Assembly: GCF_001043115.1 (NCBI RefSeq)
Contig: NZ_LFME01000037.1
Location: 1 to 46,101, forward strand
DNA length: 46,101 nucleotides
Direction of reading: 5' to 3'
Origin: Xanthomonas sp. NCPPB 1128
GTDB taxonomy: Bacteria; Pseudomonadota; Gammaproteobacteria; Xanthomonadales; Xanthomonadaceae
Part shown: positions 1-46,101 of the stretch, piece after piece
Layout: every line of letters starts with the position of its first letter
Numbering within the stretch: position 1 is the first letter of the stretch
Notes under the pieces: generated by a model
The model's input: only the letters and a program-made list of their open reading frames with translations
Told to the model about the DNA's origin: nothing
Database searches by the model: none
Position numbers and translations under genes: made by a program

Positions 1-888
1 GGCGGGGCCGGCGCTGGCCGCCAGCACTGCATCCACCTCGCTGAGGGTGTCGCGCAGATACCAGTGCCCGTCGCGGCGCACCAGCACCGCGGTGGTGGCG
101 ATCTGTTCGCCGTCCAGCGGGTACTGGATGCGCACCACGGCCTGGTCGCCCTGCTGGTTCACCAGGCCGGTGCGCAGCGCACCGGCGCTGGCGTCCAGGT
201 CCAGGCCGTAGTCGGCCAGCACCGCCTTGAGATCGGCCAGGAACGGACCCAGCCGGCGCAGGCTCTCGTCCATGCCCAGGGTGCGCAGGTCGGCATCGCT
301 GCGCACGCCGGTGCGGCGCGCGCCCGCGCACAGCCGCGCGATCGCGGCCTGGGCGCGCTTGCGCTCGGACAACGGCGCGCGCGCGGCCCAGGCGCTCAGC
401 GCCTGCACCAGTTGCACATAGTGGCCGCGCTGTTCGGGGGTGTAGTGGCCCTGGTTGCGCAGGAACTGCACGCCGAACAGGCCCAGCGAGTGCGCCGCCT
501 GCTTCAGGCTGGCGGCCTGGCCGCCGAACTGCGCATCGAAGGCGCGTTGCAGCTGGCGCTCGGCATCCGGCGCGGCGAGGGTGTCGAGCACCTCGGGCAG
601 GCGTTCGGCCAGCGGCAGTTCGGTCAGCGGCCAGCGGCTGCGGTCCTCGCTCCAGGCCTGCTGCAGGCGCTGGTACTGGGCCGGCGGCACCGCAGCGTGG
701 GCATAGCCGAGCAGGTCGTTGCGCTGCAGCGCGTGCGCCAGCGTGCGCACCGCTGCAGCCGGTTCGGCGCTGGCGCCGGGCAGTTCGGCGGGCGTGCGCT
801 TGCATCCGCCCGCGGCCAGGGCGAGCATCGCCAACAGCAGGACGCACAGCGCGCGCGAGGAGATGACCCGGGTCGGGCAGGGCGACAT
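1..888 (-). CDS. Putative lipoprotein, 3' end outside window
   Basis: The frame is open from an ATG at 888 to the window edge (296 codons, no stop), so the C-terminus is missing. The N-terminus has a basic start, a hydrophobic stretch (about residues 13-26) and Cys29 in the context LALAAGGC, a loose lipobox suggesting export and lipid anchoring. The rest is Ala/Leu/Arg/Gln-rich with a predicted helical middle, and the last visible part (DGHWYLRDTLSEVD) resembles the ends of small periplasmic domains that follow a helical region. I do not recognise a family. It is divergent from the glycoside hydrolase gene at 1174, and the 285-base spacer could hold promoters for both. No clear Shine-Dalgarno precedes the ATG, so the start is likely but not certain. 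G+C and codon use fit a resident gene. Confidence 0.75.
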   Translation of the reverse strand, partial: MSPCPTRVISSRALCVLLLAMLALAAGGCKRTPAELPGASAEPAAAVRTLAHALQRNDLLGYAHAAVPPAQYQRLQQAWSEDRSRWPLTELPLAERLPEVLDTLAAPDAERQLQRAFDAQFGGQAASLKQAAHSLGLFGVQFLRNQGHYTPEQRGHYVQLVQALSAWAARAPLSERKRAQAAIARLCAGARRTGVRSDADLRTLGMDESLRRLGPFLADLKAVLADYGLDLDASAGALRTGLVNQQGDQAVVRIQYPLDGEQIATTAVLVRRDGHWYLRDTLSEVDAVLAASAGPA

Positions 889-1105
889 ACGGTGCGGGCT
901 CGTTCCCCAAAACGTCCCGCATCTTGCTGGGCGCGGGCGATTCCGGCAAGCCGGGCGGGGCGTCGGCGCGGGGAGGCGACCGGCCGGCATTGAGGGGCGG
1001 GTTTGTCGCGGCAGGACATTTCATGACCCGGCGTGGGACCCTCGGGACAGGCATGTCGGCCTATGGCGAGATGTGCCAGTGGATTGCGGATGTTGCAACG
1101 CATCA

Positions 1106-1119
1106 TGTAACCGCTTGCA
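1106..1119. promoter_or_regulatory. Candidate LacI-family operator
   Basis: TGTAACCGCTTGCA is an imperfect palindrome centred on a CG step (10 of 14 positions symmetric), the form expected for LacI-family operators (TG-AA-CG-TT-CA). It lies 55 bases before the hydrolase start and two genes upstream of a LacI regulator. An 8-base palindrome GTTGCAAC lies just before it, at 1092-1099. That the local LacI protein binds here is inference. Confidence 0.35.
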
Positions 1120-1173
1120 GTTGCTGCTAACGTCCGCCCACCTCGATTGAGGCGGTGCTGGCCGGGGGACCCA

Positions 1174-4100
1174 GTGCGATATTCGTCAGAGATCATCCGA
1201 GTGCTCGGTCACGGTGGCGCGCGCCGCTGCGCCTGGGTGTTGTCTGCAGTCCTGTGCGGACTTGCGATGGCGGCCCCGGTGCAGGCGCAGGACGGCCGCC
1301 TGCCGCCGCGTGCGCAATGGCAGGCGTCCAGTTCCTCCAAGCAGGTCAAGGCGCAGGCGATCGGCTATCTGATCGACGGCGACGCCAGCACCCGTACCGC
1401 CGGCGCCTTCAGCCCCGGGCATTGGTTCCAGATCGATCTGGGCCGTGCCGCGCAGGTCGGCGGCGTGCGCCTGCAGTGGGACACCTCCAATCCGGAAGGC
1501 TTTCTGCTGCAGACCTCGCGCGATGGCCAGCGCTGGGACACGGTCTACACGATGGCCGATTCGCTGGGCGGTACCGAGACCGTGTTCTTCGCGCCGCACC
1601 TGGCCCGCTACCTGCGCCTGGCCGCGCCCGCGCGCAGCGCCGACTGGGGCGTATCGATCTACGAAATGGAGCCGTTGGGCGCGGCTGCTGCGCAGCTGCG
1701 CGGCGTGTCCGCGGCCGACGCTGCCGCACTGTGGCAGGGCGGCGCCACGGTGACCATGCCGGGCATGGGCACGCAGACGCGGCAACTGGAGATCGCCTTC
1801 CCGCGTGCGTTCGACAGCGCCATCCTGATCGTGGAGTTCGCCGGTGCGCACGGCGCGGCGCAGCTGCAGGCGCAGGACGCCGCGGGCCGCTGGCGCACGC
1901 TGGCCGACGACCCGCAGGCCGGCGACAGCGACAGCGCCTACCTGGCCGGCACCGCGCCGCTGTCGCTGCGCGCGCTGCGCCTGCGCGTCGACGCCGCGCC
2001 CGGCGGCGTCGCACCGACCCTGGCGCGCCTGCGCCTGCTGGGGCCGAAGGCGGTGATGACGCCGATGAAGCGCTACCAGGTCGCCGCGCAGCGCGGCGCC
2101 ACGCGCGCGCTGTTCCCGGCTTCGCTGCACATGCAGCAGACCTACTGGACCGCGGTCGGCATCCACGCCGGCCGGCAGAAATCGATCTTCGACGAGTACG
2201 GCAACCTGGAGGCGTGGAAGGGCGCGCCGCTGGTGCAGCCATTGTGGCGCGACGCCTCCGGCACCAGCGCCGGCGCCGACGGCCATGCCCTGACCCACGC
2301 GCTGCGCGACGGCTGGAAGCCGATGCCGTCGGTGCGCTGGTCGCCGCAGCCGGGGCTGGAACTGCGCAGCGAGACCTTCGCGATCGAACGCGACGGCCAG
2401 CCGGTGACGCTGCTGCGCCATCGCCTGCGCAACACCGGCACCGCCCCGGTCAGCGGCACCCTGTCGCTGCTGGTGCGGCCGATGCAGATGAATCCGCCGT
2501 GGCAGAACGGCGGCCTGTCGCCGATCCACGCCATCGCCGTCGACGGCGGCACCGTGCAGGTCAACGGCCGCGCGCTGCTGACCTCGCTGAGCGCGCCCAG
2601 CGGCGGCGGCGCCGAGGCGTTCGGCGCGAACGGCGCCACCGAGATCACCCGCCACGTCGCCGCCGGCACGCTGCCGGCGCAGCGCCAGGCCAGCGATGCC
2701 GACGGCCTGGCCGCGGCGATGCTGAACTACACGGTGCGCCTGGCGCCGGGTGCGCAACAGGACGTGGTGCTGGCGTTCCCGCTGGGCACCGCCAGCGCCG
2801 ACGCCCAGGGCCGCCTGCCACCGGCGCCGCCGCTGGACCGCGACGCCCTGCTCGCCGCCGGCCGCGGCGACGCGGGCCGCAGCTTCGACGTGCTGGCCGA
2901 GCAGGTCTCCACGGACTGGCAGCAGCGCCTGGGCAATGTCGGCCTGCGCCTGCCCGACGCCAGCCTGGTGGACATGCTGCGCGCGCAGGCCGCGTACATG
3001 CTGATCAACCAGACCGGCCCGGCGATGCAGCCGGGGCCACGCAACTACAACCGCTCCTTCATTCGCGACGGCATGGCCACCTCGGCGATCCTGCTGCGCA
3101 TGGGCCAGGCGCAGGTCGCGCGCGACTATCTGCAGTGGTACAGCGACCACGCGGTGCATCCGAACGGGCTGGTCTCGCCGATCCTCAACGACGACGGCAG
3201 CGTCAACGACGGCTTCGGCTCGGACCTGGAGTACGACAGCCAGGGCGAGTACATCACCCTGGTCGCCGACGTGGCGCGGCTGGACGGCGGCCCGGAGAGC
3301 GTGCGCGCCTACCTGCCAAAGGTGAAGCTGGCGATGCAGTTCCTGCAGGAACTGCGCGAGCGCACCCTGGTGCCCGGCTACATGGCCGAGCAGCCGGCAC
3401 CGGAACGCTTCCGCGGCATCCTCGCCCCGTCGATCAGCCACGAAGGCTATTCCAGCCCCACCCACAGCTACTGGGACGACTACTGGGCGTTGAAGGGCTG
3501 GCACGACGGCGCCTGGCTGGCCGAATCGCTGGGCGATGCCGCCACCGCCGCCTGGGCGCGCGAACAGTACGCCGCGCTGCGCACCTCGCTGGCCGCGTCC
3601 ATCCGCGCCACCATGGCCTGGAAGGGCGCGGACTACATTCCCGCCGCGGCCGACCTGGGCGACGGCGACCCGACCAGCGTTTCGATCGCGCTGGATCCCA
3701 CTGGCCAGCAGGACCTGCTGCCGGAGGCGGCGCTGCGCACCACCTTCGCGCGCTACCTGGAGGACGTGCGCCAGCGCAAGCAGCCCAACGCGCTGTGGGC
3801 CTACACCCCGTACGAGATGCGCAACGTACTGACCTACGTGCATCTGGACCAGCCGCAGGTGGCCGACGAGCTGCTGCAGGACCTGCTGCGCGACCGCCGC
3901 CCGTTCGAATGGCAGGTGCTGGCCGAGGTGGTGCAGTCGCGGCTGCGCTTCCCGCGCTACCTCGGCGACATGCCGCATACCTGGATCGGCGCCGAGTATG
4001 CCCGCACCCTGTTCGGCATGCTCATGCACGAGGGCGACGACGCGCTGGTGCTGCTGCCCGGCGTGCCGCCGGCCTGGCTGGCCGACGACGGCCTGGCCGT

Positions 4101-4332
4101 GCAGCGCCTGCCCACCGCCTACGGCACGCTCGGCCTGCGCGCGCGCCAGCGCGACGGGCGGCTGCGGGTGGAGCTCGACAGTGGCCTGCGCGCCGGCAGC
4201 GCCGTGCGCGTGGTATGGCCCTCGCGCACCCGGCCGACCCAGGTGCGCGTGGACGGCCGCCGGATCGAGCAGTACGACGCCGGCGGCGTCACTCTGTCCA
4301 AGCCGTTCCGGACCCTGGAGGCACGCTGGTGA
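1174..4332 (+). CDS. Discoidin-domain protein with putative (alpha/alpha)6 glycoside hydrolase core
   Basis: A 1052-residue exported protein. A GTG start at 1174 is chosen because GGGGGA lies just upstream and the signal peptide follows directly (hydrophobic to about residue 38, ending PVQAQ); a TTG at 1147 and a GTG at 1201 are alternatives. Residues about 50-170 look like an F5/8 type C (discoidin) carbohydrate-binding domain, with [20 protein letters not shown] and a closing ARYLRL strand. Residues about 600-960 contain [36 protein letters not shown] and [13 protein letters not shown], the helical-hairpin and aromatic pattern of six-hairpin glycosidases. I cannot assign a GH family or the catalytic acids. 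The stop overlaps the LacI start (GTGA) and a TonB receptor follows, so it probably acts in the periplasm or at the surface on an imported glycan or glycoconjugate. Confidence 0.8.
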
Positions 4333-5399
4333 GCCCGCCCCCCGTCCCGGCGCCGGATCCGCGCGCCAACATCACCATCAAGGACGTGGCGCGCCTGGCC
4401 AACGTGTCGGTGGCCACCGTCTCGCGCACCATGAACGGCCACCAGCACGTGGCCGAAACCGTGCGCGCGCGGGTGCTGGAAGCCGCGCGCACCCTGCACT
4501 ACGTGCCGCACCACGCCGCGCGCAGCCTGAGCAGCCGCCGCACCCACACCATCGGCGTGGTGCTGCCGGACCTGCACGGCGAGTTCTTTTCCGAGCTGAT
4601 CCGCGGCATCGATACGGTGGCGCGCGAGCGCGGCCTGCACCTGCTGGTGTCCAGCTACCACGGCGAACCGGAACAGCAGCGGCTGGCGGTGCGGCGCATG
4701 CCCGGGCGCGTCGACGGCTTGCTGATCATGTCGCCGTCCCTGGCCAGCGATGCCGAGGACCCGGCCGACATGCTGCCCGGCACGCTGCCGGCGGTGCTGA
4801 TGAACTGCGCCGAGCGCATTGGCGAGGCGCAGGTGCTCAACGTCGACAACTACGGCGGCGCGCGCGCCATGACCCGCCACCTGCTGGACGTGGGCCACCG
4901 CCGCATCGCCTTCATCGCCGGGCCGGACGACAACTTCGATGCGCGCGAACGCCTGCGCGGCTACCGCGACGAACTGCGCGAGCGCTGCCCGCAGGTGGCA
5001 CCGCTGGTGCTGCCCGGCGCCTTCGACGAGGCCTCCGGCTACCGCGCCGGCGAAGCCCTGCTGCAGGGCCAGCGGCCGGACGTGGTGTTCGCCGCCAACG
5101 ACATGATGGCGCTGGGCTGCCTGTTCGCCTTCACCCACGCCGGGCTGCGCGTACCCGAGGACATCGCCCTGGCCGGCTTCGACGACGTGCCGATGGCACG
5201 CTACGTGCATCCGGCCCTGACGACCATGCGCGTGGACATCGCCGGCTTCGGCGCCCGCGCCATGCAGCTGCTGCTCGCCGCGCTGGAGCCGCATGCCGCA
5301 CCGGCGCCGTCCGCGGCATCGGCAGCGTCGGCCAGCGCGATCGCCCCGCAACTGATCGTTCGTGCTTCCAGTGCCCAGCGAGGGACCGCCATGGACTGA
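4329..5399 (+). CDS. LacI-family transcriptional regulator
   Basis: A 356-residue protein. The start is GTG 4329: it overlaps the hydrolase stop as GTGA, and GGAGG lies at 4317-4321 seven bases before it, so the two are probably translationally coupled. Residues about 17-70 form the LacI helix-turn-helix plus hinge (TIKDVARLANVSVATVSRTM, then HHAARSLSSRRTHTIGVVLP). The remainder is a periplasmic-binding-protein-like effector domain (VFAANDMMALG, EDIALAGFDDVPMARYVHPALTT). Family members repress catabolic genes and release DNA on binding a sugar-type ligand. The C-terminus has an Ala/Ser-rich low-complexity insert (about residues 323-340) before the last strand. It probably controls the hydrolase, itself and the TonB receptor locus through the candidate operator at 1106. 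Confidence 0.95.
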   Translation: MSPPPVPAPDPRANITIKDVARLANVSVATVSRTMNGHQHVAETVRARVLEAARTLHYVPHHAARSLSSRRTHTIGVVLPDLHGEFFSELIRGIDTVARERGLHLLVSSYHGEPEQQRLAVRRMPGRVDGLLIMSPSLASDAEDPADMLPGTLPAVLMNCAERIGEAQVLNVDNYGGARAMTRHLLDVGHRRIAFIAGPDDNFDARERLRGYRDELRERCPQVAPLVLPGAFDEASGYRAGEALLQGQRPDVVFAANDMMALGCLFAFTHAGLRVPEDIALAGFDDVPMARYVHPALTTMRVDIAGFGARAMQLLLAALEPHAAPAPSAASAASASAIAPQLIVRASSAQRGTAMD

Positions 5400-5489
5400 C
5401 ACCGACGCATGCAGCACCGATGTCGTTTTTTGCACCACCTAGAAGAACACAACAATGATCCCGTTTACCGCCCTGGGAGGGCTTTTGTC

Positions 5490-8400
5490 ATGAAGAAACC
5501 GCGTTCCGCCTCCAACCTGCCCGCACGCAGCCTGCTGTGCTGCGCGCTGGCCACCTGCCTGTTCGCCACGATGCCGGCGATGGCCCAGTCCAGCAACGCG
5601 ACCCTGCGCGGTCAGGTCGCCGCCGCCCAGGCCGGCACCGAAGTCACCGTCACCAACATCGCCACCGGCTCGGTGCGCCGCGCGCCGGTCGCCGCCAACG
5701 GCAGCTACACTGTGGTCGGCCTGCCGCCGGGTACCTACAAGGTCGAGGCCAACGGCGTGACCAAGACGGTGACCCTGCAGGTGGCGTCTTCCTCCACGGT
5801 CGATCTCGACGCCGGGACCCCGGCGGCCGGCGGTAACGCGACCACCCTGGACACCATTACCGTCAGCGCGCCGCTGCTGAAGGACGTCAAGACCTCGGAA
5901 GTGGGCAACGTGGTCTCGCTGCACCAGATCGAGCAGCTGCCGCAGGCCACGCGCAACTTCCTGGAGTTCGCCGACACCGTGCCAGGCATGGTGTTCCAGA
6001 TCGATTCGCAGGGTCACACCACGCTACGCGGTGGTGCCTCCAACAGCAGCGCCGGCAATCTCTACATCGACGGCGTCAGCCAGAAGAGCTACGTGGCCAA
6101 GGGCGGTATCGCCGGCCAGAACGACAGCCAGGGCAACCCGTTTCCGCAGCTGGCGATCGGCGAGTACAAGGTCATCACCTCCAACTACAAGGCCGAGTTC
6201 GGCCAAGTGAGCGGCGCGGCGGTCACCGCGGCTACCAAGTCAGGTACCAACGAGTTCCACGGCGAGGTGTTCTACCGCTATACCGATCAGGATCTGCGCG
6301 ACAAGAGCCCGGCCGAAGAAGCGACCGGCAACAAAGTGGACTCGCAGACCAAGGAGTATGGCTTCGCGATCGGCGGTCCGATCCTGCAGGACCGCATGCA
6401 CTTCTTCTTCGCCTATGAAGGCAAGGACAACGTCGTGCCACGCACGATCTATCCCGACGCCAAGGCGGCGCCATATGTCGGCTTCCTGCCAGCGAACTTG
6501 TCTAGCCAGTACGGCGCGGCGAATCTCCCCTTCACCGAAGACCTGTATTTCGGCAAGATCGACTTCGAGCCGACTGACCGCGACCGTTTCGAACTGAGCG
6601 CGCAGGTTCGCGACGAGACCCAGACCGACAACGTTGGTGGGCAGAACGCCACCGATCACGGTCTCGACAAGATCAACAAAGACAAGCGCGTCGCGCTGCG
6701 TTGGGCGCATAGTGCCGATGCTTGGTACAACGAGTTGATCGTCAGCCGCGAGGATGGCCGCAACGATCCGTTGCCGATGAGCACGGGCAACGGCGTCATC
6801 TACAACTACCTGGATTACACCGATCCGAACATCGGCGAGTACAACTTCCTGTCCACTGGACCGGCCGGTGGCGCGAGTGTGCAGAAGCGTCAACAGGAAG
6901 GCTGGTCGCTGCAGAACGACCTGACCTTCACCAGCTTCCAGTGGCATGGTGACCACACCATCAAGATGGGCGTGAACTACAAGGACATCAAGCTGACGGC
7001 GCAGGATGCCGCGTCCTTGAACCCGCAGTTCAGCTATTCGGTCGGCGCCAGCGGTGTGGCCTCCACGCCCTATCGCGTGGACTTCTATTCGCCGTACGCC
7101 ACTCCGGGCCAGAGCGCGATCGTTTCCACCAAGGCCAAGCAGTACGGCATCTACCTGCAGGACGATTGGGCGGTCAACGACAAGCTGATGCTGAATATCG
7201 GCATGCGTTGGGATTACGAGGACAACCCGGCCTACACCGATTTCGTCACCTCGCCGGCCTTCGTCCAGGCGCTGTATTCCAACGACCCTGCGAATCCGGG
7301 CCAGCCCTGGGCCAACCGCCTGCTGCCGAGTGGCGTCAATGCCGCCGACTACATCAGCAACGGCCACAACCGCAAGAACTTCAAGGATGCGTGGCAGCCA
7401 CGTCTGGGCTTCTCCTACGACTTCTTCGGTGACCAGTCCGCCGTGCTGCATGGCGGTGCCGGGCGGTCCTACGACCGCAATCTGTTCGAGCAGATGGCCT
7501 ACGAGACCAGCAAGGCAGCGCTGTCGCCGGTCGCGGTGTTCTTCCAGAATCCCGTCACCGGCCAGTGCTACCGCAGTGATCGCGTGTGCGTGCCTTGGGA
7601 TCCGAAGTACCTCAACGGCATGGACAATCTCAATGCCATCGCCGGCGTCAGCGGCAGCGGCGAGCTGTTCATGTTCAACAACCATCTGAAGACCCCGTAC
7701 AGCGACCAGTACAGCATCGGCATCAGCAACCAGGTGGGCGATTGGCTGACCGACGTGACCGTGCAGCGCAACCTGAGCTACGACGGTTTCGCCATGTCGT
7801 TGATCAACCGTTACCCGAACGGCGCGTACTTCCAGAACGGCAGCGCGCCGTGGGGCGAGCCGGTGCCGGGCTACAAGAACACCATCATCGGCATGAATGG
7901 GTTGGAGCAGCGCACCACCCAGGTGCTGCTGTCGGCGGAGAAGCCCTACACCAAGGAATCTGGTTGGGGCCTGACCCTGTCCTACACGCACACCAATGCG
8001 CGTCAGAACCGCAACATCGACGAGCCCTTCGGCTTCGACAAGGCCACCATCCACGACTATCCGTTCGTGAAGTCCGACGCCGTGGCGGGCCACCGCTTCG
8101 TCGCTTCTGGCTCGATCGACGGCCCGTGGGGCATGACCTTCGGTGCCAAGCTGGTGTTGGCCACGCCGGAACCGATCAACACCATCGCTTGCTACGGCAA
8201 GACCGATCCCGATGGTGCGACCTGCCAGCAGGTCGCTGCGGTCCCGCCGGGCAACGGCAAGTTCCTGGTCGGCGGCAAGATCTGGGGTTATCGCACGGTC
8301 GACTTCCAGGCGTCGAAGGACTTCACCGTTTACAACGACTTCAAGCTGTCGGCGCGCGTGAACCTGCTCAATGCCTTCAACTTCAAGAACTACAATACGT

Positions 8401-8519
8401 ACGTCTACAACGACTTCGGCAGCAATGGCCGCTACGATCCGAACATCGCCATCAACAAGACCGGCGACATCATGTACGTCCCGCGCACCGTGACCTTCGA
8501 GATCGGCGCCAAGTTCTGA
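5490..8519 (+). CDS. TonB-dependent receptor, Oar-like with N-terminal carboxypeptidase-regulatory-like domain
   Basis: 1009 residues. ATG 5490 is preceded by GGGAGG at 5475-5480. The signal peptide ends at about residue 31 (MPAMAQSSN). A small beta-sandwich follows (about 35-105, TLRGQVAAAQAGTEVTVTNI to GTYKVEANG), as in CarboxypepD_reg domains of Oar-type receptors. The plug spans about 115-260 (GNVVSLHQIEQLPQATRNF, TLRGGASN, NLYIDGVSQK, FGQVSGAAVTAATKSGTNEF). The rest is the outer-membrane beta-barrel, ending in an aromatic Phe (VTFEIGAKF). It imports a substrate across the outer membrane using TonB energy. The position after a LacI regulator and a hydrolase, and before a halogenase, suggests a glycan- or peptide-linked substrate, but the substrate cannot be read from the sequence. 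Confidence 0.93.
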   Translation: MKKPRSASNLPARSLLCCALATCLFATMPAMAQSSNATLRGQVAAAQAGTEVTVTNIATGSVRRAPVAANGSYTVVGLPPGTYKVEANGVTKTVTLQVASSSTVDLDAGTPAAGGNATTLDTITVSAPLLKDVKTSEVGNVVSLHQIEQLPQATRNFLEFADTVPGMVFQIDSQGHTTLRGGASNSSAGNLYIDGVSQKSYVAKGGIAGQNDSQGNPFPQLAIGEYKVITSNYKAEFGQVSGAAVTAATKSGTNEFHGEVFYRYTDQDLRDKSPAEEATGNKVDSQTKEYGFAIGGPILQDRMHFFFAYEGKDNVVPRTIYPDAKAAPYVGFLPANLSSQYGAANLPFTEDLYFGKIDFEPTDRDRFELSAQVRDETQTDNVGGQNATDHGLDKINKDKRVALRWAHSADAWYNELIVSREDGRNDPLPMSTGNGVIYNYLDYTDPNIGEYNFLSTGPAGGASVQKRQQEGWSLQNDLTFTSFQWHGDHTIKMGVNYKDIKLTAQDAASLNPQFSYSVGASGVASTPYRVDFYSPYATPGQSAIVSTKAKQYGIYLQDDWAVNDKLMLNIGMRWDYEDNPAYTDFVTSPAFVQALYSNDPANPGQPWANRLLPSGVNAADYISNGHNRKNFKDAWQPRLGFSYDFFGDQSAVLHGGAGRSYDRNLFEQMAYETSKAALSPVAVFFQNPVTGQCYRSDRVCVPWDPKYLNGMDNLNAIAGVSGSGELFMFNNHLKTPYSDQYSIGISNQVGDWLTDVTVQRNLSYDGFAMSLINRYPNGAYFQNGSAPWGEPVPGYKNTIIGMNGLEQRTTQVLLSAEKPYTKESGWGLTLSYTHTNARQNRNIDEPFGFDKATIHDYPFVKSDAVAGHRFVASGSIDGPWGMTFGAKLVLATPEPINTIACYGKTDPDGATCQQVAAVPPGNGKFLVGGKIWGYRTVDFQASKDFTVYNDFKLSARVNLLNAFNFKNYNTYVYNDFGSNGRYDPNIAINKTGDIMYVPRTVTFEIGAKF

Positions 8520-8531
8520 TCCACTGCATGA

Positions 8532-8594
8532 CCCACGCGCGTGCCCGACCGGCGCGCGTGGGGTTTCAACGGACGGGGCCGCGTGGCCCCGTCC
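8532..8594 (+). terminator. Two consecutive hairpins between TonB receptor and halogenase
   Basis: Hairpin 1 pairs 8532-8541 with 8553-8562 (10 bp, CCCACGCGCG with CGCGCGTGGG) and is followed by GTTTC. Hairpin 2 pairs 8571-8580 with 8585-8594 (10 bp, GGACGGGGCC with GGCCCCGTCC, loop GCGT) and is followed by GCGTTT. The T-tracts are weak, so these may attenuate transcription or stabilise the receptor message rather than terminate fully. Confidence 0.5.
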
Positions 8595-8637
8595 GCGTTT
8601 GCGGTCGCCCCTTTCTTTGGTACAGGACCATGCACGC

Positions 8638-10155
8638 ATGATCGCCGCCCCTCTTCGCAATCTGGTCATCGTCGGCGGCGGCACTGCCGGCTGGATGGCC
8701 GCTGCCGCGCTGGCACGTGTGCTGGGCCCCGACTACCGCATCACCTTGATCGAGTCCGAGCAGATCGGCATCGTCGGCGTCGGCGAGGCCACCGTGCCGC
8801 ACATCAAGGCTTTCAACAACCTGCTCGGCATCAACGAGGCCGAGTTCGTGCGCCACACCCAGGGCAGCTTCAAGCTCGGCATCGAGTTCGCCGACTGGCA
8901 GCGCCCAGGCACCTCCTACGTGCATGGCTTCGGCAGCGAGATCGGGCATCCGCTCGGGCTGCTGCCGTTCCAGCAGTACTGGTTCAAGCAGGCGCTGGCC
9001 GGCAAGGCCAGGCCGCTGGGCGCCTACACGCTCAACACCGTCGCCGCCAAGCGCGACCGCTTCATGACCTCGGCCACCGACGTGCCGCCGAATTCGCCGT
9101 TGGCCAACATCGCCTACGCCTACCATTTCGATGCGGCGCTGTATGCGGGCTTCCTGCGCGGCTACGCCGAGCAGCGCGGGGTGAGCCGACGCGAAGGCAT
9201 TGTCGAGGAGGTGCTGCTGCATCCGGAATCGGGCGACGTGCTTTCGGTGCGGCTGGCCTCGGGCGAGGCGATCGCCGGCGACCTGTTCATCGATTGCTCC
9301 GGCTTCCGCGGCCTGCTGATCGAGCAGGCGCTGCACACCGGCTACCACGATTTCAGCCACTGGCTGCCCTGCGACCGCGCGCTGGCGGTGCCCTGCGCCA
9401 AGGTCGGCCTGCCCACGCCGTACACCCGCGCCACCGCTCGCGCGGCCGGCTGGCAGTGGCGCATCCCGCTGCAGCACCGCACCGGCAACGGCTACGTGTA
9501 CTGCAGCGCGCACATCAGCGACGACGAGGCCGCGGCCACGCTGCTGGCCAACCTCGACGGCCCGGCCCTGGCCGATCCGCGTCCGCTGCGCTTCGTCACC
9601 GGCCGCCGCAAGCAGGTGTGGAACCGCAACGTGGTCGCGCTGGGCCTGGCCAGCGGCTTCATGGAGCCGCTGGAATCGACCAGCATCCACCTGGTCCAGT
9701 CCGGCATCTCCAAGCTGCTGGAACTGTTCCCGCGCGAGGGCATCAGCCCGGTGCTGGTGCGGCGCTACAACGAGCGCATCGCCTTCGAGTTCGACCGCAT
9801 CCGCGATTTCCTGCTGCTGCACTACCACGCCACCGAGCGCGACGACAGCGCGTTCTGGCGGCACTGCCGCAGCATGCCGATCACCCCGGAGCTGCAGGAG
9901 ACGCTCGACCTGTTCCGCGACAGCGGCCGCTTCTACCGCAACGGTGATGAGATGTTCGCCGAGATCAGCTGGGTGCAGGTGATGGTCGGGCAGGGCATCC
10001 TGCCGCGCGCCTACCACCCGCTGGTGGACCAGGTGCCGCAGGCCGATCTGGAGCGCTTCATGGCCAGCGTCGAGCAGACCATCGGCCACTGCGCCGATGC
10101 GATGCCGCCGCACCAGGCCTTCATCGACCGCTACTGCGCGGCGCGGCCCGCCTGA
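8638..10155 (+). CDS. Tryptophan-halogenase-family flavin-dependent enzyme
   Basis: 505 residues. The start is ATG 8638; the nearby ATG at 8630 is out of frame. The FAD-binding motif GGGTAGW is at residues 13-19. The family signature WxWxIP is at 272-277 (WQWRIP), which keeps FAD reduction and substrate oxidation apart. The residues aligned with the catalytic pair of PrnA fall at the same numbers, Lys79 (SFKLGIEF) and Glu346 (MEPLESTSIHL), so the enzyme should be active. Known family members use FADH2, O2 and halide to halogenate tryptophan or indole-like substrates; several from this family that sit beside TonB receptors prefer free indole and bromide, but the real substrate here is unknown. 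It lies downstream of the TonB receptor, probably in the same locus. A separate flavin reductase would be needed and is not seen nearby. Confidence 0.9.
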   Translation: MIAAPLRNLVIVGGGTAGWMAAAALARVLGPDYRITLIESEQIGIVGVGEATVPHIKAFNNLLGINEAEFVRHTQGSFKLGIEFADWQRPGTSYVHGFGSEIGHPLGLLPFQQYWFKQALAGKARPLGAYTLNTVAAKRDRFMTSATDVPPNSPLANIAYAYHFDAALYAGFLRGYAEQRGVSRREGIVEEVLLHPESGDVLSVRLASGEAIAGDLFIDCSGFRGLLIEQALHTGYHDFSHWLPCDRALAVPCAKVGLPTPYTRATARAAGWQWRIPLQHRTGNGYVYCSAHISDDEAAATLLANLDGPALADPRPLRFVTGRRKQVWNRNVVALGLASGFMEPLESTSIHLVQSGISKLLELFPREGISPVLVRRYNERIAFEFDRIRDFLLLHYHATERDDSAFWRHCRSMPITPELQETLDLFRDSGRFYRNGDEMFAEISWVQVMVGQGILPRAYHPLVDQVPQADLERFMASVEQTIGHCADAMPPHQAFIDRYCAARPA

Positions 10156-10185
10156 GCGCGCCACGCGGCCACCAAACGCGAGCAC

Positions 10186-10222
10186 AAAAAAAGAGGCCAC
10201 GCGCACCAGGCGCGGGCCTCTT
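10186..10222 (-). terminator. Rho-independent terminator of pyrF operon
   Basis: AAGAGGCC (10191-10198) pairs with GGCCTCTT (10215-10222). Read on the minus strand, the stem is followed by a run of T (the A-run 10186-10192). It lies about 130 bases after the pyrF stop. On the plus strand there is no T-tract, but the stem may also slow transcripts leaving the halogenase gene. Confidence 0.85.
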
Positions 10223-10348
10223 CAAATCCGACCGAAGCCGGAGAACGGTATGGCACATCTCCGGCAGAGCCGGACGCTGGGCATGCTACCGGCATGCCGA
10301 AGCTAAAGCAATGCTTTAGGATCTATTGCTTAAGTTATTGATTTGACA

Positions 10349-11083
10349 TCAGCGAGTGGCGCCGCCAGCCAGCGTCGCCGCGATCTCCCGCTGGATCGCC
10401 TCGGCGGCCGCACGCGGATCGGCAGCCTGCCGGATCGGCCGGCCGACCACGATCGCATCGGCGCCGTCGGCGAAGGCCTGGGCCACGCCCACCGTGCGCT
10501 GCTGGTCGTCGCCGACCGGGCCGCCCGGGCGAATGCCGGGGCAGACGATGGAGAAGCCGGCGCCGGTGGCGCGGCGGATCGGCGCCGCTTCCTGGCCGGA
10601 GGCGATCACGCCGTCGATGCCGGCGGCCTGCGCGGCCAGCGCGCGCTCCACCACCACGTCCTCAGGCGCGCGGTCGATGCCCATCGACGCCAGGTCGGCG
10701 CGGCCCATCGAGGTCAGCACGGTCACCGCCAGCAGGCGCATGTCGCTGCCGTTGGCCTCGGCCGCGGCCTGCATCATCGCCGGGTGCCAGCCGTGGATGG
10801 TGCAGTAGTCCACCGGCCACTGCGACAGTCGGCGGATCACCCCGCCCACCGTGGCCGGGATGTCGAAGAACTTCAGGTCCACGAACACGCGCTTGCCGCG
10901 CCCTGCCAGCGTGTCCAGCACGTCGAAATATTCGCCCGAGGCGAGCAGTTCCATGCCGATCTTGTAGAACGCCACCGCATCGCCGAGCCGCTCGATCCAC
11001 TTCAGCGCCTCGCTGCGCCCGGGCACGTCGAGGGCGAAGATCAGGCGCTCGTGCGGCGCCAGCGCCAGCGGCGCGCGGCTCAC
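10349..11083 (-). CDS. pyrF: Orotidine 5'-phosphate decarboxylase
   Basis: 244 residues. This enzyme converts OMP to UMP, the last step of de novo pyrimidine synthesis, in the cytoplasm. The start is GTG 11083, which overlaps the stop of the upstream phosphatase gene as GTGA and places the protein start at [19 protein letters not shown]. The family active-site motif is present as [13 protein letters not shown] (Asp-x-Lys-x-x-Asp), and the phosphate-binding end as [20 protein letters not shown]. The length matches class I bacterial PyrF. A terminator lies downstream. Confidence 0.97.
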
Positions 11084-11994
11084 TGCGCCAGCTCCAGCGC
11101 CTGCACCTTGGCCTGGTGGCGCGCGGCCCGCGACTGGGTGAAGTCGTTGTTGAACAGCGCCGGCTCCCAGGACCCGTAGCTGGGGTTGGGCAGCATCCAC
11201 CAGCGCTCGCCGAACCAGTCGTGGTACTGCTGCAGCAACTGCGCGCGGCCTTCCGGGGTGTTGGCCACGACCTGGGCGAAGTCGCCGAGCTGGTCGCCGA
11301 ACTGCATCAGCACGCGGTACTGCTGGCCGACCAGCTTGCGCCGGCAGTTCTTCTCCGAGCCGTTCTGTTCGCAATCCTTGACCACTGTGCCCAGGCCCAG
11401 CAGCACGCTGTTGTCGGCCACCGGCAGGCCGGCGCTGCGCAGGTTGGCCAGGGTCGCGTCGGTCAGGTGCACGGCGCGATTGGTCACGTACAGCACGGTG
11501 ATGCCCTTGGCGGTGGCGGTCTTGGCGAAATCGACCACGCCGGGAATCGGCTTGGCCTTCTTCTCGGCGACCCACTGGTCCCAGGTGACCTCGTCGTACT
11601 CCTTGCCGTTGCGGATCAGCCGCGCCTGGTACGGCGAGTTGTCCAGCACGGTTTCGTCCACGTCCATCACCACCGCCGGCTTCAATCCGGTGGCGGCGTT
11701 GCCGCGCTCCTCCGGCACCAGCGCGTCCCAGTTCGGTTCCTTCAGCGCCGCATCCAGGCGGTCGGCGGCGGCGCGATAGGTCTGCTCGGCCAGGGCCTGG
11801 TACTCGGCCGAGCGCTGCATCCACAGCACCGCGTTGAGGTTGTCGTCGGCCGCACCCGGCGTGGCAGCTGCGGGCGTGGTGGCGGCTGCCGTGGCGGCCG
11901 GCTTGGCGGCAGGGTCGGCGACCTGCGCCTGCGGCTTGCAGGCGGACAGGGCGAGCACGGCGCAGGCCAGTGCGGTGCGGGCGATCGGCGTCAT
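11080..11994 (-). CDS. HAD-type acid phosphatase lipoprotein (class C / e(P4) family)
   Basis: 304 residues from ATG 11994. The N-terminus has a lipobox ending LALSAC (Cys19), followed by an Ala/Pro/Thr-rich linker (about 20-50), so the protein is probably anchored in an envelope membrane facing the periplasm. The HAD motif I is DVDETVLDN (Asp111 nucleophile, Asp113), and YVTNR is motif II. Class C acid phosphatases such as Haemophilus e(P4) remove phosphate from nucleotides outside the cytoplasm so that nucleosides can be taken up, which fits co-transcription with pyrF (four-base GTGA overlap). The open frame extends further upstream, but the lipobox fixes the start. Two Cys in [13 protein letters not shown] could form a disulfide. 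Confidence 0.93.
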
Positions 11995-12242
11995 CGGGCG
12001 TGGCAACCTAGGCAAATGAATTGCCGATTTTAGCCCGTTGCGATGACAGTGGCGCACGACGCGCCGGCGGCAGGCGCTCTCGCTCACCATGCACACACTC
12101 CCGTCGCTTTCCTTCGGGAATTCGTGACATCCGTATGGCGCCGCAAACAGCATTGTGCGATTGCGATGTCCATTCATCACCGATACCGAACCGCAATGCT
12201 CCAGCAGTATGCTTTGCCTCACGCACGCCAGAAGCCCGCACG

Positions 12243-12890
12243 ATGACCGACACTGCCGTCCCTGTCCTCTCCGCCATCGAAGCCCGCGCACTTGGCTGCC
12301 TGATCGAGAAGGAGGCGACCACGCCGGATGCGTATCCGCTCACGGTCAATGCGACGGTGGTGGCGGCCAACCAGAAGACCTCGCGCGAGCCGGTGATGAC
12401 CCTGAGCCCGGGCGATGTGCAGCATGCGCTGCGGCAACTGGAGGGGCGCGGGCTGGTGCGGCAACAGTTCTCCTCGCGCGCCGAGCGCTATGAGCATCGG
12501 TTGGCGTCGGCGCTGGATCTGACCCAGCAGCAGGTGGCCTTGCTCGGCCTGCTGCTGTTGCGCGGCCCGCAGACGGTCAATGAGTTGCTGACGCGTGCCG
12601 AGCGCATGGCGCGCTTCGCCGATGCGGATGACGTCCGCCATCAGTTGGAACGGCTGGCGCAGCGTCAGTTGGCGGTGCAGTTGCCACGTGCCAGCGGGCA
12701 GCGCGAGGACCGTTACATGCACTTGCTTGCCGGTCCGGTGGACGCGGAGGCGCTGGCCGCCACATTCAAGGCGCGGCCGAGCGCCTCGGGCCACGACGAG
12801 TTGGAAGGCCGGGTGCAGGCGCTGGAGGCTGAGGTGGCGGAGCTGCGCGAGATCGTGGCGCAGTTGCAGGCGCAGCACGAGTCCGAGTGA
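12243..12890 (+). CDS. yceH: YceH-family protein (DUF480)
   Basis: 215 residues from ATG 12243. The start fits the family N-terminus ([29 protein letters not shown]). Two winged-helix-like segments are visible (about 5-85, with [17 protein letters not shown], and about 90-170, with [17 protein letters not shown]). A C-terminal coiled coil follows (about 185-213, [18 protein letters not shown]). The biochemical role of YceH proteins is not established; the fold suggests DNA or protein binding. Divergent from the phosphatase-pyrF unit across a 248-base spacer in which I see no strong regulatory motif. Confidence 0.93.
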
Positions 12891-12945
12891 AGCTGTGCAG
12901 GCGTGTCTCGAAAGGGAGCCTTTAGTTAACTACGAAGACGCACTT

Positions 12946-13012
12946 GTAGGAGCGGCTTCAGCCGCGACCGGGCGTTCCCGGTAAAGCTCATCGCGGCTGA
13001 AGCCGCTCCTAC
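12946..13012. repeat. Inverted pair of REP-like palindromes
   Basis: A 22-base arm (12946-12967, beginning GTAGGAGCGGCTTCAGCCGC) is repeated exactly in inverse at 12991-13012, with a 23-base spacer that itself holds CCGGG/CCCGG. Each arm is palindromic on its own (AGCGGC-TTCA-GCCGC), and the pair can form one long stem. Single copies of the same unit occur at 30056 and 34356. The placement just after yceH could stabilise or end its transcript. Confidence 0.9.
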
Positions 13013-13116
13013 GATCGCGGAGACAGACCCCGCAAAGCCACAACAAAGGCGCGTCACCAGAGGTGTCCTAAAGTACCAGTGCGCTCATCAAACGCAGCGG
13101 CCCCGCGATCGCAGGA

Positions 13117-13659
13117 TCACTCCGCCTCCACCTGCGGAATCACCGCCAGCATATCGGTCACGCCGACATCCACACCCGCCTGGCTGAGCAAGGTGGTCGC
13201 CTGGCCGCGATGGTGGGTCTGGTGGTTGAAGAAATGCAGCAGCAGGTCGCCGAAGCGCCGCCCATGTGATTCACCGCGGGTGTTGCGATAGCGCAGCGCC
13301 ACGTCCAGGTCGTCGGCATGCAGTTGCGACATCCACTCGGCGATCGTCGCATCCAGCGCCTCGCGCTGCATCCGCAGGTCCGCCAGGCAGTCGGCCTGCG
13401 GCGCATCCAGGGCGGCGGGAACTGGCGTGGCGGCGATGGCCTGCAGCGCCGGGTGCCGCGCCGGATGCTGGGCGAAGCGCTGCAGCCAGATCGTGTCGGC
13501 TACCACCAGGTGGTTGAGCGTGCCCAACAGCGACCCGAAGAAGGCGCCGCGCGGCTCGGTGATCGCGGCGTCCGGCAGGGTCGCGGCCGCGGTGTAGAGA
13601 CGCTGGTTCATCCATTGGCTATAGCCGGCGAACAGCTGCAGTGTGTGCAAGGTGTCCAT
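13117..13659 (-). CDS. DinB-fold family protein
   Basis: 180 residues from ATG 13659. AGGAGAG lies nine bases upstream inside the end of the preceding gene. The sequence has the four-helix DinB/YfiT pattern with likely metal-binding histidines: LLGTLNHLVVADTIWLQRF near residue 50 and FFNHQTHHRGQATTLL near residue 145. DinB-fold proteins include metal-dependent thiol transferases and proteins of unknown role; they are unrelated to DNA polymerase IV despite the name. It lies two bases after the acetyltransferase gene, so the two are almost certainly co-transcribed. Substrate unknown. Confidence 0.92.
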   Translation of the reverse strand: MDTLHTLQLFAGYSQWMNQRLYTAAATLPDAAITEPRGAFFGSLLGTLNHLVVADTIWLQRFAQHPARHPALQAIAATPVPAALDAPQADCLADLRMQREALDATIAEWMSQLHADDLDVALRYRNTRGESHGRRFGDLLLHFFNHQTHHRGQATTLLSQAGVDVGVTDMLAVIPQVEAE

Positions 13660-13661
13660 GC

Positions 13662-14198
13662 TCAGGCGCTCTCCTGTGGCGCGTGCAGATCGCAACTGTG
13701 CAGTTCGACCTCGGCTGCCTCCGGGCTCAGGCGCACGCGCCCCTGGGCGACGAAGCCCAGCGTGGCGAGCAGGCGCAGCGAGCGCGCATTGCCCGGGGCC
13801 ACGATGGCGTAGACGCTCGGCAGCGCGAGCACGGTGCGCGCGTACTCCAGCACCGCGCGCGCGGCCTCGCTGGCGTAGCCATGGCCCGCATAGGGCTGCA
13901 GCAGGGCGTAACCCAGGTCGGGGGCAGGCAAGGTGGGACGCAGCACCAGCCCGGCCACGCCGAGCCAGGTGCCGTCGTCGTGGCGCTCCACCGCATACAG
14001 GCCGAAGCCGTGTTCGGCGTAGCTGCGCACCGAGCCGTCGGTGAGGTAGCGGCTGGCCTGCGCTTCGTCACGCACGCCGCGGTCGCCGATGTGGGCCAGG
14101 AAGCCGGGGTCGTTGAGCAGGGCCAGCATCGGCACCGCGTCGCGCTCGGGGTCCAGTCGGCGCAGTATCAGGCGCGCGGTCTCGATCACGGGGGACAT
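13662..14198 (-). CDS. GNAT N-acetyltransferase (RimJ/RimL-like)
   Basis: 178 residues from ATG 14198, preceded by AGGAG with good spacing. The N-terminus ETARLILRRLDPERDAVPML and the central LGYALLQPYAGHGYASEAARAVLEYA (acetyl-CoA-binding loop and helix) are typical of RimJ/RimL-like GNATs. The tail NARSLRLLATLGFVAQGRV is the family's final helix and strand. Such enzymes acetylate protein N-termini or small molecules; the acceptor cannot be predicted. First gene of a two-gene unit with the DinB-fold gene, divergent from tamA. Confidence 0.93.
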   Translation of the reverse strand: MSPVIETARLILRRLDPERDAVPMLALLNDPGFLAHIGDRGVRDEAQASRYLTDGSVRSYAEHGFGLYAVERHDDGTWLGVAGLVLRPTLPAPDLGYALLQPYAGHGYASEAARAVLEYARTVLALPSVYAIVAPGNARSLRLLATLGFVAQGRVRLSPEAAEVELHSCDLHAPQESA

Positions 14199-14415
14199 GC
14201 GGTGCTCCTGTGGGCCGTGGCGACAGCGTGGCGCTGTCGCCACGGCTTGGCAAGCGGCACCGGCACACCGCGTTTCCTGCCGTAGACGCCTCGACGCAGT
14301 GGGTCCAGAACGCAAGAAATACCCCAGCACGGACGCCGCCACACCCGACATCCCGGTCACGCGTAACAAACGTCTAGTTAACAGCTTCACATGGGGTGCC
14401 GGTATTCTGACGCCC

Positions 14416-16197
14416 ATGCGACCCATCCCCCGTCTCGCCATCGTCCTGTCCCTGCTCTCCCTGGCCGGCCTCGCCGAGGCCCGCGGCGTTATCGAAAAGG
14501 TACAGATCCAGGGTCTGAACAAGGACGACGACGCGGCGATGATCGAGAACATCCAGGTCTCGCTGTCGCTGTACGACGCCATCGGCAAGGACCAGGGCGA
14601 GTCGCGCCTGGAGTACCTGCTGAGCCAGGCCGAACGGCAGACCCGGCAGGCGCTGGAGCCGTTCGGCTACTTCACCCCCACCATCACCGTCGAGGCGCCG
14701 CGCCAGGACGACAAAGTGACCGTGGTAGTGCACGTGGACAAGGGCGAGCCGATCCGGGTGCGCAATTTCCATGTGGGCATCACCGGCCCGGCCGAGGACG
14801 ACCGCTACCTGGGCGACGACCTGAAGAACTTCCGCCCGCGCAAGGGCGATATCTTCGTCAGCAGCGTCTACGAGACCAGCAAGGTCACCATCACCCGGCG
14901 CCTGGCCGAGCGCGGCTACTTCGATGCCGACTTCACCCAGCGCAAGGTCGAGGTCACCCGCGCCGACCACGCCGCCGACATCGACCTGAGCTGGGACAGC
15001 GGCCGCCGCTACAACATGGGCCCGATCCGCTTCCACCAGGACTACTTCAACCAGAAGCTGTTCGATCCGCTGGTGTACTGGAAGGAAGGCAGCTACTACC
15101 ACGAGGGCAAGCTCGACCGTCTGCGCGAGTCGCTGGTCAAGCTCGACTACTTCAGCGTGATCGACATACAGCCCAAGCCGGAGGAGGCCGACGCCAACGG
15201 CGACGTGCCGGTGGACGTCAACCTCACCCGCGCCAAGCGCAGCATCTACACCGCCGGCCTCAGCTACGGTAGCGAGAGCGGCGCCGGCGTGCGCCTGGGC
15301 GTGGACCGCCGCTACGTCAATGCGCGCGGGCACAAGCTCAGCACGCAGCTGGACTACGCGCAGAAGCGCAAGAGTTTCATCACCAGCTACCGGATCCCGG
15401 CGTTCCGCTGGCTCGACGGCTGGTACACCACCTCGCTGCGCGTCTACGACGAGCAGACCGATTACATCGACCTGCGCAACGTCAAGCTCACCGGCAGCCG
15501 CAGCGGGCAGATCAACGAGCACTGGACCGCGATCGCCTCGATCAATGCGCTGCGCGAACGCTGGCGCTACGCCACCGACGAGGTGTTCGACGGCGCGCTG
15601 TACCAGACCTCGACGCTGTTCTATCCGCAGATCGAAGCGGACTACGTCGGCGTCGACGACAAGGTGTTCCCGCGCAAGGGCTTCAGCGGCAACATCAGCC
15701 TGCGCGGCGGCGCCGAGGGCGTGGGCTCGGATGCCAGCTTCGTGCAGGCACACATGCGGGTGAACTGGTTCCACGGCATCGGCGACAACGATCGCCTGAT
15801 CCTGCGCGGCGAAGCCGGCAGCACCTGGACCGACGCCCTGGTGGCGATGCCGCCGAGCCTGCGCTTCTTCGCCGGCGGCGACAACAGCATCCGCGGCTAT
15901 GCCTTCCGCGAAGTCGGCCCGCGCACGCCGCGGCCGGATCGTTTCGCGCTCGGCGCCAAGCATGTGCTCACCGGCAGCGCCGAGTACGAGCATTACTTCA
16001 AGGGCGGTCCGTGGGGCGGTGCGGTGTTCGTCGATAGCGGCAGCGCCTTCGACGACACCCCGGACTGGCACACCGGCGTCGGCTTCGGCCTGCGCTGGCG
16101 CTCGCCGGTGGGCCCGGTGCGGGTCGACATCGCCCATGGCTTGAACGATCCCGACTCGCAGTTCCAGCTCTATCTCAACATCGGAGCCAACCTGTGA
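14416..16197 (+). CDS. tamA: Translocation and assembly module protein TamA
   Basis: 593 residues, an Omp85-family outer-membrane protein. ATG 14416 gives a signal peptide (RLAIVLSLLSLAGLAEARG). Three POTRA-like domains fill about residues 22-265 (for example RQALEPFGYFTPTITVE and RRLAERGYFDADFTQRKVEV). The C-terminal barrel contains the conserved lid-loop motif SIRGYAFREVGP near residue 495 and ends in a beta-signal (FQLYLNIGANL). With TamB it forms an envelope-spanning system implicated in outer-membrane protein assembly and lipid transport. Its stop overlaps the tamB start (GTGA), showing coupled translation. Confidence 0.96.
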   Translation: MRPIPRLAIVLSLLSLAGLAEARGVIEKVQIQGLNKDDDAAMIENIQVSLSLYDAIGKDQGESRLEYLLSQAERQTRQALEPFGYFTPTITVEAPRQDDKVTVVVHVDKGEPIRVRNFHVGITGPAEDDRYLGDDLKNFRPRKGDIFVSSVYETSKVTITRRLAERGYFDADFTQRKVEVTRADHAADIDLSWDSGRRYNMGPIRFHQDYFNQKLFDPLVYWKEGSYYHEGKLDRLRESLVKLDYFSVIDIQPKPEEADANGDVPVDVNLTRAKRSIYTAGLSYGSESGAGVRLGVDRRYVNARGHKLSTQLDYAQKRKSFITSYRIPAFRWLDGWYTTSLRVYDEQTDYIDLRNVKLTGSRSGQINEHWTAIASINALRERWRYATDEVFDGALYQTSTLFYPQIEADYVGVDDKVFPRKGFSGNISLRGGAEGVGSDASFVQAHMRVNWFHGIGDNDRLILRGEAGSTWTDALVAMPPSLRFFAGGDNSIRGYAFREVGPRTPRPDRFALGAKHVLTGSAEYEHYFKGGPWGGAVFVDSGSAFDDTPDWHTGVGFGLRWRSPVGPVRVDIAHGLNDPDSQFQLYLNIGANL

Positions 16198-19100
16198 GCG
16201 CGCCGCTGGAGCCGACGTCGCCCGCCGCGCCGCCGCCGCGGCGCCCCCGCTTTTACCGGCGCAAGCGCTTCTGGTGGGGCTCGGCGCTGACCATTGCTGG
16301 CCTGGTGCTGCTGACGGTGATTGCGCTGTACTGGCTGCTGCAGACCGTGGCCGGGCGCGACGTGCTGCTGGCGCAGGTGGTGGCGCGGCTGCCGGCCGGC
16401 TCCACCCTGACCTGGGAGCGAGCCGAAGGGCCGCTGGCCGGGCCACTGATCCTGCACAACCTGGATTTCCGCTACAACGAAATCCACTTCACCGCCGAAC
16501 GCGCCTACCTGGATCCGGACATCCGCCCGCTGCTCGGGCGCAAGCTGCAACTGGACGCGCTGGAGCTGACCAACGCCACGCTCAACCTGGCCAAGAGCGA
16601 CGAACCGTTCGAGTTGCCGCGCTGGCCGCAGTCGCTGCCGCAGATCGAAGTGCCGCTGGCCCTGCAGGCCGATCGCATCGCCATCGACGGCCTGCGTATC
16701 ACCCAGGCGCAGCAGCCGATGATCGACATCCGCACGCTGCGCGGTGGCGTGGAAGTGGCAAACGGCGAGTTCCGTGCCACTCAGGTGGTGGTGAACAGCG
16801 ACCGCGGCGATTTCCGCGTCAACGGCGACTACCTGCCGGGCCAAGACTACACCGCCGACCTCACCGCCAGCGCGGTGCTGCCGGCCGCGCGCGGCCGCAC
16901 CCCGGCGCGCCTGGGCCTGGTCGCGCGCGGCGACCTGGACAAGATGGAAGTGGCCATCGCCGGCAATGCACCGGCGCCGCTGCGCGTGACCCTGGTGTTC
17001 ACCGGCCGCACCGATCCGGTGTGGGAGTTCGCCGCCAGCAGCAAGGCGCTGGATCCGTCGCTGCTGGTGCCGCCGGCCGACGACGCGCCGGCAGCGGTGC
17101 CACTGGCGTTCGACCTGCGTGCGAACGGCAAGGGCGGCAATGCCGATCTGCAGGGCGAGCTGTCGCGCGACGGGCAAAAGCTCGTGCTCGATCCCTCGCA
17201 CCTGAGCCTGGACAACCAGGTACTCACTGTCGCGCCGCTGCAACTGCGCGCCTTCGACGGGCAACTGCGCCTGCGTGGCACGGCCGATCTGCGCGACCCG
17301 AATAACACGCAGCTGCGCTTCGCGGTCAACGCCAGCGGCATGAGCTTCGCTACCGCGCCGGATCCGTCCACCCCGGACGCGCCGGCGGTGCCGATCAAGC
17401 TGGTCGAGGCCAATCTGGGCGTGGCCGGCACGCTGAAGCAATGGGCCACCTACGGCGAGGCCACCGTCGCCCGCGGCAAGGACAGCGCCAAGTTGCAGCT
17501 GGACGTGCGCGGCGACGATCGCCAGGCGCAGCTGAAGCAGGTGCGCGCGACCATGCCCAGCGGCACCCTCGACCTGGGCGGCAACGTGGCCTGGGTGCCC
17601 GAGTTGAACTGGGACGTGCAAGGCACGCTGGCCGGCTTCGACCCCGGCTACTTCGCACCGGGCTGGGACGGCAAGCTGTCCGGCACCTTCGCCTCGCAGG
17701 GCAAGCAGTTGCCGGCGCGGCCGGACGGAAGCGCCGCCGGTTACCAGGCCACGCTCGATATCCCGGGCTTGAACGGACGCCTGCGCAGTCGCCCGCTCGA
17801 CGCCAATGCCAAGCTCGCCCTGCAGGGCAGCCAGGGCGAGGGCAAGCTGCAACTGAGCCTGGGCGATAGCCGCCTGCAGGCGCAGGGCAAGGTCGGCGAC
17901 CAGCTCGACGTGGACGCGCAACTGCAGCCGCTGCAACTGGCCGACCTGCTGCCCGGCGGCGCCGGCAGCCTGCGCGGCAGCGTGCAGATCAAGGGCCGCC
18001 GCGACGCCCCCGACCTCACCGCCGACCTCACCGGCAGCGGCCTGAAGTGGGACAGCTACAGCGCCGACAGCGTCAGCCTGCGCGGGCGCCTGCCCTGGCG
18101 CGGCAACGGCGGCGAACTCGCCCTGCGCGGCAGCGCGATCAACGCCGGCGTGCTGCTGCAGACGCTGAGCGTGGACGCGCGCGGCGCGGTCGAGAACCTG
18201 CAGCTCGATGCCAAGACCGAGAACGACATGGGCGCGCTGGCCCTGGCCGGGCAGGTGCGCCGCAACGGCACACGCTGGCAGGGCGCCTTGAACACGCTGC
18301 GCATCGCACCGGCCAAGGGCGAACCATGGCAGCTGCGGCAGGCGGCCAATTTCAGCGTGGCCGGCAGTGCTTTCAGCCTGTCCGAGAGCTGCCTGGCTCC
18401 GAGCAGTGGCGGCGCCTTGTGCGTGTCTGCCGACTGGCCGAAGCAGGGCCTGACCCTGCGCGGCGACGCCTTGCCGCTGGCCCTGGTGCAGCCATGGCTG
18501 CCGCCCAGCAACGGCCGCAAGATGTACCTGCGCGGCGACCTGTCCATCGACGGCAGCTTCAAGCCAGCCGGCAACGCCTGGCAGGGTTCGCTGCGCCTGG
18601 CCTCGCGCGAAGGCGGCTTGCGCCTGGGTGACAACGCGCGCGGCGAACTGCTGCGCTACGACCAGTTCAGTTTCGTCACCGACTTCAGCGCCCAGCACAT
18701 CCACTCCAAGCTCGGCGTCGGCTTCCAGGGCGACGGCTTCGTCGACGCCACCGTCGACACCGGCTGGGATGCGTACGCGCCGCTGACCGGCGAGATCTAC
18801 ATGAACATGGCGCGGCTGTACTGGCTGGAGCTGTTCTCGCCCGATCTGGTGCGGCCCAAGGGCCTGGTCGAAGGCCACGTCAGCTTGCGCGGCACCCGCT
18901 CGCAGCCGGCGATGGGCGGCGATGCCACACTGAGCAACTTCACCGGCGAACTGCCGGCGCTGGGCCTGACCCTGAGCGAAGGCAAGGGCCGCTTCGACGC
19001 GCAGCCGGACGGCTCGGCGCGCATCGTCGCCTCGGTCAAGTCCGGCGAAGGCACGCTCAACGTCGACGGCGGCCTATCTTGGTACGGCGACCGCACGCCG

Positions 19101-20033
19101 CTGCAGTTGAACATCCGCGGCACCAACGTGCTGGTGTCCAACACCGCCGAACTGCGCGCCGTGGCCAATCCCGACCTGCAGTTCGGCATCGCCAACAAGA
19201 CCATGATGCTGAGCGGCCAGGTCACCGTGCCCTCGGCCGACATCGACCTGGAACGGCTGGACCGCGGCACCTCGCTGTCCGAGGACGTGGTGGTGCTGGA
19301 CCCGGCCGACCCCGAGGCCACGCCGACCTCGCCGCTGGAGATGGACCTGCGGGTGACCCTGGGCGACCAGGTCAAGATGGCCGGTTTCGGCCTCAAGGGC
19401 GCGCTGACCGGCGCCATGCAGGTGCGCTCGCGGCCGGGCCGCGAAACCACCGCCACCGGTGGGCTGGACGTCAGCGGCAAGTACAAGGCGTACGGCCAGG
19501 ACCTGACCATCACCCGCGGCCAGCTCACCTGGAGCAACAACATCGTCTCCGACCCGCGCATCAACATCCGCGCGCAGCGTCAGGTCGGCGACGTCACCGC
19601 CGGCATCGACGTCACCGGCCGCGCCACCGCCCCGCATGCGGACGTGTGGTCGGACCCGTCGATGTCGCAATCCGAAGCGATGTCCTACCTGGTGCTGGGC
19701 CGCAGCCTCAGCAACACCAGCAGCGCCGAAGCCGACCAGGTCACCGCCGCGGCCAGCGCCCTGTCGGCCGGCAGCGGCCTGCTCGCCTCGCAACTCGGCG
19801 CCAGGCTCGGCTTCGACGACGCCGGCGTCAGCCAGTCGCGCACCCTCGGCGGTTCGGTGGTGGGCTTCGGCAAATACCTCTCGCCGAAACTCTACGTCAG
19901 CTACGGCGTGTCGCTGATCGGCAGCGGCTCGGTCCTGACGCTGAAATATCTGCTGGGCCACGGCTTTGATGCCGAGGTGGAATCGAGCACGGTGGAGAAC
20001 CGTGGGTCGGTGAATTGGCGGAAGGAGAAGTAG
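16194..20033 (+). CDS. tamB: Translocation and assembly module protein TamB (AsmA-like)
   Basis: 1279 residues from GTG 16194, overlapping the tamA stop. A Pro/Arg-rich cytoplasmic N-terminus is followed by one membrane anchor at about 30-52 (ALTIAGLVLLTVIALYWLL). A very long beta-rich periplasmic region follows, and the C-terminal DUF490/TamB domain ends in SQSEAMSYLVLGRSL, LGFDDAGVSQSRTLGGSVVG and FGKYLSPKLYVSYGVSLIG. TamB forms a hydrophobic groove from inner to outer membrane and works with TamA; AsmA-like relatives carry phospholipids. The length is typical. Base composition is like the flanking chromosome, in contrast to the AT-richer island that starts about 50 bases later. Confidence 0.96.
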   Translation: MSAPLEPTSPAAPPPRRPRFYRRKRFWWGSALTIAGLVLLTVIALYWLLQTVAGRDVLLAQVVARLPAGSTLTWERAEGPLAGPLILHNLDFRYNEIHFTAERAYLDPDIRPLLGRKLQLDALELTNATLNLAKSDEPFELPRWPQSLPQIEVPLALQADRIAIDGLRITQAQQPMIDIRTLRGGVEVANGEFRATQVVVNSDRGDFRVNGDYLPGQDYTADLTASAVLPAARGRTPARLGLVARGDLDKMEVAIAGNAPAPLRVTLVFTGRTDPVWEFAASSKALDPSLLVPPADDAPAAVPLAFDLRANGKGGNADLQGELSRDGQKLVLDPSHLSLDNQVLTVAPLQLRAFDGQLRLRGTADLRDPNNTQLRFAVNASGMSFATAPDPSTPDAPAVPIKLVEANLGVAGTLKQWATYGEATVARGKDSAKLQLDVRGDDRQAQLKQVRATMPSGTLDLGGNVAWVPELNWDVQGTLAGFDPGYFAPGWDGKLSGTFASQGKQLPARPDGSAAGYQATLDIPGLNGRLRSRPLDANAKLALQGSQGEGKLQLSLGDSRLQAQGKVGDQLDVDAQLQPLQLADLLPGGAGSLRGSVQIKGRRDAPDLTADLTGSGLKWDSYSADSVSLRGRLPWRGNGGELALRGSAINAGVLLQTLSVDARGAVENLQLDAKTENDMGALALAGQVRRNGTRWQGALNTLRIAPAKGEPWQLRQAANFSVAGSAFSLSESCLAPSSGGALCVSADWPKQGLTLRGDALPLALVQPWLPPSNGRKMYLRGDLSIDGSFKPAGNAWQGSLRLASREGGLRLGDNARGELLRYDQFSFVTDFSAQHIHSKLGVGFQGDGFVDATVDTGWDAYAPLTGEIYMNMARLYWLELFSPDLVRPKGLVEGHVSLRGTRSQPAMGGDATLSNFTGELPALGLTLSEGKGRFDAQPDGSARIVASVKSGEGTLNVDGGLSWYGDRTPLQLNIRGTNVLVSNTAELRAVANPDLQFGIANKTMMLSGQVTVPSADIDLERLDRGTSLSEDVVVLDPADPEATPTSPLEMDLRVTLGDQVKMAGFGLKGALTGAMQVRSRPGRETTATGGLDVSGKYKAYGQDLTITRGQLTWSNNIVSDPRINIRAQRQVGDVTAGIDVTGRATAPHADVWSDPSMSQSEAMSYLVLGRSLSNTSSAEADQVTAAASALSAGSGLLASQLGARLGFDDAGVSQSRTLGGSVVGFGKYLSPKLYVSYGVSLIGSGSVLTLKYLLGHGFDAEVESSTVENRGSVNWRKEK

Positions 20034-20059
20034 TGCTTGGACTGGGGAGGTCGAGGCGT

Positions 20060-20102
20060 GAAATTTTCTTGACAAATTTCTCGAATACCATGCAAGTTAT
20101 GT
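20060..20102 (+). promoter_or_regulatory. Candidate promoter and operator of the RHS locus
   Basis: A perfect -35 hexamer TTGACA lies at 20069-20074. It sits inside an exact inverted repeat GAAATTT (20060-20066) / AAATTTC (20074-20080), which could be a repressor site. A -10 element is not clear: TTATGT at 20097-20102 is 22 bases away, longer than usual. This is the first AT-rich stretch after tamB and the only spacer before the five genes that follow. Confidence 0.35.
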
Positions 20103-20140
20103 AACTGTCGGCGTCGCGCCGGTGGCTAAAGGGGCGATTA

Positions 20141-23100
20141 ATGTTCATTCATCGGCAGGGAGGGCGTAATATCGCCCTTCTTTTTTGTCTGTTTTTACTT
20201 GGCACCAAAGAAGCGCTCTCGGCAGTAACGCCAGAAGATGAATTTGTTACTCGAATTCGCAGTTCCCAAGATTTAAAGCCAATTGGGAATAGCCCGTTTG
20301 GTGAGAATGTTGATCTATATACCGGTCAGATTTCATTCCGGCAGACTGATATTGATCAGCCAGGAATTGGTTTGCCTATCCAATTGATACGCGAGCTTAG
20401 TGCCAACGACCTCGTTGATGACCGGGCTTTTGGTGATTGGTGGCTAGAGGTGCCTAGCATTCGCACAATTACTGTGCCAGAGAATGACTTCTTTAGTAAC
20501 AAGCGCTGCAGTAACTTTAGCAGGGCGCCTGATGTCTCTTTTGTTGTGCGAGAACACCATTCAAGCGTATATCTGACCGCTGATCAATGGTGGGGAGGAT
20601 ACCAGCTGGAGATACCTGGAAGTGGGCGCCAAGATTTGTTAAAGCGTGACCCCAATAATACGAATGTGCCCCAAATGATTGGAGCCGATGGCAGCAAGCT
20701 TGAGTTCCCCATTGTTACTAAAAAAAATTGGGTAGTAGCCTGCCTGCCAAATATTGCAAATGACTCAGGTGGCAATAGCTTCAGTGATAAAACTGGAGAA
20801 GGATTTTTAGTGGTCTCTCCCGAGGGGACGAAGTATTGGATGAATTGGCTTATATACCGTGAATACGCCGATGCAACACGGGGGCCTCGCAATACGGACG
20901 CGGGGAGACAGATGGCGATAATGATGGCGACTCGGGTCGAGGATCGCTATGGAAATAGTCTGTCATATGAATACGACCCCTCTGGGAATCTGACCAAGAT
21001 TCAGTCCAGCGACGGAAGGACTTTAACTTTAGCTTATGAAAGCTGGGACGGATGGCAGAGAAATCTTACATCAAAGTCTAAAAATAGCAGGGTTATTTCT
21101 GCAACCATTCAGGCTTCGGATGCTCCATCAAGAACATGGAGATACGCGTATAGCACTGATTCAGAAAATCCCGGGTCCTTAATTTCAGTCACCTTGCCAG
21201 ATCAAACATTCTGGAGCATCAGTGCTCCTAATTCAGCTTATAATCCTTTTATAACCCATGGACTAGGGTCTAAATGGGGGTCTTACTCTGCATATAGCTT
21301 GGATGACTGCGCTTCTTCTTTCTCCAAATCCTCAGATACTTTCGAAGTAGTCATCCGCCACCCCACTGGGCTCGTCGGCACTTTTACTATTGGATCGCTT
21401 GTTAGAGGTCGATCCTATGTTCCCTTTGATTGTGGAAAACAATATCAAGACAGCAAGTTCAACTACGTAAAAATAAGAAATTTGTATAACGTTCTAGACT
21501 TGGTTGCTAAAAAAATGTCCGGGCCTGGCGTCAACGAACAACAGTGGATTTATCGCTATTCTGACCCCGGGAATAGCTGGAGTAAGGACTGTAGCGCTGG
21601 TTGCACGGATACAGTGTGGACAGATGTGAAGCAGCCAAACGGATCAATAACGCGATATACATTTAGCAATCGTTACGATTCTACGGAGAGTCTTCTTCTG
21701 AAATATGAGACATATTCAGGTGACGTGGGCTCAGCCCTGGCTCGCTCTGAAAAATACGCATATGCTAGACCAAACTCCGGTCCTTGGCCGAATGTCGCCG
21801 GCGATACGTTTCTCGAAAATATCAATAAAGAACAAGTCACATCTATATCTCCTCGCTTGGAGAGGGAAATATTTCAAGATGGCGACTTGTACTACTATTC
21901 CGTTGAGAAATTTGATAATTTGGCCCGGCCGATCTCGTTCACTCGTACAAGTCCTTGGACTAGCCGTAGCGATAATATTGACTACATGGACAGTCGCTCT
22001 AAATGGGTGCTGGGCCAGCTAGAAAAAGAAGTCAATATTAATACGGGCATAATAGAATCAGAGTTTGAGTACGATGCAGAGACGGCAAATTTAATTAAAA
22101 AATATAGCTACGGAAAATTGCAGAAGTCATTTAGTTACAACCCAGACGGCACTATGGCGACAGTTTCTGACGCGAATGGAAATGTTACAAGGTTCGCTAA
22201 CTGGAAGCGAGGCACGCCGCAAGCAGTAACTTTTGCGGACAATTCTTCAGTTGCGCTTAAAGTCAACGATGATGGTTGGATTACGGCAAGGTCGGATGAA
22301 AACGGCTACATCACTAGCTATTCATACGACATAATGGGGAGGATGGCAGGTACGTCATATCCTACAAATGATAATGTCACTTGGAGTGCTACAAGTCGAT
22401 TGATTGAACAAGTTAATGCCAGTGAATATGGTCTGGCGGCCGGTCATTGGCGGCAAACAATAACCACCGGGAATGCGAGAAGAGAAATCTATCTCGATGC
22501 ATTCTGGCGGCCGGTCTTGACGAGAGAATACGATGCTACCGACATTGCATCGACCCAGCGATTTCAGCGATTTGCCTACGACAGCGATGGTAGGCAGATT
22601 TTCGCTTCTTATGTTGGTGCCTCGGACAATTTGACCACGGGAAAATGGACAAGCTATGACGTACTCGGTCGGCCAGTTTCCGTTTCGCAAAATTCCGAGC
22701 AGGGGTTGCTTACAACGCTGACGGAATACTTGCAGGGAAATAAGACGCGGGTGACAGATCCGCGTGGTAACCAGACGGTGACCGGCTACCAAGTCTTCGA
22801 CCAACCTGACTACACGAAGCCCGTTTGGATCCAACATCCCGAAGGGGCCTACACCGACATCAACCGGGACATCTTCGGCAAGCCGCTCTCCATCCGCCGC
22901 CACGACGCCAACGGCGCCGTGGCGGTTACGCGCAGCTACGTCTACGACACCTATCGGCAACTGTGCAAGACAGTGGAACCGGAAACCGGTGCCACCGCCA
23001 ATGGCTACGACGCTGCCGGCAATCTGGTGTGGAGTGCGGCGGGCTTGGCGTTGCCCAGCACTACATCGTGCGATGCGGATTCCGCCTTCGCCTCCGGCCG

Positions 23101-24412
23101 CCGGGTCGATCGCAGCTACGACGTGCGCAACCGGATCAGGGCGCTGAGCTTCCCGGATGGCAACGGCAACCAGGCCTGGAGCTATTGGCCGGATGGGGCG
23201 GTCAAGCAGATCACCACCACCAATAACGGCGTCGCCACTTACAATAGCTACGCCTACAATAAGCGCCGCCTGCTTATTGCGGAAAGCCAGGGCCAGGCCG
23301 ATGGCGAGACCTGGGCGCTGGGCTACGCCTATGATGCCAATGGCAATCTTGCCGCGCACCGGTATCCATCGGGACAGATGGTGGATTACGCGCCCAATGC
23401 CCTGGGCCAACCGACGCAGGCGGGCAGCTACGTCACTGGCGTAAGCTACTATCCAAACGGCGCGATCAAGCAGTTCACCTACGGCAACGGCATCGTCCAC
23501 ACCATGACGCAGAACGCGCGTCAGTTGCCGGATACCAGCCGTGATGCCTACGGTGATATCGCGCTCCTCAGCGACGGCTACGACTACGACGCCAACGGCA
23601 ACGTCGCCGGGATCAGTGACGGCGCCACCGGTCGTGGTGGGCGCGGCAATCGCGACATGACCTACGACGGGTTGGATCGCTTGACTTCCACCAAGTCTGC
23701 GATGTTCGGTTCCACGCCTGCAAGCTACAGCTACGACGTCCTCGACAACCTGATCCACGTCGTCGCGCCGGGCCGTGATCACTATTACTGCTACGACGCA
23801 AACTGGCAGCTCACCAACGTCAAGACCGGCAGTTGCGGCGGCAGCACGGTCATCGGCATGAGCTATGACTCGCAAGGCAACCTCAGCAACAAGAATGGCC
23901 AGGCCTTCGTGTTCGATTACGGCAACCGCCTGCGCCAGGCGACCGGCAAGGAGACCTATCGCTACGACGGCAACGGCCGCCGCACGTTGGCGCTGCAGAG
24001 CGCCGGCAACATCGGCTCGCTGTACGACCAGTCTGGGGCACTGCGCTTCCAGAAGAATCAGCGCCAGTCCAAGTCCACCGACTACATCCTACTGGGCGGC
24101 AGCCTGGTTGCCGAAGCCGACTGGCCGCTGGGTCAACTTGCTTCAGTCAAGGACTACGTGAACTGGAACCCGGTCTCCGGCGCGACCCGCTATGTGGTGG
24201 AAGAGAGCGTGGATGGTGTCACCTGGACCTCGGTGTATGACGGCAGCCAGGGCAACTGGACCTCGTTGGCCAGGCCGGCAGGGACCTATTCGTATCGCGT
24301 GACTGCATGCACGGCGGACGGCAACTGCACCGCGGCTTCGAACGTGACGCATGACCAGCGGCCAGCAGTGGATATCGTGCCATTGCTGTATCAGCTGCTG
24401 TTGAATGGTTGA
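20141..24412 (+). CDS. Secreted YD/RHS-repeat protein lacking the RHS core; C-terminal Fn3-like end
   Basis: 1423 residues from ATG 20141 (AAAGGGG just upstream). A signal peptide (IALLFCLFLLGTKEALSA) leads to an N-terminal beta-rich region like those of long RHS proteins (SPFGENVDLYTGQISFRQTD). YD repeats run from about residue 265 to 1335 (SYEYDPSGNLTKI, YAYDANGNLAAHRYPSG, YRYDGNGRRT). The chain reaches TDYILLGGSLVAEADWP, the segment that normally precedes the RHS-associated core, and then switches to an Fn3-like domain (about 1338-1405, WNPVSGATRYVVEESVDGV) and stops. The core sits in a separate gene at 25316. Composition changes inside the gene near 22,750: by hand count 20281-20340 is 42% G+C and 23641-23700 is 60%. 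Probably an exported shell or carrier; function inferred. Confidence 0.9.
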   Translation: MFIHRQGGRNIALLFCLFLLGTKEALSAVTPEDEFVTRIRSSQDLKPIGNSPFGENVDLYTGQISFRQTDIDQPGIGLPIQLIRELSANDLVDDRAFGDWWLEVPSIRTITVPENDFFSNKRCSNFSRAPDVSFVVREHHSSVYLTADQWWGGYQLEIPGSGRQDLLKRDPNNTNVPQMIGADGSKLEFPIVTKKNWVVACLPNIANDSGGNSFSDKTGEGFLVVSPEGTKYWMNWLIYREYADATRGPRNTDAGRQMAIMMATRVEDRYGNSLSYEYDPSGNLTKIQSSDGRTLTLAYESWDGWQRNLTSKSKNSRVISATIQASDAPSRTWRYAYSTDSENPGSLISVTLPDQTFWSISAPNSAYNPFITHGLGSKWGSYSAYSLDDCASSFSKSSDTFEVVIRHPTGLVGTFTIGSLVRGRSYVPFDCGKQYQDSKFNYVKIRNLYNVLDLVAKKMSGPGVNEQQWIYRYSDPGNSWSKDCSAGCTDTVWTDVKQPNGSITRYTFSNRYDSTESLLLKYETYSGDVGSALARSEKYAYARPNSGPWPNVAGDTFLENINKEQVTSISPRLEREIFQDGDLYYYSVEKFDNLARPISFTRTSPWTSRSDNIDYMDSRSKWVLGQLEKEVNINTGIIESEFEYDAETANLIKKYSYGKLQKSFSYNPDGTMATVSDANGNVTRFANWKRGTPQAVTFADNSSVALKVNDDGWITARSDENGYITSYSYDIMGRMAGTSYPTNDNVTWSATSRLIEQVNASEYGLAAGHWRQTITTGNARREIYLDAFWRPVLTREYDATDIASTQRFQRFAYDSDGRQIFASYVGASDNLTTGKWTSYDVLGRPVSVSQNSEQGLLTTLTEYLQGNKTRVTDPRGNQTVTGYQVFDQPDYTKPVWIQHPEGAYTDINRDIFGKPLSIRRHDANGAVAVTRSYVYDTYRQLCKTVEPETGATANGYDAAGNLVWSAAGLALPSTTSCDADSAFASGRRVDRSYDVRNRIRALSFPDGNGNQAWSYWPDGAVKQITTTNNGVATYNSYAYNKRRLLIAESQGQADGETWALGYAYDANGNLAAHRYPSGQMVDYAPNALGQPTQAGSYVTGVSYYPNGAIKQFTYGNGIVHTMTQNARQLPDTSRDAYGDIALLSDGYDYDANGNVAGISDGATGRGGRGNRDMTYDGLDRLTSTKSAMFGSTPASYSYDVLDNLIHVVAPGRDHYYCYDANWQLTNVKTGSCGGSTVIGMSYDSQGNLSNKNGQAFVFDYGNRLRQATGKETYRYDGNGRRTLALQSAGNIGSLYDQSGALRFQKNQRQSKSTDYILLGGSLVAEADWPLGQLASVKDYVNWNPVSGATRYVVEESVDGVTWTSVYDGSQGNWTSLARPAGTYSYRVTACTADGNCTAASNVTHDQRPAVDIVPLLYQLLLNG

Positions 24413-24476
24413 AGGTCGCGGTGCCGAAAGAACAGCATCCGCAAAATAATCTTTAATTTTCCGGGATGGAATTTTT

Positions 24477-24794
24477 ATGCGTTGGATATTGATGTTGGCA
24501 TGTGCGCTGTTCTGGATGTCTTACAGCGATTCGGCGAGTGCCTTGCAATTCATCACGGGCAAGGTAACGCAGATCGAGGCAACCTACATGCCTACCCAAA
24601 TCCCTTTTCTCTTGAGCGAAGGAAACACCACATGCCCCGCCGGAAAGCCGGTTTATTGGGCAAAGGACCAGGAGAACAACAAGGCGATCTACGCAATGTT
24701 GATGTCGGCATTCGTCAGTGGGAAGCGTGTGACCTTGATCATGGACGACAACGATACGTCGTGTACCGGAAAATTCATCTATATGGTTGATTGA
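24477..24794 (+). CDS. Small secreted two-cysteine protein A of the RHS locus
   Basis: 105 residues from ATG 24477. The signal peptide is about 1-22 (WILMLACALFWMSYSDSASA). The mature part is about 83 residues: strands, then NTTCPAGKPVYW, a helix KAIYAMLMSAFVSGKR, the strand VTLIMDD, and a second Cys in DTSCTGKFIYMVD. It has exactly two cysteines after the signal, so one disulfide is likely. The order strand, helix, strand, Cys resembles OB-fold B subunits of AB5-type toxins (a short helix before a VRI-like strand), but similarity is only at pattern level. It is paralogous to the next gene and lies 64 bases after the RHS-repeat gene, probably in the same operon. No function is known to me. 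Confidence 0.8.
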   Translation: MRWILMLACALFWMSYSDSASALQFITGKVTQIEATYMPTQIPFLLSEGNTTCPAGKPVYWAKDQENNKAIYAMLMSAFVSGKRVTLIMDDNDTSCTGKFIYMVD

Positions 24795-24862
24795 ACTGGT
24801 CAAGGTGCAAACGAGCCAGCCATCCGGAAAACACGACCATTAACGAAAGAGAAGAAAGAGCC

Positions 24863-25171
24863 ATGAGAACTACATGGGCAGCGCTGTTACTGTTTGCCAG
24901 TCTGAGCGGATCAGCATCAGCAAACGAATCGATGCAAAACGTCGACGTCGTGCAGGTGGGTACCTATCAGGCCCATGCCGACCATTTTGTCTGGCTGTCA
25001 GATACACCAGCAGAATGCAAGGCCACATCCGGAAACCACGTCCTGCATTTTCAAGAAGAACAACCCGGCGGTAAGGCGCTGCTGGCCGTTTTGATGACGG
25101 CATTGGTGAACAAGCGCAAGATCGATGTTCAGACCAATGGCTGCGACATCGTCGAGGTTTACTTGAAGTAA
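24863..25171 (+). CDS. Small secreted two-cysteine protein B of the RHS locus
   Basis: 102 residues from ATG 24863, preceded by a purine-rich GAAGAAAGAG. The signal peptide is about 1-20 (ALLLFASLSGSASA). The mature chain shares the layout of protein A: a Cys in PAECKATSGN, a helix KALLAVLMTALVNKRK, the strand IDVQ, then a second Cys in TNGCDIVEVYLK. Sequence identity with protein A is low outside the helix (AxLMxAxVxxKR), so these are old paralogues or two subunits of one complex. The pair between two RHS parts suggests a binding, adaptor or delivery role in the same exported system; this is inference. The G+C content is intermediate between chromosome and island. Confidence 0.8.
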   Translation: MRTTWAALLLFASLSGSASANESMQNVDVVQVGTYQAHADHFVWLSDTPAECKATSGNHVLHFQEEQPGGKALLAVLMTALVNKRKIDVQTNGCDIVEVYLK

Positions 25172-25315
25172 GCCTGCTATGGCGGAGTCTGCATGCAGAT
25201 TTCGTTGGGTGCGTTGCACCGTAATGTTGCTAGGGGAAGCGCTGTCGATCCGACTTCCATGATAAAAGTCGACTCTACATCGCGCATCTATGGTTCCAAC
25301 TCGCAAGGACGAGTG

Positions 25316-26218
25316 ATGTCAAATTTCCACAGGACTTGTGCAGCAATACGCCTTATGGCTCTAGCTGTTCTTTCATTGCTCATTGCATTCGGTGCCTCGG
25401 CGCAAACGGTCCGGTACATCCATACGGATAGATTGGGATCCGTTGTGCTCATTACGGATAAGGATCGAAATGTTGTTGGCAGAAATGAGTATGAACCATA
25501 TGGAAGCTTGCTGAACCATCCGGCGACAGACTCTCCGGGTTACACAGGGCACGTCATGGATGTTGCGACTGGGCTGACGTATATGCAGCAAAGATATTAC
25601 GATCAGGGGCTCGGGCGATTTCTCTCCGTAGACCAAGTCACGCCCTATGAATCAAATGTCAGAAATTTTAATAGATACGTTTACGTAGCAAATAATCCGT
25701 ATCTACTCAAAGATCCGGATGGGCGTCAATGGGAATGTGACGGCAAGATATGCCATTTCCATGGGACGGTAGGCGAAGTTGTGTTTAAGGATTTGCCTGA
25801 ATATGTTCTAATGAACATGGCGATGGACTTAATAGGTAGCGTCGCTAATTTCACAAATACAATTCAGAGGGCGCATGATCTTATACAGAATAGTGAAGGG
25901 GATTCGTCTGGAAATGAGGGTCAGCAAGGAGTAAGAGAGCTAGGGGATTTGGAACCAACACACGCGCCTGACCATCCGCAAAATGACCCTGCTATCCCTG
26001 GGCTTTCCGATGAAGAGCTTCGTAATGCTATAAATAACCCTAAAAATGGAGATGCGGTAACTGTACGTGGAAATACAGTTCTTGATGGAAATACCCGCAT
26101 AAATGAGGCAAAGTCTCGCGGCTGGCCTGATAACACTCTAATTCCAGTAGATGAGCTTCCAGAGAGGCCGGATAATGTAGATGATGACCCCCTGGGGCCC
26201 TATGGAGACATGTGGTGA
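25316..26218 (+). CDS. Separate RHS core protein with ParB-like putative toxin C-terminus
   Basis: 300 residues from ATG 25316 (AAGGA upstream). It has its own signal peptide (MALAVLSLLIAFGASAQ, to residue 30) and then begins directly with the RHS-associated core: YIHTDRLGSVVLITD (34-48), RNEYEPYGSL (56-65), YTGHVMDVATGLTYMQQRYY (76-95), DQGLGRFLSVDQ (96-107), YVYVANNPYLLKDPDGR (121-137). This is precisely the part missing from the 20141 gene. After a variable linker (about 140-225) the end has the ParB/Srx-like pattern LSDEELRNAINNP, VRGNTVLDGNTRINEAKSRG (DGNTR 257-261) and TLIPVDEL (274-281). ParB-like domains are known among polymorphic toxin tips. Low G+C (25861-25920 is 45%) fits a swapped toxin cassette. 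Alternative: an inactive core remnant. Confidence 0.85.
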   Translation: MSNFHRTCAAIRLMALAVLSLLIAFGASAQTVRYIHTDRLGSVVLITDKDRNVVGRNEYEPYGSLLNHPATDSPGYTGHVMDVATGLTYMQQRYYDQGLGRFLSVDQVTPYESNVRNFNRYVYVANNPYLLKDPDGRQWECDGKICHFHGTVGEVVFKDLPEYVLMNMAMDLIGSVANFTNTIQRAHDLIQNSEGDSSGNEGQQGVRELGDLEPTHAPDHPQNDPAIPGLSDEELRNAINNPKNGDAVTVRGNTVLDGNTRINEAKSRGWPDNTLIPVDELPERPDNVDDDPLGPYGDMW

Positions 26219-26496
26219 AAGAGAATATCGACGTTGATATTAATGCGGTTTTGCATTTTATGCTTGGCGCGGCACTTATCGAAATTAGAGCTTCAAACTC
26301 AATGGGGTTTATAAAAAAGATGGCCGATATTTTCCATAATTTGCCGTTTGCACTGTCTAAATATTCAACTGCGGAAGAATATGATGCTTGTCTGGCCGAA
26401 CTGATGAATAGGGCGCGGCGTTTTGAAATGGAGAATTATGTCGAAAAGTTGCAAATAGCCGCTATTCGGGCCGTCCAAAGAAAAGCTAATATATGA
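26215..26496 (+). CDS. Candidate immunity protein of the RHS core-toxin gene
   Basis: 93 residues from GTG 26215, whose start overlaps the stop of the RHS core gene as GTGA; GGAG at 26204-26207 precedes it. A GTG at 26212 would add one residue. The protein has no signal peptide, is predicted mostly helical (INAVLHFMLGAALIEIRAS, AEEYDACLAELMNRARRFEM) and is soluble and small. I do not recognise its family. A small cytoplasmic protein tightly coupled behind a polymorphic toxin tip, with the same low G+C, is the usual position of the immunity protein; the role is inferred from position only. Confidence 0.75.
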   Translation: MKENIDVDINAVLHFMLGAALIEIRASNSMGFIKKMADIFHNLPFALSKYSTAEEYDACLAELMNRARRFEMENYVEKLQIAAIRAVQRKANI

Positions 26497-26743
26497 GTGC
26501 ATTGGGTCTCAATTAAATTCCATATACATTTTTGGTGGGTAACGAGTCAGGTCACTTACTCATTAGCAGACATCTGTCTCTCGGATTGTGGGAAGTGACT
26601 TGAATTGCGTTCTTTTTCCCTAGGAGAATTCTCGATTTTTCTAGGTAAAGACCACATCCATCGATGAATGGATCGGTGTCTTGGTTGCTGCCACCGCATC
26701 GGCCGGCTAAGGTCGTGGTTACGTTCTTTGCCTCGATTTCCGC

Positions 26744-28891
26744 ATGCACTTGCCCAACTCCCTTGCCGCCTCACTGACACTAAGTCTCGCCCTCACCGCC
26801 AATGCCCAAGCCGACGAAGGCATGTGGATGCCATCGCAGATGCCGGAGCTGGCCAAGCCGCTGCATGAGGCAGGCTTCCAGGGCGATCCACAAACGCTGG
26901 CCGATGTAACCCAGCCGCCGTTGAGTGCGGTGGTGAAGGTCGGAGGCGGGACCGGGGCGTTCGTGTCCGGGGATGGGTTGTTGTTGACCAATCACCATGT
27001 CGCCTATGGGGTGATCCAGTACAACACCTCGGCGAAGGAGAACCCGATCGAGAACGGGTTCATCGCGCGGGACCGCGGCGACGAGCGCGCGGCCAATCCA
27101 GACTTCCGGGTGCTGGTGACGGTGGGCTTCGACAAGGTCACCGATCAGGTGCTGGGGTCGGCCAAGGGCAAGACCGGGCGCGCCTACTACGATGCGGTGG
27201 ATGCGGCGAGCAAGCGCATCGTCGCCGACTGCGAGCGCGAGGCCGGGGTGCGCTGCAGCGTTGCCAACATGTATTACGGCACGGACTTCTACCGGATCCG
27301 TCAGCTGGAGTTGCGCGATGTGCGCCTGGTGTATGCGCCGCCGCGGGCGATCGGCAACTACGGCGACGAAATCGACAACTTCATGTGGCCGCGGCACAGC
27401 GGCGATTTCACCTTGCTGCGCGCCTACGTGGGCAAGGACGGCAAGCCGGCGGACTACAGCGCTGACAACGTGCCCTACCAGCCGCCGGCGCATCTGCAGA
27501 TCGCCACCGATGGGCCGAAGGCCGGTGACTTCGCGATGCTGGCCGGTTACCCCGGCATCACCTATCGGCATCGCACGGCGGCCGAGTTCGCCGAGCAGGT
27601 GGAGGCGACGCTGCCGCAGCGGGTGGCGGTGCTGGACCAGTTGATCGAGGTGATCGAAGCATCGGGCAAGGCCGACGCGGAAGCACGCACGCGCTACGCC
27701 TCGCAATTGCAGTCGCTGAAGAACAACCGCAAGCGCGCCGCAGGCGAACTGGAAGGGCTGCAGCGCAGCGATGCAGTGCGGCTGCGCGCCGACGACGAGC
27801 GCGGCATGCTCGCGGCCACCCACGGCAGCGATGCGCGCGACATCGCCGCGCTGCAAAAGCTGCTCGGCCAGGCCTCGGCGCTGCGCGAGCGCGATCTGCT
27901 GCTGGGGTTGATCGCCACGCAGACTCAGGCGCTGCGGTCGGCGCTCACGCTGGAGCGGCTGCGACTGGAGGCGGCAAAGCCGGACGATCGGCGCGAGAGC
28001 GGCTACCAGCAGCGCGACCTGGCGCTGATCGAGGGCATGCTCAAGCAGGTGCAGCGGCGGTATTCGCCGACCGTGGAGAAGGCGCTGCTGACGACGCTGC
28101 TGACCCGCTACCAGCAACTGCCGGATGCCCAGCGGGTGCCGGAGTTCGATGCGGCGTTCGGGCGGACCCCGGCGCAATTGCAGGCGGCGCTCGACAAGGC
28201 CTACGCCGGCACCGCGCTGGGCACCGAGGCCGAGCGCCTGTCGCGCTTCGCCGCCGCGCGCGAGGGCAAAGTGCCTGCGGCCGATCCGTTGCTGGCGCTG
28301 GCCGCCACGTTGGTGCCGGCGCAGCTGCGGCTGGACGACGAGCGCAAGGCGCGCGAAGGTGAGCAGTTGCGGCTGCGCCCGGCCTACATGCGTGCGCTGT
28401 TCGCCTGGCGCAAGCAGCAGGGGCGTGCCGTGTATCCGGACGCCAACAGCACGCTGCGGATCAGCTATGGCCGCGTCGAGCCGCTGGCGCCGCGCGATGC
28501 GGTCAGCTTCGCGCCGCTGACCACGGTCGCCGGCATCGTCGAGAAGAACACCGGCAAGGAGCCGTTCGATGCGCCCAAGCCGCTGCTGGCGGCGATCGCG
28601 AAGGGCGACTTCGGCAGCACGGTCGATCCACAGTCGAATACGCAGCCGGTGAACTTCCTGACCAACCTGGACACCACCGGCGGCAATTCCGGCTCGCCGG
28701 TGCTCAATGCGCGCGGCGAGTTGATCGGGCTGAACTTCGACAGCAACTGGGAAGCGGTCAGCGCCAGCTGGTGGTACGACCCGCGCTACAAGCGCGCGAT
28801 CCATGTGGACATGCGCTACCTGCGCTGGCTGATGGCCAAGGTGTACCCGGCGCCGCAACTGCTGAAGGAGTTGAATGTTCCGCAGGAGTGA
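26744..28891 (+). CDS. S46-family dipeptidyl peptidase (DPP7/DPP11-like)
   Basis: 715 residues from ATG 26744; no good Shine-Dalgarno is visible. The signal peptide ends at about residue 22 (ALTANAQADEG), then DEGMWMPSQMP, the family's mature start. The chymotrypsin-like triad is readable: His in LLTNHHVAYG (84/85), Asp in NYGDEIDNFMWPRHSGDF (208/211) and Ser649 in TTGGNSGSPVLN. A helical domain (about 290-540) caps the active site in this family. These periplasmic serine peptidases remove dipeptides from N-termini and are used by Xanthomonadaceae to live on peptides. Whether it prefers hydrophobic (DPP7) or acidic (DPP11) residues I cannot settle by eye. Normal chromosomal composition resumes here. 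Confidence 0.95.
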   Translation: MHLPNSLAASLTLSLALTANAQADEGMWMPSQMPELAKPLHEAGFQGDPQTLADVTQPPLSAVVKVGGGTGAFVSGDGLLLTNHHVAYGVIQYNTSAKENPIENGFIARDRGDERAANPDFRVLVTVGFDKVTDQVLGSAKGKTGRAYYDAVDAASKRIVADCEREAGVRCSVANMYYGTDFYRIRQLELRDVRLVYAPPRAIGNYGDEIDNFMWPRHSGDFTLLRAYVGKDGKPADYSADNVPYQPPAHLQIATDGPKAGDFAMLAGYPGITYRHRTAAEFAEQVEATLPQRVAVLDQLIEVIEASGKADAEARTRYASQLQSLKNNRKRAAGELEGLQRSDAVRLRADDERGMLAATHGSDARDIAALQKLLGQASALRERDLLLGLIATQTQALRSALTLERLRLEAAKPDDRRESGYQQRDLALIEGMLKQVQRRYSPTVEKALLTTLLTRYQQLPDAQRVPEFDAAFGRTPAQLQAALDKAYAGTALGTEAERLSRFAAAREGKVPAADPLLALAATLVPAQLRLDDERKAREGEQLRLRPAYMRALFAWRKQQGRAVYPDANSTLRISYGRVEPLAPRDAVSFAPLTTVAGIVEKNTGKEPFDAPKPLLAAIAKGDFGSTVDPQSNTQPVNFLTNLDTTGGNSGSPVLNARGELIGLNFDSNWEAVSASWWYDPRYKRAIHVDMRYLRWLMAKVYPAPQLLKELNVPQE

Positions 28892-29278
28892 GTGGGGCAG
28901 GTTGGGGATGCGGACGATGCTTGGCGTTGCCTCAAGCAGAATCAAGGCAGGGTATGCCCTGTACCTTGTGCCCTGATGCGGCGGCGGCATGACTAGTAAA
29001 GCCCAGTCGCCGTCGCAGCGGCCGAACCCGCTTCGCGGCGGCCGCTGCCTCGGTTAGGGAGCCGCCACCGTTCGTCGCGATACGCGATGCGCCATCGGAG
29101 ACGAGGAAGAAGGCCGTGATCCTGGAGACCTCCATGCGTCGGGACTGAAGTCCCTCCCACCACTGGCAGCATGCATTGTGCCGTTGGAAGGCTGACGCAG
29201 TTGATTGCATCCATGCGTCCGGAAGCGCACCTGTCGCGGCTCACTACGCGGCCTCGTTGCAGGGCTTACACTGACCGG
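28892..29278. other. Spacer between S46 peptidase and glycosylase
   Basis: 387 bases with no supported gene. It holds one REP-like palindrome at 29136-29160 (listed separately). I see no convincing promoter or terminator. Confidence 0.6.
29136..29160 (-). repeat. REP-like palindrome, GGGAC-stem type
   Basis: 25 bases; on the minus strand it reads GTGGGAGGGACTTCAGTCCC followed by GACGC. The stem GGGACT/AGTCCC closes a minimal loop. The same 25 bases occur at 30255 (opposite strand) and 45214. Confidence 0.9.
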
Positions 29279-29893
29279 ATGGATCTGCTTGCCGCCAAGC
29301 CGCTGCCGCGTGCGTTCTATGCGCGCGATGCCCGTGTGGTTGCGCCGGAATTGTTGAACAAGCTGCTTATCGCCGCCGACGGTCGTTGCGGGCGCATTGT
29401 CGAAGTGGAGGCCTACTGCGGTGCGGAGGATCCGGCGGCGCACTCGTTCCGCGGCATGACCCCGCGTACGCGGGTGATGTTCGGCCCGCCTGGGCATCTG
29501 TATGTGTACTTCATCTACGGCATGCACTGGGCGCTCAATGCGGTGTGCGGCGGTGCGCCGGGGCATGCGGTGCTGATCCGCGCGCTGGCGCCGGTGGCCG
29601 GGATCGAGGCGATGCAGTCGGCGCGGGGCGCGGTGCGCATTGCCGATCTCACCCGTGGGCCGGGGCGCCTGGCCAAGGCGCTGGGGGTGTCGGGCGCGGA
29701 CAATGGGCTGGATCTGACCACGCGACAGTCGCGCTTGTGGCTGGGGCAGGACGGGATGCCACCGCCCGTCGCGCCTGTCGTCACCACGCGAATCGGCATC
29801 AGCAAGGCGATGGATGCGCCGTGGCGCTGGCATGTGCCGGAGGAACCGAACGTATCGCGTTTCGTGGTGGGACGGGTGAGGCGGCGCGGCTAA
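29279..29893 (+). CDS. DNA-3-methyladenine glycosylase (AAG/MPG family)
   Basis: 204 residues from ATG 29279. The enzyme removes alkylated and deaminated purines in base-excision repair. Family motifs are present: [20 protein letters not shown] at the start, [21 protein letters not shown] with the catalytic Glu of [24 protein letters not shown] with the DNA-intercalating Tyr region, and [14 protein letters not shown]. The length matches the monofunctional MPG family. An in-frame GTG-type extension to 29171 runs through non-conserved sequence and was not used. No operon partner. Confidence 0.95.
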
Positions 29894-30055
29894 GCAGGTT
29901 ATTGCATGCATCGCCGCTCCGCGAGCTGCGAAGCGATCAGTGCTTTGCTCGCTGTCATCACCAGAGGCATTGCAGAGCAGTGCCAGAGCAAGGCGATATC
30001 AGGGGCACTTCGGCTCGGACACGGGAGCGTTTTTCAGGCGCCTGCTCTTCGTTCG

Positions 30056-30077
30056 TCGCGGCTGAAGCCGCTCCTAC
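30056..30077 (-). repeat. REP-like palindrome, GCGGC-stem type
   Basis: The minus strand reads GTAGGAGCGGCTTCAGCCGC plus GA, identical to the arms at 12946 and to 34356. With 34356 the identity extends over 28 bases (30051-30078 and 34351-34378). Confidence 0.9.
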
Positions 30078-30254
30078 GAAAGAGGCAGTTGGCGTTCGTA
30101 GGCGGGAGGGGAGCATTCACGAAAAAAACGAGTCTCTCTCCACACTGCCTTAAGCGCGGAAACTGTCGGGTGGCCGATCCTATCAGCACTGAAGTGCACA
30201 GTAAATCGGCTTGGCGTCAGAAGCGCAGCATCACCGGCAGCGAGCATGATCATT

Positions 30255-30279
30255 GTGGGAGGGACTTCAGTCCCGACGC
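30255..30279 (+). repeat. REP-like palindrome, GGGAC-stem type
   Basis: The plus strand reads GTGGGAGGGACTTCAGTCCC plus GACGC, identical to 29136-29160 and 45214-45238 in opposite orientation. Confidence 0.9.
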
Positions 30280-30551
30280 GAGGTTGCGTCAGGAGGAGGT
30301 GATTTTGCCTTGGTCGGAATTTTTCACGGGGGAGGAAGAGATCAGCATCTAGAAGCGTCAACTCTGCTCATCGTCAGCCCAAGATGAGACAAGGCAGTGT
30401 GGCCGGCGGCGACAACGGGTTTCGCAAGAGAGTCCCGACAACACAAATATCTGCACATCGCACACGTTCATGCCCCGCATACATTGCACTCGCGTCACGG
30501 GAATGCCGCGCAGCGCAGGCTGCAATCTCTTCCCCACGTCGAGATGCCGCC

Positions 30552-30785
30552 ATGAAAGTGCTCAACATCGTCACGCTTGTCCTGCTGATCGTCGGTGGAC
30601 TCAACTGGGGCCTGGTCGGCCTGTTCCAGTTCGACTTGGTCGCGGCATTGTTCGGCGGTCAGGACGCACCGCTTTCGCGTGTGGTCTATGCGCTGGTCGG
30701 TCTCTCGGCGCTGTGGCAACTGGTGCCGTTGTTCACCAATCGCCATGAACCCGTGCGACACGCCGAACATGCGCCGCATCGCTGA
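30552..30785 (+). CDS. DUF378 family small membrane protein
   Basis: 77 residues from ATG 30552. Two membrane segments are visible: VLNIVTLVLLIVGGLNWGLVGL (about 3-24), carrying the family signature GGLNWGLVG, and RVVYALVGLSALWQLVPLF (about 43-61), with FDLVAALFGG between them. The tail is His/Arg-rich and cytoplasmic or periplasmic. DUF378 proteins (YuzA-like) are widespread and their function is not established. Monocistronic: a perfect hairpin follows 18 bases after the stop. Confidence 0.92.
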   Translation: MKVLNIVTLVLLIVGGLNWGLVGLFQFDLVAALFGGQDAPLSRVVYALVGLSALWQLVPLFTNRHEPVRHAEHAPHR

Positions 30786-30803
30786 ATTGGATCCGGGCCA
30801 TGT

Positions 30804-30837
30804 GGGTGATCCCGACGCTGCGGTGTCGGGATCACCC
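30804..30837 (+). terminator. Hairpin after DUF378 gene
   Basis: A perfect 13-bp stem (GGGTGATCCCGAC at 30804-30816 with its complement at 30825-30837) and an 8-base loop, 18 bases after the stop. There is no T-tract, so it may be a weak or Rho-assisted terminator, or one shared with the convergent gntK. Confidence 0.55.
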
Positions 30838-30943
30838 TGGTCACGCGCGGTGGTGTGGTGGCGCTGTCTGGTGCGTCCGATCTTGCGTCACCATCGCGAT
30901 AGCGCCCGGAAGATTCGCTGAAGCGGCACCTGCGAGGTGCAGG

Positions 30944-31489
30944 CTATGCGATCGCGACGGTAGCATCCAGGCGCGCGATGGTATCGGCCACCACCGTGGC
31001 GAACGGCGCGTCGACGTCTACCGAAATCACGTCTGCTTCGTCCAGCGGCAGTTCCAGCGTGTCGATCTGGCTCTGCAGCAGCGCCGGTGGCATGAAGTGG
31101 CCATGGCGCGCAGCCAAGCGTTCGGCGATCACATGCGCGGCCGCGTGCAGGAACACGAAACGCATCGGCACCCCTGTCTCGCGCAATTGTTGCCGATGCG
31201 CCTTGCGCAGGCCGGAGAAGGCCAGCACGACACTCTGCCCGGCATCGACCGACGCGCGCAGGCGCTGTGCCAGGGTCGCCACCCAGGGCGCGCGTTGCGC
31301 GTCGCTGAGCGGGATGCCATGCGCCATCTGCGCCTTGGCGGCAGCGCTGTGGAAGTCGTCGGCGTCTAGGAAGGTCAGTCGGTAGTGCGCCGCCAGCGCC
31401 TGGGCGACGCTGGTCTTGCCGCTGCCGGACACACCCATCACGACGATGGCTTCGGCGTGTGGCGGCGGGGATGAAGTGGCGTGGGTCAC
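30944..31489 (-). CDS. gntK: Gluconokinase
   Basis: 181 residues from GTG 31489. This start gives the usual GntK length and leaves a short lead before the P-loop GVSGSGKT (19-26). An ATG at 31561 would add 24 residues unlike the family. Other GntK features are FLDADDFHSAAAKAQMAHGIPLSD, VVLAFSGLRKAHRQQLR and RHGHFMPPALLQSQIDTLE. It phosphorylates D-gluconate with ATP to 6-phosphogluconate, feeding the Entner-Doudoroff or pentose phosphate route. No gluconate transporter or other gnt gene is adjacent. Confidence 0.93.
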   Translation of the reverse strand: MTHATSSPPPHAEAIVVMGVSGSGKTSVAQALAAHYRLTFLDADDFHSAAAKAQMAHGIPLSDAQRAPWVATLAQRLRASVDAGQSVVLAFSGLRKAHRQQLRETGVPMRFVFLHAAAHVIAERLAARHGHFMPPALLQSQIDTLELPLDEADVISVDVDAPFATVVADTIARLDATVAIA

Positions 31490-31637
31490 GTGCTGCGTTC
31501 CCGTGATATCCCCGACATGATGCCAGCGTGGGCGTTGTGTGGACGTGCAGCACTTCTCCAACCAGGTCCTGCGCTAATAATCCGGGCATCTGCTGTTGGT
31601 GTGCGCGCCGTGGCGCCTGAGGCCTGTCTGGATCCCG

Positions 31638-31662
31638 GCGTCGGGGCTGCAGCCCCTCCCAC
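31638..31662 (-). repeat. REP-like palindrome, GGGGC-stem variant
   Basis: The minus strand reads GTGGGAGGGGCTGCAGCCCC plus GACGC. Relative to 29136 it carries paired (compensatory) changes in the stem: GGGAC/GTCCC becomes GGGGC/GCCCC, and TTCA becomes TGCA. The palindrome is therefore kept while the sequence changes. Confidence 0.85.
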
Positions 31663-31722
31663 AGGGACTCCGGCCAGCGTTCCTGGTGACGCACCACATG
31701 CCTGCATCTTCCGGCTCGGCGT

Positions 31723-34149
31723 CTACGTCGTCGCGTTCGCCGTCTCGACCAGATCGTCCCACTGCAGCCGCGTGCCGGAGGCATCGTCGCTGTGTTGCAA
31801 GGTGCGGCGGACGGCGCGGCGCATGGCGCGGCTGATCCAGTTGTGCAGGTCGCGACCGGAGTGGCCTTCGCTGCGATCGGCGACCCATGCCGCCGCGGCG
31901 TCCGCGTCGAGATCCAGCGGCTTGCCGCGCAGCAGGCGCGCAACGATGGCGACACGGGCGTCGCGGTCGGGCAGGGCGATGACGATCTGCCGGTCCAGCC
32001 GCGACAGCAATGCCGGATCGATCGCGGCGGCATGGTTGCTGGCGGCCAGCAGGAACACCTGGCCCGCGTGGCTGGCGACGCCGTCCAGTTCCTGCAGCAA
32101 CTGGCCGACGATCTCGCGGGTGAAGGCGTCGTCGCCATCGGCACCGCGCGCCGGCGCGACGATGTCCAGTTCGTCGACGAACACGATGCACGGTGCCTGC
32201 GCCCGCGCGCGCTCGAACGCCGCCTGCACGCGCTGGCCGGACTGGCCGAGGTAGCCGGCCTTGAGGTCGGCGCTGCTCAGGGCGATGAAGGCCAGGCCGG
32301 ACTGGCTGGCAAGGATCCGCGCGACCTGGGTCTTGCCGGTGCCCGGCGGGCCGACCATCAGGATGCCGCGCGGCACCGGCACGCCGAGCGTGGCCAGGGT
32401 CTCGGCATTGCGCAGTTCCTTGCCCAGGCCGACGAATTCCTCGACCGTGGCGGCCGGCAGCACGATGTCGTCCCAGCCGAGCGTGGCGACGGCGGTGGAG
32501 CCTTTGCCGCGCAGCGCGCGCAGTTGCGCCAGCAGGGTGGCGTTGTCCAGCGTGCCGTCGACGCACTCGGCCGCCACCCGCGCCACCAGCGTGTGCAGGT
32601 CGCGGCCCGAGAGGCCGCTGCTGTCGGCGATCACCTGCGTGTCCGGTTCCAGGGCGAAACCGGCCCGCCGCAGTTCGGCGCCGAGGATGCGCGCGCGCGC
32701 CGCGGCGTCGGGCAGGCCGATGGCGATGCTGGCGGTGAAGCGCGACAGGATCGCGTCGTCCAGCAGCGCCGGGCGGTTGGTCGCGCCGATCACCAGTACC
32801 TGGCCGTGCGCGGCATGGAAGCCGTCCCATTCGGCGAGAAAGGTCTGCACCAGTTCGGCGCCGAAGCTGTCGCTGTCGGCGCCGCCGCGGCGTGCGAACA
32901 CGCTTTCGCATTCGTCGATGAGCAGGATCGCCGGCGCGTGCTCGCGACAGCGCTGCCAGATCGCCTGTACCTTGGGGCCGGTGTGGCCGACGTGCGCGGC
33001 CTTCAGATCGGCCACGCCCAGCGCCTCGAAATGGCAGCCGGCGTGGCGCGCCAGCTTGCGCGCGATCAGGGTCTTGCCGGTGCCCGGCGGCCCGTGCAGG
33101 AGCATGCCTTTCGGCGCCGGCTGGCGTCCGGACACGAACAGGTCCACCAGTTTCAGGATCTGGTCGAGCGTGGCGTCGGGCAGGGCGATGTCGGCCCAGT
33201 GCCGCTGCACCGCATCCAGGCTCTGCAGCCGCTGCTGCAGCGCGCGTTGCTGGCTGCGCGCGGCCTCCCAGGCCTGCACGTGGTCGTGCAGCGCGGTGAT
33301 GGGGGCGGCATCGGCGGAAGCGTCTTCGGCCAGTGCCAGCGCCAGCGGTTGCAGCGACGGCGGAGCGTTGGCGGCCAGGTCGGCGTCGAGGAGGATCAGG
33401 GCCGTTGCATGGCGGGCGTCGGGCAGCACGATCAGCGCCTGCAGGCGCGGGTCCTCGGTCCCGTCGTGCAAGGCCAGCAGTCGCGCACCGGACAGATCGC
33501 CATGCGTGGCCGGCACCGTCCAACGGCCGTGCAGGGCGCGCTGCGGCCACGGTGCGCGGGTCACTGGATACGTCGACCCTGCATCGCGCTGCGCAGCGTC
33601 GGCCACCTGCACCAGCGCCAGCGGCAGGCGTGCGAACGTCTGCAGCGCGCGCCGCTCGGCATGGCTGTGGTGCCAGGCCAGCAACTGCGCGCCGGCGACG
33701 ACCAGCAGCCCGTACGCCAGCAGCGAGGGCAGCAGGCTGTGCAGCAGCAGACCGCCATCGCCGTGCAGGCCGACCTGGCGCCACCACTCTAGGAAGCCGC
33801 GCGTCTCGCCCAGCCAGTGCGCGCTGGTCCATGGGAGGATCAGCACCAGCATGCCGATCAATGCCGCGCGCCAGCGCCAGTCCGGCAGCAGCGGCCGCAG
33901 CAGCAATGCCGGCCCCCAGGCGCGGCGGCGTTCGCGGCGCACCGCCGCCCGCGCCGCACCTCTGGCATGCGTACCGAAGCGGTGGCGGATTGCCGCCACC
34001 GCCTGCTCCACCGCCGGCAGATGCCGTTCCACCTCCGCTTCGGCCTGCGCCTGGCGCGCCTGCGCCTGTTGCACCTGCGCGTGCAGGCGCTGCGTCTGCT
34101 GTTGCAGCGACAGCGGGGGCGCCGGCAAGGCGGCCGGGATGCCGGACAT
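31723..34149 (-). CDS. Membrane-anchored tandem AAA ATPase
   Basis: 808 residues from ATG 34149. It opens with a Gln/Ala-rich coiled coil (about 14-55, QQQTQRLHAQVQQAQARQAQ). Two likely membrane segments follow (about 93-112 RAALIGMLVLILPWTSAHWL and about 135-160 LLLHSLLPSLLAYGLLVVAG), then two full AAA modules. Module 1: GPPGTGKT, ILLIDECES, GATNRPALLDDAILSRF. Module 2: GPPGTGKT, IVFVDELDI, AASNHAAAIDPALLSRLDRQ. Both Walker A and B motifs are intact, so both rings should hydrolyse ATP. The plan is Cdc48-like, but with a bacterial membrane anchor and no protease domain, suggesting substrate extraction or remodelling at the membrane. The substrate and any partner are unknown; no co-transcribed gene is seen. 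Confidence 0.88.
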   Translation of the reverse strand: MSGIPAALPAPPLSLQQQTQRLHAQVQQAQARQAQAEAEVERHLPAVEQAVAAIRHRFGTHARGAARAAVRRERRRAWGPALLLRPLLPDWRWRAALIGMLVLILPWTSAHWLGETRGFLEWWRQVGLHGDGGLLLHSLLPSLLAYGLLVVAGAQLLAWHHSHAERRALQTFARLPLALVQVADAAQRDAGSTYPVTRAPWPQRALHGRWTVPATHGDLSGARLLALHDGTEDPRLQALIVLPDARHATALILLDADLAANAPPSLQPLALALAEDASADAAPITALHDHVQAWEAARSQQRALQQRLQSLDAVQRHWADIALPDATLDQILKLVDLFVSGRQPAPKGMLLHGPPGTGKTLIARKLARHAGCHFEALGVADLKAAHVGHTGPKVQAIWQRCREHAPAILLIDECESVFARRGGADSDSFGAELVQTFLAEWDGFHAAHGQVLVIGATNRPALLDDAILSRFTASIAIGLPDAAARARILGAELRRAGFALEPDTQVIADSSGLSGRDLHTLVARVAAECVDGTLDNATLLAQLRALRGKGSTAVATLGWDDIVLPAATVEEFVGLGKELRNAETLATLGVPVPRGILMVGPPGTGKTQVARILASQSGLAFIALSSADLKAGYLGQSGQRVQAAFERARAQAPCIVFVDELDIVAPARGADGDDAFTREIVGQLLQELDGVASHAGQVFLLAASNHAAAIDPALLSRLDRQIVIALPDRDARVAIVARLLRGKPLDLDADAAAAWVADRSEGHSGRDLHNWISRAMRRAVRRTLQHSDDASGTRLQWDDLVETANATT

Positions 34150-34355
34150 CAGCGAGGGAGGGCGCAGGTGGTCACCGCGCGCATCTTAGCCCGAGCGCCG
34201 GTGGGGCTGCCGTGGCTGGCTGCAGGTGGATACTGCCCACGCCGGACACGGCAGTTCGGCGCGTGAAGCGGCTGCTGCCATGGGAGGAGGATATCTCGGA
34301 GAAGAACTAGGGCGCGAGGAGTGGGCGGATCTTTAGACCATCGCGGCTTCGTTCG

Positions 34356-34377
34356 TCGCGGCTGAAGCCGCTCCTAC
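34356..34377 (-). repeat. REP-like palindrome, GCGGC-stem type
   Basis: Identical to 30056-30077, with a shared 28-base context (34351-34378). It lies 25 bases before the structured element at 34403. Confidence 0.9.
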
Positions 34378-34402
34378 GCATGGCTTGCAGTTCGATGCTG
34401 GC

Positions 34403-34756
34403 TGTTGCCGTTGCTTTGGTTGTTGCCTTTGCCTATCGGGTTCCCTTCCGAAGCGGCGGCCATCGCGGGGAAACACCCGAAGGGCGGCGTACATGGATGT
34501 ACGCCGTCCGCGGCAGGGGCAGATGCCCCTGCCGCGGATCCCCGTGATGGACGCGGACCCGGAGCGCGCAGCGCGGAGGGCGCGAAGGCAGGGCGTGCTT
34601 GACCAGCCTTCGGCTGTGGTAAAGCGCTTCTTTTGGTTCCTTTTCTTTGCACGAGCAAAGAAAAGGAACTCGCCGCAAGGCGAAAGCTTTGCCTTTGCCC
34701 TGGCTGTGGTGGTTGCCGTGGCTTTTGCGCTTAGAAGCTTCAAAGCAACAGCAACA
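34403..34756. mobile_element. MITE-like structured repeat element, non-coding
   Basis: The 804-base gap 34150-34953 has no supported gene. Inside it, 15-base arms at 34403-34417 (TGTTGCCGTTGCTTT) and 34742-34756 (AAAGCAACAGCAACA) are inverted repeats with one mismatch; an extra copy of the right arm lies at 34818-34832. Between them are three perfect hairpins: 34485-34506 (10 bp), 34508-34537 (13 bp, loop AGAT) and 34636-34669 (15 bp, loop ACGA). Frames across it translate to repetitive Lys/Arg/Ala sequence and are not credible proteins. It could be a MITE-like element, a structured RNA, or an older composite repeat. No clear target duplication is visible. Confidence 0.5.
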
Positions 34757-34953
34757 ATTTTCGCCTGACGGCGAGCTACTTTTGACCTCGCCGTGGCTGC
34801 CGCGCCCGGGGGGCCATAAAGCAACAGCAACAGTATCGCGGCAACCAGCCCGGTGCACGCACAGCCCGAGCGAGGCGCAGCGAGCCGAACACCCGACTAC
34901 GCCGAAACGCATCGCACGCTCTAGACTGCACGCATCGTCGTGGGGGCTCGCCT

Positions 34954-37900
34954 TTGGTTTCCAGTTGGATCCTGCTGCTGGTGTCGGTCGGCTATGCCGC
35001 GCTGCTGTTCGCGGTGGCGTGGTGGGGCGACCGCCGTCCGCTGTATCCGGAGCGGCCGTGGCTGCGGCCGGCGGTGTACAGCCTGGCGCTGGCCGTGTAC
35101 TGCTCGTCGTGGACCTTCTACGGCGCGGTCGGCAGCGCGGTGCGCAACGGCGCCGGCTACCTGCCGATCTACCTGGGCCCGCTGCTGATGCTGCTGTTCG
35201 GCTGGCGCATCGTCGAGCGCCTGGCGCTGATCGCGCGCAGCGAGAACACCGTGTCCATCGCCGACTTCATCTCCTCGCGCTACGGCCGTTCGCGGCGCCT
35301 GGCCGCGCTGGTGGCGGTGATCGCCCTGGTCGGCGTGGTGCCGTACCTGGCGCTGCAGTACAAGGCGGTGGCGATGAGCCTGCAGGTGCTCAGCGGCCAG
35401 TCCAGCGCCGGTGCGCCGTTCTATGCCGATCCGGCGCTGTACGTGGCCTTGGGGATGGCGCTGTTCGCCACCCTGTTCGGCACCCGCCAGGTCGATGCCA
35501 CCGAACACCACCACGGCATGATGCTGGCGATCGCGCTGGAGTCGGTGGTCAAGCTGCTGGCGATGGTGGCGGTGGGCGTGTTCGCCTACGTGTGGCTGTC
35601 CGCGCGCGACGGCGGACAAGTGCTGCAGTCCACGCGCACGCTGTTCCAGAACACCCCGCCGGTGGGCTTCATCTCGCAGACCCTGCTCAGCTTCCTGGCG
35701 CTGGTGTGCCTGCCGCGGCAGTTCCACGTGGCGGTGGTGGAGTGCAGCGACGTCGGCGACATCCGCAAGGCACGCTGGCTGTTCGGCCTGTACCTGGTGT
35801 TGATCTCGGCGATGGTGGTGCCGATCGCCGCGGCGGGCATCGCCCTGTTCGGCGGCGGCGACGTGGCCGACGACAGCATCGTGCTGGCGCTGCCGCTGGC
35901 CGAAAGCCGCACCGCGCTGGCGCTGGTCGCCTACGTGGGCGGGTTCTCCGCCGCCACCGGCATGGTCATCGTCTCCAGCATCGCGCTGGCGACGATGATC
36001 AGCAACGACCTGGTGATGCCGGTGCTGCTGCGCCGCCGCGGGCACCAGGCCGCCGGTGCCGACGTGGCCTCGAAGGTGCTGTGGATCCGCCGCCTGGCGA
36101 TCCTGCTGCTGGCCCTGATCGCCTACGGCTACTACCGCAGCAGCAGCAACGACACGACGCTGGCGTCGTACGGGCTGATGGCCTTCGCCGCGGTGGCGCA
36201 GTTCGCGCCGGGGGTGATCGGCGGCCTGTACTGGCGCGGCGCCAGCCGCAAGGGCGTGGAGACCGGCATGGTGCTCGGCTTCGCCACCTGGATCTACACG
36301 CTGCTGCTGCCGGCGCTGACCCAGGCCGGGTGGCTGGCGCCGGCGTGGCTGCTGGACGGGCCGTTCGGCATCTCCTGGCTGCGCCCGCAGCAACTGTTCG
36401 GCATGAGCGGCTGGGACCCGCTGGCGCACGGCACGTTCTGGTCGCTGCTGGTCAACGTCGGCACGATGATGCTGGTGTCGGCGCGCTGGCGCCCGGGGCT
36501 GGACGAGCGCCTGCGCGCGGCGCCGTTCCTTGAGCCGTATTCGCAGCGCCCGGCGGTGGCCGGCGACTGGCTCGGGCAGGTACGCGTGGTCGACCTGCAG
36601 GCACTGGCCGAGCGCATGGTCGGCGAGCGTCATGCCCGCCGCGCGTTCGCCGAGCAGGCGCAACTGCTCGGCCGCGAGCCGCAGCCCACTGCCGTGGCCG
36701 ACCGGGTCTGGGTGCAGTTCACCGAACGCCTGCTCGCCGCCTCGATCGGTGCGGCCTCCGCGCGTCTGGTGCTGACCAGCCTGCTGCGCGGCTCGGGCAT
36801 GGACCTGGGCGAGGTGGTGGCGGTGCTCGACGAAGCCGGGCAGGAACTGCGCTTCAACCGCGAGATCCTGTCCACCACGCTGGAGAACATCAGCGCCGGG
36901 GTCAGCGTGGTCGATCCGGCGATGCGCCTGACCGCGTGGAACCGCCGCTATCAGCAGATGTTCGGCTATCCCGACGGCATGCTCTACGTCGGCCGGCCGG
37001 TCGCCGACCTGATCCGCTACAACGCCGAGCGCGGCGAACTCGGCGACGGCCAGGTGGAGGACCAGATCGCCCGCCGCATCGCGCACATGCGCGCCGGCAC
37101 CCCGCACGTGTTCGAACGCACCCGCAGCGACGGCAAGGTGATCGAGATGCGTGGCCAGCCGCTGCCCGGCGGCGGCTATGTCACCAGCTACAACGACATC
37201 ACGGACTACAAGCGCGCCGAGCAGGCGCTGCTCGAGGCCAACGAGACCCTGGAGCAGCGCGTGGCCGAGCGCTCGCGCGAGGCCGAGCTGGCGCAGCAGT
37301 CCAAGACCCGCTTCCTGGCCGCGATCAGCCACGACGTGCTGCAGCCGCTCAACGCCGCGCGGCTGTTCGCCTCGGCCTTGCGCGATGCCCACCAGAACGA
37401 AGAGCAGCGGCATCTGGCCGAACGCGTGGATGCCTCGTTGCGCGCGGCCGAGGAACTGCTCGACGGCCTGCTCGACGTGTCGCGGCTGGACGCCGGCGGG
37501 CTGCGCCCGACCATCGAGGACGTGGATGCCGGTCTGCTGCTGCGCGAACTGGCCGCGCAGTACAGCCCGATCGCCGCCGGCCGCGGCCTGCGCCTGCACG
37601 TCTACGCGCGGCCGCTGTGGGTGCGCAGCGATCGCCGGCTGCTGCGCCGGGTGCTGCAGAACTTCCTCGCCAACGCGTTGCGCTATACCCGCCAGGGCCG
37701 CATCGTGCTGGGCATGCGCCGCCGCGACGCAGCGCTGGAACTGCAGGTCTGGGACACCGGCCCCGGCATCCCGCCGCACCACATGCAGCAGATCTTCGAC
37801 GAGTTCCAGCGTTACCAGCAGCCCTTCGACTGGGGCGAGCAGGGGCTGGGCCTGGGCCTGTCGATCTGCCAACGCATCTCGCGCCTGCTCGGCCACGACC

Positions 37901-38385
37901 TGGATGCGCGCAGCCGCGTCGGCCACGGCAGCATGTTCTCCATCACCGTGCCGCGGGCGGCGCCACCGCCGCAGGCGCTGCAACGCGCGCCACGCGCAGC
38001 GGCCGCGGCCGACTCGCTGGCCGGGCTGCGCGTGCTGTGCGTGGACAACGATCAGGAAATCCTCGACGGCATGCGCGCGCTGCTCGGCCGCTGGCAGGTG
38101 GAGGTGATCTGCGCGAGTACCGTCGACGAGGCGCTGGCCCAGGCCGCGTGCGCCCCGCACGTGATGCTGGTCGATTACCACCTGCACGACCGGCTCGACG
38201 GCCTGGAGACCCTGGACGCGCTGCGCGCGGCGATGCCCGGGCCGGTGGCCGGCGCGTTGCTCACCGCCGATGGCCGCGACGAACTGAAGCTGCAGGCCCG
38301 CGAGCGCGGCTACCGGCTGCTGACCAAGCCGGTCAAGCCGGCCTCGCTGCGCGCCTTCCTCACCGCTTACCACGATCCGATCTAG
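34954..38385 (+). CDS. SSS-domain hybrid sensor histidine kinase/response regulator (CrbS/MxtR-like)
   Basis: 1143 residues from TTG 34954, with GGGGG seven bases upstream. Residues about 1-510 are a solute:sodium-symporter-type membrane domain with about 13 helices (for example YCSSWTFYGAVGSAVRNGAGY). A STAC-like linker (about 540-625) and a PAS domain (about 635-750, ILSTTLENISAGVSVVD) lead into the kinase: H-box His793 (AAISHDVLQPLNAARLF), N-box VLQNFLANALRYT, G-boxes DTGPGIPP and GLGLGLSI. The C-terminal receiver has Asp1074 (MLVDYHL). Kinases of this plan (CrbS of Vibrio, MxtR of Pseudomonas) control acetate use through a LuxR-type regulator, and a matching regulator lies at 45384. Whether this protein also transports a solute is unknown. 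Confidence 0.92.
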   Translation: MVSSWILLLVSVGYAALLFAVAWWGDRRPLYPERPWLRPAVYSLALAVYCSSWTFYGAVGSAVRNGAGYLPIYLGPLLMLLFGWRIVERLALIARSENTVSIADFISSRYGRSRRLAALVAVIALVGVVPYLALQYKAVAMSLQVLSGQSSAGAPFYADPALYVALGMALFATLFGTRQVDATEHHHGMMLAIALESVVKLLAMVAVGVFAYVWLSARDGGQVLQSTRTLFQNTPPVGFISQTLLSFLALVCLPRQFHVAVVECSDVGDIRKARWLFGLYLVLISAMVVPIAAAGIALFGGGDVADDSIVLALPLAESRTALALVAYVGGFSAATGMVIVSSIALATMISNDLVMPVLLRRRGHQAAGADVASKVLWIRRLAILLLALIAYGYYRSSSNDTTLASYGLMAFAAVAQFAPGVIGGLYWRGASRKGVETGMVLGFATWIYTLLLPALTQAGWLAPAWLLDGPFGISWLRPQQLFGMSGWDPLAHGTFWSLLVNVGTMMLVSARWRPGLDERLRAAPFLEPYSQRPAVAGDWLGQVRVVDLQALAERMVGERHARRAFAEQAQLLGREPQPTAVADRVWVQFTERLLAASIGAASARLVLTSLLRGSGMDLGEVVAVLDEAGQELRFNREILSTTLENISAGVSVVDPAMRLTAWNRRYQQMFGYPDGMLYVGRPVADLIRYNAERGELGDGQVEDQIARRIAHMRAGTPHVFERTRSDGKVIEMRGQPLPGGGYVTSYNDITDYKRAEQALLEANETLEQRVAERSREAELAQQSKTRFLAAISHDVLQPLNAARLFASALRDAHQNEEQRHLAERVDASLRAAEELLDGLLDVSRLDAGGLRPTIEDVDAGLLLRELAAQYSPIAAGRGLRLHVYARPLWVRSDRRLLRRVLQNFLANALRYTRQGRIVLGMRRRDAALELQVWDTGPGIPPHHMQQIFDEFQRYQQPFDWGEQGLGLGLSICQRISRLLGHDLDARSRVGHGSMFSITVPRAAPPPQALQRAPRAAAAADSLAGLRVLCVDNDQEILDGMRALLGRWQVEVICASTVDEALAQAACAPHVMLVDYHLHDRLDGLETLDALRAAMPGPVAGALLTADGRDELKLQARERGYRLLTKPVKPASLRAFLTAYHDPI

Positions 38386-38508
38386 GGAGCGGTCGCGCTT
38401 CTTCGTAACGGCAATGTATGGGTTATGTGGCAGCCGTCGGCACGGCCGGCGTGGCGTACGGGGCGGGCGGGCGGCTAAGGTGGAGGACCACCCACGATCC
38501 GCCTGCGC

Positions 38509-40365
38509 ATGACCTCCCTGGACACCCCCGCGATGCCCTCGCTCCCGGACCTGCTGGCGGCGCTGGAGGCCGGCCAGGCGCAGACCCTCGAACACGGCGC
38601 CCGCGCCTACCTGCGGCAGCACCCCGACGATGTCCTGGCCAGCAGCCTGCTGGCGATGAGCCTGCAGATGCAGGGCCAGCCGGCGCCGGCCGCCGCGGTG
38701 TACCGCGCGCTGGCCGAGCGCGAGCCGCACGAGGTGGCGCACTGGAACAACCTGGGCACGGCGCTGCGCGAAGCCGGCGAGCCCGGCCCGGCCGCCGAGG
38801 CCTATCTGCGCGCCCGCGCGCTTGCACCGGACGATCCGCTGCCGCACCACAACCTGGGCCTGCTGGCGATGGATGCCGGCGATTACGCCACGGCCCGCGA
38901 ACACCTGCTCGATGCCCATGCGCTGGCGCCGCAGGCGCCGCCGCTGTGCGTGCACGCGGCGATGGCCTGCCACGAATGCGGCGATTTCCAGCGCGTGCAG
39001 GCGCTGATCGCCGACTGGCGGCAGTGGCCGCCGCTGGATCCGGACACCACCGTGGAACTGGCCTGGCTGGTGTCGCAGGGTGGCGAGACCGACGTCGCGT
39101 GCGACCTGCTGCGCGCCTGCGCCGAGGGCGCGATGGCGCAGCCGGCGCGTGCCTGGTCGCGGCTGGTGCTGGTGCTCGAACGCGCCAATCGCCTGCCGCA
39201 GGCACGCGCCGCCGCCGCGCAGCTGCCGCCTCCGGAACGGATCGACGACCCGGACGTGCGCCAGGACGCCAGCAATGCGCTGGCGGTGCTGGCCATGCGC
39301 GAGGGCCACTGGCAGCAGGCGCATGCGCTGCTGCGCGGGCTGCTGGCCGACGGCAGTGCGGTCGACCGGCGCAAACAGAGCAACCTGTTCTTCGCCCTGG
39401 CACGCGTCTGCGACCGCCTGGGCCTGCATGACGAAGCGCTGGACGCCTGCGCGCAAGGCCATGCCGGCCAGGTCGAGGGCCTGGCCGCGCTGGTATCGGA
39501 ACTGGCGGCGACGGACGCACCGCCGTTGCCGGTCGCGCAGTCCCGCTGGGATCCGGCCCGCCATGCCGCGGCACGCCCGGTGTCCGCGCCGGCCATGGCG
39601 GACTCGCCGATCTTCGTGGTCGGCTTTCCGCGCTCGGGCAGCACCTTGCTGGAGCAGATGCTCGACGCCCACCCGCAGTTGGTGGCGATGGACGAGCGGC
39701 CGTTCCTGCAGGGACTGGCCGATCGCCTGGAAGCGCGCGGCGTGGCCTGGCCGGATGGCCTGGGCGAGCTAGACGATACCGCCTGTGACGCGTTGCGCGG
39801 CGAGTACTGGCATGCGGTGCGCGGGGTGGTGCAGCTGCAGCCGGGCCAGCGCCTGGTCGACAAGAACCCGTTGAACCTGCTGCGCCTGCCGCTGATCCGG
39901 CGCCTGTTCCCGGAGGCGCCGGTGATCCTGGCGCTGCGTCACCCCTGCGACGTGCTGCTGAGTTGCTACATGCAGGCGTTCCGCTCGCCGGCGTTCGCCC
40001 TGCTGTGTTCCAGTCTGCCGCGGCTGGCGCGCGGCTATGCCGACGCGATGGACTTCTGGCTCTACCACGCCGCCTTGCTGCAGCCGCGCGTGCTGGAGCT
40101 GCGCTACGAGGATCTGGTGGCCGACCCGCAGGCGCAGGTGGCGCGCCTGGGGCAGTTCCTGCAGTTGCAGCAGCCGGAGCGGCTGCTGGACTTCCAGCGG
40201 CACGCGCGGGCCAAAGGCTTCATCAGCACGCCCAGCTACGCGCAGGTGGTGGAGGGCATCAACCGCAAGGCGCTGGACCGCTGGCACGCCTACCGCGACG
40301 CCTTCGCGCCGGTGTTGCCGGTGCTGCAGCCGTTCCTAAAACGCTGGCACTACCGCGTCGACTGA
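38509..40365 (+). CDS. TPR-domain sulfotransferase
   Basis: 618 residues from ATG 38509. Residues about 15-330 are tetratricopeptide repeats (AHWNNLGTALREAGEPGPAA, PHHNLGLLAMDAGDYATA). The C-terminal sulfotransferase domain starts with the PAPS 5'-phosphosulfate loop GFPRSGSTLLEQML (372-385), and the 3'-phosphate motif follows at RHPCDVLLSCYMQAF (477-491). Such enzymes move sulfate from PAPS to a hydroxyl or tyrosine acceptor; the TPR part probably recognises a protein or peptide. The domain plan is shared with TPR-linked sulfotransferases of other Proteobacteria whose substrates are mostly unknown. A TonB receptor and a 2OG hydroxylase follow on the same strand, which suggests, without proving, a shared substrate. 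No signal peptide. Confidence 0.92.
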   Translation: MTSLDTPAMPSLPDLLAALEAGQAQTLEHGARAYLRQHPDDVLASSLLAMSLQMQGQPAPAAAVYRALAEREPHEVAHWNNLGTALREAGEPGPAAEAYLRARALAPDDPLPHHNLGLLAMDAGDYATAREHLLDAHALAPQAPPLCVHAAMACHECGDFQRVQALIADWRQWPPLDPDTTVELAWLVSQGGETDVACDLLRACAEGAMAQPARAWSRLVLVLERANRLPQARAAAAQLPPPERIDDPDVRQDASNALAVLAMREGHWQQAHALLRGLLADGSAVDRRKQSNLFFALARVCDRLGLHDEALDACAQGHAGQVEGLAALVSELAATDAPPLPVAQSRWDPARHAAARPVSAPAMADSPIFVVGFPRSGSTLLEQMLDAHPQLVAMDERPFLQGLADRLEARGVAWPDGLGELDDTACDALRGEYWHAVRGVVQLQPGQRLVDKNPLNLLRLPLIRRLFPEAPVILALRHPCDVLLSCYMQAFRSPAFALLCSSLPRLARGYADAMDFWLYHAALLQPRVLELRYEDLVADPQAQVARLGQFLQLQQPERLLDFQRHARAKGFISTPSYAQVVEGINRKALDRWHAYRDAFAPVLPVLQPFLKRWHYRVD

Positions 40366-40425
40366 GCGCTGCGTGTTGTCTGAACCGTTCCCGTCTGCTG
40401 GTTGAACGGCAAAAACGCAGCGTGC

Positions 40426-40443
40426 GTTGCACCTCGTTGCAAC
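40426..40443. promoter_or_regulatory. Inverted repeat upstream of second TonB receptor
   Basis: GTTGCA (40426-40431) and TGCAAC (40438-40443) are exact inverted repeats six bases apart in the 276-base spacer before the receptor gene. The core resembles the GTTGCAAC near the first receptor locus (1092-1099). A regulator site is possible; nothing nearby encodes the regulator. Confidence 0.25.
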
Positions 40444-40641
40444 CTAGTTTTTGTCAGCCCCTGGCGCACGCTGGCACACCGAAACAACACCCTTCTTATA
40501 AAAAACTAACAAGTGCCTGACGGTCCTGTAATGGACCGCAGGCCCGAGGCATCCATTTCACCCGCCGCGCGTTTCCGCGCCCGGGACGGTTCGCGCCTGC
40601 ATGCAGCCGGCGCTTGTCGCACATCACATGAGGTCTTCCCG

Positions 40642-43398
<2,757 letters not shown>

Positions 43399-43405
43399 GT
43401 GGAAC

Positions 43406-43472
43406 CGGCGCCGCCTGCCCGTGCAGGCGGCGCCGAAGCATGCGACACGGCGCGTCCATGCGGGCGCGCCGT
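43406..43472 (+). terminator. Two consecutive hairpins between TonB receptor and oxygenase
   Basis: Hairpin 1: CGGCGCCGCCTG at 43406-43417 pairs perfectly with 43424-43435 (12 bp, 6-base loop), eight bases after the receptor stop. Hairpin 2: ACGGCGCG (43447-43454) pairs with CGCGCCGT (43465-43472), followed by TCTGCTGTT. The arrangement mirrors that between receptor and halogenase at 8532-8594. The T-tract is weak. Confidence 0.5.
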
Positions 43473-43496
43473 TCTGCTGTTGGGGGCAGCGTACCG

Positions 43497-44084
43497 ATGC
43501 GCATGAACCACACCGACCTGCGTCACTACGTCCGCGTCTACGACGCGGCGCTGGATCCCGGCTTCTGCGCGCAACTGATCGCGCAGTTCGAACAGAGTGT
43601 CGCCCAGCACAATCGCAACGGCGCCGGGCAGCGTGCGGGGCTGGAGCACAGCGCCTGGACCGAACTCAACGTCACCCGTCTGGCCGATCCCGCGTTCCAG
43701 GGCTTCTTCATCGAACAAGTGCGTACGGCACTGGCCCGCTACAACGCCGATCTCGGCCTGACCGCCGAGGTGCCGTGGCGCCCGCGCCTGGCCGACCTGC
43801 GGATCAAGCGCTACCGCGCCGATACCGGCGAACGCTTCCAGCCGCACTTCGACGCCTGCGACGCCGAGACCGGCCGCTACCTGGTGTTCCTGTGGTATCT
43901 CAACGACGTGGCCGAGGGCGGGCACACCCGCTTCCTCGACCTGGACCTGGAGATCGCGCCGCGCGCCGGCCGCCTGCTGGTCTTCCCGCCGTACTGGATG
44001 TTCCTGCACGCAGGCCTGCCGCCGCGCAGCGGCGACAAGTACATCCTGTCGACCTACCTGGAATTCACCGCCAAGCCGGCCTGA
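43497..44084 (+). CDS. Prolyl-4-hydroxylase-like 2-oxoglutarate/Fe(II) oxygenase
   Basis: 195 residues from ATG 43497 (GGGGG about ten bases upstream; ATG 43503 is an alternative). The double-stranded beta-helix core carries the iron facial triad His117-x-Asp119 (QPHFDAC) and His171 (FLHAGL), with the 2-oxoglutarate-binding Lys181 (DKYIL) ten residues after the distal His, as in prolyl 4-hydroxylases. The family hydroxylates proline or other residues in peptides and proteins using O2 and 2-oxoglutarate. There is no signal peptide, so it acts in the cytoplasm. It follows a TonB receptor gene after a hairpin pair, probably as a downstream member of that locus. Confidence 0.92.
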   Translation: MRMNHTDLRHYVRVYDAALDPGFCAQLIAQFEQSVAQHNRNGAGQRAGLEHSAWTELNVTRLADPAFQGFFIEQVRTALARYNADLGLTAEVPWRPRLADLRIKRYRADTGERFQPHFDACDAETGRYLVFLWYLNDVAEGGHTRFLDLDLEIAPRAGRLLVFPPYWMFLHAGLPPRSGDKYILSTYLEFTAKPA

Positions 44085-44191
44085 ACCGCGGCCTGAACCA
44101 AAGCGCCGCCATGGCAGGATGGGGCGCGCATGGTCACCGCGCATCCCCACTCCCGAATCCCCACTCCCGGCCCAAACACGCGCCGCGCCGA

Positions 44192-44773
44192 TCAACCCGC
44201 GCCTGCACCATGCAGATGCTCGAACAGGATGGTGCTGCCGATCGCGATCAGCAGCGCGCCGCCGACGATCTCCGCGCGCTTGCCGGCGAGCGCGCCGAGC
44301 GCGCGGCCGAGCATGATGCCCAGGGTGACCATGGTCAGCGTGCACAGGCCGATGATCGCCGCGACCTCGACGATGTTCACGTCGAGGAAGGCCAGGCCGA
44401 CGCCGACCGCCATCGCGTCGATGCTGGTGGCGAAGCCGGTGGCGGCCAGGCTCCAGAAGCCGTGGCGTTTGGGCGCGGCATCCTCCGGCGTGTCGCTCTC
44501 CGGCTTGAGGCCGGCGACGATCATGTGCACGCCCAGCGCGCCGAGCAGGCCGAAGGCGATCCAGTGGTCGAAGGCGACGACGTACTTGGACGCGGCCTGG
44601 CCCAACGCCCAGCCCAGCGCCGGGGTCAGTGCCTCGATGCAGCCGAAGATCAGGCCGGCACGCAGCGCGTCGGCCCAGCGCGGGCGTTGCATCGCCGCGC
44701 CCTTGCCGACGGCGGCGGCGAAGGCGTCGGTCGACATGGCGATGCCGAGCAGCAGAATCGAAAGAAACGACAT
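44192..44773 (-). CDS. mntP: Manganese efflux pump MntP
   Basis: 193 residues from ATG 44773. Six membrane segments are visible, with the duplicated acidic motif of the family: [15 protein letters not shown] in the first half and [18 protein letters not shown] in the second. The helix end [20 protein letters not shown] is also typical. It exports Mn2+ and protects against manganese excess. A yybP-ykoY riboswitch in its leader directly supports both the identity and control by manganese. No obvious Shine-Dalgarno precedes the ATG. Confidence 0.97.
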
Positions 44774-44814
44774 GGGGAACCGTACCGGGACAGGCGACAA
44801 CGACGAGCGCGCGC

Positions 44815-44950
44815 GCCCGGCCTTCGCCTCGCGCACTCGCCGCTGGTCTCGCCAACCGAACTGGGCTGCCCGTACCACGGCGCATCGGCCGAGTCTGTTG
44901 ATACGGGCGCTGTCCGCGCAGGGCGGACAGCAGGCTACTCCCCAAGGGGA
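44815..44950 (-). promoter_or_regulatory. yybP-ykoY manganese riboswitch in mntP leader
   Basis: Read on the minus strand, the leader shows the conserved blocks in order: TTGGGGAGTAGCC (about 44933-44946), a GCTGTCCGC/GCGGACAGC hairpin, ATCAACAGACTCGG (44889-44902), GTACGGGCAGCCC, and TTGGCGAGACCA (44844-44855). These are the loop sequences that bind Mn2+ in this RNA class. It ends about 40-50 bases before the mntP start. The exact P1 ends are approximate. Confidence 0.92.
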
Positions 44951-45383
44951 CGCGCAGTCTAACAGCGGCCAACTGCGGCGAACATCCCTGGAACGCACGC
45001 GAACCTGCAGCTTATCTTGATAGCTGGGGCTATATGGGAGGCGCGTCCCGGGCCTTTGAGAGTGTGCAGAAGACTGCATCGGCTGCGCGGCAATCACGGC
45101 GAACGCGTGCTGCCCGGGACTGCGTGCAGGGCGTCCGCGGCTCATCCGCGAACGGGAGGGAGAAAGCTCCTTCGCCGCAACGCGCGGCACTGCTCAGCGT
45201 CCGATCGCGTAGCGCGTCGGGACTGAAGTCCCTCCCACACACTGCAGGCAGCCTGTCGGCCGATGCGTGTCGCAGCGGTTCGCGTCGCTCCGGCGGCGGA
45301 TGTCCGGGCTTTCGAGCGACACCCCGCCTGCGCGGCGGCCCTCCATGCCACCGCCCTGTCGTCAGGCGTCAGGGCGCCTCAGA
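44951..45383. other. Spacer between mntP leader and response regulator
   Basis: 433 bases with no supported gene. It should contain the mntP promoter (near 44960-45010, not clearly resolved) and one REP-like palindrome at 45214-45238. The response regulator gene ends at 45384 on the same strand as mntP. Confidence 0.5.
45214..45238 (-). repeat. REP-like palindrome, GGGAC-stem type
   Basis: Identical over 25 bases to 29136-29160 and, inverted, to 30255-30279. Confidence 0.9.
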
Positions 45384-46019
45384 TCAGTCCTCTTCCGGCG
45401 GGAGCACGATGGCGTCGCTGTCGATGGCCAGCTTGCCGGCCAGCAGCACCGCCTGGGTGCGGTTGGTGACGCCGAGCTTGCGCAGGATGGCGGTGACGTG
45501 CGCCTTGATGGTGGCCTCGGACACGCCCAGGTCGTAGGCGATCTGCTTGTTGAGGCTGCCGGCGCCGAGCATCTGCAGCACCCGGAACTGCTGCGGGGTC
45601 AGTTCGCGCAGGCGCTGCCCGACCTCGCGCTCGGCGCGGTCGGTGGGCGGCACATTGTGCGCTTCCGGCGGCGCCCAGTGCTCGCCGTCCAGTACCGTGC
45701 CCAGCGCCAGGCCGATGGTGTCCGAGTCGGCCGACTTGGGAATGAAGCCGAACGCGCCGTGGTCCAGCGCACGCCGCATCACCGTCGGCTCCTCGCGCGC
45801 GGACACCACCACCACCGGCAACTGCGGATGCAGCGCGCGCATGTGCACCAGCGCACTGAAGCCCTGCGCGCCAGGCATGTTGAGATCCATCAGCAGCAGA
45901 TCGGCATCGGCGTGGCGATCGGCCAACGCATACAGTGCTTCGACGCTATCGGCCTCGTACAACTGCACGCCCGGCATCACCCGCTGCACCGCCCCCCGCA
46001 CCGCCTCGCGGCACAGGGG
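45384..46019 (-). CDS. LuxR/NarL-type response regulator (CrbR/ErdR-like), N-terminus lost at contig end
   Basis: The genuine part begins at PLCREAVRGAVQRVMPG, the equivalent of the usual DDHPLFREAV, so about the first ten residues, including the acidic pair at the active site, are missing. The receiver retains the phosphorylated Asp (LLLMDLNMPG), the Ser switch (VVVVSAREE) and Lys (FIPKSAD). The C-terminal LuxR helix-turn-helix is intact (LTPQQFRVLQMLGAGSLNKQ, GVSEATIKAHVTAILRKLGV). ErdR/CrbR-type regulators activate acetyl-CoA synthetase on signal from an SSS-domain kinase such as the one at 34954. The open frame continues to a GTG at 46052, but those extra residues come from adapter-like sequence. 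The gene is probably whole in the real genome. Confidence 0.88.
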   Translation of the reverse strand, partial: PLCREAVRGAVQRVMPGVQLYEADSVEALYALADRHADADLLLMDLNMPGAQGFSALVHMRALHPQLPVVVVSAREEPTVMRRALDHGAFGFIPKSADSDTIGLALGTVLDGEHWAPPEAHNVPPTDRAEREVGQRLRELTPQQFRVLQMLGAGSLNKQIAYDLGVSEATIKAHVTAILRKLGVTNRTQAVLLAGKLAIDSDAIVLPPEED

Positions 46020-46101
46020 CTGGTCCTTAGACACATCTGACGCCGCCGACACAGCCTAACGAGGAAGTAGCGCTGTGACACGGCACATGAAAAAAAAAAA
46101 A
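46020..46101. other. Sequencing adapter read-through at contig end, not genomic
   Basis: In order: 46020-46038 resembles the Nextera mosaic end CTGTCTCTTATACACATCT (14 of 19, including an exact ACACATCT). 46039-46052 resembles GACGCTGCCGACGA (11 of 14). 46053-46060 sits where the 8-base index belongs. 46061-46089 sits where the 29-base P5 complement belongs (about 13 of 29). 46090-46101 is poly-A. The span 46020-46089 is exactly 70 bases, the expected total, and poly-A is what Illumina reads give past the fragment end. Identity falls with distance, as read quality does. Confidence 0.85.

Follow-up and report, generated by a model that had tools for sequence, protein, structure and literature searches.

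The DNA analysed here, called the window below, is a 46,101-nt stretch of Xanthomonas sp. NCPPB 1128 (NZ_LFME01000037.1, positions 1 to 46,101). Five plus-strand genes, encoding proteins of 1423, 105, 102, 300 and 94 amino acids, lie in it between an S46 peptidase gene and a gene whose product we take to be TamB, a name that follows the Bcn-A paper discussed below and not a family search (Table 1). The island formed by these genes has a G+C content of 46-59%, against about 67-71% beside it (2-kb windows). Hydrophobic, signal-peptide-like leaders open the products of the first four genes; signal peptides were called throughout with a simple script and by eye. A known anti-phage defence system was considered and dropped, as none of the five island proteins gave a PADLOC match at E ≤ 0.01.

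Table 1. Genes and features of the locus, in coordinates of the window.
Feature	Position	Strand	Basis
TamB, conserved flank outside the system; also upstream of Bcn-A	16194..20033	+	Name after PMC7259588 (seen in part)
RHS/YD-repeat shell, 1423 aa, signal-like N-terminus, no RHS core	20141..24412	+	Pfam, ORF
Fn3/Ig-like tail, where fused relatives carry the RHS core	24113..24409	+	Comparison with relatives
SM1, 105 aa, signal-like leader, weak DUF5992 match below cut-off	24477..24794	+	Pfam
SM2, 102 aa, signal-like leader, predicted OB fold like AB5-toxin B subunits	24863..25171	+	Model
Plug-toxin gene, 300 aa: signal peptide, RHS core, variable tip	25316..26218	+	TIGR03696, alignment
Signal peptide, residues 1-29, ends ASA before QTVRYIHTD	25316..25402	+	Eye and simple script
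RHS core / C-terminal plug, residues 31-137, Asp106 and Asp133 at aspartyl-protease motif places	25406..25726	+	Alignment; motif role from PMC10684867 and PMC13018210 (seen in part)
Variable tip, presumed toxin, residues 138-300	25727..26215	+	Tip comparison
Candidate immunity gene, 94 aa, GTG start, overlaps plug-toxin gene	26212..26496	+	Family analogy
S46 peptidase, conserved flank outside the system	26744..28891	+	Pfam

The largest protein, which we call the shell, matches the Pfam family RHS_repeat (PF05593, E 2.8e-30), while no core family was among its Pfam matches at E ≤ 1. It reaches the motif GGSLV at residue 1319 and then continues into a 99-residue tail with a weak match to the Fn3-like Pfam family ChitinaseA_N (E 0.0065, below cut-off). 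A PAAR or other N-terminal T6SS domain was likewise absent from its Pfam matches at E ≤ 1, the protein having a signal-like leader instead, and SpvB gave no Pfam match. The RHS core is found in the fourth gene. Its 300-residue product begins with a leader ending in ASA, followed by QTVRYIHTDRLGS, with HTD at residue 36. Residues 59-136 match TIGR03696 (Rhs_assc_core, E 2.1e-19). Solved TccC3 chains give alignments of their RHS core with residues 31-137 or 31-140 (best E 2.6e-9), which end at or slightly beyond the DPDG site. A preliminary description of this DNA had claimed that the repeat protein stops where an RHS core would start and bears an Fn3-like end, that the core follows directly on a signal peptide in the fourth gene, and that this gene overlaps a small one; all three points hold, the overlap with the last gene being 7 bp. 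The same description had seen a ParB-like domain at the end of the fourth protein. We had to give this up, as no ParB family was among the Pfam matches at E ≤ 1 and the likeness was one by eye.

Asp106 and Asp133 of the 300-residue protein fall at the positions of the aspartyl-protease motif of RHS plugs, whose two conserved Asp have a role set out in the sections of PMC10684867 and PMC13018210 available here. Cleavage at the DPDG site is nevertheless uncertain, because 76 of 83 cores read DPDGR at a place where the TccC3 alignments have Leu. A leader was called on 85 of the 88 stand-alone cores by the simple script; that of L113 falls slightly under the threshold and two cores of L118 are without one. 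These leaders differ in sequence and end within a few residues of one point before HTD. In eight comparisons of the window with its relatives, using cores beside shells, pN was 0.18-0.25 and pS 0.78-0.93 for the core, and pN 0.12-0.18 and pS 0.45-0.70 for the shell part. Both halves are under purifying selection and kept as proteins.

Where the cut lies can be read from fused relatives. In L075 and L076 the chain passes from shell residue 1324 into core residue 31/32. A solved teneurin-like chain (9ifo) is covered by the profile of the shell at residues 1695-2006 and by the core of our 300-residue protein at residues 2031-2143. Judged from these alignments, the two large genes of the window encode the halves of one RHS protein, cut in two where the fused relatives run on, with a leader and an Fn3-like tail added at the two sides of the cut. 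For a wider comparison, the best 80 of 360 matches from a scan of named genomes (75 loci) were joined to the genus set; of the 79 shells with a comparable C-terminal part, 77 were left after removal of L083 and L128, whose genomes were already counted. Counting as fused every shell that runs on into a core within 45 residues, we find 48 split shells (24 from the genus set, 24 named) and 29 fused ones (3 and 26) at the same junction. Every one of the 48 split shells is accompanied by a stand-alone core, which either lies downstream or overlaps the shell gene. The script found 46 of these partners, and in L067 and L071 the core starts far inside the shell gene. Small genes occupy the gap of 19 of the 46 measured split shells, and in the other 27 the core is directly next to or overlaps the shell. 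At E ≤ 0.01 the tails of the split shells match ChitinaseA_N in 35 of 48 cases and fn3 in 10 of 48, counts that may overlap.

These numbers also bear on the trivial explanation that a recent frameshift or deletion has cut a single RHS gene, an objection that the preliminary description had itself raised. Fused relatives do exist (29 of 77), as it would expect. Yet the split recurs in several genera, at one junction, with differing leaders before the cores and an Fn3-like family match in most of the tails. Moreover, a quick tree gave nine changes between the split and fused states, compared with 23.5 when labels were shuffled, and at least five of the nine are forced by well-supported branches. 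We give decay of one gene next to no probability, and a recent frameshift or assembly error is ruled out by the 48 of 77 split shells together with the recurrent leaders. The split is old, under purifying selection and no accident of one genome.

The shell itself can be divided further. In L049, L055, L059, L085 and L127 a cut near residue 606 divides it into two genes, and in L075-L077 a separate leader-bearing N-terminal part is followed by a C-terminal part that forms one chain with core and tip. Separate export of the parts, as proposed in the preliminary description, is strongly suggested because in L049, L055 and L059 the shell consists of two genes with a leader on each.

Within the genus Xanthomonas, 15 of 20 genomes carry a split-type shell, 24 shells in all, and the same 15 genomes carry the stand-alone cores found at E<1e-28, which number 35. 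Three stand-alone cores of the genus are damaged or incomplete (L060, L081, L082). In L081:6114-7059 and L082:5062-6006 we noticed orphan cores with metalloprotease-like tips (by eye) that are broken into two frames. G015 and G019 have no split-type shell; their cores at E<1e-28 lie in fused frames, G019 having a 438-aa fragment in addition, and weaker matches to short core frames are present in G013 and G019 (E 1e-11 to 1e-13). The split locus adjoins TamB in 12 of the 20 genomes, our own included, with S46 on the opposite side in 10 of these 12, and SM2 is present in the same 12. The gene order that had been expected to be conserved is so as regards these flanks and SM2, but not throughout: SM1 occurs in 4 of the 20 genomes, and gaps with small genes are the minority given above.

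Several core genes can follow a single shell, four in L055 and two each in L057 and L068, and G005 combines one split shell with seven stand-alone cores, one of which is without the DPDG site. The leaders and cores of L055 are near-identical. L055:4334-18797 also contains a 100-aa copy of the 3' end of the shell before the second of the four cassettes, which gives the array the look of having grown by duplication. We infer that plugs may be loaded in trans onto one shell. The stand-alone cores could instead be silent cassettes that exchange tips by recombination, as has been proposed for orphan tips in other RHS and CDI systems. Tandem cores with different tips behind one shell, and the near-identity of the L055 leaders and cores, speak for such a store. 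The shells at these loci, however, have no core of their own, and the cores themselves bear leaders almost without exception and are under purifying selection where they lie beside shells. Silent storage is in our view quite unlikely.

Among the stand-alone cores of all loci, 35 have no split shell in the upstream DNA examined, which for 12 of them was shorter than 3.5 kb; the S. maltophilia-type loci L096, L119 and L123 have no shell in about 8.8 kb upstream. Such orphans would be at home in a model in which stand-alone cores are independent secreted toxins that need no shell. Against it, the stand-alone cores of the genus at E<1e-28 are restricted to the 15 genomes with split shells, and four of five genomes with orphan cores have a shell match of split-type length elsewhere, the fifth having no shell match. 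Furthermore, the published bacteriocin Bcn-A requires its big RHS gene, according to the sections of PMC7259588 available here. We regard independent toxins as unlikely and retain the reading of the cores as plugs of a shell.

We then compared the tips that follow the core. From 86 stand-alone cores, 80 usable tips were obtained, and 76 of these were followed by a frame within the set range. Where the distal tips of a pair are similar, the next gene is common to both in 16 of 29 cases, compared with 2 of 2807 pairs without similarity; for pairs alike only in the first part of the tip the figure is 0 of 14. The 16 agreeing pairs include six that stem from four near-copies of S. maltophilia type and do not count as independent. 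Among the 13 pairs with similar distal tips and no common next gene, 12 have tips at 27-41% identity; L069 and L072 differ in their next genes with tips 50% identical over 197 residues. L053 and L068 have the same tip behind cores that are only distant relatives (tip 88%, next gene 68%). The most frequent start of the next frame overlaps the stop of the core gene by 4 bases (26 of 76). Across the family, tips and downstream genes are thus exchanged together while shell and core stay constant, which is the pattern that the preliminary description had proposed to look for. A domain scan of the tips returned an HNH nuclease in one of nine core-bearing proteins (L055, E 7e-10).

The window's own tip matched that of L049 and no other, over its first part and at 27%. 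Homologues of the last gene were found in 4 of 297 family genomes, our own included. One of them (L163, G291) follows a fused RHS gene at a distance of about 1.3 kb and sits in a run of small frames resembling an immunity bank. A second match (L162) has no RHS in the stretch examined; a third (L164) is weak, contains a stop and was set aside as probably spurious. Given its position, its overlap with the core gene, its few matches and the rule seen in the family, the 94-residue product is a candidate immunity protein.

For SM2, one of the two small proteins, the model predicts an OB fold that resembles the B subunits of AB5 toxins (pertussis, LT-II, subtilase, Shiga), although other proteins score equally high in the same fold comparison (pro-protein-glutaminase 9.9, CipA 8.7, SilF 8.5). 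A profile search of the PDB did not connect the small proteins with AB5 B subunits at the sequence level (Shiga-like B subunit, E 1.2), and the likeness is therefore one of predicted fold, taken from one model. The viral fusion-protein chains that came up when a small-protein profile was searched against the PDB (best E 1.5e-4) were taken as chance matches. In Pseudoxanthomonas wuyuanensis, about six or seven such small secreted genes stand between shell and core (L084:5775-8776). Genes like SM2, at 48-49% identity, are also present at L079:4914-5225 and L080:4310-4663, with no core in the 12 kb around them.

In the class as a whole, a core match at E ≤ 1e-12 occurs in 53 of 369 genomes, our own included. 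Outside the family we selected 11 loci with short frames from 10 genomes. A shell-like frame without a core lies directly upstream of the stand-alone core at seven of them (L170-L173, L175-L177), and no shell was seen at the other four, which are at contig ends. The shells of L172 and L175 stop at the junction without an Fn3-like tail. Similar loci are accordingly present in other gammaproteobacterial families. In one of these families, L170:4012-15012 has a shell-like frame of 3666 aa between two stand-alone cores.

The RHS toxins that have been studied well consist of one chain, which encloses its own toxin. Like those of T6SS (Tse5, RhsA), WapA and the teneurin-like proteins, as far as the sources seen in part describe them, the system of the window combines a YD shell, a plug with two Asp, a variable tip and a downstream immunity-position gene; unlike them, it has plug and toxin in a separate protein with its own leader, and no PAAR. 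The familiar marks of an RHS toxin, YD/RHS repeats and a core with the DPxG motif, are thus present with the core on a separate gene. Shell, core and toxin are in separate ORFs in the window as in the 48 of 77 split relatives, and a variable tip with a linked downstream gene is seen at the level of the family. Another parallel is TcB-TcC, also an RHS cage made from two gene products, whose TccC3 fusions are the best solved matches of our core. The Tc cage is cut inside the repeats, whereas the cut in the window falls at the border of shell and plug, and its shell gave no SpvB match. No split RHS shell and plug was found in a search of literature titles and abstracts, for which subscription papers were mostly outside reach.

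The locus type as such is already published as a bacteriocin. As set out in the parts of PMC7259588 used here, Bcn-A of X. perforans 91-118 consists of TamB, ORFA (RHS, 1398 aa), ORF2 (124 aa), ORF3 (100 aa), ORF4 (290 aa, with a signal peptide) and ORF5 (145 aa). Killing is lost in ORFA, ORF2 and ORF4 mutants and weaker in an ORF3 mutant, ORF5 gives immunity, and the activity is found in the supernatant and depends on XpsD, the type II secretin. The same parts mention only that ORF4 somewhat resembles RhsA and WapA, and describe no split RHS, plug or small-protein fold. Gene order, similar sizes, TamB upstream, the signal peptide on the fourth gene and the last gene in the immunity position all agree with the window, which has an RHS gene of about 1400 aa, two small genes and a signal-peptide gene of about 300 aa after TamB. 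The two loci differ in the last gene (145 versus 94 aa) and apparently in the tip. In addition, the bcnA product is called "devoid of a signal sequence" (PMC7259588), in contrast to the signal-like leader of the shells studied here. The genome of the window encodes a type II secretin above the curated cut-off. Xanthomonas sp. Leaf148 provides a further counterpart, with TamB, a 106-aa frame and then 1398, 123, 101, 304 and 143 aa, the 304-aa gene consisting of leader, core and tip. The printed segments of Bcn-A gave weak matches in three of 395 genomes, among them one to the tip of a core gene in G016 (E 0.0086). Together with order, sizes, signal peptide and the RhsA/WapA remark, this match suggests that ORF4 is the plug-toxin counterpart.

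By analogy, ORFA may be read as the shell, ORF4 as plug and toxin, ORF5 as immunity to the ORF4 tip, and ORF2 and ORF3 as small OB-like partners. The authors of the bacteriocin work assign the parts differently: ORFA, the big RHS protein, is the toxin, and ORF2 and ORF4, the latter being the 290-aa product of the core gene, serve delivery or processing (PMC7259588, as available here). This is their own statement, and the loss of activity upon loss of either gene agrees with it. We nevertheless consider the published assignment very unlikely, since the shells of this class-A type end in a conserved Fn3-like tail without any variable tip, while the HNH nuclease identified above resides in the tip of a core-bearing protein. 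Taken together, we put the probability that the window encodes a Bcn-A-type bacteriocin, built as a split RHS toxin, at roughly 70%; its function as a bacteriocin is argued from likeness to the published locus. Beyond that publication, what is new is the reading as shell and free plug together with its breadth, the presence of up to seven plug genes in a genome with one shell, and the OB fold predicted for SM2.

In the split RHS toxin that we favour, the parts would be exported through the inner membrane by Sec. Shell and plug would thus join outside the cytoplasm, as the preliminary description had suggested: once in the periplasm, the core would serve as C-terminal plug and close the shell, with the toxin tip inside. 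The small OB-fold proteins could join the particle and perhaps bind the target surface, and the particle would use the type II system to exit. The tip would be freed in or on a competing bacterium, possibly after cleavage at the aspartyl-protease motif of the plug, while the product of the last gene would shield the producer. With the plug encoded as a free gene, several toxins could share one shell. More tentatively, and with a probability that we place below even odds, the loci of the whole class may represent a multi-subunit secreted RHS toxin, in which any of several free plug-toxins, whether encoded nearby or at a distance, loads a reusable shell outside the cytoplasm. The particle would leave by type II secretion and, in the Bcn-A branch, be decorated for target binding by proteins like AB5 B subunits.

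If shell and plug are indeed exported apart, the toxin would be loaded into its cage after export, and one cage could serve several toxins. The toxin of a published bacteriocin locus would be reassigned from the big protein to ORF4, and ORF2 and ORF3 would gain a role that can be tested. Many short "RHS core" genes, which could otherwise be mistaken for fragments, would find an explanation. Finally, should the multi-subunit reading be true, these loci would join the RHS cage principle with AB5 subunit assembly and its export route.
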